From: Flammeovirgaceae bacterium
GTDB taxonomy: Bacteria; Bacteroidota; Bacteroidia; Cytophagales; Cyclobacteriaceae
Length of the DNA: 49,560 nucleotides
Reading direction: 5' to 3'
Assembly: GCA_021298015.1 (NCBI GenBank)
Contig: JAJTGY010000031.1
Coordinates: 1 to 49,560, forward strand
Within the stretch, counting starts at the first letter, position 1. Every line of letters begins with the position of its first letter. A program made the translations under genes and the position numbers. Below the pieces are notes generated by a model. The model was not told where the DNA came from, made no database searches, and worked only from the letters and a program-made list of their open reading frames with translations. Shown here piece after piece: positions 1 through 49,560 of this stretch.

Positions 1-55
1 CTTCTTTTGCACGGTCTTTTCTTGCGAAAAACTTGACTGAAATTGTTTGTCTCAT
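1..55 (-). CDS. Tyrosine recombinase/integrase, N-terminal fragment (runs off the window)
   Basis: The minus strand opens with ATG at 55-53 and reads MRQTISVKFFARKDRAKE to the window edge. This matches the usual start of Bacteroidota site-specific tyrosine integrases, whose first beta strand reads like FSVKFYLRK. Only 18 codons are visible, so the catalytic domain cannot be checked. The gene reads away from the tRNA-Ser at 300-389, a typical arrangement for an integrative element that uses a tRNA as attachment site. Upstream on the same strand is a TACTTTAA-like -7 element and a small ATCCT/AGGAT hairpin at 83-96. The family call rests on a short stretch and is an inference. Confidence 0.5.
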   Translation of the reverse strand, partial: MRQTISVKFFARKDRAKE

Positions 56-152
56 ATATCCCTTAGTTTAATTGGTTAAAGTATCCTTTTCAGGATGCTG
101 AAATCAAGATGCGCGATAGTCGAACATGTTGATATTCAGCACTTTGACCTCG

Positions 153-203
153 TTTTGGTACCAACTTTCCGTCTGAAAGTTTGGTACCACTACTGGTACC
201 AAG
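153..203. repeat. Three GGTACC palindromes with a hairpin, upstream of the integrase
   Basis: GGTACC occurs at 157-162, 183-188 and 195-200. The first two lie in an imperfect inverted repeat (TTGGTACCAACTTTC against GAAAGTTTGGTACC) with a 5-6 nt loop. The motif TTGGTACCAA returns at 47567-47593 near the other end of the window. The position upstream of an integrase suggests an operator or a recombinase-binding site; this is inference. The stretch 56-240 holds no convincing gene. Confidence 0.5.
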
Positions 204-240
204 GGATTGCGAATTTTTGGTTGTTTTTGGTATGCTCTAA

Positions 241-283
241 AAACAAAAAACCTCGAAATCATTACGATTTCGAGGTTTTGATT
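241..283 (-). terminator. Rho-independent terminator of the tRNA-Ser transcript
   Basis: A perfect 10-bp stem (CCTCGAAATC at 251-260 against GATTTCGAGG at 266-275) with a 5-nt loop is followed on the minus strand by a T-rich run (positions 250-241). It lies about 25 nt downstream of the tRNA-Ser 3' end and before the integrase gene. Confidence 0.8.
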
Positions 284-299
284 GTGTTTGACTTTTACT

Positions 300-389
300 T
301 GGCAGAGGAGGAGGGATTCGAACCCCCGATCCCCGTGAAGGGATGCCGGTTTTCAAGACCGGTGCAATCAACCGCTCTGCCACTCCTCT
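300..389 (-). tRNA. tRNA-Ser(UGA), intact, CCA encoded
   Basis: The minus strand folds into a complete class II tRNA. The 7-bp acceptor stem pairs AGAGGAG (389-383) with CTCCTCT (310-304). The anticodon stem CCGGT/ACCGG encloses loop CTTGAAA with anticodon TGA. There is a long serine-type variable arm, a T-loop TTCGAAT, discriminator G and an encoded CCA (302-300). It reads UCA and probably other UCN codons. The GIY-YIG gene stops only four nt upstream of its 5' end, and no clear promoter lies directly ahead of it, so it may depend on transcription entering from upstream. Confidence 0.97.
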
Positions 390-393
390 GTGT

Positions 394-636
394 TCAAATG
401 ATACCCTTTTCTTTCAGGTACCGGTATCCTTCAATTGACTTGAAGAATAACTCTCGTTTTAGAGCCTCAGACTTTGAATCGAAAGGCTCGCTATAAACAA
501 CTTTCCATGGTCTTCTAGGTTGGGTATACCTAACCTTTCCTAGATTATGCATTTTTTGCCTATTATCGAGATCTTTTGTATGACCGTAATAATAAGTGCC
601 CACCTTCTCACTTTGTAAAATGTATGCATAAAACAT
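394..636 (-). CDS. Small GIY-YIG nuclease-family protein
   Basis: This 80-residue protein is a minimal GIY-YIG domain. YAYILQ stands at the GIY position, YYYGHT at the YIG position, then LDNRQKMHN with the catalytic-type Arg, and a C-terminal REL helix followed by FFKS. Its length fits the UPF0213/YhbQ-like single-domain group rather than UvrC. The family cuts DNA; the target here is unknown. The gene sits between a broken tRNA-Ser copy (649-766, upstream) and the intact tRNA-Ser (stop four nt before it). This layout suggests a small homing-type element that inserted into tRNA-Ser and restored an intact copy. Its base composition is AT-richer than the neighbouring core. The start follows an AT-rich leader with no strong ribosome site, as is common in Bacteroidota. 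Confidence 0.85.
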   Translation of the reverse strand: MFYAYILQSEKVGTYYYGHTKDLDNRQKMHNLGKVRYTQPRRPWKVVYSEPFDSKSEALKRELFFKSIEGYRYLKEKGII

Positions 637-686
637 TTTACAAATTTAATTCGAACCTCGGATCCCCGTGAAGGGATGCCGGTTTT

Positions 687-708
687 TCCCGCAGGGATCC
701 CGTTGGGG
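687..708. repeat. 22-nt double mini-hairpin inserted in the tRNA anticodon loop
   Basis: Two tandem 11-mers, TCCCgcaGGGA and TCCCgttGGGG, each with a 4-bp stem and 3-nt loop (the second has one imperfect end pair). Comparison with the intact tRNA shows exactly 22 extra bases here. Confidence 0.8.
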
Positions 709-722
709 CAAGACCGGTGCAA

Positions 723-745
723 TGCCAAAGGCATCCCTTCGGGAT
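723..745. repeat. 22-nt double mini-hairpin inserted in the tRNA D-loop
   Basis: Two tandem 11-mers, TGCCaaaGGCA and TCCCttcGGGA, again 4-bp stems with 3-nt loops. The insertion length against the intact tRNA is exactly 22 bases. The architecture is the same as in the insertion at 687-708. Confidence 0.8.
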
Positions 746-770
746 CAACCGCTCTGCCACTCCTCTATTG

Positions 771-796
771 TCGGCCGTAGCCTTGGCGAAGGCCGA
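771..796. repeat. Further short palindrome between promoter and tRNA remnant
   Basis: TCGGCC (771-776) pairs with GGCCGA (791-796), and an inner GCCTT/AAGGC stem closes on loop GGCG. It lies just upstream of the tRNA remnant on the minus strand and resembles the two insertions inside the remnant in size and GC-rich hairpin style. Confidence 0.55.
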
Positions 797-828
797 TTTT
801 TCTCGGGTTGTCCAAAAATTTAGGACTG

Positions 829-858
829 CAAAACTAATGGGATTTTCTGTTTTACAAA
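829..858 (-). promoter_or_regulatory. Near-consensus Bacteroidota promoter driving the tRNA remnant / nuclease / tRNA unit
   Basis: On the minus strand TTTG (858-855) is followed after 18 nt by TAGTTTTG (836-829), an exact match to the TAnnTTTG -7 element. Predicted transcription would start near 824 and run through the tRNA remnant, the GIY-YIG gene and the intact tRNA-Ser to the terminator at 251-275. It probably was the original tRNA-Ser promoter. This is inferred from pattern, not measured. Confidence 0.65.
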
Positions 859-861
859 AAG

Positions 862-1857
862 CTACCGCAAAGCCTTCTCTTTCCGGCTGTTTTTTTTCCC
901 GGCATCAATAGCTTGCAATTTTCGGCCGTAGTGCAGGCTGGCGTTGATTTCATAACCAAAAAGAAGTACGATGGTAAGCAGTTGAATCCAGATCATGAGC
1001 GCCAGCAAAGCCCCGATAGACCCATACACCTTATTATAACTGCCAAAGTTGGTGACGTAAAATGAAAATCCGTACGATACACCCAGGCAGGCCAGCGTGG
1101 CGATGAACGAACCCACGGAAAAGAACGACCAATTATAATGGACAGCAGGCCCGAAGTAGTAAATGCAGGATATGGCCAGGAAAAACATGAGAAAGATGAT
1201 AAGGAACCGGATGACGAACAGCACGTGTATGGTGTAACTGTCCATACCCCACTCGGTAACCAAATCCACGTTGGCCGTTATGTATTCGAGCAACAGTTGG
1301 CCCACGATCAGCAACGTGGCAGCACTGATCAGTGCCAGGGCGAGCATGGCCGTGAGGCTGAGGGCGGTAAACTGCATCCGCCAGAAACTCCTGCGCTCCA
1401 CGGTGCGGTAGCAGGCATTGAAGGCCCGCATGAGGGCCATCATGCCGTTGGTGGCCAGGTACACGGCAAACAAAAAACCAAAGGTGAGCAGCCCACCCCG
1501 CTGGTTGTTCACAATGTCCATAATGGTGTCGGCCGCCACGCTGCTCATCGAGGGCGGCATCACCTGGCTGAGAAAGTTGAGCACACTCTGGTGGCTGATG
1601 GCCGGCAACAACGTGGAGATGTACGGAATCAGCGTGAAGAGAAAAATGATGGCCGGAAAGATGGCCAAAATGAAATTGAACGACACACTGTTGGCGCGGT
1701 CGAGAATTTCGTCTTCGTTGATGTTGTGAGCAAAGATTTTCAGAAACCGGTAGAGCGACAGGTTTTCGTACTTCCGGAAGCGAATCTTCTTTAACCAGCC
1801 GCGGCCGCTGCTGGCGGATGGAATTTGCAGAATTCGCTTTCGGACGATGTAACGCAT
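862..1857 (-). CDS. YihY/BrkB (UPF0761) family inner membrane protein
   Basis: This 331-residue protein has an N-terminal cytoplasmic segment followed by about six hydrophobic membrane helices. The family signature region includes NSVSFNFILAIFPAIIFLF (residues about 57-75) and, near the C-terminus, YGSIGALLALMIWIQ. The family is widespread; older names (virulence factor BrkB, ribonuclease BN) are not supported by biochemistry, so the role remains unclear. It is the last gene of a leftward cluster mltG - thioesterase - this gene, with 4 nt to the thioesterase stop. The C-terminal tail is Lys/Arg-rich. Confidence 0.88.
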   Translation of the reverse strand: MRYIVRKRILQIPSASSGRGWLKKIRFRKYENLSLYRFLKIFAHNINEDEILDRANSVSFNFILAIFPAIIFLFTLIPYISTLLPAISHQSVLNFLSQVMPPSMSSVAADTIMDIVNNQRGGLLTFGFLFAVYLATNGMMALMRAFNACYRTVERRSFWRMQFTALSLTAMLALALISAATLLIVGQLLLEYITANVDLVTEWGMDSYTIHVLFVIRFLIIFLMFFLAISCIYYFGPAVHYNWSFFSVGSFIATLACLGVSYGFSFYVTNFGSYNKVYGSIGALLALMIWIQLLTIVLLFGYEINASLHYGRKLQAIDAGKKNSRKEKALR

Positions 1858-1861
1858 AGCC

Positions 1862-2269
1862 TTATCCGAAATAGGGTTTCAGCGTATCGTCAAACACTTT
1901 GGGAGGTCGGCAGGGGCGCCCGGTTTTCTTATCGACAAAGGCGAGCAGGGTTTCCCCTTTGTTGATCAGCTTACCGGCTGCATTGGTGATCTCATACTCA
2001 AATCGAATGCGCACACTGGGTTTTTCCCGGATGGTGACGCGCACGGTGAGTTCATCATCGTACAACCCGGCTGCGAGAAAATAGGAATGGTTTTCCAGCA
2101 CGGGCATCATCACGCCCATGTCTTCCAGTTCTTTGTAGGTGAGCCCGAGTTGGCGCAAGGCCTCCACCCGCCCCACTTCGTAGTACATGGCATAGTTGCC
2201 GTAGTACACGTACCCCATTTGGTCGGTTTCACCATATCGTACGCGCACCCGTGTTTCGGCTACATACAT
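1862..2269 (-). CDS. Acyl-CoA thioesterase, YbgC/4HBT hotdog family
   Basis: A 135-residue hotdog-fold protein. The N-terminal motif RYGETDQMGYVYYGNY carries the Asp typical of 4-hydroxybenzoyl-CoA thioesterase/YbgC enzymes, which hydrolyse acyl-CoA thioesters in the cytoplasm. The start is taken at ATG 2269, giving MYVAETRVRVRYGE; a GTG two codons upstream is possible. It lies 2 nt after the mltG stop, so the two are probably co-transcribed. In many Gram-negatives YbgC belongs with envelope genes, which fits the neighbouring MltG, but the exact substrate cannot be read from sequence. Confidence 0.88.
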   Translation of the reverse strand: MYVAETRVRVRYGETDQMGYVYYGNYAMYYEVGRVEALRQLGLTYKELEDMGVMMPVLENHSYFLAAGLYDDELTVRVTIREKPSVRIRFEYEITNAAGKLINKGETLLAFVDKKTGRPCRPPKVFDDTLKPYFG

Positions 2270-2271
2270 AA

Positions 2272-3321
2272 TCACTTCGCCTGGCGGGCTTTACGTTGTT
2301 CGATGGTTAACGCGCGCTGGTAGGCGGCCGCATTCCGGTTGTGCTCGTTCAGCGTTTTCGCAAAATTGTGGTAGCCGCTGAAGTCTTCTTTCGAGCACAT
2401 ATAGATATAATCGTGTTGCTCATAATTAAGCACGGCATCGATCATCGGGATGCCGGGCATGTTAATGGGCCCGGGCGGCAAGCCGGCATTTTTGTAGGTG
2501 TTGTAAGGCGAGTCTACTTCTTTGTGTTTGTCCAGCACACGCTTGATGGAAAAATCACCTACGGCAAACACCAGCGTGGGGTCGGCCTGCAGGGGCATGT
2601 TTTTTTTCAGTCGGTTGATGTACAAACCGGCAATGCGCGGTGCTTCGTCTTCGCGGTGGTTTTCCGCCTGCACGATGGAGGCCAACGTGGAAACTTCAAT
2701 GGGTGTCAGCCCTAGTGCTTTGGCTTTGGCTAACCGGCTTTCGTTCCAGAATTTCTTGTATTCCTCATACAACCGCGCAACCAGTTCGTCCGGTACAATA
2801 TTGAAGTACACTTCGTAGGTATTGGGGATGAACATGGCCATGATGGTTTCCTGAGTGAAGCCCTCCGGGTTGTTGGCGATGAAACGGTCGAGGGACTCGT
2901 CAAATTCTTCCGGGTGAACACCCACGTTGCGCGTGATCTTCTCGCTGAGTTCCATGTACTTGCGTGCGTTGGTGAAGGTAACGCGCACAGGCTCCTGACG
3001 GGCGGCCATCAACACGGCCAGTGCCTGCAGGTTGGTCATGTTTCGCCTCAGCACAAACCGGCCGGGGTTGATCTTGCGATCGTAGCCTTTCAGCCGGGCC
3101 AAAAAACTGAACGATACCATGTCGTTCACAAATCCGTTTTTCCCTAAATCCTCCTGCAGTTTGCGAAAGGTTGTGCCGGGGGTGATGATGACTTGCCGGT
3201 CGTCCTTGTCCACCAGGATGTTCGGTGTATAGCAAATCTGATACCCGTAGAAAACAAACGTGATCAGCAGCGTGGAGGCAATCAGGTAAATGGCCAGTTT
3301 GGTCTTACTTACTTCCTGCAT
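2272..3321 (-). CDS. mltG: Endolytic murein transglycosylase MltG
   Basis: A 349-residue protein with one N-terminal membrane helix (residues about 8-28) and a periplasmic YceG-like domain. The segment ASIVQAENHRE contains the catalytic Glu, and SPYNTYKNAGLPPGPINMPG is the family signature near the C-terminus. MltG cleaves nascent glycan strands and is thought to set their length. The start is ATG 3321 (MQEVSKTKLAIYL); the reading frame stays open to 3561, but that extension lies antisense to the divergent threonylcarbamoyl-AMP synthase gene and has no membrane-anchor logic, so it is rejected. First gene of the mltG - thioesterase - brkB-like cluster. Confidence 0.95.
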   Translation of the reverse strand: MQEVSKTKLAIYLIASTLLITFVFYGYQICYTPNILVDKDDRQVIITPGTTFRKLQEDLGKNGFVNDMVSFSFLARLKGYDRKINPGRFVLRRNMTNLQALAVLMAARQEPVRVTFTNARKYMELSEKITRNVGVHPEEFDESLDRFIANNPEGFTQETIMAMFIPNTYEVYFNIVPDELVARLYEEYKKFWNESRLAKAKALGLTPIEVSTLASIVQAENHREDEAPRIAGLYINRLKKNMPLQADPTLVFAVGDFSIKRVLDKHKEVDSPYNTYKNAGLPPGPINMPGIPMIDAVLNYEQHDYIYMCSKEDFSGYHNFAKTLNEHNRNAAAYQRALTIEQRKARQAK

Positions 3322-3360
3322 AAAAAAATCATCCTTCAAAAATACAAAAAGTAAGGTGCT

Positions 3361-3368
3361 TACCTTTG
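3361..3368 (+). promoter_or_regulatory. TACCTTTG -7 element immediately ahead of the start codon
   Basis: TACCTTTG matches TAnnTTTG and ends only 4 nt before the ATG at 3373. If used, the mRNA would be leaderless or nearly so. No clear -33 TTTG is seen at the usual distance. Confidence 0.45.
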
Positions 3369-3372
3369 CTCC

Positions 3373-4002
3373 ATGGCGGCCGAGTTGCTCAAGATTCACC
3401 CGGTTAATCCCGAGCCCCGGAAAATTTCGCGTACAGCCGAAGTATTGGCTGCCGGGGGGATTTTGGTATACCCCACCGATACCGTGTACGGCATCGGATG
3501 CGATTTGCACAACAGGCGTGCCGTGGAGCGGCTCTGCCGCATTTTGGACATTAAACCCCACAAACTCGACCTGAGTTTTATCTGTTCGGATCTCAGCAAC
3601 ATTGCTCTATATGTGAAGCGAATCGATACGCCCGTTTTCAAGATTTTGAAAAAGGCGCTGCCGGGGCCGTACACGTTTATTTTTGAATCGAGCAGCGAAG
3701 TGCCCAAAATTCTGGACATCAATAAAAAGACGGTGGGCATCCGCATTCCGGATCATCCGATTCCGCGGGCGATCGTTCATTCGTTACAGCGGCCGCTCAT
3801 CACGAGCTCGGTCAAAGACGATGACCATATCAAACAGTACACCACTGACCCCGAAGAAATGTATGAAGATTTCAAACACGTGGTGGATATGGTAATTGAT
3901 GGCGGCCCCGGTGGCCATGTGCCGTCCACGGTAGTGGACTTTACCTCCGGTGAAGGTTTGGTGACGCGCCAGGGATTGGGCGATTACAGTTTGTTGGCAT
4001 GA
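3373..4002 (+). CDS. L-threonylcarbamoyladenylate synthase family (Sua5/YciO/YrdC)
   Basis: A 209-residue YrdC-domain protein. Visible hallmarks are the N-terminal [17 protein letters not shown] segment, the Lys-rich strand KPHKLDLSF, the PGPYTFI motif, and RIPDHP followed by PLITSSVK. The family makes threonylcarbamoyl-AMP from Thr, bicarbonate and ATP for the t6A37 modification of ANN-decoding tRNAs. The spacing and IKPHK region look most like the YciO branch, for which t6A activity is less certain, so the enzyme name is a family-level call. Its stop overlaps the next gene by 4 nt (ATGA). Confidence 0.85.
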
Positions 4003-4625
4003 AGCGTGTTTGCATTGAGGCGCATTACCTGCCGTCACTCGAATTTTTTTGTGCCATTCGGGATTTTGATGTCCTCCGCCTCGAAGTCAGCGAGCATTTT
4101 GTGAAGCAGAGTTACCGCAGCCGGTGTAACGTACTCACGGCTCAGGGCGGGCAGATGCTGTCTATTCCGCTCACGGCCAAGCACGGCAAAGTGCCGTTGC
4201 GCGATGTGCAACTCGACTACAATCCGAAGTGGCAGACGAATCATTGGCGCACACTGGAATCGGCCTACCGCAAGGCACCGTACTTCGAACATTATGCACC
4301 GGATCTGGAGCCCTTGCTCAGGCAACGGCCGGTTTTTTTGGTTGATTTCCTGATTCCGCTGCTGTCATTCTGTCTGCATTCGCTGGGGTGGAATAAAAAA
4401 CTGGAATTAACGTCTGTGTATGAAACCGGGCCGATGGATGATGTAGACCTGCGCAACCGCATTTTGGCTAAGAAATCGTTTGAGGGCCGGCCATTTTATC
4501 GACCTTACCCGTATTATCAGGTGTTTGGCAAATCATTTGTACCCAATCTCAGCGTTTTGGATTTACTTTTCTGTGCAGGGCCCGAGGCGAACGCAGTTTT
4601 AGCGCGATCGGCAATGCCGAAATGA
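3999..4625 (+). CDS. WbqC family protein
   Basis: This 208-residue protein matches the WbqC-like family: [14 protein letters not shown] near the N-terminus, the [15 protein letters not shown] segment, and the conserved block [22 protein letters not shown] (cited here in parts). WbqC homologues are often found near polysaccharide genes and have been proposed to act in sugar-nucleotide or glycolipid biosynthesis, but the reaction is not established. It overlaps the preceding gene by ATGA, so the two are translationally coupled. Confidence 0.88.
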
Positions 4626-4733
4626 ACAAACGTCAGGGCGGCTGTGTTTGAAAGAAATAGAATGGAAGGCGGTCGTCCCTCGCATTGATAAATCTGACCG
4701 AAAACTTTACATTTACCGAGATTCTCCGTGATT

Positions 4734-7277
4734 ATGGAAGCAAAATTTTCGAACCGTGTTAAGGAAGTTATTTCCCTCGCCCGGGAAGAGGCCCTTCGCC
4801 TCGGCCACGACTACATCGGCACCGAGCACCTGATCCTGGGAATGATCCGGGAAGGAGAAGGTGTGGCGGTAGCCGTCTTGAAAAAACTGGGCGTTTCGTT
4901 GGACCAGCTCCGCAACGAGATTGAAAAAGTGAGCAAGGGCACGGCAACCGGACAGGTGAAAAACCTGGCTCAGATTCCGCTCACGAAAGTATCGGAGAAA
5001 ATTTTGAAAATTACCTACCTCGAGGCAAAAGTTTTTAAAGCGCAACTGATTGGCACCGAGCACGTGCTGCTGTCCATCTTGCGCGATCCCGATAATCTGG
5101 CTACGCAAATCCTCAACCGGTTTGACGTGGAATACCAAACCGTAAAAGAAATGCTCGAGTATCAACAAGATCAGCCCATGGCGGCTTCGGACACAGACGA
5201 TCCGGATGAAGAGTCATCGAAAATTTTTGGCGGAGGTTCGGGGGGCAGCGGATCCAAAGAGAAAAAAGGAACCGAGAAGTCGCGCACACCGGTGCTCGAT
5301 AACTTTGGCCGCGACCTGACCAAACTGGCTGAGGACAATAAACTCGACCCGATCGTAGGACGTGAAAAGGAAATTGAGCGCGTAGCGCAGATTTTGTCGC
5401 GCAGAAAGAAGAACAACCCGATTCTGATTGGCGAGCCCGGTGTGGGTAAAACCGCCATTGCCGAAGGGTTGGCGTTGCGCATTATCCAGAAGAAAGTATC
5501 ACGCGTGTTGTTTGGCAAGCGCGTGGTTACGCTGGACCTGGCCTCGCTGGTGGCGGGTACCAAGTACCGCGGTCAGTTTGAAGAGCGCATGAAGGCGGTA
5601 ATGAATGAACTGGAGAAGTCGCCCGATGTAATCTTGTTCATTGATGAACTCCACACCATTGTGGGTGCCGGTGGCGCGTCCGGTTCGCTGGATGCTTCCA
5701 ACATGTTCAAGCCGGCTCTGGCGCGCGGAGAAATCCAATGCATTGGAGCTACCACACTGGATGAGTATCGCCAGTACATTGAAAAAGATGGCGCGCTGGC
5801 GCGCAGGTTTCAGATGGTGATGGTGGACTCCACATCACCCGAAGAGACCATTCAGATTCTGGAGAATATCAAAGAGAAATACGAAGATCACCACCACGTA
5901 ACCTACACGAAAGAGGCGATCGAGGCCTGCGTGAAGTTATCGGATCGCTACATCAGCGACCGCTTCCTGCCCGATAAGGCCATTGACGTGCTGGATGAAG
6001 CGGGTGCCCGTGTTCACATCAACAACATCCACGTTCCGGAAGATATTGTTAAGCTGGAGGAGGCCATTGAGGACGTGAAGAAGGAAAAGAACCGCGTGGT
6101 GAAAAGCCAGAAATACGAAGAGGCGGCCCAGTTGCGCGACAAAGAGAAGAAGCTGATCGAGCAACTCGATTTAGCCAAAGCGCGTTGGGAAGAAAAAACA
6201 CGCACGGAGAAATACACGGTGAACGAGGAAAACGTAGCTGATGTCATTGGCATGATGACCGGCATACCGGCCAACCGTATTGCGCAGAAGGAGAGTAACA
6301 AGTTGCTGGGTATGGGCGACCAACTCAGTGGCAAGGTGATTGGACAGGAAGAGGCGATCCGGAAACTGGTGAAGGCCATTCAGCGCACGCGGGTGGGCTT
6401 GAAAGATCCCAAGAAGCCGATTGGCTCGTTTATTTTCCTGGGCCCCACAGGCGTTGGAAAAACGGAGTTGGCCAAAGTGCTGGCTACCTACCTGTTCGAT
6501 AAAGATGATGCCCTCGTTCGCATCGATATGAGCGAGTACATGGAGAAATTCTCCGTATCGCGGTTGGTGGGTGCGCCTCCCGGCTACGTGGGCTACGAGG
6601 AAGGCGGTCAGTTAACCGAAAAAGTAAGACGCAAGCCTTACAGTGTGGTGCTGCTCGATGAAATCGAAAAGGCCCACCCGGATGTATTCAACATTCTGCT
6701 CCAGGTATTGGATGACGGCATTCTGACCGATGGCCTCGGCCGCAGGGTGGACTTCCGCAATACCATCATCATCATGACCTCGAACATCGGGGTGCGTGAC
6801 CTGAAGGATTTCGGAGCCGGTATTGGTTTTGCGAGCAAGGCCAAGCAGGAAAGTGCTGAGGAGGCGATGAAGTCAACTATTCAAAACGCGTTGAAGCGGG
6901 CTTTCAGCCCCGAATTTCTCAATCGCCTGGATGATGTGATTGTCTTCAATTCGTTGCAGCGCGAACACATCCACAAGATCATTGACATCACGCTGGGTAA
7001 ACTGTTCAGCCGCATCACGGCTCTCGGGTATCACATTGAACTCACGGAAAAAGCGAAAGACTTCCTGGCCGAGAAAGGGTATGACCAGCAGTTTGGTGCC
7101 CGTCCGTTAAACCGCGCCATTCAGAAGTACCTGGAAGACCCGATCGCAGAGGAGATCCTGAAGGGCGAAGTGGAAGAAGGCGGAACATTGGTGGCCGAGT
7201 ACCCGGGAACGGGCGATGTGCTCACCATGAGTGTGAAGAAGAAGAAAGCGCCCAAGGAAAAGAAGAACGAATCGTAA
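4734..7277 (+). CDS. clpC: ATP-dependent Clp protease ATP-binding subunit ClpC
   Basis: An 847-residue AAA+ unfoldase. Order of parts: two N-terminal Clp repeats (residues about 1-145), an acidic and glycine-rich linker, AAA-1 with Walker [10 protein letters not shown] and Walker B LFIDELH, a middle domain containing the UVR-like stretch [18 protein letters not shown]-2 with Walker [10 protein letters not shown] and Walker [10 protein letters not shown], and the C-terminal D2-small domain. The UVR/M-domain separates ClpC from ClpA and ClpB. It feeds unfolded proteins to ClpP; clpP is not in the window. Start ATG 4734 is preferred over an in-frame GTG two codons earlier because [13 protein letters not shown] is the usual N-terminus. 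Transcription ends at the hairpin at 7304-7319. Confidence 0.97.
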
Positions 7278-7297
7278 CGATTGATTTTCTGAGAAAT

Positions 7298-7331
7298 AAA
7301 AAAGGAGGCACGGGCCTCCTTTTCTTTTTTC
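7298..7331. terminator. Bidirectional rho-independent terminator between convergent genes
   Basis: GGAGGC (7304-7309) pairs with GCCTCC (7314-7319) around a 4-nt loop, with an A-run on the left and T-runs on the right. It can therefore terminate clpC (+) and the VWA gene (-), which converge here. Confidence 0.85.
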
Positions 7332-7347
7332 CAGTGGTTGATGGAGG

Positions 7348-9411
7348 CTAGTATCCGCCTGAATACTTGCGGATGAACCATTCACTTCCGATCAGCACCA
7401 CCACCAAAAAGAAGATCCATTTCAGATTGATCAGCGGTTTAAAACTGTCTTCGGCTCGTACGGTGGATTGGGCGGGCTGTTGGGTGAGTTCTTGCTGGAG
7501 CCGGGCAAGTTGATCGGCCGCAACAAAACGACCACCGGTTTGGCGGCTCAGTTCGCGCAACAACGAAAAGTCGGCAGTGAGGTTCAGCGACTCCGCTTGT
7601 TGTTCGCTCACTAAAAATTGTCCCCCCGCAGTCTCGCGTTGGCCATTGAGCAAAGTGGACGCGGTGAAGCGGTAAATGCCGGGCGGCAGGTTACCGAGGC
7701 GGAAACGGGTGTTGCCCGGGCTGGTGACGTACTGATAGGAGGTGCGCTGCTCGTTTTCGTTCTGCACCACCAGGTCGATGGTCTGACCGTAGATGGGTTC
7801 AAAGAGATCGTTGAACACCTGGCTTTCGATCTGCACGGGTGCAGCACCGGAAAACTCCGGTTGTACAGCAAAGCTTCTGAACTTCCGCTTTTCCTCGCGT
7901 GTGCTCAGGTATTGAATCAATTTCGAAAACAGTTCGTCAAATCCCGCGGTGGATTCGCGATCGGCAAATTCGCCCAACCGCCAGCGCCAGAAATTTTCGG
8001 CCAGCAGCACCCCGGATTTTCCGGATGCCGTTTCAGCTGTGAGCAACAGGGGCCGGTCCGTGGCCACCGAGCCGATGCGTTGCAACAAGATGACTTCGGC
8101 CGTTGGCGGAAAGTTGAAACGCCCAAACGGAACTGTGGCCGGAGGATATTGAGCGAAGATACCATTCAGATTTTCGCTAAAAGTAAATTTGACAAAGCCC
8201 CCATTCACCAACGGGGTGGCCTCGTCACGCTGGCCGGTGGGTTCAAAGGCCAAACCAATGGGAAGGGACGAAAGCTGGCGCAGATTACTGCGGGCAGTAA
8301 TGATGTATAGCGTTGCGCCAGGCTTTAATTGCTCCAGGGTGCTGAGGGGCCACTTGCCTCCGCTTTCCAGTGCACCGTGTACAATCAAAAGATCAGCAAA
8401 GCCGGGTTTGAGCACGTCTGGGTTGGGTTTGCTTACTCCGGGAATATGCACGTACCATTCATAATTGGCGTTTTTCTCCAGCACGGATGCCAGCGCTTTG
8501 ATATCGGGGTGAGGCGCGTTGGCGACCAGGAGTATTTTTTTCCGGCCCTCCACCACATCAATAAATACGTTTGCCCGGTTGTTGTCGGTTGTCATTTCAT
8601 CCCGGAGCGGCAAGACCTGAAACTCGTAGCGCTGCAGGCCTTTGTCCGTTGCCGTTAGTCTGAAATCAAAGGTGAGCAAACCCGCCTGGCTGCGTTGCGT
8701 CTGTTCGCTGAGTACGCGGTTTCCCTGGCGCACCCGCACCGTAACGGGTTGATCGGGAAGGGACTTGATGGCCACTTCGGCCCGCAGGGGAAATTCATTA
8801 CCCTGGTAGGTAATCTTATTGTAGATCACCTGCTTCAGCACCAAATCTTTTCGCTCGGTGGTATCGCCCAAGCCCACGGCATGCACGGGCACCGGTATTT
8901 GTTGGTAGAGGGGCGAGGTGCCGGAGTTATAAATGCCATCGGAAACCAGCACCAGCGAACTCATTTTTTTTCCCTCCATATCGGCCAGCGTGCTGCGGAT
9001 GGCCCCCGCCAGGTCAGAGGTGGGATGATCGAATTGGCCGACCGGCATACCGGTGAGTGATCGCATGACCACTTCGTAACCGTTTTCGTCCAGTTGCGCC
9101 TGCATCGCCTGCAGTTGGTTTAGCATGGCCTGCCGTTTGATGCTGTCGGTGGTTTCGCGAACGGAGGCAGAATGATCGACTACAATGGCGACTACCGGTT
9201 TTTCATACGTAACGTCAGTCAACCGCAACACAAGGCCCACCAGCAACAGGAAGAGCAGCGTGGCACCCGTGGCCCGGAGAGTAAACAGAATTCGGTTGGT
9301 GGTTGCCGACCAGCCCGCACGTTTTTGATAGAGCAGCCACGCGTAACCCAGGCCAGCGGCAATGGCGGGAAACAACCAAAGGGGCGAGTGATCGAACAGC
9401 AGTCGGGTCAT
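7348..9411 (-). CDS. Membrane-anchored VWA-domain protein
   Basis: A 687-residue protein with two N-terminal membrane helices (about 10-30 and 38-62), a VWA-like domain opening with VVDHSASVRET (a DxSxS MIDAS motif), a long beta-rich extracytoplasmic middle, and a single C-terminal helix (about 663-683). The topology resembles BatA/BatB-like and other conserved Bacteroidota VWA proteins. A metal-dependent adhesion or scaffold role is an inference from the MIDAS motif; no enzyme motif is seen. It lies 9 nt downstream of the rarA stop on the same strand and may be the last gene of the leftward run from threonine aldolase. Confidence 0.75.
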   Translation of the reverse strand: MTRLLFDHSPLWLFPAIAAGLGYAWLLYQKRAGWSATTNRILFTLRATGATLLFLLLVGLVLRLTDVTYEKPVVAIVVDHSASVRETTDSIKRQAMLNQLQAMQAQLDENGYEVVMRSLTGMPVGQFDHPTSDLAGAIRSTLADMEGKKMSSLVLVSDGIYNSGTSPLYQQIPVPVHAVGLGDTTERKDLVLKQVIYNKITYQGNEFPLRAEVAIKSLPDQPVTVRVRQGNRVLSEQTQRSQAGLLTFDFRLTATDKGLQRYEFQVLPLRDEMTTDNNRANVFIDVVEGRKKILLVANAPHPDIKALASVLEKNANYEWYVHIPGVSKPNPDVLKPGFADLLIVHGALESGGKWPLSTLEQLKPGATLYIITARSNLRQLSSLPIGLAFEPTGQRDEATPLVNGGFVKFTFSENLNGIFAQYPPATVPFGRFNFPPTAEVILLQRIGSVATDRPLLLTAETASGKSGVLLAENFWRWRLGEFADRESTAGFDELFSKLIQYLSTREEKRKFRSFAVQPEFSGAAPVQIESQVFNDLFEPIYGQTIDLVVQNENEQRTSYQYVTSPGNTRFRLGNLPPGIYRFTASTLLNGQRETAGGQFLVSEQQAESLNLTADFSLLRELSRQTGGRFVAADQLARLQQELTQQPAQSTVRAEDSFKPLINLKWIFFLVVVLIGSEWFIRKYSGGY

Positions 9412-9420
9412 GTCAACAAA

Positions 9421-10686
9421 TCAGTAACCGTACTTTTCTTTCCACAAGGTGCGCAGAAACTGGCGCATTTCGTCTTCGCGCGGATTTTTACCTGGCTGGT
9501 AAAACGTTTGCCCGGCAATTTTCTCCGGCAGAAATTCCATGTGGGCAAAGTTTCCTTCAAAGCTGTGGGCGTACTGATAGTTTTTTCCATACCCCAGGTC
9601 TTTCATCAGCCGGGTGGGGGAGTTTCGTATCGATAACGGCACGGGCAGATCACCGGTTTCCTGAACGGTGCGCAAGGCACCTTCGATTGCTTCGTAGCTC
9701 GCGTTGCTCTTGGCCGAGCAAGCCAGGTAGGTGGCGCACTGCGCCAGGATGATGCGCGCCTCGGGATGGCCGATCAGGTTCACCGCCTGAAACGCGCTGG
9801 TGGCCAGGACAAGCGCTGTGGGATTGGCATTGCCGATGTCTTCCGAAGCCAGAATCACCATCCGCCTGGCAATAAACTTAACGTCTTCGCCTCCTTCTAT
9901 CATACGCGCGAGGTAGTATGCCGCGGCATTGGGGTCGCTGCCGCGAATGGATTTGATAAACGCGGAGATGATGTCGTAATGTTGCTCACCACTTTTATCG
10001 TACAGGGCGATGTGTTTTTGTGCCACCTCCATCACCAGGGCATCTGTAACGGTGATGGTGCCCGGTATAGAGTCACAAATGAGTTCCACCAGGTTGAGCA
10101 CCTTGCGGGCATCACCACCCGAGATGTTGATCAGGGCAGCGGATTCGGCAATGGTGACCTGCCGGGATTTGAGCTTCGAATCCTTTTTCAGGGTTTGGTT
10201 GATCAGGTGCAGCAAGTCGGACTCCGTCAGGGGTTTTAACACATACACCTGGCAACGCGAGAGCAGAGCGGAGTTAACTTCAAACGAAGGATTTTCGGTG
10301 GTGGCACCAATCAGGGTGATGACCCCTTTTTCCACCACCCCCAGCAGGGCATCCTGCTGTGATTTGTTAAAGCGATGAATTTCATCGATAAACAAGATCG
10401 CCCGGTTGCTGTGTTTGGCTTTATCGATTACTTCGCGCACGTCTTTCACCCCGGCACTCACGGCACTTAACACATGAAATGGCCGCTTTACTTCATTGGC
10501 AATGATGTTGGCGATCGTGGTTTTGCCTACCCCGGGCGGACCCCAGAGAATCATGGAGGGCACATTGCCGGTTTGAATCGCTTTGCGGATAATGCCACTG
10601 TCGCCAACAAGATGTTGCTGCCCCACGAGGTCCTCGAGGCGTGAGGGCCTCATCCGTTCGGCTAAAGGCTGGGCATTTTCCAACAT
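9421..10686 (-). CDS. rarA: Replication-associated recombination protein A (RarA/MgsA AAA ATPase)
   Basis: A 421-residue clamp-loader-like AAA+ ATPase. The N-terminus MRPSRLEDLVGQQHL is the family signature. Walker A is GPPGVGKTT, Walker B LFIDEIHRFN, sensor 1 ATTENPSFEVN, and the arginine-finger region SALLSR. The C-terminal MgsA-specific domain includes YYLARMIEGGEDVKFIARR. RarA acts at stalled replication forks. The start ATG 10686 lies right after the DUF3667 gene stop at 10688, indicating co-transcription. Confidence 0.96.
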   Translation of the reverse strand: MLENAQPLAERMRPSRLEDLVGQQHLVGDSGIIRKAIQTGNVPSMILWGPPGVGKTTIANIIANEVKRPFHVLSAVSAGVKDVREVIDKAKHSNRAILFIDEIHRFNKSQQDALLGVVEKGVITLIGATTENPSFEVNSALLSRCQVYVLKPLTESDLLHLINQTLKKDSKLKSRQVTIAESAALINISGGDARKVLNLVELICDSIPGTITVTDALVMEVAQKHIALYDKSGEQHYDIISAFIKSIRGSDPNAAAYYLARMIEGGEDVKFIARRMVILASEDIGNANPTALVLATSAFQAVNLIGHPEARIILAQCATYLACSAKSNASYEAIEGALRTVQETGDLPVPLSIRNSPTRLMKDLGYGKNYQYAHSFEGNFAHMEFLPEKIAGQTFYQPGKNPREDEMRQFLRTLWKEKYGY

Positions 10687-10687
10687 G

Positions 10688-11797
10688 CTAAATCATCAAC
10701 AGGATCCAGAAGAAGCTAATCCCAAAAGCAATAATGATGCAGATGAGGAATAAAAAGTAAAGTACTAGAAACTTGGCGATTGTCTTTACCCAACCTTGAG
10801 CGTACATGCGCTTCATGGCAAAAACCAAATAGAAGAGGATCCAAAATCCAATCGCTACGCTAAGCCAGGAGAGCCAGGGCACCAGGCCCAGGAGTAACTG
10901 AACCGAACCGGCAAAGTACACGAAGTTATAGTAGTAGATGGAAAACACCAGGTGCTCACTGTAATAAAATCCTCTGCGCATATATAGGAGTTTGAGCAGC
11001 AGGGCAAACACGGGCAGCAGAAAAAAGATAACCTTGGAGCTGTTTTCCAGGAGCGGTTTTCCGATGGCCTCACCCATGTTCTCCTGATTTCTTCGAAAGC
11101 GTTGGTTTAGTTCAATACCCCGGATTTCCATTTTTCGGCTAAACCAACCATCGCGTTCGGCTTCCGGCAGCGCCAGCTGAGCGGAGTCGTATTCTTCTAC
11201 CGAGTTATACTCTGATCGGCTGATGCTGAAACCCGGGCCGCGGTCTACCTTGCGAGGTGTCGCCAGATCCAGTGAGTCCATCGTCCTTTGCGTCATCACC
11301 CATTCGTCCGGGTTGTCCGGGTTGCGGGGCAGCCGGTCGAGCAGCGAATCGACACGGGGATTGCCGAAGTCGTTTTTCAATTGCTCGATGTCAGACCGAT
11401 CTAATTCAATGACCTCATCCGGTTCATCATTCACAATAGTGAAAAACAGGAAGAAGAAGACAAAACTGATGAACACGTACATCCGGGCCGGGTGGTAGTA
11501 GCTTTCGCGCTTTCCTTCATTGTATTCCTTGGCCAGGAAACCAGGCTTGGTGATCAGGTACTTGGTCGTGCGAAAGAATTTACCTTCATAACTCCAGAAC
11601 GAAGAGATAAAATTGTCGAACAACTCGCGCAGTGTTTGCCGCCTGGGCAGATCTTTTTGACCGCAATGGGAACAAAAGACATCGGTGAGCGGGGTGCCGC
11701 AGTTCAGGCAGTTCTCGTTATGGCGTTTAGGCGCAGTATTTTGTTCGGCCTCAATGAGTGCTTCGGCCTCGGGCATCGATTTTTCCAGTTCGTCCAT
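10688..11797 (-). CDS. DUF3667 domain membrane protein with N-terminal zinc ribbon
   Basis: This 369-residue protein begins with a zinc ribbon (CLNCGTP and CSHCGQ, residues about 34-54) followed by the DUF3667 block with RRQTLRELFDNF, FRTTKYLITKPGFLAKEYNEGKR and RMYVFISFVFF. A charged extracytoplasmic region follows, then four further hydrophobic helices in the C-terminal 130 residues. The function of the family is unknown. The start codon overlaps the threonine aldolase stop by one base, so the genes are coupled. Confidence 0.85.
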   Translation of the reverse strand: MDELEKSMPEAEALIEAEQNTAPKRHNENCLNCGTPLTDVFCSHCGQKDLPRRQTLRELFDNFISSFWSYEGKFFRTTKYLITKPGFLAKEYNEGKRESYYHPARMYVFISFVFFFLFFTIVNDEPDEVIELDRSDIEQLKNDFGNPRVDSLLDRLPRNPDNPDEWVMTQRTMDSLDLATPRKVDRGPGFSISRSEYNSVEEYDSAQLALPEAERDGWFSRKMEIRGIELNQRFRRNQENMGEAIGKPLLENSSKVIFFLLPVFALLLKLLYMRRGFYYSEHLVFSIYYYNFVYFAGSVQLLLGLVPWLSWLSVAIGFWILFYLVFAMKRMYAQGWVKTIAKFLVLYFLFLICIIIAFGISFFWILLMI

Positions 11798-12819
11798 CAG
11801 AAAGAGAGTTTCGTGATTCTCTCTTGTGCGCGGGTGAGCATGGCATCCGTGAAATCAATGTGCGTGACTATGCGTATTTGTGTAGGGCCAAATGCTAATG
11901 CTTTAACCTGATGGCTTTCCAGGGCAGCGAGGAACTGTTGCGGTGTTACCGAAGGGATGAGTTCAAAAATGATGATGTTGGTATCCACCGGCATGATGGA
12001 TTTTACCCACCGCTGTGCGGCAAGGGTTTGGGCCAGTTGTTGAGCCCGGTGGTGATCTTCCCGCAAACGCGCCACATGGTGATCCACTGCATAAATACCG
12101 GCAGCGGCCAAATAGCCGGCCTGGCGCATTGCTCCTCCAAACACTTTGCGCATGCGCCTGGCTTTTGGCTCCAGTTCTTTTTTGCAAACCAGCACCGAGC
12201 CCACCGGTGCACCGAGCCCCTTCGACAGGCAAATGGAAACTGTATCAAAATACTGTCCGATGGCGGAAGGTGAATCTCCTGTCTCGGCCAGGGCATTAAA
12301 AAGTCGCGCGCCATCGAGGTGCATGCCCAGCCCATGCGCGCGGGCCGTTTCGCTAATGGATTTTATCTGCGCCAGGGTATAGTAGCTGCCGGCTTCACGC
12401 ACCACGGTATTTTCGAGCGCAACCACCGAGGTTCGGGGATAATGTTGATCGTTGCTGTTGAGGTTGGCCGCCACATCAGCCGGGCTCAACCGGCCCCGGT
12501 CACCCTCTATCAGCCGCACACTTACCTGGCTGTTGCCGGCCAGGCCGCCCCCTTCATACTTATAAATATGGGCGCCTTTGTAGCAAATGACTTCATCGTA
12601 GGGTTGCGTGAGAATGTTGATTCCGATCTGATTGGTCATGGTGCCACTCGGGCAATACACCGCGGCCTCCATGCCCAGCAGCGCTGCGCATTTTTCTTCC
12701 AGTTTTTTCACGGTGGGGTCCTCGCCAAAAACATCATCCCCCACTTCGGCACGCCACATGGCCTGGAGCATACCTGGCGTGGGTTTCGTTACCGTGTCGC
12801 TGCGCAAATCAATAACCAT
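11797..12819 (-). CDS. Low-specificity L-threonine aldolase
   Basis: A 340-residue PLP enzyme of the fold type I beta-eliminating/aldolase group. Hallmarks: IDLRSDTVTKPTPGM at the N-terminus, GDDVFGEDPTV, the HLDGARLFNA motif whose Asp contacts the PLP ring, and the Schiff-base Lys in SICLSKGLGAP. The enzyme cleaves L-threonine or L-allo-threonine to glycine and acetaldehyde. A TATATTTC -7-like element lies at 12833-12826, only 6 nt ahead of the ATG, so the leader would be very short. Divergent from the acylphosphatase gene. Confidence 0.93.
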   Translation of the reverse strand: MVIDLRSDTVTKPTPGMLQAMWRAEVGDDVFGEDPTVKKLEEKCAALLGMEAAVYCPSGTMTNQIGINILTQPYDEVICYKGAHIYKYEGGGLAGNSQVSVRLIEGDRGRLSPADVAANLNSNDQHYPRTSVVALENTVVREAGSYYTLAQIKSISETARAHGLGMHLDGARLFNALAETGDSPSAIGQYFDTVSICLSKGLGAPVGSVLVCKKELEPKARRMRKVFGGAMRQAGYLAAAGIYAVDHHVARLREDHHRAQQLAQTLAAQRWVKSIMPVDTNIIIFELIPSVTPQQFLAALESHQVKALAFGPTQIRIVTHIDFTDAMLTRAQERITKLSF

Positions 12820-12825
12820 ACGGTT

Positions 12826-12833
12826 GAAATATA
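12826..12833 (-). promoter_or_regulatory. TATATTTC -7-like element of the threonine aldolase gene
   Basis: One mismatch to TAnnTTTG, 6 nt ahead of the start codon at 12819. The close spacing implies a leaderless or nearly leaderless transcript. Confidence 0.4.
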
Positions 12834-12894
12834 CAAAAAGACATGGAGCCGTATGCTTTTGACTTCAATTCTGAATTTGTTGCAAATTGGTCGT

Positions 12895-13164
12895 ATGAAA
12901 GCCATGCGAATCCGTGTCAGCGGAAAAGTTCAGGGTGTTTTTTATCGCGACAGTGCCCAGCGTGTTGCCATAGAGTTGGGCATTACGGGTACCGTACAAA
13001 ATTTGCCGGATGGCCGGGTGCTCATCGAAGCTGAGGGGGAGCCGGCCGCTTTACGAAAAATGATCGGTTGGTGTTGGAAGGGGCCGCCCCGTGCGGATGT
13101 TACCGGGGTGGATAGCGAGGAGATTTCTCAACGCGGCTTCCCTGATTTTCGGATCGTGCGGTAG
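12895..13164 (+). CDS. Acylphosphatase
   Basis: An 89-residue single-domain protein, the normal size for acylphosphatases. The phosphate-binding loop with catalytic Arg is seen in VSGKVQGVFYRDSA, and the catalytic Asn in GTVQNLPDGRV. It hydrolyses carboxyl-phosphate bonds such as acetyl phosphate or 1,3-bisphosphoglycerate. The frame stays open far upstream (to 12319), but that part is antisense to threonine aldolase; ATG 12895 or 12904 (MRIRVSGK) is the natural start. Monocistronic between divergent threonine aldolase and the convergent zinc-ribbon gene. Confidence 0.92.
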   Translation: MKAMRIRVSGKVQGVFYRDSAQRVAIELGITGTVQNLPDGRVLIEAEGEPAALRKMIGWCWKGPPRADVTGVDSEEISQRGFPDFRIVR

Positions 13165-13189
13165 GGCCATACCTAGGTTGGGCGGGGTG

Positions 13190-13456
13190 TTACTTTTTCC
13201 AACGCTCCAGCGAGGGAATGGTTCGGCTGGCCAGCCAGGAAAACACAACGTTGATTCCTTTTTTTCTCATTTCCTAAATGCAATGTTTCTGCATTTTTTC
13301 AGCTGTGTTGATTTCCGGAGGGGTGATGAACGCCCCATTTTGGTAGCACATAGAGCAAAACCGGATGCTGGTCGTTCCGTCTTCTTCCGTGCCGCCACCC
13401 GTTTTATCTTTTTTCAGCGGGTACCCGCAACTTTGACAAAACTCATATTTTTTCAT
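13190..13456 (-). pseudogene. Zinc-ribbon (Zn_ribbon_2-type) protein interrupted by an in-frame TAG
   Basis: The frame starts MKKYEFCQSCGYPLKKD with two CxxC pairs (CQSC, CSMC), as in the short zinc-ribbon proteins common in Bacteroidota. After 60 codons a TAG (13276-13274) follows EKMQKHCI. The same frame continues without any shift as EMRKKGIN ... RTIPSLERWKK to a TAA at 13192-13190, giving the expected 88-codon length and the typical family C-terminus. So a single nonsense codon splits an otherwise intact gene. Either it is a recent pseudogene, or the 60-residue form still works because all four Cys lie ahead of the stop. Confidence 0.8.
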
Positions 13457-13528
13457 CGCTTGCTCGTTTTCGCTGCTGCCGGCATCAACCCATTCGCGCA
13501 GGGAAAGATAGCAGCATATGCCATACCG

Positions 13529-14386
13529 TTATTTGAGTTCGGCTTCCTCCGATTCTTCTTCGGCCGGTATTTCATCCCACTTCTCGGTTTCATCGTGGTG
13601 CAGGTATTCCAGAATTTTCTGCTCTACCTGCCGCAGTTTCATGCCGCGCAAATACTTGCCATTGCGCGCCAAAATGAGTCGGCCCGTTTCTTCGCTGATC
13701 GCCATCACCAGGGAATCAGTGATTTCGCTCATACCGATGGCTGAGCGGTGGCGCAACCCGAAGTGCGCAGGCAAGTGATCGTTCTCACTCACCGGCAATA
13801 CGCAGCGCGCGGCCTTTACGCGACCTTTGAAAATGATAGCGGCACCATCGTGCAGCGGACTGTTTTTGTTGAAGATGGACAACAACAGGCGCTTGCTCAC
13901 TTCGGCATCCAGGGGGTCGCCTGTTTCCACGTAAAATTTCAAATCGCTTTCGCGGGAGAAGACAAGCAGGGCCCCCGTGCGGGTGGCCTTTAATGTTTTG
14001 GCAGCTTCAATGACCTGATGCACATCAAAATCTTCGTGGTAGCGGTTGCGCCAACTGATGACGGATTTGAAAAAATTATCGCGGTTGAATTCGGTGCTGC
14101 GCCCGATGAGGAGCAGAAACTTGCGCAACTCAGGTTGAAACAGGATGATCATGGCCAACACCCCTACACCCATAAACTGCCCCAGAATGGTAGCCAGCAA
14201 TTCCATTTGAGCCGCTTTGACCACGAGGTAAATCAGGTAAAGCGCCAGGATGCCGAGGAAGATGTTGACGGCAATGCTGCCGCGAATGAGTTTGTAAACC
14301 TGATACAGCAGAATAGCCACCAGGCTGATGTCAATCAAATCCACCCACCCCACATCCAGGAATCCGATTTTGAACAGCAGAATCAC
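13529..14386 (-). CDS. cdaA: Diadenylate cyclase CdaA (DisA_N domain)
   Basis: A 285-residue protein: three N-terminal membrane helices (residues about 12-85), then the DAC domain. The catalytic DGA motif is in NSPLHDGAAIIFKGR and the ATP-binding RHR motif in GLRHRSAIGMSE. It makes c-di-AMP from two ATP at the inner face of the membrane. The start is a GTG at 14386; the acidic C-terminal tail (EEESEEAE) is probably unstructured. In many Bacteroidota cdaA lies directly beside folP; here an S9 peptidase gene and a hairpin cluster stand between them. Confidence 0.94.
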   Translation of the reverse strand: MILLFKIGFLDVGWVDLIDISLVAILLYQVYKLIRGSIAVNIFLGILALYLIYLVVKAAQMELLATILGQFMGVGVLAMIILFQPELRKFLLLIGRSTEFNRDNFFKSVISWRNRYHEDFDVHQVIEAAKTLKATRTGALLVFSRESDLKFYVETGDPLDAEVSKRLLLSIFNKNSPLHDGAAIIFKGRVKAARCVLPVSENDHLPAHFGLRHRSAIGMSEITDSLVMAISEETGRLILARNGKYLRGMKLRQVEQKILEYLHHDETEKWDEIPAEEESEEAELK

Positions 14387-14461
14387 GCGTGGAAGTTACG
14401 GTTTTTTTACCATGCGTGAGCCTGATCCGCTACCTGAATCAACAACAAGGCCAGGGATTGA

Positions 14462-14497
14462 GCCCCGACTTGGCGGGGCGAAAGCCCGAAGGCCCCC
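14462..14497. repeat. Cluster of short GC-rich hairpins between the S9 peptidase gene and cdaA
   Basis: GCCCCG (14462-14467) pairs with CGGGGC (14474-14479); overlapping it, GGGC (14476-14479) pairs with GCCC (14484-14487) around GAAA, followed by CCCgaaGGCCCCC-type sequence. There is no T-run on the minus strand, so it is not a standard terminator. The short stem with 3-4 nt loop resembles the mini-hairpins inserted in the tRNA remnant at 687-745. Confidence 0.5.
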
Positions 14498-14500
14498 AAA

Positions 14501-16504
14501 TTATTTCTTGTTCACTTCCGGATTAATTTTTACCGGTGTGAGACCCTTCAGGTACTTATCAAACCACTCGACATAACGCTGTATCCGATCGGCCTGGTAA
14601 CTGGGCACGGCAATGCCATGAAACTGGTTGGGATAGACGATCAGCTGCGTGGGTGTTCCCACCAGTCGCATGGCCTGGTACATTTGCTCACTGCCAACGG
14701 CCGGCACATTGAAATCGTTCTCGCCCGTCATGAAAAGGGTGGGTGTTTTGATCTTATCCACTTTCAGGAACGGGTAGGAGAGTTTCATGTATTTGTCCAG
14801 GTTTTTCCAGGGCACGCCCAACTCGGTTTCGAATTGCGTGATGTACTGGTCGACACCAAACATGGACAGCTGCAACGAACTGCCCGCCCCGCTGGCAGCC
14901 GCTTTAAAGCGGGTGTCGGTAGCAATGGTGTAGTTGGTTAAAATGCCACCATAGCTCCAGCCACCGATGGCGAGTTTATCCGCATCGGCTATTCCTTTCG
15001 CAATGGCATAGTCAGCGGCACCCAGTATATCGATCACTTCTTTGTTACCCCAGTCGGCATAAATGGCTTTGGTAAAGGCCTGGCCGCGGCCGGAGCTGCC
15101 CCGGTAATTCACGGAGATGACATTATAGCCAGCGCCCGCCAGCATTTGTGGAATGGCATCGAAGCCGTAATCATCTTGTGCCACCGGCCCGCCATGAATA
15201 AAGAAAATGGTCGGTTGTTTTTGATTGGGGTCGGCCCCGATAGCCCGGTACAGAATGTTGGAAACCAACGTGCCATCTTTACTTTTTGATGTGAAGCCCT
15301 CCACCCGGGCCAGCTCAAGAGTACTGAACAATTTCTGTTGGTGATGCGTGAGTCTGCGCAGTTGACCATTTTCCACTGCGTAGATTTCGGAAGGCGTTTG
15401 AGGATCGCTCATCATCGTGAGCCAGTGACCGGCCGGGTGTTTGATGAGGGAGGTGAATATGCGGTCGCCACCGATAACGGTGGTAAGTTGCCCGGCTGTC
15501 GTCAGGTTGGCGATGTATTGCGTGCGGTCATCCTCCACCAACACAGTCAACTGATTGCCGGCCCACACATGAGCATTCACGTTGCGGTCCAGGGCACCGC
15601 TGATGCGCCTGGTTCCGGAACCATCGGCATTCATCACACAGAGGTAGCGGAGGTCATACATCAGGAAGTTGGATTCGGATGCCGATTGCATCCAGGCCAG
15701 TTGCTTTCCATCTTCACTCCACCGCGGGTTGTAATCGGAGCCGCGCCAGGTGGTGAGTTGCTTGAACGTGGCCCCTTTGCGCGCTTCGATCACAAAAATG
15801 TCGGTGTTGCCATTGCGGTCGGGGTCTTCGGTGCGATTACTCACAAAAGCAATATGCTTGCCATCGGGGCTCCAGCGCGGGCTCACTTCATCGTAGTTTC
15901 CGCGGGTGAGCGTGTCCAGTTTTTTTGTGTCCAGGTCGAACAGGTAGAGGTGGGTCTGCAACCGCTCGAGGTAGCCATCGCCATCCTGCTTGAAGTGAAC
16001 TCGATCAATCACGATCGGGTTGGCGGTTTTATCCTTGAGTGAATCCGGGCGCTTGAGATCTTCGAGCACGAGTGCGATTTTTTTTCCATCGGGCGACCAA
16101 ACGTATTCCCGGATGGAGCCTTTAACATCAGTCAGTTTACGCGCCTCACCACCTCTGCGGTCCATAATCCAGATTTGGCTGCGGTTAAGGCCCGCACGCG
16201 CAGAGGTGAAGGACAGGTACTTGCCGTCCGGGCTCCACCGAGGTGACGATTCGCCATCGGGCGTGTGGGTGAGTTGAACCTGCTGTTGGCCGTCCCAGTT
16301 GATCATCCATAAATCGGTGCTGCGCTTGTCTTTTATCGAATCCACGGTAGTAAGGGTATACGCGACCCAGTTGCCTTCGGGTGAAAGCTGCGGATCACCC
16401 ACACTTTGCATCCGATAGAAATCGCGGGCGGTGAGTTTTCGTTTCGACTGGGCGTGTGCGGAAAGGGCGATCAGACAGCAGAGAACCAACAGGATGTTTT
16501 TCAT
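14501..16504 (-). CDS. S9 family (prolyl oligopeptidase-type) serine peptidase, secreted
   Basis: A 667-residue protein with signal peptide MKNILLVLCCLIALSAHAQ (start ATG 16504; the frame stays open 9 codons further). The N-terminal half is a beta-propeller built from repeats of the SPDGK type (for example RWSPDGKYLSF, WSPDGKKIAL, RWSPDGKHIAF). The C-terminal alpha/beta hydrolase has the nucleophile Ser in GGWSYGG, Asp in TGENDFNVP and His in FHGIAVP. It probably degrades peptides in the periplasm. The start overlaps the folP stop by 4 nt (ATGA), so it is translationally coupled to folP. Confidence 0.93.
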   Translation of the reverse strand: MKNILLVLCCLIALSAHAQSKRKLTARDFYRMQSVGDPQLSPEGNWVAYTLTTVDSIKDKRSTDLWMINWDGQQQVQLTHTPDGESSPRWSPDGKYLSFTSARAGLNRSQIWIMDRRGGEARKLTDVKGSIREYVWSPDGKKIALVLEDLKRPDSLKDKTANPIVIDRVHFKQDGDGYLERLQTHLYLFDLDTKKLDTLTRGNYDEVSPRWSPDGKHIAFVSNRTEDPDRNGNTDIFVIEARKGATFKQLTTWRGSDYNPRWSEDGKQLAWMQSASESNFLMYDLRYLCVMNADGSGTRRISGALDRNVNAHVWAGNQLTVLVEDDRTQYIANLTTAGQLTTVIGGDRIFTSLIKHPAGHWLTMMSDPQTPSEIYAVENGQLRRLTHHQQKLFSTLELARVEGFTSKSKDGTLVSNILYRAIGADPNQKQPTIFFIHGGPVAQDDYGFDAIPQMLAGAGYNVISVNYRGSSGRGQAFTKAIYADWGNKEVIDILGAADYAIAKGIADADKLAIGGWSYGGILTNYTIATDTRFKAAASGAGSSLQLSMFGVDQYITQFETELGVPWKNLDKYMKLSYPFLKVDKIKTPTLFMTGENDFNVPAVGSEQMYQAMRLVGTPTQLIVYPNQFHGIAVPSYQADRIQRYVEWFDKYLKGLTPVKINPEVNKK

Positions 16505-17346
16505 GACAATTGATGGATAAGTTTTATGCATTCCATGGCCGGCTTCACATCGTGCACGCGCAGAATTTTCGCGCCCTTAAGCAAGGCTACGGCATTCAAG
16601 GCAGTGGTACCCGACAGGGCTCCGGCCGGATCGGTGCCCAACGTACGCCAAATCATCGACTTGCGCGACAGCCCAACCAGCAAAGGCTTGCCGAAGATGT
16701 GGAAGGCCGTTAAGCGGTTCAGCAACTCAAAGTTCTGGGCTACTGTTTTGGCGAACCCGAAACCCGGATCGATGATGACATCGTGAACTCCCATTTGTTG
16801 TAGCTGGGCTACACGCGGATGTAACTCATCGATTACCTCGCGCGTGACATCCGTGTATTCCGTACGCGAGTTCATGGTTTGGGGCGTGCCCCGCATGTGC
16901 ATCAAGATATACGGTACGCGAAGACGCGCCACGGTGGTCAACATGGCTGCATCCAGCGTTCCACCGGAAACATCATTGATCAAGCCGGCCCCCGCGGTTA
17001 CGCAACGCTCGGCAACCTGGGCGCGAAACGTATCGATTGAAAGACTAGCCTCCGGAAAATGCCGGGTGAGGGTCTCTATGGCCGGTAGCACCCGGTCAAG
17101 CTCTTCTTCAACGGAGACGTCCGTTGCACCGGGCCGCGTAGAGTACCCGCCCATATCTAAAAAAGTAGCGCCTTCCGCCAGCATTTGGCCTGCCGTGTCC
17201 TGTATTTTTTGAAATTCAATGCGACTGCCCGAGTAAAAGCTGTCGGGTGTGATGTTCAAAATGCCCATGACAACCGGCCGTTGGAGATCAACCAGCTTGC
17301 CACGAACGGTAAGTGTAACGTTGGATGAAAAAATGGTATTTTGCAC
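16501..17346 (-). CDS. folP: Dihydropteroate synthase
   Basis: A 281-residue TIM-barrel enzyme. Motifs in order: MGILNITPDSFYSG, DMGGYSTRPGA, LSIDTF, LINDVSGG, LMHMRGTP, DPGFGFAKT and LLVGLSRKSM. It joins p-aminobenzoate to dihydropterin pyrophosphate in folate synthesis. The only plausible start is GTG 17346, which leaves 5 nt to the divergent DUF1599 start at 17352, so the promoters of both genes must lie inside each other's coding region or directly at the starts. Followed by a coupled S9 peptidase and then cdaA. Confidence 0.96.
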   Translation of the reverse strand: MQNTIFSSNVTLTVRGKLVDLQRPVVMGILNITPDSFYSGSRIEFQKIQDTAGQMLAEGATFLDMGGYSTRPGATDVSVEEELDRVLPAIETLTRHFPEASLSIDTFRAQVAERCVTAGAGLINDVSGGTLDAAMLTTVARLRVPYILMHMRGTPQTMNSRTEYTDVTREVIDELHPRVAQLQQMGVHDVIIDPGFGFAKTVAQNFELLNRLTAFHIFGKPLLVGLSRKSMIWRTLGTDPAGALSGTTALNAVALLKGAKILRVHDVKPAMECIKLIHQLS

Positions 17347-17351
17347 GCCTT

Positions 17352-17897
17352 ATGATGGAGAAAACGCTGGCCGAATATAGAGAGGTGATGCGCACCTGCC
17401 AAACCTTATTTGCCAACAAAACGCGCGACTACGGAACTGCCTGGCGCGTGCTGCGCTTGTCCTCCATCACCGATCAGATTTTTATTAAAGCGCAGCGCAT
17501 TCGCAGCATTCAGGAGAAAGGCGTTCAGAAGGTGGCCGATCCGGTAAAAGATGAGTTTATCGGCATCATCAACTACTGCCTGATTGCCCTCATCCAGATC
17601 AAACTGGAGGGTAAGACCACGCTGGAGATGACCTATGAGGAGCTGAAACCCCTGTATGAGCAAGCCGTTGACGAAACCATCGCGCTGCTGCAAAATAAGA
17701 ATCACGACTATGGCGAAGCGTGGCGCGACATGCGGGTGAGCTCCATTACGGACATCATCTTAATGAAGTTGTTGCGCGTGAAACAAATTGAAAATAATGA
17801 AGGCAAAACACTGGTGAGTGAAGGCGTGAAAGCTAATTATCAGGATATGATTAACTACGCGGTGTTTGCCATGATTAAATTGAACGAGAAGGGATGA
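17352..17897 (+). CDS. DUF1599 domain protein with internal duplication
   Basis: A 181-residue protein made of two similar halves. NKTRDYGTAWRVLRLSSITD (residues about 22-41) and NKNHDYGEAWRDMRVSSITD (about 114-133) are clearly duplicated, each followed by a helix rich in Lys/Arg and a YxxMINY/FIGIINY-type segment. DUF1599 has no assigned function. Start at the ATG pair 17352/17355. The stop overlaps the next gene by ATGA. TATTTTG just upstream (within folP) could be part of its promoter. Confidence 0.88.
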   Translation: MMEKTLAEYREVMRTCQTLFANKTRDYGTAWRVLRLSSITDQIFIKAQRIRSIQEKGVQKVADPVKDEFIGIINYCLIALIQIKLEGKTTLEMTYEELKPLYEQAVDETIALLQNKNHDYGEAWRDMRVSSITDIILMKLLRVKQIENNEGKTLVSEGVKANYQDMINYAVFAMIKLNEKG

Positions 17898-19006
17898 AAA
17901 AATTCGTTGATCCGATTGCCCGTGTATTGATTGGCGGGCTATTCATTTTCTCAGGCCTGATCAAGCTGAACGATCCGGTAGGTACGCAGATCAAGATGGA
18001 GGAGTACTTTGAGGTATTTGCTCAGGACTTTGGGAACCTGTTTCATTACTTCATACCGGCTGCGCTGCCGATCGGGCTCGTGTTGATTGTCCTGGAGATT
18101 GTGTTGGGCGTGGCCGTGTTGTTGTTCTACCGCATGCGCATCACCCTGTGGGTGATGCTGTTGCTGCTGGTGTTTTTCACCTTCCTGACTTTCTACTCGG
18201 CTTACTTTAACAAAGTGACCGATTGCGGATGTTTTGGAGATGCCATCAAGTTGACGCCCTGGGAGTCGTTTTACAAAGATGTCTTTCTCATGGTTTTTGT
18301 GCTGCACCTGTTCTGGTACCGGGGTAGCTATAAGCCGGCAGTTTCGGAGCGCACCGGCTATTCGGTAACAGTGGCTACCGCGTTGATCAGTCTCTTCCTG
18401 GGCATCTATGCCATTTGGCACTTGCCCTTTATCGATTTCAGGGCTTACCGCGTGGGGAATAACATTCCAGCCCAGATGCAGCCCGCAGAGCAGCCCATTA
18501 TTGAGTATGTTTTTGAGAAAGCGGGTCAAGAAGTGACGTCCGCCAGTTTTATTACCGACAGCACGTACCGGTACAAGTCCAGCCGTGTGGTGAACGAAGA
18601 TCGCGTTCGCCCCAAGATCACCGACTATGCCGTGTCAGATGAAAACGGTGGCGACATCACGCAGGCAACCTTTGAAGGCAACAAGCTGTTGTTGGTCATG
18701 TACGACATCACGAAAACCTCGGTGGCCCATATCGATGAAATCCGGGAGTTAACCAAAGCCCTTGATGGCCAGGTGGACTGCCTCATTCTGACCTCTTCCT
18801 CGGCTGCACAAGTAGATGAATTTCGCCATACCCACCAGTTGGCCGTACCCTTTGCGTTTGCCGATGCCACTGTCCTAAAAACCATTATCCGGTCGAACCC
18901 GGGCCTGGCGTTGTGGAAGAATGGTACGGTGCTGGCGAATTGGCATCATAATGACACTCCGGGTAAAGCCGAGGTATTGGAGCGGCTGGTGCAGTCGACA
19001 CACTAA
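17894..19006 (+). CDS. BT_3928-like DoxX/MauE-type membrane protein with thioredoxin-like tail
   Basis: A 370-residue protein. The N-terminal half has about five membrane helices with DoxX-like features (VLIGGLFIFSGLIKLNDP) and a conserved DCGCFGD motif. The C-terminal 130 residues resemble a thioredoxin-fold domain (KLLLVMYDITKT, then PFAFADATVLKTIIRSNPGLALWKNG), but the CxxC site is absent. Redox partner or respiratory role is an inference. Translationally coupled to the DUF1599 gene, a common Bacteroidota pairing. Confidence 0.82.
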   Translation: MKKFVDPIARVLIGGLFIFSGLIKLNDPVGTQIKMEEYFEVFAQDFGNLFHYFIPAALPIGLVLIVLEIVLGVAVLLFYRMRITLWVMLLLLVFFTFLTFYSAYFNKVTDCGCFGDAIKLTPWESFYKDVFLMVFVLHLFWYRGSYKPAVSERTGYSVTVATALISLFLGIYAIWHLPFIDFRAYRVGNNIPAQMQPAEQPIIEYVFEKAGQEVTSASFITDSTYRYKSSRVVNEDRVRPKITDYAVSDENGGDITQATFEGNKLLLVMYDITKTSVAHIDEIRELTKALDGQVDCLILTSSSAAQVDEFRHTHQLAVPFAFADATVLKTIIRSNPGLALWKNGTVLANWHHNDTPGKAEVLERLVQSTH

Positions 19007-19044
19007 TTCGAAAGGGTGATGCACGTTTGGAGGTTTTGCGTGTC

Positions 19045-19548
19045 ATGAAAAAAATATTCCTGATCGGTTTGCCGGGTTCGGGTAAGACTACGCTGGGGCG
19101 GCAATTGGCCGATCACCTGGGGCTGCCGTTTGTCGATCTCGACAAAGAAGTGGAGAAGCACGAGGGAAAGCTGATAAGTGAAATTTTTCAGCAGCAAGGC
19201 GAAAACCATTTTCGATTGGCAGAGAGGAGCGTATTGCGCAACGCTTGTGAACTGCCCACGGGTTTTGTGATGGCGACCGGAGGCGGGGCACCTTGTTTTT
19301 TCGACAACATGCACGTGATGAACGCAGCCGGGGTAACGCTTTTTCTGGATGTGCCCGCGCGCATTATTCGGGAGCGACTAGAGCGCGGCAACCTGAACAA
19401 GCGCCCACTGTTTGCCGGCCTGACACCCGATGCATTAAAAGACAAGATTGAGTTTTTGCGAACGCACCGGCTGCCGTTTTACCGGTTGGCCCGCGTGTCG
19501 GTGACGGATGCACAGGTTACCGCGGCCCAACTGGCCAACCTGGTCTGA
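19045..19548 (+). CDS. aroK: Shikimate kinase
   Basis: A 167-residue P-loop kinase: Walker A GLPGSGKTT, shikimate-binding DLDKEVEKHEG, GGGAP turn, lid NKRPLF, and RLPFYRLA near the C-terminus. It phosphorylates shikimate in the chorismate pathway. Start ATG 19045 (MKKIFLIG) is chosen over an upstream TTG. It ends directly against the convergent porin gene (stop codons adjacent at 19548/19549) with no room for a terminator between them. Confidence 0.96.
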   Translation: MKKIFLIGLPGSGKTTLGRQLADHLGLPFVDLDKEVEKHEGKLISEIFQQQGENHFRLAERSVLRNACELPTGFVMATGGGAPCFFDNMHVMNAAGVTLFLDVPARIIRERLERGNLNKRPLFAGLTPDALKDKIEFLRTHRLPFYRLARVSVTDAQVTAAQLANLV

Positions 19549-21066
19549 TCAAAAGGTATAGCCGACTGTTACCATTACTTGTGTGCCACTCTGGCCAATG
19601 GTTGCCAGTGGATTGGTGGGCAGATTGACCGTATACGGTCGATAACCGAAACTTTGTTGACTGAAGACGGCAGCCAGATCCACATACACCGGAGACGATC
19701 GGTAGCCTATACCACCTGTAAATCCCGTTCTTTTTTGATTGATGCCGTTTTGCTCGTTTCGATACGGGTCAGGCATGTAAAAGTAGCCGGCACGAAACCG
19801 GAATTTTTCGTGGCGGAACTCGCCCCCCGCACGGATGGTAGTGGTCGACTGGTATGCGTTTCTAATATCTTCGTTGTCGGCCGAAAAATCAACGCCCAGC
19901 GTATTGGAACTGTATTTGGCTTTGGCAAAGTTCACCTGCTCAACATCGACCGTCACAAAACCGGACTTGCCAATGAAGAAGCTGCTGCCCACGCGAAGCC
20001 GCCAGGGCGATTGAAGACTATAGTCGGTAAAAATCGGGTCGAGTTCAGAAGATTCATCATTGAGGAAAAGGTTCGGAAGATATTCGAAGTTCTTCCATTG
20101 GCTGAACATGCTGGCATTGTAGTTCTCGCTGAGGGAATACCAGGTAGGTGTGGAAAGGGAAAGGCCAACCTGGATAAAGTCCACCGGCCGGGCAATGGCC
20201 CCGAAATTAATGTTCACTCCGCTGCCGCGGATATCCAGGTTCTCGCGAAGCTCGAAGAAACTGAGGGGTTCGTTCACAAAGTCCTCACGAAAAGTTTTTT
20301 GGCTTTCGTAGGTAAGGGAGACAATGCCAAGCGACCCACCCAGAAACACCCGATCCTTCACGTTCACGCCATACCCGAACGACCATTGATTTTGACCGCC
20401 CTGCGTTTGAATTTCTTCCTCTTGTAATGGAATGCTTAACACATCTGTGAAGTAATCGGTATCGGGTCCGGGGGGGCTCAAGATCGAGGCTTCGCCAATG
20501 AGGTAGTTATCGTATGCCAAACGTGTTAACGAGTTTGAATTGTCGCGCACGCCAGCGGGCACGGGAAAGGAGAACTGGGTTGGCGGCTGGCCCGTGGCAT
20601 CTTCAATGAAGTAGTCAATTAATGAACTATTGGAATTTTGGCCGCTGTATACCATCCGGCTGTTGAAATCATTGAGGCGCGTGAAAGAAACACCGAATGT
20701 TCCGCTAACTACTGCGCCTTGCTTGGATGACGAAAAGGCTAATCCAAAGGAAGGAATGTTAACGCGGGACCGATTGGTTTGCGTCCGATTGTCGAAATAT
20801 TCCGCAGTGTTTTGGGTTGCCAGGGTGCCCAATGTCAGCGCCACTTCTGACCGGTTGTACATGCCGAGGCCGGCCGGATTCGAAGCCGCCAGGCTGATAT
20901 CTCCGCCCAGACTGATCTGTGCACCACCCATGGCCTGAATTCGTGCCGTACCTCCAGGCATGGTGCGGCTAAACAGCAACGCAGTCTCTGCATAACTCTG
21001 TGCGCGAGCCACTTCCCCTACGCACAAAATAATCCCACTGAGCCAGAGGCCCGTAATAATTTTCAT
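19549..21066 (-). CDS. OmpP1/FadL-family outer membrane protein
   Basis: A 505-residue secreted protein with a signal peptide ending near ARAQ. The N-terminus of the mature protein carries the family feature GGTARIQAMGGAQISLGGDISLAASNPAG (given in parts), similar to FadL NPAxxG motifs. Many amphipathic beta strands follow, ending in the aromatic C-terminus VTVGYTF used for barrel assembly. Likely a hydrophobic-compound transporter in the outer membrane. It starts 14 nt after the upstream Gly/Trp-rich gene. Confidence 0.88.
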   Translation of the reverse strand: MKIITGLWLSGIILCVGEVARAQSYAETALLFSRTMPGGTARIQAMGGAQISLGGDISLAASNPAGLGMYNRSEVALTLGTLATQNTAEYFDNRTQTNRSRVNIPSFGLAFSSSKQGAVVSGTFGVSFTRLNDFNSRMVYSGQNSNSSLIDYFIEDATGQPPTQFSFPVPAGVRDNSNSLTRLAYDNYLIGEASILSPPGPDTDYFTDVLSIPLQEEEIQTQGGQNQWSFGYGVNVKDRVFLGGSLGIVSLTYESQKTFREDFVNEPLSFFELRENLDIRGSGVNINFGAIARPVDFIQVGLSLSTPTWYSLSENYNASMFSQWKNFEYLPNLFLNDESSELDPIFTDYSLQSPWRLRVGSSFFIGKSGFVTVDVEQVNFAKAKYSSNTLGVDFSADNEDIRNAYQSTTTIRAGGEFRHEKFRFRAGYFYMPDPYRNEQNGINQKRTGFTGGIGYRSSPVYVDLAAVFSQQSFGYRPYTVNLPTNPLATIGQSGTQVMVTVGYTF

Positions 21067-21080
21067 GAAAAAGGAGTCAA

Positions 21081-22178
21081 TTAGTTGCGGCCCCTTCGTC
21101 CACCGGATGAACCACTGCTGCCTCCGCCCGAGCCGGATGAGCCGCCACTGAAACCGCCACCACGCGAGCCGCCAGAATTGTAACCGCGACTGTTGCTGCC
21201 ACCGTCATAGCTGCTCCGTCCGGAGGAATTCGACCAATAGCTGCGGGAGTTTGACCCGTCCGAGTTGCTCCAATAACTGCGCGTACTATTCGTGTTCGTA
21301 TTCGTAGCATTATTGGTTGAGCGCCAGCTGCGATCGTAGTATTGATTGCTCTCGGTGCGTGTGCGGCCTCCCGAGGTCTCACGACCACCGCGGGTGTAAC
21401 TTATCTGTTGCCCGCGCGAGTTGTCAATTACGGGGTTGGTTACGCTACTACGGTTTTGGCGTCTTCCATTCACGATCGGGTTGTTGTGATCGATGTTATT
21501 GTTAACAATGATCACCGGACGGCCCCAGCCGCCACCCCATCCATTATTCCATCCCCAGGGATTTCCCCAGCTATTCCATCCCCACGGGCTACCCCAGTTG
21601 TTCCATCCCCATCCCATTCCAATGGACATACTCCATCCACTATTCCAACCCCACGGGCTGCCCCAACTGTTCATTCCCCAAGGACTGTTCCATCCGCCCA
21701 TTCCCATGCAGCTAAAGCAACCATTGAAACCCATACCCCAACCGGAATTCCAAGGGCTCATCATCCAGGGGTCGTTCCAGCCCCAACCACCCCAAGGATT
21801 TCCAAGTCCGGAGTTAAATGCCATGGTAGGCATAAAGGTGGCGCTGTTTACAGCAGGGTTAACCTGCGCCAGATTCTGATTGACCCCCTGAGGCGTGTAG
21901 TCAGGAGTAAAATAAGCAGCCTGTGTTGCAGCCGAAGGATCAACTTTAACTTGCGAATTGTACTCCGGGTTAATATTCCGGCCCGAGTAGCTATCGGTAG
22001 GATTTAGTGTTGTCTTAACGTCACTGGCTTCGCGGGCTGCGGTACGCTGCTTATTCCACTGCTCATTTTGAGAGGCAGTAACCAACGCCCGGTCCTTGCT
22101 GCGGAAATACATATCGTCCGTTTCCTGCGCCAGGGCGGTTACGCTACACATTATGCCAACTATCCAAAACGGTTTCAT
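21081..22178 (-). CDS. Secreted low-complexity Gly/Trp/Asn/Ser-rich protein
   Basis: A 365-residue protein with signal peptide [18 protein letters not shown]. The middle (residues about 130-225) is a tandem array of units of the type [15 protein letters not shown], very rich in Trp and Gly. The C-terminal third is rich in Ser, Gly, Asn and Arg ([20 protein letters not shown]). There is one CFSC pair. No catalytic domain is seen. Homologues in databases may carry the misleading label prolyl-tRNA synthetase because of the adjacent divergent proS; nothing in this sequence supports that. Probably a surface or matrix-associated polymer. Likely co-transcribed with the FadL gene. Confidence 0.75.
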
Positions 22179-22415
22179 ATGGTTGGGTTGCTTGTTTGTA
22201 ATTATAAAAACGCAAAAACAGTGTTTTTTGATCTGATTACCTTACAATTTTACACCTTAAACAGGTCAAAATCCAGCCCTTTGGTGGTGGTAGTTTTGCC
22301 ACACGGCAAAAGGTGGTCACTTCGGGCTGCCCGGATAGAATTTCATCTGGATTATCCATTTTCCCGTCCGAACGGCCTTTGCCCGCTATATTTGCGGCCT
22401 GTTTTAGCACATTTT
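22179..22415. promoter_or_regulatory. Divergent intergenic region with proS promoter and a hairpin
   Basis: TATATTTG (22387-22394) matches TAnnTTTG and lies 21 nt ahead of the proS ATG; TTTT at about 22359-22362 could serve as the -33 element. A 7-bp hairpin TTTTGCC/GGCAAAA with loop ACAC stands at 22294-22311. No gene is seen in the stretch. Confidence 0.6.
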
Positions 22416-23894
22416 ATGGGTAAGGAAATTACAAGCCGCGCGGAAGATTATTCGCAATGGTATCTGGATTTGGTTAAAAAGGCCGATTTAGCAGAAAATT
22501 CGGATGTGCGGGGCTGCATGGTGATTAAGCCGTACGGCTACAGCGTTTGGGAAAAAATGCAGCAAGGTCTTGACCAGATGTTTAAAGACACGGGCCATAC
22601 CAACGCCTACTTTCCCCTTTTTGTGCCCAAGAGCATGTTTGAGGCCGAAGAGAAAAACGCAGAAGGTTTTGCCAAGGAGTGCGCCATCGTTACACACTAT
22701 CGTCTGAAAAGTGATCCGGCCCAAAAAGGAAAACTGATGGTTGATCCGGAGGCGCGGTTGGAAGAGGAGTTGGTGGTGCGCCCCACCAGTGAGGCCATCA
22801 TCTGGAGCACGTATAAGAAATGGATCCAATCGTACCGCGACTTACCCATTCTGATCAATCAGTGGGCCAACGTGGTGCGTTGGGAAATGCGCACCCGGTT
22901 GTTTTTACGTACGGCAGAATTCCTTTGGCAGGAAGGTCATACGGCCCATGCCACGCGAGCTGAAGCCGTGGCCGAAACGGAGCAGATGCTCCATGTTTAT
23001 GCTGACTTTGCTGAAAACTTCATGGCGCTTCCGGTGTACAAAGGCCGGAAGTCGGAAAGCGAGCGGTTCCCCGGAGCGGTAGACACCTATTGCATTGAGG
23101 CCATGATGCAGGATGGCAAGGCTCTGCAAGCCGGCACATCCCATTTTCTTGGTCAGAATTTTGCCGATGCGTTCGATGTGCAGTTCACCAGTAAAGAAGG
23201 CAAACTGGAGAAAGTATGGGGAACATCCTGGGGCGTGAGCACCCGGTTAATGGGGGCGTTGATCATGGCGCACTCGGATGATGACGGGCTTATTCTTCCT
23301 CCCAAACTGGCGCCAATTCACGTGGTGATTGTGCCAATCTTCAAAAATGAAGAGGAACTGGCCAGGATTTCGGAAAAAGTGAATGGCCTGGTAAAAGACC
23401 TTCGGGCGCGCGGCTTGTCGGTTAAGTTTGACAACCGCGACACCCATAAGCCTGGGTTTAAGTTTGCCGAGTACGAAATGCGCGGTGTTCCGGTTCGCCT
23501 GGCTATCGGCCCGCGCGATTTAGAAAATGGCACGGTGGAGATGGCCCGCAGGGATACGAAAGAGAAAAAGGTGGTGAAGCTGGGCGATGTCGCAGCCCTG
23601 ATTCGTCCGCTGCTGGATGAAATTCAGCAGAACATGTACCAGCGGGCCCTCAATTTCCGCAACGAGATGACAACCCGGGTTGACAGCTACGAGCAGATGA
23701 AGCACGTACTGGACACCAAAGGTGGTTTTGTGCTGGCACACTGGGATGGTACGGCCCAAACCGAGGCGGCCATCAAGGAAGAAACGAAGGCGACCATCCG
23801 CTGCATTCCGCTTGATGCGTCCGAAGAAAAGGGTGTTTGTGTGTATTCGGGCCAACCGTCTGTTCAACGTGTGTTGTTTGCCCGGGCGTACTGA
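22416..23894 (+). CDS. proS: Prolyl-tRNA synthetase (type 3, archaeal/eukaryote-like)
   Basis: A 492-residue class II aminoacyl-tRNA synthetase. Motif 2 lies in [20 protein letters not shown] and motif 3 in [18 protein letters not shown]. The anticodon-binding domain follows, then a C-terminal domain with [17 protein letters not shown]. The absence of the bacterial editing insertion and the C-terminal extension mark it as the ProS type 3 found in Bacteroidota. Start ATG 22416 ([16 protein letters not shown]); the frame is open further upstream but the region contains the promoter. Confidence 0.97.
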
Positions 23895-23922
23895 TGGCTA
23901 AAATTGTAGTAGCTTTACCCGA

Positions 23923-24390
23923 ATGGAATGGATGACTGTTGCTTCGCTGATCGGCCTGGGGCTTTTCCTGCTGGTGGTCGAAGTCATTTTTGTGCCCGGC
24001 ACCACGCTGGTGGGGTTGGTTGGTTTTGCTTTTTTGCTCGTAGGCATTGTTCTTAGCTTCAACTACTTCGGCCGCGAAACGGGGTGGCTGGTGCTGGGGG
24101 GCTCAGCGGTGGTGGCCGGAGGTTTGTTTTACCTGGCCTTTCGAACCAACGTGTGGAAGCGCTTTTCGCTCAAGTCGAGTATCAACAGCAAGGTAAACGA
24201 GGTCGATCCGGCCGAAGTGACCACCGGTATGGAGGGCATTGCGCTCTCCGCTTTACGACCGGTCGGGAAAGCGGAGTTGCATCAAAAAATTTATGAAGTA
24301 AAAACGTTGGGCGCCTACCTGGAGACGGGCAGCCGCGTGCGTGTTATTCAGGTGTTACCCAATCAAATTATTGTTGAACCTATTATTTAA
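23923..24390 (+). CDS. NfeD-like membrane protein
   Basis: A 155-residue short NfeD protein: three N-terminal membrane helices (residues about 5-75) and a C-terminal OB-fold domain (TTGMEGIALSALRPVGKAEL ... GSRVRVIQVLPNQIIVEPI). Short NfeD proteins partner with flotillin-like proteins, and floA follows after 9 nt. The proS stop lies 28 nt upstream; a TAGCTTTA -7-like sequence precedes the start. Confidence 0.9.
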   Translation: MEWMTVASLIGLGLFLLVVEVIFVPGTTLVGLVGFAFLLVGIVLSFNYFGRETGWLVLGGSAVVAGGLFYLAFRTNVWKRFSLKSSINSKVNEVDPAEVTTGMEGIALSALRPVGKAELHQKIYEVKTLGAYLETGSRVRVIQVLPNQIIVEPII

Positions 24391-24399
24391 TCAATTGCT

Positions 24400-25380
24400 A
24401 TGGAGAATTTGATGTTCATTTTTATCGTTTTCATCTGCATAATCGGGTTTTTCCTGTTTATGTATTTCGTGCCGGTGGGTTTGTGGATCACCGCGATCTT
24501 TTCGGGAGTAAAAGTTACCATCGGTCAGTTGATTGGTATGCGCTTACGGAAAATTCCACCGAGTGTTATCGTAAACTCATTGATCACCGCTACCAAAGCG
24601 GGCATTTCGCTTACCTCTAGTGATTTGGAGACGCACTACCTGGCAGGCGGTAATGTGCCCAACGTAATCCGGGCGCTTATCTCGGCCGACAAAGCCAATA
24701 TCAGCCTTAGCTTTAAACAAGCAACAGCCATCGACCTTGCGGGTCGCGATGTTTTTGAGGCAGTTCAGATTTCCGTTAATCCGAAGGTGATTAACACACC
24801 AAAAGTAGCAGCTGTGGCGGCCGATGGTATCCAGCTGATTGCCGTAGCGCGTGTAACGGTGCGCGCCAGCCTCGCCCAGTTAGTGGGTGGTGCCGGTGAG
24901 GAAACGATTTTGGCACGTGTCGGTGAAGGTATTGTAACATCAATTGGCTCGGCCGTTTCGCACAAGGAAGTTTTGGCAAACCCCGACAAAATTTCCAAAC
25001 TGGTGCTTTCACGCGGGTTGGATGCTGGCACAGCGTTTGAAATTCTCTCCATTGACATTGCCGATGTAGACGTGGGGGCGAACATCGGGGCCAAGTTACA
25101 AATCGATCAGGCTACGGCTGACTTGAAAGTTGCCGAAGCAAAGGCTGAGGAACGCAGGGCGATGGCTGTGGCGTTGGAACAGGAGATGATCGCCAAGGCC
25201 CAGGAAGCCCGTGCCAATGTAATACAGGCAGAAGCGGAGATTCCAAAAGCCATTGCGCAGGCATTCACCAGCGGCAACCTTGGCGTTATGGACTACTACA
25301 AAATGCGTAACGTTCAGGCCGATACCGAAATGCGCCAATCGATTTCAGGATCGGATCAGGGTACCAACCCTGCCAAATAA
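24400..25380 (+). CDS. floA: Flotillin-like protein FloA (UPF0365)
   Basis: A 326-residue SPFH/flotillin-like protein. One hydrophobic hairpin at residues about 4-35, then the conserved UPF0365 core ([39 protein letters not shown]), a coiled-coil Ala/Glu-rich helix (residues about 230-290) and a short polar tail. FloA organises membrane microdomains. Co-transcribed with nfeD. Transcription probably ends at the hairpin 25402-25426. Confidence 0.95.
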
Positions 25381-25397
25381 CTTTCGCAGATAAGGAT

Positions 25398-27500
25398 TTA
25401 GAAGGTGAGCGTTTTTCGCTCACCTTTTTTCATTCCAATAAAGTTTTTCCGGACCGCATCATACCGTAACTCCGCGAAGTCGATCGGAATAACAGCAAGC
25501 CCCTCAATGGAGATGACGCCCCAGCGATCGTACTGGCGAACGCGTAACAGGCCGGATTCAATTTGGTCTATTGCCTGAAACTTGGGCTGCACCACGATTC
25601 GAAGCTGAGGATCAGCTAAACCCAGCGCTCCGTTTTCCACCAATAGCCAATAAGCGTTTGGCCGTTCTTCCAATCGCTCGAAACGACAGGGGAGAAGCAT
25701 CACACCATCTTCCCGCACAATTCCCCACTTCCCGTTTTGCCTCACCTGGGCGCGACCGTTCACAAAGCCTTGCACCTTCTCGAAATTGGGTTGAATGATC
25801 AGTTGATCAGCCTTTGAAATAAATCCCCACTTGCCAATCAGTTTGACCGGAGCCTTGCCTTCCCGGAAGGGACCAATACTATCGTATCGATTCGCGATTC
25901 GCAGACGGCCGAGGTCATCGATAAAACCGTACTTGCCGTGTCTGCGAATGCCACGATACCCTTCGGACTCCGCCATCACAAATTCGGTTTGGGTTGGCAG
26001 ATGCTCACTGCGATCGATCAGTTGGCCAAGGAAGTTTATTCGCTTCGAGGAGCCATCTGGCAGGTATTCGGTAAAAAAGGAGCGGCCCGACTCGACTGGA
26101 TTGTGCGTAAAGTAAATCCACGAACCGCGGTAGTCTTTCAAAATCAGTTGCTCACCATCCCGTACCCAGAAGTGACAACTATCGGCAAACCAGATGGGCA
26201 AGGTTTGCGGAGCCACCAGCCAATTGTCCTTCAGCCCGATGATGCCATAGCGGCTGCGGTATTTGACCAGCACCTGGCCATCCCGCACGTCAAGGATCGA
26301 GTCATACACACAGGTGACCACTTCAGTTCCACCCCGCGCTAGCAGACCCCAATAGCCCTTGCTGACGACCGGAAATAAACCTTCCTGTTCCGGCCCGATC
26401 CAGTCGTAGAGTTTCGTGTGCACAGCATTACCCGTGTCGTTCAGCAGCCACCAGGTCTTCTTGTTTTGCTGCGTGGCGCGCGCACGCAGGGCCGGAAAAC
26501 TTCCGGCTATCGAATCGTAGATCAAGGGGACCACCACGTCTCCACTTTGGCGGATCACACCGCTGCGTTGATTTTTTTTCGCGATCAGGTAGCCGGGGGA
26601 AAGAGGAATCAGGTGCTCGTACTCGAAAGGCAGAACGGTTTCCCGGTTTTCATTCAGCAAACCCATCCGGTTGCCGCGCGCTACCAGAAGTACATTACCC
26701 CACGGCTCGATATCGCGCGCGGCCAGTGTGGCGGATGCGTTCCCCGTCTGAGTCAACCACATCCACTGATTAGCGGCAAGGGTAACAATTTCTCCGCGCT
26801 CGTTCAGTTCTATTTTTTCGTATGCCGGAGTGAGCATCACCTCGCCTTCCGGGTTCAGCAAACCCTCCAGATTATCTTCGGTGAAAGCTGTAAAGTTGCC
26901 CAAGGGCCGGAAGGCCTGCACCTGGCCGGGATAATAGCGTTTGCCATTTTCATCAACCAATTCGAACAAACCATCGGTATTACTGATGGCAAACTGCCGC
27001 TTGGCAACAGGAATGATGCTGCGGTAAGAAAGAGGCAGAACGGTCTCGTTTGCCAGCGACAGAATGCCCTGGCGAATTTCCCCGTTCTTCCGGACGGTGA
27101 CCATTGCCCGCATGCCATGCAACCGGATGTGATCATAGATCAAGGCGATCACGGTTTTACCCTGCAGATTTAATATACCGGAACGCCACCCCTCAGGCGT
27201 AAACTTGCGCGCATTCAGGTAAGCCCCGTGCAGTGTCAGTTCGGTGAATTGTGCCGGATGCAGAATCTGGTTTTTCAGATGGAGAAGGCCCCAGGCGTTG
27301 CCCGATCGAAATCCGGTAACGGACTCTACTACCGAAAAACTCCCATCGCTCCAGCCCAAGGCCTCGAACGTTGCGGCTACAACGACCTGGCCGCCCGAAT
27401 CTTTGATGCCATAGCGGCCACCTTCTTCAAATACGTGATACGGTTGAACGCTGCCGAAGGCAAGGTTAGCGACCAAACAAAAAACCAGAATCCGAATCAT
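25398..27500 (-). CDS. Secreted WG-repeat protein
   Basis: A 700-residue protein with signal peptide MIRILVFCLVANLAFG (start ATG 27500; the frame is open 20 codons upstream). It is built from many WG/KWGxI-type repeats of about 35-50 residues, such as RYGIKDSGGQVV, KYGFIDDLGRLRIANRYDSIG, KWGFISKADQLIIQPNFEKV and KWGIVREDGVMLLPCRFERL. WG repeats are thought to form beta structures for binding, often on the cell surface; the ligand is unknown. It is monocistronic, and its 3' end doubles as the floA terminator. Confidence 0.88.
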   Translation of the reverse strand: MIRILVFCLVANLAFGSVQPYHVFEEGGRYGIKDSGGQVVVAATFEALGWSDGSFSVVESVTGFRSGNAWGLLHLKNQILHPAQFTELTLHGAYLNARKFTPEGWRSGILNLQGKTVIALIYDHIRLHGMRAMVTVRKNGEIRQGILSLANETVLPLSYRSIIPVAKRQFAISNTDGLFELVDENGKRYYPGQVQAFRPLGNFTAFTEDNLEGLLNPEGEVMLTPAYEKIELNERGEIVTLAANQWMWLTQTGNASATLAARDIEPWGNVLLVARGNRMGLLNENRETVLPFEYEHLIPLSPGYLIAKKNQRSGVIRQSGDVVVPLIYDSIAGSFPALRARATQQNKKTWWLLNDTGNAVHTKLYDWIGPEQEGLFPVVSKGYWGLLARGGTEVVTCVYDSILDVRDGQVLVKYRSRYGIIGLKDNWLVAPQTLPIWFADSCHFWVRDGEQLILKDYRGSWIYFTHNPVESGRSFFTEYLPDGSSKRINFLGQLIDRSEHLPTQTEFVMAESEGYRGIRRHGKYGFIDDLGRLRIANRYDSIGPFREGKAPVKLIGKWGFISKADQLIIQPNFEKVQGFVNGRAQVRQNGKWGIVREDGVMLLPCRFERLEERPNAYWLLVENGALGLADPQLRIVVQPKFQAIDQIESGLLRVRQYDRWGVISIEGLAVIPIDFAELRYDAVRKNFIGMKKGERKTLTF
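25402..25431 (+). terminator. Rho-independent terminator of floA lying inside the 3' end of the WG-repeat gene
   Basis: A perfect 10-bp stem AAGGTGAGCG / CGCTCACCTT with loop TTTTT is followed by a T-run on the plus strand. The same bases encode the last residues (KKGERKTLTF) of the convergent gene on the minus strand. Confidence 0.85.
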
Positions 27501-27569
27501 CTCCGCAAAAATAGACGGACACGCCACTGGAGAAAAGAAAAATCGACAGATGGCAACCACGCGGCCGCT

Positions 27570-28211
27570 TTAGTCACGTTTGACCTTTGGTGAATGAAGG
27601 AACCGTTGATAATCTTCCGGGGTGTCCAGATCGCAAAGGCCGCGCTCAAACGTAATTTTTAGCGTGGATTCCGGCCGGGCTTCAATCACGCGTTTCGCCC
27701 CGGCCTCATCGCTTAGTTGCGCCAGTTCAGCAAAGCGCGAGGACCGGAACACAGCGGGTACGCCCACCGAATCGCCATACGCAGAGGCCACAACGGAAAC
27801 CGAAGGTTGTTGATTCAATGCATCGATCAGATTGGCGAGATGGTTGGGGGTGACATGCGGTTGATCGCAAACCATAAAAAGGATCGCATCATAGGATCGG
27901 GGTGCCACCTGGGCCAATGCCGCCTTGATCGAGCTACCCATGCCCCGCTGCCACTCGTGGTGGATGATGGTGTTGACCGGCAGATCGAGGATTTCCGGTA
28001 AATGTTTTTCTGCCTCTGATCCTAAAACAACCCAAACTGCACCCACGGATGCCTGCACTGCTGTCGAGGCGGCCCGGTGGAGCAGGCTTTCGCCCTGCAC
28101 AGGCAGCAGTTGTTTAGACGTGCCCATGCGCGTTGACGCTCCGGCTGCCAACACAACCACAGCCGTTTTTCCTGATGGTGCCAAGGTTGAAGTCAAGGAA
28201 AGAAAAATCAA
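27570..28211 (-). CDS. MobA-like nucleotidyltransferase (molybdenum cofactor cytidylyltransferase, MocA type)
   Basis: A 213-residue protein of the NTP_transf_3 family. Motifs: LAAGASTRMGTSKQLL (nucleotide binding), QRGMGSSI, and VCDQPHVTPNHL (metal-binding Asp). MocA adds CMP to molybdopterin to form MCD, the cofactor of xanthine-dehydrogenase-type enzymes. It is the last gene of the molybdenum hydroxylase cluster, 6 nt after XdhC, which fits that role. The start may be a little downstream of ATG 28211. Confidence 0.9.
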   Translation of the reverse strand: MIFLSLTSTLAPSGKTAVVVLAAGASTRMGTSKQLLPVQGESLLHRAASTAVQASVGAVWVVLGSEAEKHLPEILDLPVNTIIHHEWQRGMGSSIKAALAQVAPRSYDAILFMVCDQPHVTPNHLANLIDALNQQPSVSVVASAYGDSVGVPAVFRSSRFAELAQLSDEAGAKRVIEARPESTLKITFERGLCDLDTPEDYQRFLHSPKVKRD

Positions 28212-28217
28212 TTCAGT

Positions 28218-29381
28218 TCACCGGCTTGTTGCCGTTTTTTGTTCCGGCTCATCCGACAGAAATACCTGTTTTAGTACTTCACCGGTGGCGCTGCGCTGGT
28301 GAATCGGTCCGGAGTGGTATTTCAAAAATCCACCCGAGCGGTTGGCAAATCGTGCCTGGATTTCGGCAATGATGGAGACGGCTATTTCATCAGGTGCCTC
28401 GGCACCAATATCCAGTCCGATGGGGGAGTGTATGCGGTGCAGTTGTTCGGTGGTCAACGTCAACCCCTGTTGACGGAACTCCGCCAGCATTTTGTCAAAA
28501 CGTTTGCGCGGGCCCAGCAAGCCAATGTAGGGAGCATCCGAAAAGATGATCTTCCGGAGAACATCGCGGTCATATTCGTAGTTGTGCGACATGAGCACGC
28601 ATGCCGTATAACCGGTGATTGAAAAGTCGCGATCAACGAACTCGCGCTGGCAGAGGGCGAGCTTGTCGGCCTCGGGAAAGAACACGGGGGCAATATGCGC
28701 AATGCATTCATCCGTCACATCCACCTGCCATCCTAACGATTTAGCCAGTTGACTCACCGGTCGGGCGTCAAATCCACCGCCAAACAAAATGAGGTGCGGA
28801 GCCGGTTGAATCAATTCCAGGAACACCGGGTGCTGGTGAATTCCTTCCTCGAACATTTTGGCGTATGATTTTCGATTCAGGAATAGACTCATCAAATCAG
28901 CTTGGGCCAGGCGCTGCAGCAGTTGCCCGGAGGATGACAGCGTTTCTCCTGCACCGTCCAACAGCAGGAACTCACCCGCTGACGGACCGTCAAAAATAGT
29001 AGCCAATGCCAGGGGGCGATTGGCTTCCACCGCCTTTTCCACTACCGGCATCACCTGCTCAACCGGTTGGATCAACACATCAATGACACCGTTGCAGCCC
29101 AGCCCGATGCCGAGATTTTGATTGCTCTCCTCGCGGGTGTCATAGGTAACCGTCAGGGATTTTTGTTCGCGCATGACCTGGCGGGCTTTGCGCAAGGCAT
29201 CGCCTTCGAGGCAGCCCCCACTGATTGAACCGGCCCAACGCCCGTCATCCCAAATCAACATGCGGGCACCGGGGCTTCGGTAGGACGAGCCATGCACCTT
29301 TATTACGGTTGCCACCGCGCCCTTTCGCTGTTGCCAGTCCGTTTTCCGGTATTCGTTCTGTATGGTGGTAAAATCTTTCAA
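28218..29381 (-). CDS. XdhC family molybdenum cofactor insertion protein
   Basis: A 387-residue protein with the N-terminal XdhC_CoxI domain (GARMLIWDDGRWAGSISGGCLEGD), the GLGCNG loop, and a C-terminal Rossmann domain (LFGGGFDARPVSQLAKSLGW; GLLGPRKRFDKM; IGLDIGAEAPDEIAVSI). XdhC proteins bind molybdopterin cofactor, promote its sulfuration and hand it to molybdenum hydroxylases. Located between the membrane protein and MocA genes of the same operon. Confidence 0.92.
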   Translation of the reverse strand: MKDFTTIQNEYRKTDWQQRKGAVATVIKVHGSSYRSPGARMLIWDDGRWAGSISGGCLEGDALRKARQVMREQKSLTVTYDTREESNQNLGIGLGCNGVIDVLIQPVEQVMPVVEKAVEANRPLALATIFDGPSAGEFLLLDGAGETLSSSGQLLQRLAQADLMSLFLNRKSYAKMFEEGIHQHPVFLELIQPAPHLILFGGGFDARPVSQLAKSLGWQVDVTDECIAHIAPVFFPEADKLALCQREFVDRDFSITGYTACVLMSHNYEYDRDVLRKIIFSDAPYIGLLGPRKRFDKMLAEFRQQGLTLTTEQLHRIHSPIGLDIGAEAPDEIAVSIIAEIQARFANRSGGFLKYHSGPIHQRSATGEVLKQVFLSDEPEQKTATSR

Positions 29382-29390
29382 TTCTTCCGT

Positions 29391-29768
29391 TTATTCTTCC
29401 TCTTCGTTGTGGGCCAGAAATTTGATATGTAATAGATGACCCTCGTATTTCTTAAAATGGAGAATGTCTCCCACGTTTTTGTCCTCGAAATGATCGGAGG
29501 TGCAGTGCACCTGGAGCGTATCACCACTTGCCACCTTTACAAACGCCACCCATTGATCATCGCGCTGGTGGGTAACAAAATAGCGGCTGCGTTTTACACC
29601 ACCATACGGAGTTTCACCACTCTTGGTGTGCCCGGCCACAAATACCTTTTTTACAATAATGCCCTGGGTGTGTTCGGGCGGAGAGAACAACGTGTCGTAC
29701 AGGGCCACCGCGCCCAGTGCCGTCAGGGCCACGATTAACAGGACGGAAATCCAGGTACTCGCTTTCAT
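29391..29768 (-). CDS. Small membrane-anchored protein of the molybdenum hydroxylase cluster
   Basis: A 125-residue protein with one N-terminal hydrophobic helix (residues about 5-28) and a soluble beta-rich remainder outside the membrane; it ends in an acidic EEEE-type tail. No family is recognised. It overlaps the cytochrome gene start by 4 nt, so it is coupled to the oxidoreductase genes. A structural or assembly role in that complex is only a guess from position. Confidence 0.65.
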   Translation of the reverse strand: MKASTWISVLLIVALTALGAVALYDTLFSPPEHTQGIIVKKVFVAGHTKSGETPYGGVKRSRYFVTHQRDDQWVAFVKVASGDTLQVHCTSDHFEDKNVGDILHFKKYEGHLLHIKFLAHNEEEE

Positions 29769-30163
29769 TTCCGTGCCGCCTTTACTTCTGCCGGTGTAAC
29801 GGCCCCGCCTTTGTTGCCGAACGAATTGCGGATGTAATTCAACACATCGCTGACTTCCTGGTCGGATAAATCAAAACCCGTCATGTCCGTGTTGTACATT
29901 TTTCCGTTCACTTTGATCTCACCGGTAATGCCATACAGAACTTGTTGGATCGATCGTTTTTTATCCGCCATCAGGTAATCGGATTTGGCCACAGGCGGAA
30001 ATACGTCCGGAACACCTTCTCCGTTTTCCATGTGGCACGAAACACAATAGGCTATGTAAACTTCCTTACCTCTGGCCGTGCTCGCCTTCAGGTCAAAGCC
30101 CGGTTTGGATTGAAACGCAGACAGCGTGATTAAAAAGACTCCAATGAGAACCGTATACTTCAT
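29765..30163 (-). CDS. Periplasmic monoheme c-type cytochrome
   Basis: A 132-residue secreted protein with signal peptide (MKYTVLIGVFLITLSAFQS) and one heme motif CVSCH at residues about 40-44. A Met ligand is likely in NTDMTGFDLSDQEV, as in class I cytochromes c. It lies 12 nt after the molybdopterin subunit gene, so it probably takes electrons from the 2Fe-2S/Mo enzyme toward the respiratory chain. Confidence 0.93.
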   Translation of the reverse strand: MKYTVLIGVFLITLSAFQSKPGFDLKASTARGKEVYIAYCVSCHMENGEGVPDVFPPVAKSDYLMADKKRSIQQVLYGITGEIKVNGKMYNTDMTGFDLSDQEVSDVLNYIRNSFGNKGGAVTPAEVKAARK

Positions 30164-30175
30164 AGTTAGCTTGTT

Positions 30176-32338
30176 TTATACTTCTTCCAGGGCAAAGGGC
30201 AGTTTGCGAATCCGTTTGCCGGTTAAATCAAAAATGGCGTTGGTCAGTGCTGGCGTAAACGGTGGCAGCCCAGGCTCTCCTACACCACCTGCTTTTTCTT
30301 CATTGTCGACCACATGCACTTCAATATCCGGGCTGTCGGTAATGCGCAACATTTTGTACGAGTCAAAATTGCGCTCCACAGCTTTACCTTCCTTGAAGGT
30401 GACCTCATGTTTGGTTGCCGCGGCCAGCGCCATGATGATGCTGCCTTCGACCTGCGCCCGAATGGTGTCGGGGTTTACATACCAGCCGCAGTCCATAACG
30501 GCCCAAACTTTGTCGATCTTGATCTTACCATCCGGCTTGCGTGAGACTTTTACGACTTCGCCTACAATGCTGCTGAAACATTCGGTGATGGCCACGCCCC
30601 AGCCTTCGTTTGGCTTTCGGTTTTTCCAACCGCTGACTTCCTCCAACCGGTTCGCCAGTTCATGGTAACGGGCATCCCAAAAATAATTTCTACGGAAGGC
30701 GAGCGGATCGGTGCCGGCCGCATGCGCCAGTTCGTCCAGGAAGCTCTCAAACGCAAATCCGTTGGTGGACGAATACACGGAACGCCACCACATCACCGGA
30801 ATGGGCGACTCCAGCGGAATGTCGCTGAAGCTGTAATGCGGCATGCTGTTGAGGTAAGTCTCCAAAAATCCTTCGGTAACATTGCTGTTATATGCCATCT
30901 TGTCGGCTCCCGGATTTTGATGATCCATGTTTTGCCCGGCCATCCGTGTTTCGAAGGCCTGCAGTCTACCTTGGTCACTCAGACCCCCGCGGCATTGATA
31001 GACCATGCCGGGCCGGAACGGTCCCTGGGTCATGTCATCTTCGCGCGTCCAAAAAACTTGGACGGGCGCCTGGATGGCTTTTGAGATCACGGCCGCTTCA
31101 TGCGGATAATCGAGAAACGCTTTCCGACCAAAGCCGCCTCCGAGAAATGTCATGTTCACCGTGACGTCTTCCGGTTTCAGCCCCATTAAATCGGCTACAT
31201 CGGCTTGCACCCAATCGGGTCCCTGAATCGGTCCCCAGATCTCAAGCTTGTTGTTTTGAAAATGGGCGATGCAGTTTAAGGGTTCCATACACGCGTGCGC
31301 CTCGTAAGGCGTTTCGTATATGGCTTCCAGTTTTTTGGCAGAGGTTTCAAATGCGCGCTTGAAGTCACCCTTGGTGCGAAATGACAAGGCCGGTTTGTTT
31401 TTGACATCCTCGCGCATTTGCGCATACAGTTGTTCCGAGTTGTGGTGGGGAAAGGCCGTATCGTCCCACTCCACCTTGAGGGCTTTACGCGCCTGCAGGG
31501 CGGCCCAAAGCGAATCGGCAACCACCGCAACACCTTCCCGGTCGTGACTAAACACCCGCATTTTTACAGGCAGAATGTGCTTTACACCGGGCATTGCCCT
31601 GGCAGCGGAGTCGTCAAAACTTTTGAGCTTGCCCAAAAACCGAGGATTTCGTTCAACTACGGCATACAGCATGCCAGGAATTTTTTTGTCAATGCCGAAC
31701 ACTGCCTGCCCATTGGTCTTCATCGGAATATCCTGACGCGGCATGGGCTTGCGAAGAACCTTGTAGTCGCGGGGCGATTTCAGTTTTACCTCTTTTGGCG
31801 GCTGTAACTTGGCCGCTTCGGCCACCAGGTCGCCATACGATATTGCCTCACCTGTTGTGATTTGAATAACCCGGCCATTTTCCGCTACCAATTTGGTGCG
31901 GGCCACATTCCATTTGCGTGAGGCAGCTTCCAACAGCATCTCGCGGGCCGAAGCTGCGAGTCGCAGCAGGCGTTTGTAAGAACCACGCACCGTAGAGCTT
32001 CCGCCCGTGATCTGGCTTCCGTATTTGGTCTGGCTGCCTTGGGCAAAAACAATTTTTACCTGATTCAAATCCACTTCCAGTTCTTCGGCAATAATCTGAG
32101 GCACGGCCTGGAACGACCCCTGGCCCATCTCCGCCCGGTGGTTGATGATGGTTACTGTCCCCGCGGTGTCAATCGAGATCCAGGCGTTCAGCTCAATATT
32201 TTGGGCTTCCGCCAGTGCTGCGGTTAACACGGGCGAGTCCTTTCCTAATGCGGAAAATCCAATGCCCAGCGTGAGGGCCGTGCCCGTCATGCCACTGAGC
32301 TTAATAAAGTTTCTGCGCGAAATAGTTTTGGTTATCAT
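30176..32338 (-). CDS. Molybdopterin-binding subunit of a periplasmic molybdenum hydroxylase (IorB/aldehyde dehydrogenase type)
   Basis: A 720-residue protein with a twin-arginine signal (ISRRNFIKLSG, residues about 7-17). The Mo-binding region includes GGGFGRKAF, and the C-terminal GGVGEPGLPPFTPALTNAI block carries the catalytic-type Glu. It belongs to the xanthine oxidase family, closest in layout to isoquinoline 1-oxidoreductase beta-type subunits that lack an FAD subunit. The substrate (aldehyde or N-heterocycle) cannot be read from sequence. Partner 2Fe-2S subunit is encoded 12 nt upstream; cytochrome c follows. Confidence 0.93.
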   Translation of the reverse strand: MITKTISRRNFIKLSGMTGTALTLGIGFSALGKDSPVLTAALAEAQNIELNAWISIDTAGTVTIINHRAEMGQGSFQAVPQIIAEELEVDLNQVKIVFAQGSQTKYGSQITGGSSTVRGSYKRLLRLAASAREMLLEAASRKWNVARTKLVAENGRVIQITTGEAISYGDLVAEAAKLQPPKEVKLKSPRDYKVLRKPMPRQDIPMKTNGQAVFGIDKKIPGMLYAVVERNPRFLGKLKSFDDSAARAMPGVKHILPVKMRVFSHDREGVAVVADSLWAALQARKALKVEWDDTAFPHHNSEQLYAQMREDVKNKPALSFRTKGDFKRAFETSAKKLEAIYETPYEAHACMEPLNCIAHFQNNKLEIWGPIQGPDWVQADVADLMGLKPEDVTVNMTFLGGGFGRKAFLDYPHEAAVISKAIQAPVQVFWTREDDMTQGPFRPGMVYQCRGGLSDQGRLQAFETRMAGQNMDHQNPGADKMAYNSNVTEGFLETYLNSMPHYSFSDIPLESPIPVMWWRSVYSSTNGFAFESFLDELAHAAGTDPLAFRRNYFWDARYHELANRLEEVSGWKNRKPNEGWGVAITECFSSIVGEVVKVSRKPDGKIKIDKVWAVMDCGWYVNPDTIRAQVEGSIIMALAAATKHEVTFKEGKAVERNFDSYKMLRITDSPDIEVHVVDNEEKAGGVGEPGLPPFTPALTNAIFDLTGKRIRKLPFALEEV

Positions 32339-32350
32339 GACCTTTTCCGT

Positions 32351-32830
32351 TTAGGATTTGGAAGTCGGATTTTTCATTTTTTGAGCCGCCAGTTTAATGG
32401 CCTTGCGGATGCGCGGGTAAGTTCCGCACCGGCACACATGTCCCTGCATGGCAGCATCAATATCTGAGTCGGAGGGGTTGGCGTTGCGCTTCAGTAATGA
32501 TGTGGCCGCCATGATTTGTCCGCTTTGACAATAACCACACTGAGGCACCTGGTTCTCAATCCAGGCTTGCTGCACCGGATGGCTGTTGTCGGCCGACAAG
32601 CCCTCAATAGTAACGATGGCTTTGTTGGCTGCGGCTGTCACCGGTAATGAACAGGTCCGCACAGGCACGCCATTGAGGTGGACGGTACAGGCACCGCACT
32701 GCGCAATGCCGCAACCGTACTTCGTGCCAGTTAAACCGATTACATCGCGGATCACCCACAGCAGGGGCATTTTGGGATCTACATCCACCGTGTGAGGACG
32801 TGCATTGACAGTAAAACTGATGGAAGCCAT
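32351..32830 (-). CDS. 2Fe-2S subunit of the molybdenum hydroxylase (IorA type)
   Basis: A 159-residue protein with two 2Fe-2S clusters: the plant-type ferredoxin cluster in [16 protein letters not shown] plus C in RTCSLP, and the helical cluster in [11 protein letters not shown] and [16 protein letters not shown]. It passes electrons from the Mo site. It has no export signal of its own, so it is presumably carried across by the Tat signal of the Mo subunit. First gene of the operon 32.8 to 27.6 kb. Confidence 0.95.
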
Positions 32831-33035
32831 ATACCTTGAATTTTGCGCAGTGAAGATACTAAAAGTACGGACTCACAGTTGGGGCCATGTTTCGTGCGGT
32901 TCGCCAGGCCGGATGAGGGGCAAAAATCATCCAACCCTTATTTCAAACGATTGCAGAATGCGTTGGCAAAAACCTCGTAACCGAATTGCGGCTGAATTGT
33001 TACTTTCGCAACCCGTTTTACTTAAACCGTTTTTC
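32831..33035. promoter_or_regulatory. Divergent intergenic region, molybdenum hydroxylase operon / glucan phosphorylase
   Basis: TACTTTCG (33001-33008) resembles the TAnnTTTG -7 element and lies 27 nt before the phosphorylase ATG. For the leftward operon, candidate T-rich elements are weak. No RNA gene or ORF of note is seen. Confidence 0.4.
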
Positions 33036-34739
33036 ATGTCGTTTAATCTCGACCAACTCTTCCCCTATTCCTTCGATACGAAGTACAATAAACCGGTGGC
33101 CTACTTCTCGATGGAGTTCGCCATCGACCAACCCCTGAAGATTTACAGTGGAGGTCTGGGGTTCCTGGCGGGTTCGCACATGCGAAGCGCCTTTGAGTTG
33201 AAGCAAAACGTAGTGGGTATTGGCATTCTGTGGAAGTATGGCTACTACGACCAGATGCGCAACCGAGACCTTACCCACCAGGTGAGCTTTATTGAAAAGA
33301 ACTATTCATTCCTGACGGACACCGGCATTGTCTTCCCGATCACCATTCACAATCATGAAGTTTATGTGAAGGCCTGGTTGTTAAAGCCGGAGGTTTTCAA
33401 TACGGCCCCGGTATTCTTATTGAGCACCGACCTGCCCAAGAACGATCACCTCGCCCAGACCATCACACACCGGTTGTATGATCCGCATGAGTCGGCCCGG
33501 GTGGCCCAGTCCATCTTGTTGGGTGCCGGTGGGGCCAAACTGTTGGATGTGATTGGCCGAGAGACCCAGATTTATCATTTGAATGAGGGCCACGCCCTGC
33601 CGCTTTGTTTTTACCTTTGGAATAAACTCAAAGACCTTGAGGAAGTGAAAAAGCGGGTTGTATTTACCACGCACACACCTGAAAAAGCCGGCAACGAAGA
33701 ACACAACATTGGCTTGCTGGATGTGATGAGTGCCTTTCAGGGTGTGCCGCGTGCCGATATTGAAAAGCTGGCTGAACCCGACACCACTAACCTGAGCTTC
33801 ACGCTGGCCGCCTTGCGAATGGCCAACGTAGCGAACGGAGTGTCGCAATTGCACGGTGAGGTGTCGCGGCAGATGTGGAAAGATTTTTCGGGTATCTGCG
33901 AGATTCTGTCGATCACCAATGCGCAGAACCACACCTACTGGCACGATGCTGAGCTTGACGAATACCTGAAGCGTGAAAAAGATGACTTTCTGGTAGCGCG
34001 TAAAAAGGAGATGAAGCGCGACTTGTTCAAGACGGTGGCCAACCAAACCGGAAAGTTGTTCGATGAGAATGTGCTCACCATTGTATGGGCACGCAGGTTT
34101 GCCGGCTATAAGCGAGCCGATTTGCTGCTTCAGAATTTCGAACGTTTTCTGAAAATTGTAAACAACAGCGAACTGCCTGTTCAGGTAATCTGGGCCGGGA
34201 AGCCCTATCCGGAAGATCAATTCGCGATCGATATTTTCAATTCTATTTACTGGAAGACGAAAGACCTGCCCAACGTCACCATCTTGAATGGCTACGAGCT
34301 TTCGCTGTCGGCTTTGCTTAAGCGCGGGGCCGATGTATGGTTAAACAACCCGCGCCTCTACCGCGAAGCCTCCGGCACCTCGGGTATGACGGCCGCCATG
34401 TTGGGTGCGATCAACCTCTCCATTCCGGATGGATGGGTGCCCGAATTTGCCCAGGACAAGGAGAACTGTTTTATCATTCCGGTGGCAGATGATCAACTGA
34501 GCGTGGAAGAGAAAGATGCGTTGGAGCGCGAGATCTTGCTGGATTTGCTGGAACACGAGGTAATCCCAACCTACTACCGCAAACCCAAAACGTGGTTGAA
34601 AATGATGAAGCGCAGCATGACCGATGTGTTGCCACAGTTTGACTCGGGCCGGATGGCGCGCGAGTATTACGAGTTGCTGTACAATCGCTCGGTGGAGCGT
34701 GTGGCCTCCCGGCTTCGCGAAGCCGTGAGCCAGGCGTAA
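33036..34739 (+). CDS. Alpha-glucan phosphorylase-family protein (GT35), PLP lysine replaced
   Basis: A 567-residue protein of the short alpha-glucan phosphorylase group. YFSMEFAIDQPLKIYSGGLGFLAG, FTTHTPEKAGNEEHN, WARRFAGYKRADLL and EASGTSGMTAAM are recognisable. The family releases glucose 1-phosphate from glycogen using PLP. In the PLP-attachment signature (E-A-S-G-x-[GS]-x-M-K-x-x-[LM]-N) this protein has Thr where the Lys is expected and Leu in place of the final Asn, so classical PLP chemistry is doubtful. Start ATG 33036 (MSFNLDQLF); the longer open frame upstream is not coding-like. Confidence 0.85.
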   Translation: MSFNLDQLFPYSFDTKYNKPVAYFSMEFAIDQPLKIYSGGLGFLAGSHMRSAFELKQNVVGIGILWKYGYYDQMRNRDLTHQVSFIEKNYSFLTDTGIVFPITIHNHEVYVKAWLLKPEVFNTAPVFLLSTDLPKNDHLAQTITHRLYDPHESARVAQSILLGAGGAKLLDVIGRETQIYHLNEGHALPLCFYLWNKLKDLEEVKKRVVFTTHTPEKAGNEEHNIGLLDVMSAFQGVPRADIEKLAEPDTTNLSFTLAALRMANVANGVSQLHGEVSRQMWKDFSGICEILSITNAQNHTYWHDAELDEYLKREKDDFLVARKKEMKRDLFKTVANQTGKLFDENVLTIVWARRFAGYKRADLLLQNFERFLKIVNNSELPVQVIWAGKPYPEDQFAIDIFNSIYWKTKDLPNVTILNGYELSLSALLKRGADVWLNNPRLYREASGTSGMTAAMLGAINLSIPDGWVPEFAQDKENCFIIPVADDQLSVEEKDALEREILLDLLEHEVIPTYYRKPKTWLKMMKRSMTDVLPQFDSGRMAREYYELLYNRSVERVASRLREAVSQA

Positions 34740-34822
34740 TGCCCGAAAATTCCCGTACCTTTTACCGGTAATCGTCTGCTGGAAGACTTTTCCTTCCGGC
34801 AGGCTTGGGTTACTTGCCAGCT

Positions 34823-36115
34823 ATGAAGCATATCGTAATTGTCGGTAACGGAATCAGCGGGGTAACAGCCGCCCGGCATATTCGAAAACGCAGCCCGGCC
34901 CGTATCACCATCATCTCCTCTGAGACCAAGCATTTCTTTTCGCGCACGGCACTCATGTACATCTACATGGGGCATATGACGTTTGAACACACGAAGCCGT
35001 ATGACGATTCTTTTTGGAAAAAGAACCGGATTGATCTGGTGTTTGATCATGTGGTGCAGGTGGATCCGCATTCTCACCAGCTGATATTGAAGTCAGGCCA
35101 ATCGCTGCTTTACGACCAATTGATCCTGGCATCGGGTTCACGGCCAAATCAACTGGGCGTCTTGGGCGAAACACTTGACGGTGTACAAGGACTGTATTCG
35201 CTTGCCGATCTCCAGCGAATGGAAAAACATACCCGTGGCATTCAACGCGCAGTGGTGGTGGGTGGAGGATTGATTGGTGTGGAGATGGCGGAGATGCTGC
35301 GTTCGCGCAACATTGCCGTAACGTTTCTGGTACGCGAACCGGAGTTCTGGAGTAATGTGCTTCCGCTGCAGGAGGCCGCTTTGATCAGCCGGCATATTCG
35401 GAAGCATGACGTTGACTTGCGACTTTCGTCTGAATTGGGTCAGATCGTTGATGACGGACGCGGGCGCGTGAAAGCGGTGATCACCCGGTCTGGCGAACAA
35501 ATCGATTGTCAGTTTGTGGGGCTCACCGTTGGCGTGTCACCGAATATCAGCTTCCTGGCCGGTTCCGGAATTCAAACCGCACGAGGTGTTTTAGTGAACG
35601 AGTATTTGGAAACCAATTTTTCCGACATCTACGCCATTGGCGATTGTGCAGAACGCGTTCCCGTACTGCCGGGCCGCAGGGCGGTTGAGCAGGTATGGTA
35701 TACCGGGCGCATGATGGGAGAGGTGGTGGCTCAGACCCTTACCGGCATGCCGACCCCTTACCAACCCGGCCCGTGGTTCAACTCAGCTAAGTTCTTTGAT
35801 ATCGAGTATCAGACGTATGGACATGTACCCGCCCAACGTTCGCCCGGCTTGGCCGATTTTTACTGGGAACATCCGCGCGGAGAAAAGGGCGTGCACGTGG
35901 TTTGGGAGAAAGATACCCGCAGGTTTGTAGGTATTAACAGTTTGGGTATCCGCTTGCGGCATGATTGTTTTGATCGCTGGCTTCGCCAGGGTGTGTCGGT
36001 TGATTTTGTGATGGAGCATCTGCCCGAGGCCAATTTCAATCCTGAGTTTTCCGAGCGACACGAGCCTGCTATTGCTTCCGCCTTTCAATCGTACCTCTTA
36101 CCGACAGCCGTATGA
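34823..36115 (+). CDS. FAD-dependent pyridine nucleotide-disulfide oxidoreductase-like protein
   Basis: A 430-residue flavoprotein. FAD-binding GNGISGVTAARHI at the N-terminus, NAD-binding VVVGGGLIGVEMAEML in the middle, and the second FAD motif DIYAIGDCAE. No redox-active CxxC is seen, which suggests an NADH-dependent reductase of another electron carrier rather than a disulfide reductase. Start ATG 34823. The stop overlaps the next gene (iron-sulfur membrane protein) by ATGA, suggesting the two form an electron-transfer pair. Confidence 0.88.
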   Translation: MKHIVIVGNGISGVTAARHIRKRSPARITIISSETKHFFSRTALMYIYMGHMTFEHTKPYDDSFWKKNRIDLVFDHVVQVDPHSHQLILKSGQSLLYDQLILASGSRPNQLGVLGETLDGVQGLYSLADLQRMEKHTRGIQRAVVVGGGLIGVEMAEMLRSRNIAVTFLVREPEFWSNVLPLQEAALISRHIRKHDVDLRLSSELGQIVDDGRGRVKAVITRSGEQIDCQFVGLTVGVSPNISFLAGSGIQTARGVLVNEYLETNFSDIYAIGDCAERVPVLPGRRAVEQVWYTGRMMGEVVAQTLTGMPTPYQPGPWFNSAKFFDIEYQTYGHVPAQRSPGLADFYWEHPRGEKGVHVVWEKDTRRFVGINSLGIRLRHDCFDRWLRQGVSVDFVMEHLPEANFNPEFSERHEPAIASAFQSYLLPTAV

Positions 36116-37881
36116 AGTTTGTCAAGTGGATCGGGCTTTCCCTCTTTGTTGCCGGCTTCAGCTTTTTTAATTATTTCTTTTTTGCCTCAGACTACCGGCT
36201 CACGCCCGATGGTGTGAAAGCCCACCTGGATGATGCGCGTGCTGCGCTTTTTTTGAGCCAGTCGGGCGACCTGATTGATCGCACCGTAGCCTCTCAATTT
36301 GATTTTGTAGCCGAGTTAAAGTTGACCGCAGTCCGAGCAAACAAAAAGGTCGAACACGACTACGGCATTCAGGAGAGTGAGTTACAGAAGTTGCTGGAGG
36401 CCAGTGCTCCCGTTTTTTCAATCCACCGTGTGGATTCGTTGTGGCGCGACTCAACTCCTGAACATGAGTTTAAGCGTAAGGCTTTCCGCGACTATGGAAG
36501 TTGGCTGGATGGGCAACCGGTGACGATAGACCAGTTGACGTTGGTTGCCGATAACATACGCCAATATGCCGTCATTCCCACGTTTGGTTTTGATCGGTAT
36601 GCAACCAAAGATTTACTCTACTCGCTCACGAAAGCATCCAGCACCGGCCCGTTGCCGAAACAACCGCTCTTATTTCTTTTGCTTTCGGTCGGCCTCGCCC
36701 TGGTGGGTGCGCTGATGTTCATCTTTCCGAAACTGGCACGACCCCCGGGCATTCAAAACAATGGCATTTTTTTTCAGGCGATCAAAAACACCGGTTGGTT
36801 GGGCGTGTTACTGGGCTCCTGGCTTATCCTTTTTTATGTTGTCTTGTATTTCTATCCGGAGTACATGGTGAACTGGATTATACTGGTTGACCCGGTAAGC
36901 CGGTGGATCAGCGGCCATGAGGCGGGCCGTTTTTTCTTATATGGCTTTATTTATACGCTCTGCATTTTGGTGATGGGCGTGCGGTTCCTCATTCACTACC
37001 GGCATAGCTCGTATCATCTGTGGCGAACAGCCTCGGTTATGTTTTTTCAGACAGCCTTTGCCTTCCTTATTCCCGAAGTATTAGTACGACTAAACCAGCC
37101 GTACTTTGATTTCAAGAATATCTGGCCGCTTGATTACAGTTTTTTCTTTGACTACCGGCTTGACCAGCTCATGGCCAATGGGTCGCTCGGCCTCTTCATG
37201 CTGGTCTGGGGCATTGTACTGATTGTGGTGGCAGTACCTGTGCTGGTTTACCTTTTTGGCAAGCGCTGGTATTGCTCCTGGGTATGCGGTTGCGGAGGCC
37301 TTGCCGAGACGCTGGGCGATCCTTTCCGCCAATTGTCAAGCAAAAAAATTTCGGCCTGGCGTGTAGAGCGCTGGATGATCCATGCCGTGCTGGTCTTTGC
37401 CGTGGTGATGACCGGGGGTGTTTTGTACACGTATTTCACCGGTTCGTCTCAGGTGTTGTTCTTCAACAGTTATGACGTACGCGAGTGGTATGGAGCGCTG
37501 ATCGGGGCCGGCTTTGCCGGAGTGGTGGGCACGGGCTTTTACCCGTTAATGGGTAATCGTGTATGGTGTCGGTTCGGCTGCCCGCTGGCCGCGTACCTGG
37601 GGTTGGTGCAACGGTTTAAATCGCGGTTTCGCATCACCACCAATGGCGGCCAGTGCATTTCTTGCGGCAACTGTTCCACCTATTGTGAAATGGGCATCGA
37701 TGTTCGTTGGTACGCGCAGCGGGGACAGAACATTGTGCGCTCCTCCTGCGTGGGTTGTGGCGTTTGTTCATCGGTTTGCCCCCGTGGTGTTTTGAATTTA
37801 GAAGTACGCGATGAAGCGAACCGGTTCGGCCAGCCGGTATTGACCGGTAACAACGGAGTGATACAGGAGGGTGGAGCGTGA
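36112..37881 (+). CDS. Membrane-bound 4Fe-4S ferredoxin-type protein (NapH/NosR-like)
   Basis: A 589-residue protein. N-terminal helix, a soluble 150-residue domain, then about seven membrane helices. Two Cys-rich membrane-edge motifs, CSWVCGCGGLAE and WCRFGCPLAAYLG, resemble NapH/NosR proteins. The C-terminus has two 4Fe-4S motifs, CISCGNCSTYCEMGID and CVGCGVCSSVCPRG (the second without a trailing classical pairing). It probably moves electrons between the membrane pool and the upstream flavoprotein. Its stop overlaps the next gene's GTG start by 4 nt. Confidence 0.87.
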   Translation: MKFVKWIGLSLFVAGFSFFNYFFFASDYRLTPDGVKAHLDDARAALFLSQSGDLIDRTVASQFDFVAELKLTAVRANKKVEHDYGIQESELQKLLEASAPVFSIHRVDSLWRDSTPEHEFKRKAFRDYGSWLDGQPVTIDQLTLVADNIRQYAVIPTFGFDRYATKDLLYSLTKASSTGPLPKQPLLFLLLSVGLALVGALMFIFPKLARPPGIQNNGIFFQAIKNTGWLGVLLGSWLILFYVVLYFYPEYMVNWIILVDPVSRWISGHEAGRFFLYGFIYTLCILVMGVRFLIHYRHSSYHLWRTASVMFFQTAFAFLIPEVLVRLNQPYFDFKNIWPLDYSFFFDYRLDQLMANGSLGLFMLVWGIVLIVVAVPVLVYLFGKRWYCSWVCGCGGLAETLGDPFRQLSSKKISAWRVERWMIHAVLVFAVVMTGGVLYTYFTGSSQVLFFNSYDVREWYGALIGAGFAGVVGTGFYPLMGNRVWCRFGCPLAAYLGLVQRFKSRFRITTNGGQCISCGNCSTYCEMGIDVRWYAQRGQNIVRSSCVGCGVCSSVCPRGVLNLEVRDEANRFGQPVLTGNNGVIQEGGA

Positions 37882-38567
37882 AACCAGTCGTAGACGTCAT
37901 CATTCCGGCCTTTAACGAGGAAAATGGTGTAGGAGAAGTAGTGCGTGAAATCCCGCGCGCGTTTGTGCGCGAGATTATTGTTGTCAACAATGCCTCTACC
38001 GATAACACCGAAGTGATCGCCCGGGAGGCGGGAGCCACCGTTTTGCGCGAACCTGTGCCGGGCTATGGCCGAGCCTGTTTGCGGGGCATCGCTCATGTGC
38101 AGTTGGCAGAACCCCTACCCGAGATTATCGTCTTTCTGGATGCTGACCACTCCGACTTTCCGGAAGAGATTCCGAACGTGATTCAACCGATAATAGAAGG
38201 AAAGGCGGATTTGGTCATTGGTTCGCGCGCGATCGGCCAGCGCGAACGTGGCTCGATGACACCTCAGCAGGTTTTTGGTAATTGGCTCGCCACGCGGTTG
38301 CTTTCCATTCTCTATGGCGCGACCTTTACTGACCTCGGCCCGTTCCGGGCGATACGATTTAACAAATTGTTGGCGCTCAACATGCAGGACAAAACCTATG
38401 GCTGGACAGTGGAGATGCAGCTCAAGGCTGCCCGTGATGGGCTCCTGTACGTGGAGGTGCCCGTTCGTTACCGCAGGCGCATTGGCTTCTCCAAGATCTC
38501 GGGCACAGTTAAAGGAACGTTACTGGCCGGATACAAGATAATCGCTACCATTCTGAAATACCGTTGA
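37878..38567 (+). CDS. Glycosyltransferase family 2 (polyprenyl-phosphate sugar synthase-like)
   Basis: A 229-residue GT-A protein with a GTG start at 37878, preceded by a strong ribosome site GGAGG (37866-37870). Motifs: VDVIIPAFNEENG, VVNNASTDNT, and the metal-binding VFLDADHSD. There is no C-terminal membrane segment of note. Its size and sequence resemble dolichyl/polyprenyl-phosphate glucose or mannose synthases. Together with the membrane transferase at 40004 it could supply a lipid-linked sugar donor. Confidence 0.88.
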   Translation: MKPVVDVIIPAFNEENGVGEVVREIPRAFVREIIVVNNASTDNTEVIAREAGATVLREPVPGYGRACLRGIAHVQLAEPLPEIIVFLDADHSDFPEEIPNVIQPIIEGKADLVIGSRAIGQRERGSMTPQQVFGNWLATRLLSILYGATFTDLGPFRAIRFNKLLALNMQDKTYGWTVEMQLKAARDGLLYVEVPVRYRRRIGFSKISGTVKGTLLAGYKIIATILKYR

Positions 38568-38568
38568 T

Positions 38569-40011
38569 ATGTGGTCGGGGGTGATCATTGGGGTGTATAT
38601 GGTGTCGTTGCTTTTTCTGTTTCTGTTCAGTCTGGGCCAGTTGCATCTGGCCTGGATCTACAGTCGGAAAAAAAAGAGGTTTGCCCCGGTGTCGGCACCG
38701 ACTGGTTTCGAACCGGTGGTAACCATTCAACTGCCGGTTTACAACGAGCGGTACGTGGTGGCCCGTTTGCTGAACGCGGTTTGTGCGCTCGACTACCCGC
38801 GCGAGAAATTGGAAATTCAAATTCTCGATGATTCCACGGATGACACCACTGCGATCATTCTGGAGCTGCTTCAGCATCTGCGGGCCAAGCAGCTTGATAT
38901 TAAGTTGCTCCACCGCGAAACGCGCACCGGATACAAAGCCGGAGCACTGGATGTCGGGTTTCAATCGGCTCGCGGTGAATTCATTGCCATCTTCGATGCT
39001 GATTTCGTGCCTGATCCCGGTTTTTTGAAATCTACGCTGCCGTACTTTCAGCATCCACGCGTGGGTGTGGTTCAAACCCGGTGGGATCACCTCAATCGCA
39101 ACCAGTCGTGGCTTACCCGTTTGCAGGCGTTTGGCCTCGATGCTCATTTCACCATTGAACAAAGCGCCCGGCAGGCAGCCGGCAGCTTCATTAATTTTAA
39201 TGGCACCTGCGGCATCTGGCGGAAACCCTGTATTGCCGATGCCGGAGGGTGGCAATCCGACACGCTTACCGAAGATCTTGACCTTAGTTATAGGGCCCAG
39301 CTGCGGGGCTGGCAATTTGAGTACCTCGATTCCGTGAAGACGCCCGGTGAGTTACCCGTAGAGATGCCGGCCATCAAGTCACAACAGTATCGCTGGAACA
39401 AAGGTGGAGCTGAAACGGCCCGGAAAATGCTGGCGAAAGTATGGGCAGCGGGACTTCCCTTTGTGAAGAAGTGGCATGCCACATTTCACCTGCTCAACAG
39501 TACGTTGTTCTTTTTTCTTCTGTTGGCCGCACTGCTCAGTGTGCCGGTGTTATTCATCAAAGCGACCAACCCCTGGCTGCGCCCGCTGTTTCATTTGGGC
39601 AGTATTTTTTTAATCGGGTTCTTTTCGATCGCGTGGTTCTATTGGCTGTCCACGCGACAGCATCCGTTACAATTTTTTAGGTTGTTCCCCGGCTTCCTCA
39701 TCATGTCCATGGGGTTGGCGCTGCACAATGCGTTGGCCGTTGTCGAAGGATGGGTTGGCCGTCAAACTCCGTTCGTGCGAACGCCTAAGTGGGGCCAGGC
39801 CGAAACCACGAAACCGATCACGTCCAAGGGAGGAAAGATTCGTGTAACACCGCTTACACTGCTGGAGGGCGCTCTCGCGATTTATTTTGTCTGGGGCGTT
39901 GTTCTTGGTTTTCAGCTGCGGGACTGGGGTCTCCTGTTCTTTCATGTGATGCTGGCACTCGGTTTTGGTTTTGTGTTTTTCCTTTCGCTGAAGCCTGTTC
40001 GCTATGCCTGA
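38569..40011 (+). CDS. Processive-type membrane glycosyltransferase family 2
   Basis: A 480-residue protein with an N-terminal helix, a GT2 catalytic domain and four C-terminal membrane helices. The D, DxD, TED and QxxRW series is complete: ILDDSTDDT, FDADFVPDP, TEDLDLSYR and QQYRWNKGG. This is the cellulose synthase/glucomannan synthase-like architecture. The product is unknown; mannan or glucan are both possible. It starts 1 nt after the previous gene and overlaps the next by 8 nt. Confidence 0.9.
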   Translation: MWSGVIIGVYMVSLLFLFLFSLGQLHLAWIYSRKKKRFAPVSAPTGFEPVVTIQLPVYNERYVVARLLNAVCALDYPREKLEIQILDDSTDDTTAIILELLQHLRAKQLDIKLLHRETRTGYKAGALDVGFQSARGEFIAIFDADFVPDPGFLKSTLPYFQHPRVGVVQTRWDHLNRNQSWLTRLQAFGLDAHFTIEQSARQAAGSFINFNGTCGIWRKPCIADAGGWQSDTLTEDLDLSYRAQLRGWQFEYLDSVKTPGELPVEMPAIKSQQYRWNKGGAETARKMLAKVWAAGLPFVKKWHATFHLLNSTLFFFLLLAALLSVPVLFIKATNPWLRPLFHLGSIFLIGFFSIAWFYWLSTRQHPLQFFRLFPGFLIMSMGLALHNALAVVEGWVGRQTPFVRTPKWGQAETTKPITSKGGKIRVTPLTLLEGALAIYFVWGVVLGFQLRDWGLLFFHVMLALGFGFVFFLSLKPVRYA

Positions 40012-41320
40012 GTTACGCATTTCCCGGCTAGCCATTCTCCTGATTTTCGTCTGCCTGGTTGTGTGCATTCAATATGGAATGTCGCGCGAGCAGAGCATGT
40101 TATTGACCACGGCTTATGTTGTTCTGTTCGCGCTGTATGTTTGGATCGTTCGGTCAGCAACTCCAACCGAAGGGCGTTTTTGGATAACCGGAGCGTTGCT
40201 GGCACGCATTGCTCTGCTGGCGGCTGTTCCCAATTTATCCGAGGACGTCTATCGCTACATCTGGGATGGTCGCGTGTGGCAAAGTGGCGGAAATGCCTTT
40301 GCTTTGGTGCCAGCCGATGCCAAGCAATTGAACATCCCCGGCTTAGACGAGGCGCTATTCAACCAGCTCAATAGCCCCGAGTACTTTTCGGTGTACCCAC
40401 CCGTTTCTCAATTCTTGTTTTGGCTGATCACCTGCCTGTCACCCGATTCGGTTATGGGGAGTATTATCGTTTTGCGTCTGCTGGTGATTGCCGTTGAAGC
40501 GGGGACCATCGTCTTGCTGATTCGTTTACTGAACGGGAGCGGCCGGCCGGCCACATCGGCACTCTGGTATGCGTTGAATCCGCTCGTCATTCTTGAGCTA
40601 TCGGGCAATGTGCATCTTGAGGCGTTCATGATCTTCTTTATGCTTCTGGCTATTTATCTTCTTTTCAAAAGGCGAACAGCATGGAGTGCAGTCGCGTGGG
40701 TTGCCTCGATAGGGATTAAGTTGATGCCGATCCTGTTGTTACCGGCATTGATTTCACTCGTTGGCCGTTGGCGGTCGATTCGCCTGTATGCACTGGTGGC
40801 GGCCGGGTTGTGTTTGTTGTGTATTCCGGTGTTTGGGTCAGATGGGGGCATGGCGAAAGGCGTGGGGTTGTTCATTCAAAAATTTGAGTTCAATGCGAGC
40901 ATCTATTATCTCGTGCGGGAATTTGGCTGGTGGAAGTACGGATACAACACGATTGCCGAAACCGGATGGAAGTTGACACTCGTTGCCGGCCTTTTGATTT
41001 TGTTCTACAGTTTTCTTCCCTACGCGCGTGTGGGTAACCTGATCGAACGATTGGCAGGGCGCGGGATGAACGTCTTGTTCATTTTTTTTCTGTTTGCCAC
41101 CACCGTGCACCCGTGGTACTCGACCACACTCCTGGCATTGTGCACACTTACCGTCTTGAGGTATCCTGTGGCGTGGTCAGCCGTTATTTTTCTAACCTAC
41201 ACAGGTTATTCCACAGCAGGCTATGTAGAACAACCTGCGCTTGTGCTGTTGGAGTATGGTGTGGTGATCGGGTATGTTTTGTTTGAGGCTATGATTAGGC
41301 CAAGACTTCCCCACCTTTGA
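40004..41320 (+). CDS. Polytopic membrane glycosyltransferase (mannosyltransferase-like, GT-C)
   Basis: A 438-residue protein with about 11-12 membrane helices. The first periplasmic loop carries LSEDVYRYIWDGRVW, a GT-C type acidic catalytic motif typical of polyprenyl-phosphate mannose-dependent transferases. FSVYPPVSQF follows. The last 10 codons (AMIRPRLPHL) differ from the ending of the duplicated 3' copy at 47326-47490 (GTVREAKPKSEFYE), so the original C-terminus may have been replaced when the accessory region formed. Last gene of the redox-GT operon. Confidence 0.82.
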   Translation: MPELRISRLAILLIFVCLVVCIQYGMSREQSMLLTTAYVVLFALYVWIVRSATPTEGRFWITGALLARIALLAAVPNLSEDVYRYIWDGRVWQSGGNAFALVPADAKQLNIPGLDEALFNQLNSPEYFSVYPPVSQFLFWLITCLSPDSVMGSIIVLRLLVIAVEAGTIVLLIRLLNGSGRPATSALWYALNPLVILELSGNVHLEAFMIFFMLLAIYLLFKRRTAWSAVAWVASIGIKLMPILLLPALISLVGRWRSIRLYALVAAGLCLLCIPVFGSDGGMAKGVGLFIQKFEFNASIYYLVREFGWWKYGYNTIAETGWKLTLVAGLLILFYSFLPYARVGNLIERLAGRGMNVLFIFFLFATTVHPWYSTTLLALCTLTVLRYPVAWSAVIFLTYTGYSTAGYVEQPALVLLEYGVVIGYVLFEAMIRPRLPHL

Positions 41321-41334
41321 GCAACACTTAGCGT

Positions 41335-41418
41335 GACCGTTGTATTAAAACTCCAACAATTGTGTGCGGTGAGGCGGGTTAATGTGAAGAAGTTTATGTC
41401 AAAAACTCCGGTTGGTGG
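41335..41418 (-). other. Relic segment similar to DNA downstream of the barrel gene at 44599
   Basis: Positions about 41365-41430 align with about 44545-44610 (shared GAGGCGGGTT, then a similar TGAA..TCAAAA-type run). In the latter it is the 5' part of a truncated lipoprotein copy. Here it is cut off toward the glycosyltransferase end. It suggests a fifth, almost deleted unit of the array. No coding function. Confidence 0.45.
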
Positions 41419-42143
41419 TCATGGTCTATCGGAGTTCTTTTTTCTTGAATTGGAAAAGCGGTAACCCGCGGTTAAAAACCAATACGAAGTCAAAGTATCA
41501 AAGTCGTAGAAGGTTCCAAAAAACTCAATTGGCCGCGTTCGTGAGTGAATCCCTCCCGACTGAAACCGCAAACCCAACGAGAATCTATTCTTGACAATAT
41601 CAGCACCAACGGTTGGAGTGATAACCAGCGGGCGTAGGGTGTTCCTGAGGTTTGCAGCAACCTCCTGTGCCCCAGCACAATTAGTGCATTGCAAATAGTA
41701 GTCATCCTCTGCGGCAATTGGTACGTTAACACTTAAACCTGCGCTCCATTCAATGCTCAATTTCTGGCTTTTAAACTTCACCAACAGGGGAAACTCGATA
41801 TTGCGGTAGACCCGGCTGGCCAGTTGATAGCGAATTGGGTTTCTGACCGTATTATTAAATGTTTCCACGGACAGTCCATCCTGAAAGTAATTAAGCCCCG
41901 ATTGAAATGATAAACGATTGGTCAATTTGGTGGATAAGGTGACACTCAAAATCAAATACGTTTTGCCGGGGGGGGGCCTACATTAACCGTAATACTGTCG
42001 CAAACGGCAACGCCCGAACTTTGACTTTTTTGATAGAACCCGAATGAAAGTCCCCACTCAACGCGTTGCCCAAGCGAGGGCAAAGCCGACTCTAAAACAA
42101 GAAGAATGATGAATTGGGCTTTTAGTAGAGTGAGGACTTTCAT
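41419..42143 (-). pseudogene. Outer-membrane beta-barrel protein, unit 4, frame broken at a C9 tract
   Basis: The first part (42143 to about 41970) encodes signal peptide MKVLTLLKAQFIILLVLESA and a mature start RVEWGLSFGFYQKSQ, then CDSITVNVGPPP. The rest (from about 41967 to 41419) is in another frame: LILSVTLSTKLTNRLSFQSGLNYF ... CTNCAG ... WFLTAGYRFSNSRKKNS. The break is at a run of nine G (41968-41976; C9 in coding sense). Ten or seven C would join both parts into about 240 codons, the length of the intact sister genes. It is the last barrel of the array. Confidence 0.8.
41968..41976 (-). repeat. Homopolymer C9 (coding sense) that breaks barrel unit 4
   Basis: Nine G on the plus strand. 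Changing the length by +1 or -2 restores the reading frame. Candidate slipped-strand phase-variation site; a base-calling undercount cannot be excluded. Confidence 0.6.
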
Positions 42144-42160
42144 GGTGAATCTTTTACGCC

Positions 42161-42289
42161 CTAATTTCGCTGGTGAACGAAAAATGACATTCTTTGTCCG
42201 GGTGCGTATTCTGTTCCTTCGCCATCCGTGTTATCACAGTAACTAACGAAGTGTTCGGCCAAGTCATAGTCTTCATTGAGTTTTGTCAC
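42161..42289 (-). pseudogene. Lipoprotein C-terminal remnant of about 42 codons
   Basis: The reading frame VTKLNEDYDLAEHFVSYCDN then TDGEGTEYAPGQRMSFFVHQRN and stop lines up with the very end of the full lipoprotein (FTITTEDDLLGEAVVEYCDK ... YSTGKIYFNVKER). Upstream in frame is a stop and no proper start, so only the last part of the domain is left. It lies between barrel genes at 42332 and 41419, keeping the alternating order. Confidence 0.75.
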
Positions 42290-42331
42290 GCTTCATGATA
42301 GTATGGAGCACGAATGTGGATGATGAGAAAT

Positions 42332-43057
42332 TCATGGGTTGGCGTGACGATTTTTTTTTCCATGCAGGCTAAAAAAATGATAGTTCAATGAAAATGTTGA
42401 GTATCTGCAATCCACATTGAATTCATGTATTGAGTTGTTAAAAGTGATTTTCTGTGTCAAACTGTTTGAAAAAAGCTGTTGAATTCTGAAATCCAACGAC
42501 ACGCGCTTGTACTTCACACCAAGTCCATAACTGCCAAAAATCACGAAGTTTCGATAGGCGTCATCAATCTGATTAACAATTTCGGCTACTCCGGGGTGTT
42601 TATTGCCAAAAGAAACGTCTACACTTTCGCTGGGCCGGAACTTTGTGTTGATCTGTAGGCTTGGACCAGCGAAAATGTAAAGATCGATTTTTTTATATGT
42701 AACCAGCCTCAACCTTGGCAAGATGACGAGTTCGAACGTGTTGGTAGCCAGTGAAGCACCTTTCTTAACAGGACAAAAAGTACATTGCTCAGCTTGATTG
42801 AATACTAAAAACCCTAAGAACTGCTGCCTATACAGCAGGGAGTTTCGTAAAGACAGATGTTTCGAGAATGAGATTTCATAAAAGAACCCCAGAAAAGCCT
42901 CACGGTTTGGAGTTGTCGGATCATGTATTACGACAACATCACCCGCCACAGCTCCACCGGTTATTTTAGGAGCATAAACTCCGACACTTGGACCAAATGA
43001 TTGCTTTTGCCCTATTAGTGTACTTGGTAGAGCGAGGGAAAAAGCAGATAAAAGCAT
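42332..43057 (-). CDS. Outer-membrane beta-barrel protein, unit 3 (intact)
   Basis: A 241-residue secreted protein with signal peptide MLLSAFSLALPSTLIGQ (start ATG 43057; an in-frame ATG at 43105 would add 16 residues and overlap the upstream gene). Mature features shared with the barrel at 44599: SFGPSVGVYAPKITGGAVAGDV, AEQCTFCPVKKG, and SFGNKHPGVAEIVNQI. Predicted amphipathic strands suggest a small barrel of about eight strands. Function unknown. The start codon and the G-run ahead of it are inside a perfect 12-bp hairpin (43054-43080). Confidence 0.75.
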   Translation of the reverse strand: MLLSAFSLALPSTLIGQKQSFGPSVGVYAPKITGGAVAGDVVVIHDPTTPNREAFLGFFYEISFSKHLSLRNSLLYRQQFLGFLVFNQAEQCTFCPVKKGASLATNTFELVILPRLRLVTYKKIDLYIFAGPSLQINTKFRPSESVDVSFGNKHPGVAEIVNQIDDAYRNFVIFGSYGLGVKYKRVSLDFRIQQLFSNSLTQKITFNNSIHEFNVDCRYSTFSLNYHFFSLHGKKNRHANP

Positions 43058-43080
43058 AAGCCCCCTAAGGGGGCTTATGC
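43054..43080 (-). promoter_or_regulatory. Perfect 12-bp hairpin covering the start of barrel unit 3
   Basis: GCATAAGCCCCC pairs exactly with GGGGGCTTATGC around a 3-nt loop. On the minus strand the G-run would be the ribosome-binding region and the ATG (43057-43055) closes the stem, so translation could be masked. There is no T-run, arguing against a plain terminator. If translation starts at 43105 instead, the hairpin lies in the signal peptide codons. Confidence 0.6.
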
Positions 43081-43088
43081 CGGGTGTT

Positions 43089-43454
43089 TTAGCGTTCTTT
43101 AACATTGAAATTGACCCTTCCCGTGCTGTATTCATAACCTTCGTTGTTAGCCTTGTCACAATATGCAACAATTGATTCTCCCAACAAATCATCGCCATCG
43201 GTGATGGTGAAAGACAACTGACTTGTCACCGTGCTACTCGTTCCACCGCTATTATCGAATTTCGAACTGAAACTCGTGCTGTAGGTAGTTGTGGTTCCTG
43301 GATCTTTTTCAACCCAGAAATAATGCATCGCATTGCCATAAACCGATTTGTCCCACGTTACAATTTCGGTATTTATCGACTTCCATGCAGGTTTACAAGA
43401 AAAAACCAAGTTTAATTTGAAGACTTCATTTTTTGGGGCTAATGTGATAAGCAA
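43089..43454 (-). CDS. Orphan lipoprotein C-terminal domain (5'-truncated copy)
   Basis: The frame encodes about 121 residues. From FSCKPAWKSINTEIVTWDK onward it matches the C-terminus of the full lipoprotein at 45337 closely (NAMHYFWVEKDPG, DDLLGESIVAYCDKANNEGYEYSTG, FNVKER at the very end). No signal peptide or lipobox is present, and its first codons overlap the end of the upstream barrel gene. It may be a silent cassette or a decayed copy. A start at 43454 is only formal. Confidence 0.65.
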   Translation of the reverse strand: MLITLAPKNEVFKLNLVFSCKPAWKSINTEIVTWDKSVYGNAMHYFWVEKDPGTTTTYSTSFSSKFDNSGGTSSTVTSQLSFTITDGDDLLGESIVAYCDKANNEGYEYSTGRVNFNVKER

Positions 43455-44180
43455 TCGTCAACATAGAAGAGGTCTGGTTCGTGCCAAAGGGATAGCGCTG
43501 CCCCCATACCGAGATATCACTGGTAATTGTACGCGAGATATTGGCAGCCACCCTGCCGATTACGGATATGCGCCAAACTTTTATTTGTACGCCTAGTGCA
43601 TAACTGCATGTAAACGGTTTAATTGAATTGTCTTCGATAGCTTTTAAGACATCGAACACACCCGGGTGGAGCCCGAATGATGGTGAATACTCGTATGACT
43701 GGCCATTTTTCAAGTTCATTTCCAAGTTTATGCCCACCAATATGCCTATATCAACAGTATTCTTTTTTAAAGGTAAAATGAATTGAAGGCTAATTGGCAA
43801 CTCAAACGTTCGATATGAAACGCCCCCGCCTTTACTAACCGGACATAGAGCGCAGGTAGCTTCAGCGTTATACGCCAACACCGATAGATCATTTCGGTAG
43901 GTATTGATTTCAACTCGAAAAGAGAAGTTACGTATTACGTCACGCTGAAAAAAAAGCCGAGGGATATCCAAGGACCACCGCCTCCGGATTGGTTTCGTAC
44001 AGAGATGCTGTCGCAATTGGCACCTCCTGCTTTTGTTAGATACTGTAAACCTAACTGCGGTCCAAAACTGGCCTGAGCAAAAAGGTTAGAGACTGAAATA
44101 AGGAGTATCAGTATGATTTCTAAATGCTTCGTTGTTGTAAAAAACTGGCGAGACGGAATACATCCGCCCCGCCAATACAT
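43426..44180 (-). pseudogene. Outer-membrane beta-barrel protein, unit 2, frame broken at a T8 tract
   Basis: The first frame (44180 to about 43955) encodes a hydrophobic signal (EIILILLISVSNLFAQ), then SFGPQLGLQYLTKAGGANCD and SGGGGPWISLGFFF. The second frame continues QRDVIRNFSFRVEINTYRND ... CALCPVSKGGG ... FGLHPGVFDVL ... SMLTIAYHISPKK. The junction is a run of eight T in coding sense (43955-43948); nine would restore one frame of about 250 codons. Family features match barrels at 42332 and 44599. Confidence 0.8.
43948..43955 (-). repeat. Homopolymer T8 (coding sense) that breaks barrel unit 2
   Basis: Eight A on the plus strand. One more base (or two fewer) joins the two halves of the barrel gene. 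Confidence 0.55.
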
Positions 44181-44182
44181 GA

Positions 44183-44602
44183 CTATTGTCTAATGTGGAA
44201 AAATACGTAACCAACTCCGGTAGTATACTGATATCCTCCATTGGTCGTCTTATCACAGTACTCCACGATCGCTTCTCCAAGGGCGTAGTCTTCATTACTT
44301 ATTGTCACTTTCACCTGTCCCGTTACGGATGTTTTTGTACCACCGGTTCCCTCATATTGGGTCGTCATAGATAATGATATCTCAACCGGATCACCACTAT
44401 CTTCCTCGTACTATGTATATTTCATCATGTTACCAAACGTTGATTTATCCCAATTCATAACTTCAGTTGGATAAAAGTCAACCCAAGTTGTCCAGCAGTT
44501 AAGCCCTAGCCAGTTGCAATTTTTGAATTTGTGTCGGGCATCACCTGCGCTGAGGCGGGTTGATTTGAAAAAAATACATTTCAAAACTTGCGCGGCTGTC
44601 AC
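44183..44602 (-). pseudogene. Lipoprotein C-terminal copy with in-frame TAG
   Basis: The frame reads KFKNCNWLGLNC ... VMNWDKSTFGNMMKYT, then TAG, then YEEDSGDPVEISLSMTTQYE ... ISNEDYALGEAIVEYCDKTT ... GYVFFHIRQ and stop. It is colinear with the full lipoprotein C-terminus; the TAG stands exactly where the conserved Trp of HYFWVEKDPG is expected (TGG to TAG). No signal peptide is present. It follows the intact barrel at 44599 with an overlap of 4 nt and precedes barrel unit 2 by 2 nt. Confidence 0.78.
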
Positions 44603-45333
44603 GATCTGTTGGAATTCTTTCTTCGGAATCCATAAAAATGATAACCAACTGAAATCAGGACAAAATTACTATTCACAATATGCGGGTATGAGTTTCCGTT
44701 GAGACTCAGGTTGTTCATCATTGAGGGCCCAGTCATATCCAACCAGCGCACGAGCGCAAATACCCGCGAATACCGAATTCCAAAACCGTAGGTTAAAAAC
44801 AACTGGTTAGACTTATACCCGTCCCAAAGTTGGTTGATCACTTCAGCTACACCCGGATGCTTGGAGCCAAAAGAAACCGGGGGCGGTTGCGCCCCCGGTT
44901 GATAATCATAACGGAAGTGAAAGCTTACACCACCATTAACAGATAGCGCCAATTTCCCAAGATGTATCAAATTCAGGTCCGCATTGGGGTAAAACTCGAT
45001 GATATTGATACCGAAACCTCCTTGTTTGCGTACGGGACAGAACTGACATTGCTCGGCAGCATTCCACACAGTAAAACTCGCAAATTGCTGGGTGTAGTTG
45101 ATCTGGCTGCTAACCGACAAATATTTGTTAACTCGATAGCTTATCCCCAGGCCGATCATGCGCTCACTGTCACCAGCATCCGGAGTCGTGGTTACCTGAA
45201 CATCGCCTGCTGTAGCGCTCCCCGCTACGGAGGGAATGTAGTTGCCAAGTATTGGCCCAAACGAGAGCCTTGGTGTTTGACACAGGCCCTCAAGCATGAA
45301 AAGTTGGACGACAAATGCAACTAACCACTTCAT
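44599..45333 (-). CDS. Outer-membrane beta-barrel protein, unit 1 (intact)
   Basis: A 244-residue secreted protein with signal peptide MKWLVAFVVQLFMLEGLCQ. Mature start RLSFGPILGNYIPSVAGS, the Cys loop AEQCQFCPVRKQGG, and SFGSKHPGVAEVINQL are shared with the sister barrel at 42332. Alternating aromatic strands end in VLISVGYHFYGF, a typical barrel C-terminal strand, although a short basic tail follows. It starts 3 nt after the stop of the full lipoprotein, so the two are probably one operon and may interact. Function unknown. Confidence 0.78.
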   Translation of the reverse strand: MKWLVAFVVQLFMLEGLCQTPRLSFGPILGNYIPSVAGSATAGDVQVTTTPDAGDSERMIGLGISYRVNKYLSVSSQINYTQQFASFTVWNAAEQCQFCPVRKQGGFGINIIEFYPNADLNLIHLGKLALSVNGGVSFHFRYDYQPGAQPPPVSFGSKHPGVAEVINQLWDGYKSNQLFLTYGFGIRYSRVFALVRWLDMTGPSMMNNLSLNGNSYPHIVNSNFVLISVGYHFYGFRRKNSNRS

Positions 45334-45336
45334 ATC

Positions 45337-46691
45337 TTATCTCTCTTTTACATTGAAATAAATTTTGCCTGTGCTATACTGATAACCTTCGTTGTTAGCC
45401 TTGTCACAATATTCTACAACTGCCTCCCCCAATAAATCATCTTCGGTTGTAATAGTAAAAGACAACGTGTTGGTTAAAGTTGATTTGGACCCGTCTGTAT
45501 TGTCAAACGTTGTACTAAAACTAGTGCTAAGAGTTGACTGGGTTCCCGGATCCTTTTCAACCCAGAAGTAGTGCATGGCATCACCATAAGTCTCTTTATC
45601 CCATGTGATAATCTCCAAATTGACGTTTTTCCAGGCAGGCTTACAGGTGAAGCCAGGGAACGGACAGTTCTTAAAATCTCGGTCGGGCCAGGAGATAAAC
45701 TTTGTAACCTTCGCCACCGCACCGTTTGGCCTTGCGAAAGTTACAGTAACTTCAATCTCTAGTCCTCCGTCAAACCATTGACTTGCAAAGTTGAAATCCC
45801 TGATCGAAGAAAATTTCATCCTTACCAATTCATCTTTGTTATTTCTCGTATCCCTATCACACGGCACCGGCCCGGAATTGAAGCCGCCACCGGAGGATCC
45901 ACCACCACTATAACACGAGTTAACCGCGGTGTAATAATCCGAACGGTAATAGTAGTTGTACTCGTCAGTGGAATAGATGGGCGTAAGGGTCATACAAACG
46001 ACATCGTCAAACATTTGCGCCCGTCCGCCACTGGCAGATTTACCGCTCTTTGCCGTGGCCATTACACGCTCATTTTCGCTGATAACAATCACCAGTTGGT
46101 CGGGTTCCTCGGTGGCGCTCAGCCGGTGCTCATTGCCTTCGGCATCAAAAGCTATTAATTCGTCACCTTCTTTTTCCGGCACATAGGCAACCAGCGGAAT
46201 CCGCGTGGCTGTATCCCAGTTCTCGATCGAGTCCTTCGCAAGCGATGGAATGGCAACCTGTAAAAGAGGGTGCAGCGTGCCGAGGGAATCCAGCAGACCG
46301 GGGGCGGTACCCACTCGCGAATCCGCACGCGCAGCGGGAAACAAAACCTCCGCTAACGTTTTTCCTGTAGCCTTACCTGCCGAAGAGGCTGATCGGCCAA
46401 TTTCCCGGTCTTTTTCAAATTGAAACAAAAAATTGTTGTCGCCATCAAATCGGTTTAATGTCCGGTCTTTTATAAAGTCTCTTACATTTTGGTCACTCAA
46501 AGATGCGGCAAGCGACTTCGCGAAATGCTGCGACAATTTGTCTTTGACGGTTGCCGATGGTACTGATTTTACGCTACGTTCCTCCAGCAGCGATTCATCG
46601 GTACAACCCAACACCAAAACAAAGAGAATGAGGGAGCTTATCGCTCCCGGGCGGAAAAGAGCCCACGGGGGGGGGATGATTTTTTTAACAT
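45337..46691 (-). CDS. Large lipoprotein at the head of the array (frame depends on a C9 tract)
   Basis: About 450 residues. A promoter-like TACTTTTA (46727-46720) precedes ATG 46691, whose frame (MLKKSS) runs into nine C and then stops early. With ten or seven C it would continue as PWALFRPGAISSLILFVLVLGC, a lipoprotein signal with lipobox LVLGC and mature Cys. The frame after the tract is open and reads TDESLLEERSVKSV ... HPLLQVAIPSLAKDS ... LIAFDAEGNEHRL, a layout that resembles DUF3103-type proteins (weak call), then a Gly/Ser linker and a C-terminal domain with WDKETYGDAMHYFWVEKDPG and EYCDKANNEGYQYSTG. As written the gene would be OFF unless it starts at a poor upstream ATG (46812). Copies of its C-terminus alternate with barrels downstream. 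Confidence 0.7.
46667..46675 (-). repeat. Homopolymer C9 (coding sense) in the signal-peptide region of the lipoprotein
   Basis: Nine G on the plus strand, seven codons after ATG 46691. At C9 the ATG frame ends 18 codons in; at C10 or C7 it joins the lipoprotein frame. Candidate phase-variation switch. Confidence 0.6.
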
Positions 46692-46719
46692 GGCATTTTG
46701 GTTTATGTGAAACATGGGA

Positions 46720-46746
46720 TAAAAGTAATACCCGCTGTTCTTCAAA
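46720..46746 (-). promoter_or_regulatory. Probable promoter of the lipoprotein/barrel array
   Basis: TTTG (46746-46743) and TACTTTTA (46727-46720) resemble the -33 and -7 elements, with a spacer of 15 nt that is shorter than usual. The leader to ATG 46691 would be about 25-30 nt. It supports ATG 46691 rather than 46812 as the start. Confidence 0.4.
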
Positions 46747-46759
46747 TGCCATTGAACTT

Positions 46760-47325
46760 TGCGTTAAATGGTACATCGCAAAGCAAGGGGTGTTAAGCAT
46801 TGCCGTCAACATTTTTAGGGTGTTTCGGGCATTGCCGCCCCTAATACCATAATTAAAATTTGAGGAATTCGACTATTCCTTACATGCCACTAAAGGCGAT
46901 GATTGAAAAATCTGACAGGGCGTATTGGCAGCATTGCCAGGATGACGAGCTCTCCTTACTTTTTGGAATACGCCACGCCTATCACTCCGCCTTCTGGTTT
47001 GCGAATTTCCCGAGGCGTGGTTCGGTGCTTTGCCTGCCTCGCACGCCTGTCGAGTTGTGCGCCAGCATTGGTGCGAGAGTTCACGAACAGATGATGTTAA
47101 GATGGATAACAGGCATATTCGCGAGTTTTGTTTTTATGAAGAAGGGAGATATTCTTTTGCTTTCCGGCAGTGTCTTGTTTTGGATTCCATGGGTAACTCA
47201 AGGTTTAAGAAAAAAACGAAAGAGATAAAGTATTGGCATTGCACCACGAGCAGTAAGTAAAAGCAGGGCAATCTCAGGCTTGTTAGTGAAACCGCCCGAT
47301 TTGTCTGCAAGCAACACCAAGAGCG
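46760..47325. other. Stretch without a convincing gene
   Basis: Short overlapping frames exist on both strands (for example 46860-47228 on plus), but none shows a recognisable domain, start context or codon pattern. The right part leads into the duplicated glycosyltransferase 3' end. Confidence 0.5.
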
Positions 47326-47490
47326 GTGGTGTGGTCAGCCGTTATTTTTCTAACCTACACGGGCTATTCCACAGCAGGCTATGTAGAACAACCTGCGCTT
47401 GTGCTGTTGGAGTATGGTGTGGTGATCGGGTATGTTTTGTTTGAGGGTACAGTCAGGGAGGCCAAACCCAAATCAGAGTTTTACGAGTGA
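47326..47490 (+). pseudogene. Duplicated 3' end of the membrane glycosyltransferase gene
   Basis: Positions 47326-47446 match 41168-41288 in all but three bases. The reading frame is the same (WSAVIFLTYTGYSTAGYVEQ, then VLFE) and continues as GTVREAKPKSEFYE with a stop at 47488-47490, whereas the full gene at 40004 ends AMIRPRLPHL. The fragment has no start. It marks the right border of the 41.3-47.3 kb accessory region and may be the original gene end. Confidence 0.9.
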
Positions 47491-47565
47491 AGTTTTGTTA
47501 ATCCATTGCTCCAATCGCCAGATCCGGGAGCACCAGCCCACTTTGTTTCACTGTTTGTTCTGTTC
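47446..47565. repeat. 120-bp direct repeat, copy 1
   Basis: It matches 49441-49560 with two mismatches. It begins at the point where similarity to the glycosyltransferase gene ends and includes the last 14 codons (GTVREAKPKSEFYE) plus downstream non-coding DNA. Confidence 0.95.
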
Positions 47566-47566
47566 G

Positions 47567-47593
47567 GTTGGTACCAACAAGACTGTTGGTACC
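47567..47593. repeat. TTGGTACC palindromes next to repeat copy 1
   Basis: GTTGGTACCAAC is a perfect 12-nt palindrome (47567-47578) and GTTGGTACC recurs at 47585-47593. The same core occurs three times at 153-203. A DNA-binding protein site is likely; its nature is unknown. Confidence 0.5.
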
Positions 47594-47650
47594 AAATTTA
47601 ATTTTTAACATGTAAGTCTACAATTACAATTTTTGTATACATTTTTTAGA

Positions 47651-48485
47651 ATGAATCGCACTGGATATATTACTTTATTTTTATTGATTTCAATTCATGG
47701 CATAGCCCAGATTAAGATTGAAATCCAAAATGAAGATATTGATGATGTTTGTGCAATTAGTGTGTGCATAGAGAATAATGAGGATATTAAAGGCGTAAAA
47801 CCTACGTGCACAGGAAAAACGCTTTTCATTGAAACTAATGGGTACAACAAAATTAGACTCTCTCATATTGGGTATTATGATACTGCATTAGTGATTGGAA
47901 GTTCTTCAGAATCTCACACCCTTTTACTAAGACCCAAAGTAATTGAATTGAATGAAGTTATTGTCAAAGATATCAAGCCTTTTGTGCATGTCGACAAAAA
48001 GAAAGGTAAGAGTAAAACAATGTCGTTTGCGTTGAACGAAAATACAATATGGTATTTTGAAATTGATTTATCACATTTAGACGTAAAAGAATTGTATGAA
48101 GTAAATGTCGAATTGAGTAATATTTGTCGTGAGGATGATATTGCAATAACTCTGTATGGCACGTTAAATGATGCGGTTAATAATGCCCCTTTTTATAAAA
48201 AGGTAGTGGCCTTAGAAGGGATAGACAATAAAATACTCAAGGTGTTTGATCATACTGAAACAAAATTAACGGTTGCGGACCTTTATCCTTAGCTTGGAAA
48301 TTATACCCATAAAGCCAGATAGACCAATAAAACCAACGTTTGTTGTTACGGCATTCCAAAACAAAGAAACCCAAATTTACTATCAAAACGAGAAAAATTC
48401 GATTAGCAAAATGCCAAACGAGTATTTCTTAAAACACTTCGATGGATATCCCCTCTTAGTTAAAACTGTCAAATATGGCAAGTGA
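47651..48485 (+). pseudogene. Secreted CarboxypepD_reg-like domain protein, frameshifted
   Basis: The first frame (47651-48292) has a signal peptide (MNRTGYITLFLLISIHGIAQ), a domain ending RPKVIELNEVIVK that resembles the carboxypeptidase-regulatory-like domain of Bacteroidota surface proteins, and an all-beta continuation. It stops at LTVADLYP. The next frame, to 48485, continues LSLEIIPIKPDRPIKPTFVV ... LLVKTVKYGK. Removing one C at about 48286-48288 (TATCC to TATC) joins the two as DLYLSLEIIP. The AT-rich composition differs from the core. Its end overlaps the DUF1573 gene. Confidence 0.7.
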
Positions 48486-48906
48486 AAAACATGGTCGATA
48501 TTTTGACTTTTTTCTATACGCTTTTTTTGTAGCTGGGATAGTTGTTTTTGCCGTAAAGCAATTAAACAAGTCTGAAACTAATTATTTTGACACCTATCCA
48601 AAGACTGAAATTAAATTTGAAAACTTTATTGATTTAGGGCAGGTTCCTTCCATTAAACCTATCATTTTTGATGGTTTTTTTAAGAATATTGGGAATACCG
48701 AATTACATATTGCAAACTTAAAAACTTTGTGTTGCTGTACGGAATTTTTAATAAAAGACTTGATTGTGCAACCAAGGGACAGCACATCAGTTTCATTTAC
48801 AATCCTACCAACAGAGCAAGGCAGCGATGTAGTAAGTCTCTACTTTGATGCAAACACAAGGCAACAGAAGCATGAAATAAAGGTAACATATGAAACCGTA
48901 AAATAG
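48475..48906 (+). CDS. DUF1573-like membrane-anchored protein
   Basis: A 143-residue protein with one N-terminal hydrophobic helix (residues about 10-28) and a DUF1573-type Ig-like domain: IDLGQVPSIKPIIFDGFFKN, IGNTELHIANLKTLCCCTEF, and VQPRDSTSVSFTILPTEQG. The family is periplasmic or surface-located and of unknown function. AT-rich and overlapping the frameshifted gene before it by 11 nt. Confidence 0.75.
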   Translation: MASEKHGRYFDFFLYAFFVAGIVVFAVKQLNKSETNYFDTYPKTEIKFENFIDLGQVPSIKPIIFDGFFKNIGNTELHIANLKTLCCCTEFLIKDLIVQPRDSTSVSFTILPTEQGSDVVSLYFDANTRQQKHEIKVTYETVK

Positions 48907-48910
48907 CAGT

Positions 48911-49353
48911 ATGTTAATTCACCTATATTCAAACCAGGAACATAGAGTTTTCACCGCTACGTGCTTCAACTCGCAATATCTGCTGCAGGCTGACGAGCGC
49001 GAGGACGTGCTCATGGACAGCCTTCGGTTTATGGTGAATGACAAGCGGATATGGCTTTATGGTTTCGTCATCATGCCTAAGCCTATACACTTCCTTTGGC
49101 GTAGGCAAGAAGCTTGGGTCAACAAGAGTACCGAACAGATGTTTTTGAAATCACAGTACAGCAAATCAAGTTCATGCTTGTTGAGTCGGCATCGGCAGAA
49201 TTGGAATAATACCGAAGCACCCAAAGTGACCGCATCTATCACTTAAGGGAGAGGCGACCTCTTGCCATTGCCGGTGTTCTTCACCGGCAATTTGGTTTGA
49301 ACTTCTCGTTGGTGATGAACACCCATGCTTGCGGAGAAATGGCACAAGCATGA
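48911..49353 (+). pseudogene. REP-associated (Y1/IS200-like) tyrosine transposase remnant
   Basis: The first frame reads FTATCFNSQYLLQADERED ... WLYGFVIMPKPIHFLWR, like the start of Y1 transposases (consensus ...YVIMPNHIHLLW); the first His of the HUH pair is Pro here. Near 49140 the frame shifts: ITVQQIKFMLVESASAELE, an in-frame TAA, then YRSTQSDRIYHLRERRPLAI continues the family pattern. With a lost catalytic His, a shift and a stop it is not functional. Confidence 0.72.
49267..49291. repeat. 10-bp perfect hairpin inside the transposase remnant
   Basis: ATTGCCGGTG pairs with CACCGGCAAT around TTCTT. Together with the hairpin at 49412-49431 it could be a REP-like palindrome. Confidence 0.6.
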
Positions 49354-49411
49354 CGCTTGCGCCTGTCTGCGATGAGCACTTGTGAGGAGAAGTGAGAAGG
49401 GTGACATCGCT

Positions 49412-49431
49412 GGTCGGTGACAACACCGACC
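49412..49431. repeat. 8-bp perfect hairpin downstream of the transposase remnant
   Basis: GGTCGGTG pairs with CACCGACC around ACAA. It shares the CGGTG/CACCG core with the hairpin at 49267-49291. The rest of 49354-49440 holds nothing else recognisable. Confidence 0.6.
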
Positions 49432-49440
49432 ATGGGCTAA

Positions 49441-49560
49441 GGTACTGTCAGGGAGGCCAAACCCAAATTAGAGTTTTACGAGTGAAGTTTTGTTAATCCA
49501 TTGCTCCAATCGCCAGATCCGGGAGCACCAGCCCACTTTGTTTCACTGTTTGTTCTGTTC
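49441..49560. repeat. 120-bp direct repeat, copy 2 (runs to the window edge)
   Basis: It matches 47446-47565 with two mismatches and reads GTVREAKPKLEFYE followed by a stop in the same phase. The repeat may continue beyond the window. Both copies are in the same orientation, about 2 kb apart. Confidence 0.95.

What the first reader, a model, noticed from the sequence alone, without database searches (positions are those of the whole stretch)
41335..46812. Array alternating outer-membrane barrels with truncated copies of one lipoprotein's C-terminal domain
Seen: in transcription order the region holds a full lipoprotein, barrel, C-terminal copy (stop-broken), barrel (shifted), C-terminal copy (open), barrel, 42-codon C-terminal remnant, barrel (shifted), and a further relic. 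The four barrels share clear motifs (SFGP.., CxxCPV loop, KHPGVAE in most), and the C-terminal copies share WDKxxxG and YCDK blocks. Known: polymorphic systems such as CDI and Maf keep orphan C-terminal modules, each with a partner gene, behind one complete gene. Inference: this may be a surface lipoprotein/barrel pair with a reservoir of silent C-terminal cassettes for gene conversion, or a tandem duplication decaying in the downstream direction. I know of no described system with this layout.
Basis: partly seen in the sequence, partly recalled or inferred. Interest (0 to 1): 0.82.

Follow-up and report, generated by a model that had tools for sequence, protein, structure and literature searches.

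The report
Phase-variable lipoprotein-barrel locus with orphan modules
A bacterium of the Cytophagales group carries a surface lipoprotein gene that a slippery DNA repeat at its start can probably switch on and off, and behind it lie the worn ends and partner barrel genes of earlier versions, a set-up like those some pathogens use to vary their surface.

Summary
The array is real: on the minus strand one complete lipoprotein gene and four outer-membrane barrel genes, with 5'-truncated copies of the lipoprotein's end between barrels. (1) A C9 tract lies between the lipoprotein's ATG and its signal peptide, and this ATG is out of frame across it; a second C9 breaks barrel 4. These are the only two G/C runs of nine or more in the 3.6-Mb assembly. 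In the family, 22 of 76 lipoproteins have a slippery repeat there, against 1 of 86 control lipoproteins; the units differ between lineages (C, G, AC, CTCTA, 7- and 8-mers). That is the signature of slipped-strand phase variation. (2) In Algoriphagus, modules of C-terminal domain plus barrel differ while the lipoprotein's front is kept, and at one orthologous locus new modules have pushed a truncated lipoprotein and its barrel downstream. The window's copies diverged under selection and its barrels are not one clade, so it is not simply a recent duplication decaying. Best reading: a phase-variable, module-exchanging lipoprotein-barrel locus with displaced orphan modules. Switching, surface display and the selecting agent are inferred.

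The parts
45337..46691 (-). Full-length lipoprotein gene; ATG 46689-46691, lipobox Cys codon 46603-46605; the ATG is out of frame with the rest across the C9 tract. An upstream ATG (46812) is in frame and open but would add about 70 residues before the signal peptide region.
   Evidence: N domain 4e-51, C domain 7e-58
46667..46675 (-). C9 tract between ATG and signal peptide of the lipoprotein
   Evidence: one of only two G/C runs of nine or more in the assembly
46057..46548 (-). N-terminal domain of the lipoprotein (weak DUF3103 match)
45346..45843 (-). C-terminal domain of the lipoprotein, predicted beta sandwich
44599..45333 (-). Barrel 1, intact; starts 3 nt after the lipoprotein stop; predicted 8-stranded barrel
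44186..44545 (-). C-copy 1, truncated lipoprotein end with an in-frame TAG
43426..44123 (-). Barrel 2, frame broken at a T8 tract (43948-43955); its likely start codon reads ACG
   Evidence: start codon by comparison with barrel 1, by eye
43089..43412 (-). C-copy 2, open, 69-72% identical in protein to the lipoprotein end
43054..43080 (.). 27-nt palindrome between C-copy 2 and the start of barrel 3
   Evidence: self match in opposite orientation
42332..43057 (-). Barrel 3, intact
42161..42295 (-). C-remnant 3 of about 42 codons
41419..42143 (-). Barrel 4, intact apart from a frame break at a C9 tract
41968..41976 (-). C9 tract in barrel 4, where its frame breaks
41365..41391 (-). Relic: 27 nt shared with the 3' flank of barrel 1
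41168..41291 (+). End of the GT87-like gene, left copy of a direct repeat that brackets the array
47326..47449 (+). Right copy (97% identical) of the GT87 gene end

Best explanation
This is a contingency locus for an outer-membrane lipoprotein and its partner barrel. The lipoprotein has a conserved N-terminal domain, usually a Gly-rich linker, and a variable C-terminal domain; the barrel gene follows directly. In the window and many relatives a slippery repeat between the ATG and the signal peptide can change length by slipped-strand mispairing, so translation of the lipoprotein (and, through close spacing, probably of the barrel) switches on and off. The C-terminal domain plus barrel behaves as a module that recombination replaces while the front half is kept. 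Incoming modules push the old one downstream, leaving a 5'-truncated lipoprotein piece and an orphan barrel. The window shows several rounds: one full gene with its barrel, then older modules in different states of wear. Shown: repeat enrichment and out-of-frame ATGs; N/C discordance between species; displacement at an orthologous locus; purifying selection on displaced barrels in Algoriphagus. Inferred: actual switching, surface exposure, docking of the C domain on its barrel, and phages or grazers as the selecting force.
For: Only two G/C runs of nine or more in the 3.6-Mb assembly, both here at frame breaks. Strict repeat test: 22 of 76 family lipoproteins against 1 of 86 control lipoproteins (Fisher p 2e-7) and 4 of 572 control ORFs; in 17 of the 22 I read the tract as between ATG and lipobox, nearest ATG out of frame in 12, in frame in 4, unclear in 1. 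Of the 22 loci with an adjacent barrel 12 have a repeat, of the other 54 lipoproteins 10. Front kept but C domain and barrel changed: L096/L098 0.94/0.54/0.52, L106/L118 0.94/0.50/0.67, with sharp drops in DNA identity around the linker. Displacement: A. marincola has lipoprotein-barrel; A. faecimaris at the same locus has lipoprotein-barrel-truncated lipoprotein-barrel-barrel, the truncated copy matching A. marincola's gene at 81% against 67% for the full gene, and the last barrel with its flank at 81.5% over 3.8 kb. Displaced barrels have dN/dS 0.11-0.19. Window copies diverged mainly at third positions and its barrels are not one clade.
Against: 54 of 76 family lipoproteins, among them 10 of the 22 with an adjacent barrel, show no such repeat, and tract lengths were compared between species only; no switching was seen. 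The rows are related (7 of the 17 coding tracts are Algoriphagus or Cognataquiflexum). Repeat thresholds were set after first sight; a lenient version gave 28 of 78 against 11 of 86 and 49 of 572. G/C runs of nine occur in 50 of 62 genomes of the genus, so the run itself is not rare. An upstream in-frame ATG exists in the window. The barrel correlates with the N domain as well as with the C domain (Mantel 0.86 and 0.81, partial 0.69 and 0.58), so C-barrel cognacy is not singled out. Some modules changed without a clear barrel change (L070/L098: C 0.87, barrel 0.62).
Confidence: 0.74

Rival explanations
1. A tandem duplication of C-end plus barrel in this lineage, now decaying without function.
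For: Copies are 5'-truncated and several are broken (TAG in C1, frame breaks in barrels 2 and 4, C3 a remnant). G055 has a barrel with at most a weak C-end trace before it (30 aa, E 0.015).
Against: Third-position excess between copies (lipC-C2 26/21/60 of 108; lipC-C1 47/39/74 of 106) and distances as large as between genera; barrels are one clade in 0% of 200 bootstrap trees, although barrel 4 has a long, unsure branch; barrels 1 and 3 are intact; relatives show displacement instead.
Confidence: 0.13
2. An active store of silent cassettes that rewrite the full gene by gene conversion, as in Borrelia vls or Treponema tprK.
For: A. faecimaris barrels 1 and 2 share a nearly identical 3' part behind a diverged 5' part; lipC and C2 of the window share a 31-nt identical run (column shuffle p 0.0002).
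Against: Window copies are only about 68-70% identical to the full gene; no strain comparison is at hand; the run lies in a conserved stretch, which the column shuffle ignores.
Confidence: 0.15
3. The C9 tracts are homopolymer miscalls of the assembly and the genes are simply intact.
For: Read data were not available; both C9 frames and the T8 frame in barrel 2 depart by a single step of tract length.
Against: T8 runs elsewhere in the window lie in intact genes; out-of-frame ATGs occur in 12 of 17 family tracts, including di-, penta-, hepta- and octanucleotide repeats that base callers do not favour.
Confidence: 0.08
4. A polymorphic toxin system (CDI, Rhs, Maf type) with orphan toxin-immunity pairs.
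For: Kept front, exchangeable end with a downstream partner, and orphan modules behind the main gene.
Against: The C domains found with barrels match one profile instead of unrelated toxin domains; apart from DUF3103 the Pfam matches of 29 members are single or weak (one single-member weak match is named bacteriocin-like), NCBIfam gives one match in 29, PADLOC none for 3 proteins; the partner is an outer-membrane barrel with a signal peptide.
Confidence: 0.03

Closest known systems
Helicobacter pylori babA/babB, sabA, hopZ outer-membrane proteins (PMC3960876, passages)
   Same: Slippery repeat in the 5' coding region that sets the frame, and recombination between related surface-protein genes
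   Different: Unrelated proteins; one polypeptide instead of a lipoprotein-barrel pair; no row of displaced modules behind one full gene; host-bound pathogen
Rhs main gene with orphan rhs-CT/rhsI modules (PMC3967940, passages)
   Same: Kept front, exchangeable C-terminal end with partner gene, displaced 5'-truncated ends downstream without start signals
   Different: No toxin or immunity protein found; the partner is an outer-membrane barrel; the main gene has a slippery repeat
Type B CTD proteins with PorP/SprF-like barrels in Bacteroidota (PMC9143113, abstract)
   Same: C-terminal domain of a surface protein paired with a barrel that it binds; 5 of 30 barrels match PorP_SprF weakly
   Different: Here a lipobox anchors the protein and no CTD family was matched; pairing here is inferred from gene order
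Bacteroides invertible surface loci (PMC11868660, 12 of 13 passages)
   Same: On/off variation of surface proteins in the same phylum
   Different: Works by DNA inversion; here by repeats in the coding region
Borrelia vls and Treponema tprK silent cassettes (vls: search listing; tprK recalled)
   Same: One complete gene with partial copies beside it
   Different: vls cassettes are about 90% identical to the expressed gene (abstract start), here about 70%; the copies here come with their own barrel genes

Membership tests
Slipped-strand phase-variable (contingency) gene | Simple repeat in the 5' coding or promoter region, beyond chance | tested here: met
   Window C9; family 22 of 76 against 1 of 86 and 4 of 572
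Slipped-strand phase-variable (contingency) gene | Tract length sets the reading frame; both states are found | tested here: met
   Nearest ATG out of frame in 12, in frame in 4, unclear in 1 of 17
Slipped-strand phase-variable (contingency) gene | Length varies between cells or isolates of one strain, reversibly | not testable with these tools
   Only between-species variation seen, e.g. (AC)13 and (AC)6 in G320 and G367, C11 and C10 in G353 and G557
CDI/Rhs/Maf polymorphic toxin systems | Kept N-terminal part, variable C-terminal module with partner, orphans downstream | tested here: met
CDI/Rhs/Maf polymorphic toxin systems | C-terminal toxin domain | tested here: not met
   C domains match one profile; no toxin family apart from one weak single-member match among 29
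CDI/Rhs/Maf polymorphic toxin systems | Partner is an immunity protein | tested here: not met
   Partner is a predicted outer-membrane barrel
vls/tprK-type silent cassettes | Donor cassettes highly similar to the expressed gene | tested here: not met
   C2 about 68-70% identical in DNA, C1 41% in protein
Pfam DUF3103 (PF11301) | Match above the curated cut-off | tested here: inconclusive
   Window 22.3 bits against a cut-off of 25; 26 of 29 members match at E<=0.1, best 1.7e-11
T9SS type B CTD / PorP-SprF pair | CTD signal on the cargo and a PorP/SprF family barrel | tested here: inconclusive
   No CTD family in NCBIfam at E<=0.01; PorP_SprF matches 5 of 30 barrels, best 3.7e-6

The most novel reading that the evidence does not exclude
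Free-living Cytophagales run a two-layer surface-variation system on one locus. Slippery repeats of many kinds flip a lipoprotein-barrel receptor on and off, while Rhs-like displacement keeps replacing its variable half together with its partner barrel. The orphan modules stay a usable store that recombination can reconnect to the switchable front, probably under phage or grazer pressure.
Probability: 0.35. Interest if true: 0.87.

Novelty: new variant of a known kind. Interest (0 to 1): 0.72.

Why it matters
On/off switching by repeats at a gene's start, combined with exchange of the variable half, is best known from host-bound pathogens such as Helicobacter; in the review passages I saw, Bacteroidota are named for DNA inversion. 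Here both appear in one family of lipoprotein-barrel pairs across Cytophagales, several of them cultured species, so the selecting force can hardly be a host's immune memory alone and may be phages or protist grazers. It can be tested at once in type strains, makes DUF3103-like lipoproteins candidates for variable surface receptors, and gives a case of Rhs-style orphan arrays without toxins.

Tried and rejected

Literature: searched for DUF3103 (0 papers) and for phase variation by homopolymers, simple repeats or slipped-strand mispairing with Bacteroidetes, Bacteroides, Cytophagales, Algoriphagus or Flavobacterium; no listed title or abstract start describes this locus. One listed paper (PMC3090145, one passage read) suggests slippage at a short C run in a Bacteroides fragilis polysaccharide gene, so the idea of slippage in the phylum is not new. 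Preprints and most subscription papers are not in that library.
Full report
What is there. On the minus strand of contig C102 (the window is G000:C102:1-49560; assembly 3,611,288 bp in 115 contigs) lie one complete lipoprotein gene and four barrel genes, with 5'-truncated pieces of the lipoprotein's C-terminal end between barrels. In the assembly the lipoprotein has 4 matches and barrel 1 has 3, all in this stretch. The C-copies begin inside the C-terminal domain, so none encodes a whole domain. Two 97% identical copies of the 124-nt end of a GT87-like gene bracket the array.

The pair is a family. The lipoprotein search found 17 of 146 genomes, the window's included; the barrel search 7 of 142; the lipoprotein profile 40 of 390 genomes of the order at E<=1e-8, 8 of 72 of the genus of G320 and 14 of 120 of the genus of G353. 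The distribution is patchy. A scan of named genomes gave 33 loci, among them Algoriphagus, Cognataquiflexum, Splendidivirga, Thermoflexibacter, Runella, Spirosoma and Pontibacter. I scanned 84 loci (10 duplicate contigs dropped; 81 N-domain genes, all distinct). In 22 loci N and C domains are followed within 400 nt by a barrel (one of them, G367, has a frameshifted front, and G177, whose lipoprotein has stops, is not counted). Extra barrels occur: two in G074, G272 and G367, three in G320 and G054, and in G035 one open frame with two barrel matches. G055 keeps a barrel with only a weak trace of a C-end before it (30 aa, E 0.015).

The slippery repeat. Between the window lipoprotein's ATG (46689-46691) and its signal peptide lies C9 (46667-46675), and this ATG is out of frame with the lipobox. 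A second C9 sits where the frame of barrel 4 breaks (41968-41976). A search of the assembly for nine Gs, both strands, found only these two places. If two such places fell at random, both would hit this 5.5-kb stretch about twice in a million (my arithmetic). Runs of nine occur in 50 of 62 genomes of the genus, so the run itself is not rare; its confinement to this locus is the point. Relatives carry other repeats at the same place: (AC)13 in A. faecimaris, (AC)6 in G367, (CA)14 in A. marincola, C13 in A. mannitolivorans, C9 in A. boritolerans, C7 in Cognataquiflexum, (ACAAAAAC)4 in A. marinus, C11 in G353, C10 in G557 and G195, G7 in G144 and G254, (CTCTA)7 in G156, (AAAACAC)5 in G013 of the window's own genus, (AAATTTCC)5 and (AAATTTCC)8 in two loci of G138. 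Strict test over 150 nt before the lipobox: 22 of 76 family lipoproteins (5 of 81 had no recognised lipobox) against 1 of 86 control lipoproteins and 4 of 572 control ORFs of the same loci. In 17 of the 22 I read the tract as lying between ATG and lipobox: nearest ATG out of frame in 12, in frame in 4 (L048, L098, L101, L118; for L048), unclear in L047. The other 5 are A, T or AT tracts, most of them upstream of the ATG. Repeats are commoner where a barrel is adjacent: 12 of 22 against 10 of 54 (Fisher p 0.004). Rows are not independent (7 of the 17 are Algoriphagus or Cognataquiflexum), but the differing units speak for several origins. Thresholds were set after first sight; the lenient first version gave 28 of 78, 11 of 86 and 49 of 572. 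Of 35 barrels only the window's barrel 4 has such a repeat near its start.

Module exchange. In A. faecimaris (L096) and G367 (L098) the lipoprotein's front is 94% identical in protein, the C domain 54% and the first barrel 52%. DNA identity falls from about 96% to 53-69% around the linker, while the last barrels are again 73-98%, mostly above 85%. L106/L118 show the same (0.94, 0.50, 0.67); L070/L098 the reverse (N 0.66, C 0.87, barrel 0.62). Within A. faecimaris, barrels 1 and 2 are 60-73% identical in their 5' part and mostly 92-100% in their 3' part, which looks like conversion or recombination between copies. Over 22 units the barrel tracks the N domain as well as the C domain (Mantel 0.86 and 0.81; partial 0.69 and 0.58), so C-barrel cognacy is not proven by this test.

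Displacement at one locus. A. marincola has one lipoprotein and one barrel. A. faecimaris, with matching flanks on both sides (the left one with about 3 kb extra), has lipoprotein, barrel, truncated lipoprotein (open, 319 aa, no signal peptide), barrel, barrel. The truncated copy matches A. marincola's gene at 81% over 713 nt, against 67% over 1,218 nt for the full gene; the third barrel with its 3' flank matches A. marincola's at 81.5% over 3.8 kb. The simplest history is insertion of new modules in front of the old one. The displaced barrels of A. faecimaris and G367 have dN/dS 0.19 and 0.11 against A. marincola's, so they are not dead.

The window in this light. lipC against C2 differs at 26/21/60 first/second/third codon positions of 108, lipC against C1 at 47/39/74 of 106. 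Pieces cut off and neutral from birth should not show this. Barrel 3 is closer to G055's barrel (0.44) than to barrel 1 (0.35), and the four barrels are one clade in 0% of 200 bootstrap trees, with barrel 4 on a long, unsure branch. So I read the array as modules that diverged as working genes and were later displaced and worn. Evidence for exchange within the window itself is thin: one 31-nt identical run between lipC and C2 in a conserved stretch.

Verdict. A phase-variable, module-exchanging lipoprotein-barrel locus with displaced orphan modules is the best reading (0.74). It works like H. pylori bab/sab genes in its repeat (PMC3960876, passages) and like Rhs orphan arrays in its layout (PMC3967940, passages), but it does not meet the defining features of the toxin systems.

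Noticed in passing
47446-47565, 49441-49560 (contig end), G000:C21:214-333 (L032): A 120-nt repeat (98% between the two window copies) occurs twice beyond the array and again near the start of contig C21, there joined to a diverged copy of the GT87 gene end; the contig probably breaks at this repeat.
   Followed up: partly
L102:9703-11724: Near the A. marinus pair a 674-aa open frame with an AHH nuclease domain (Pfam, above cut-off) has an (AAAACACA)5 repeat near its start; it may also be phase-variable.
   Followed up: partly
43054-43080: A 27-nt palindrome lies between C-copy 2 and the start codon of barrel 3, where it could shape expression of the barrel.
   Followed up: no
L035:4476-9326 (G054): Lipoprotein with three barrels downstream and, between the first two, a small lipoprotein with a weak lipocalin-like match; a T12 tract lies upstream of the lipoprotein's ATG.
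   Followed up: no
L061:5657-7963 and 17750-20000 (G085): Two copies of a gene beginning with the same residues lie about 12 kb apart in G085, with G8 tracts inside both repeated stretches; the weak barrel matches fall in them.
   Followed up: no
L043, L045, L046, L049, L088, L090: Family members with divergent C-terminal ends and no barrel match in the locus; in L045 and L049 the next gene codes for a small lipoprotein-like protein. The front half seems to be combined with more than one kind of partner.
   Followed up: partly
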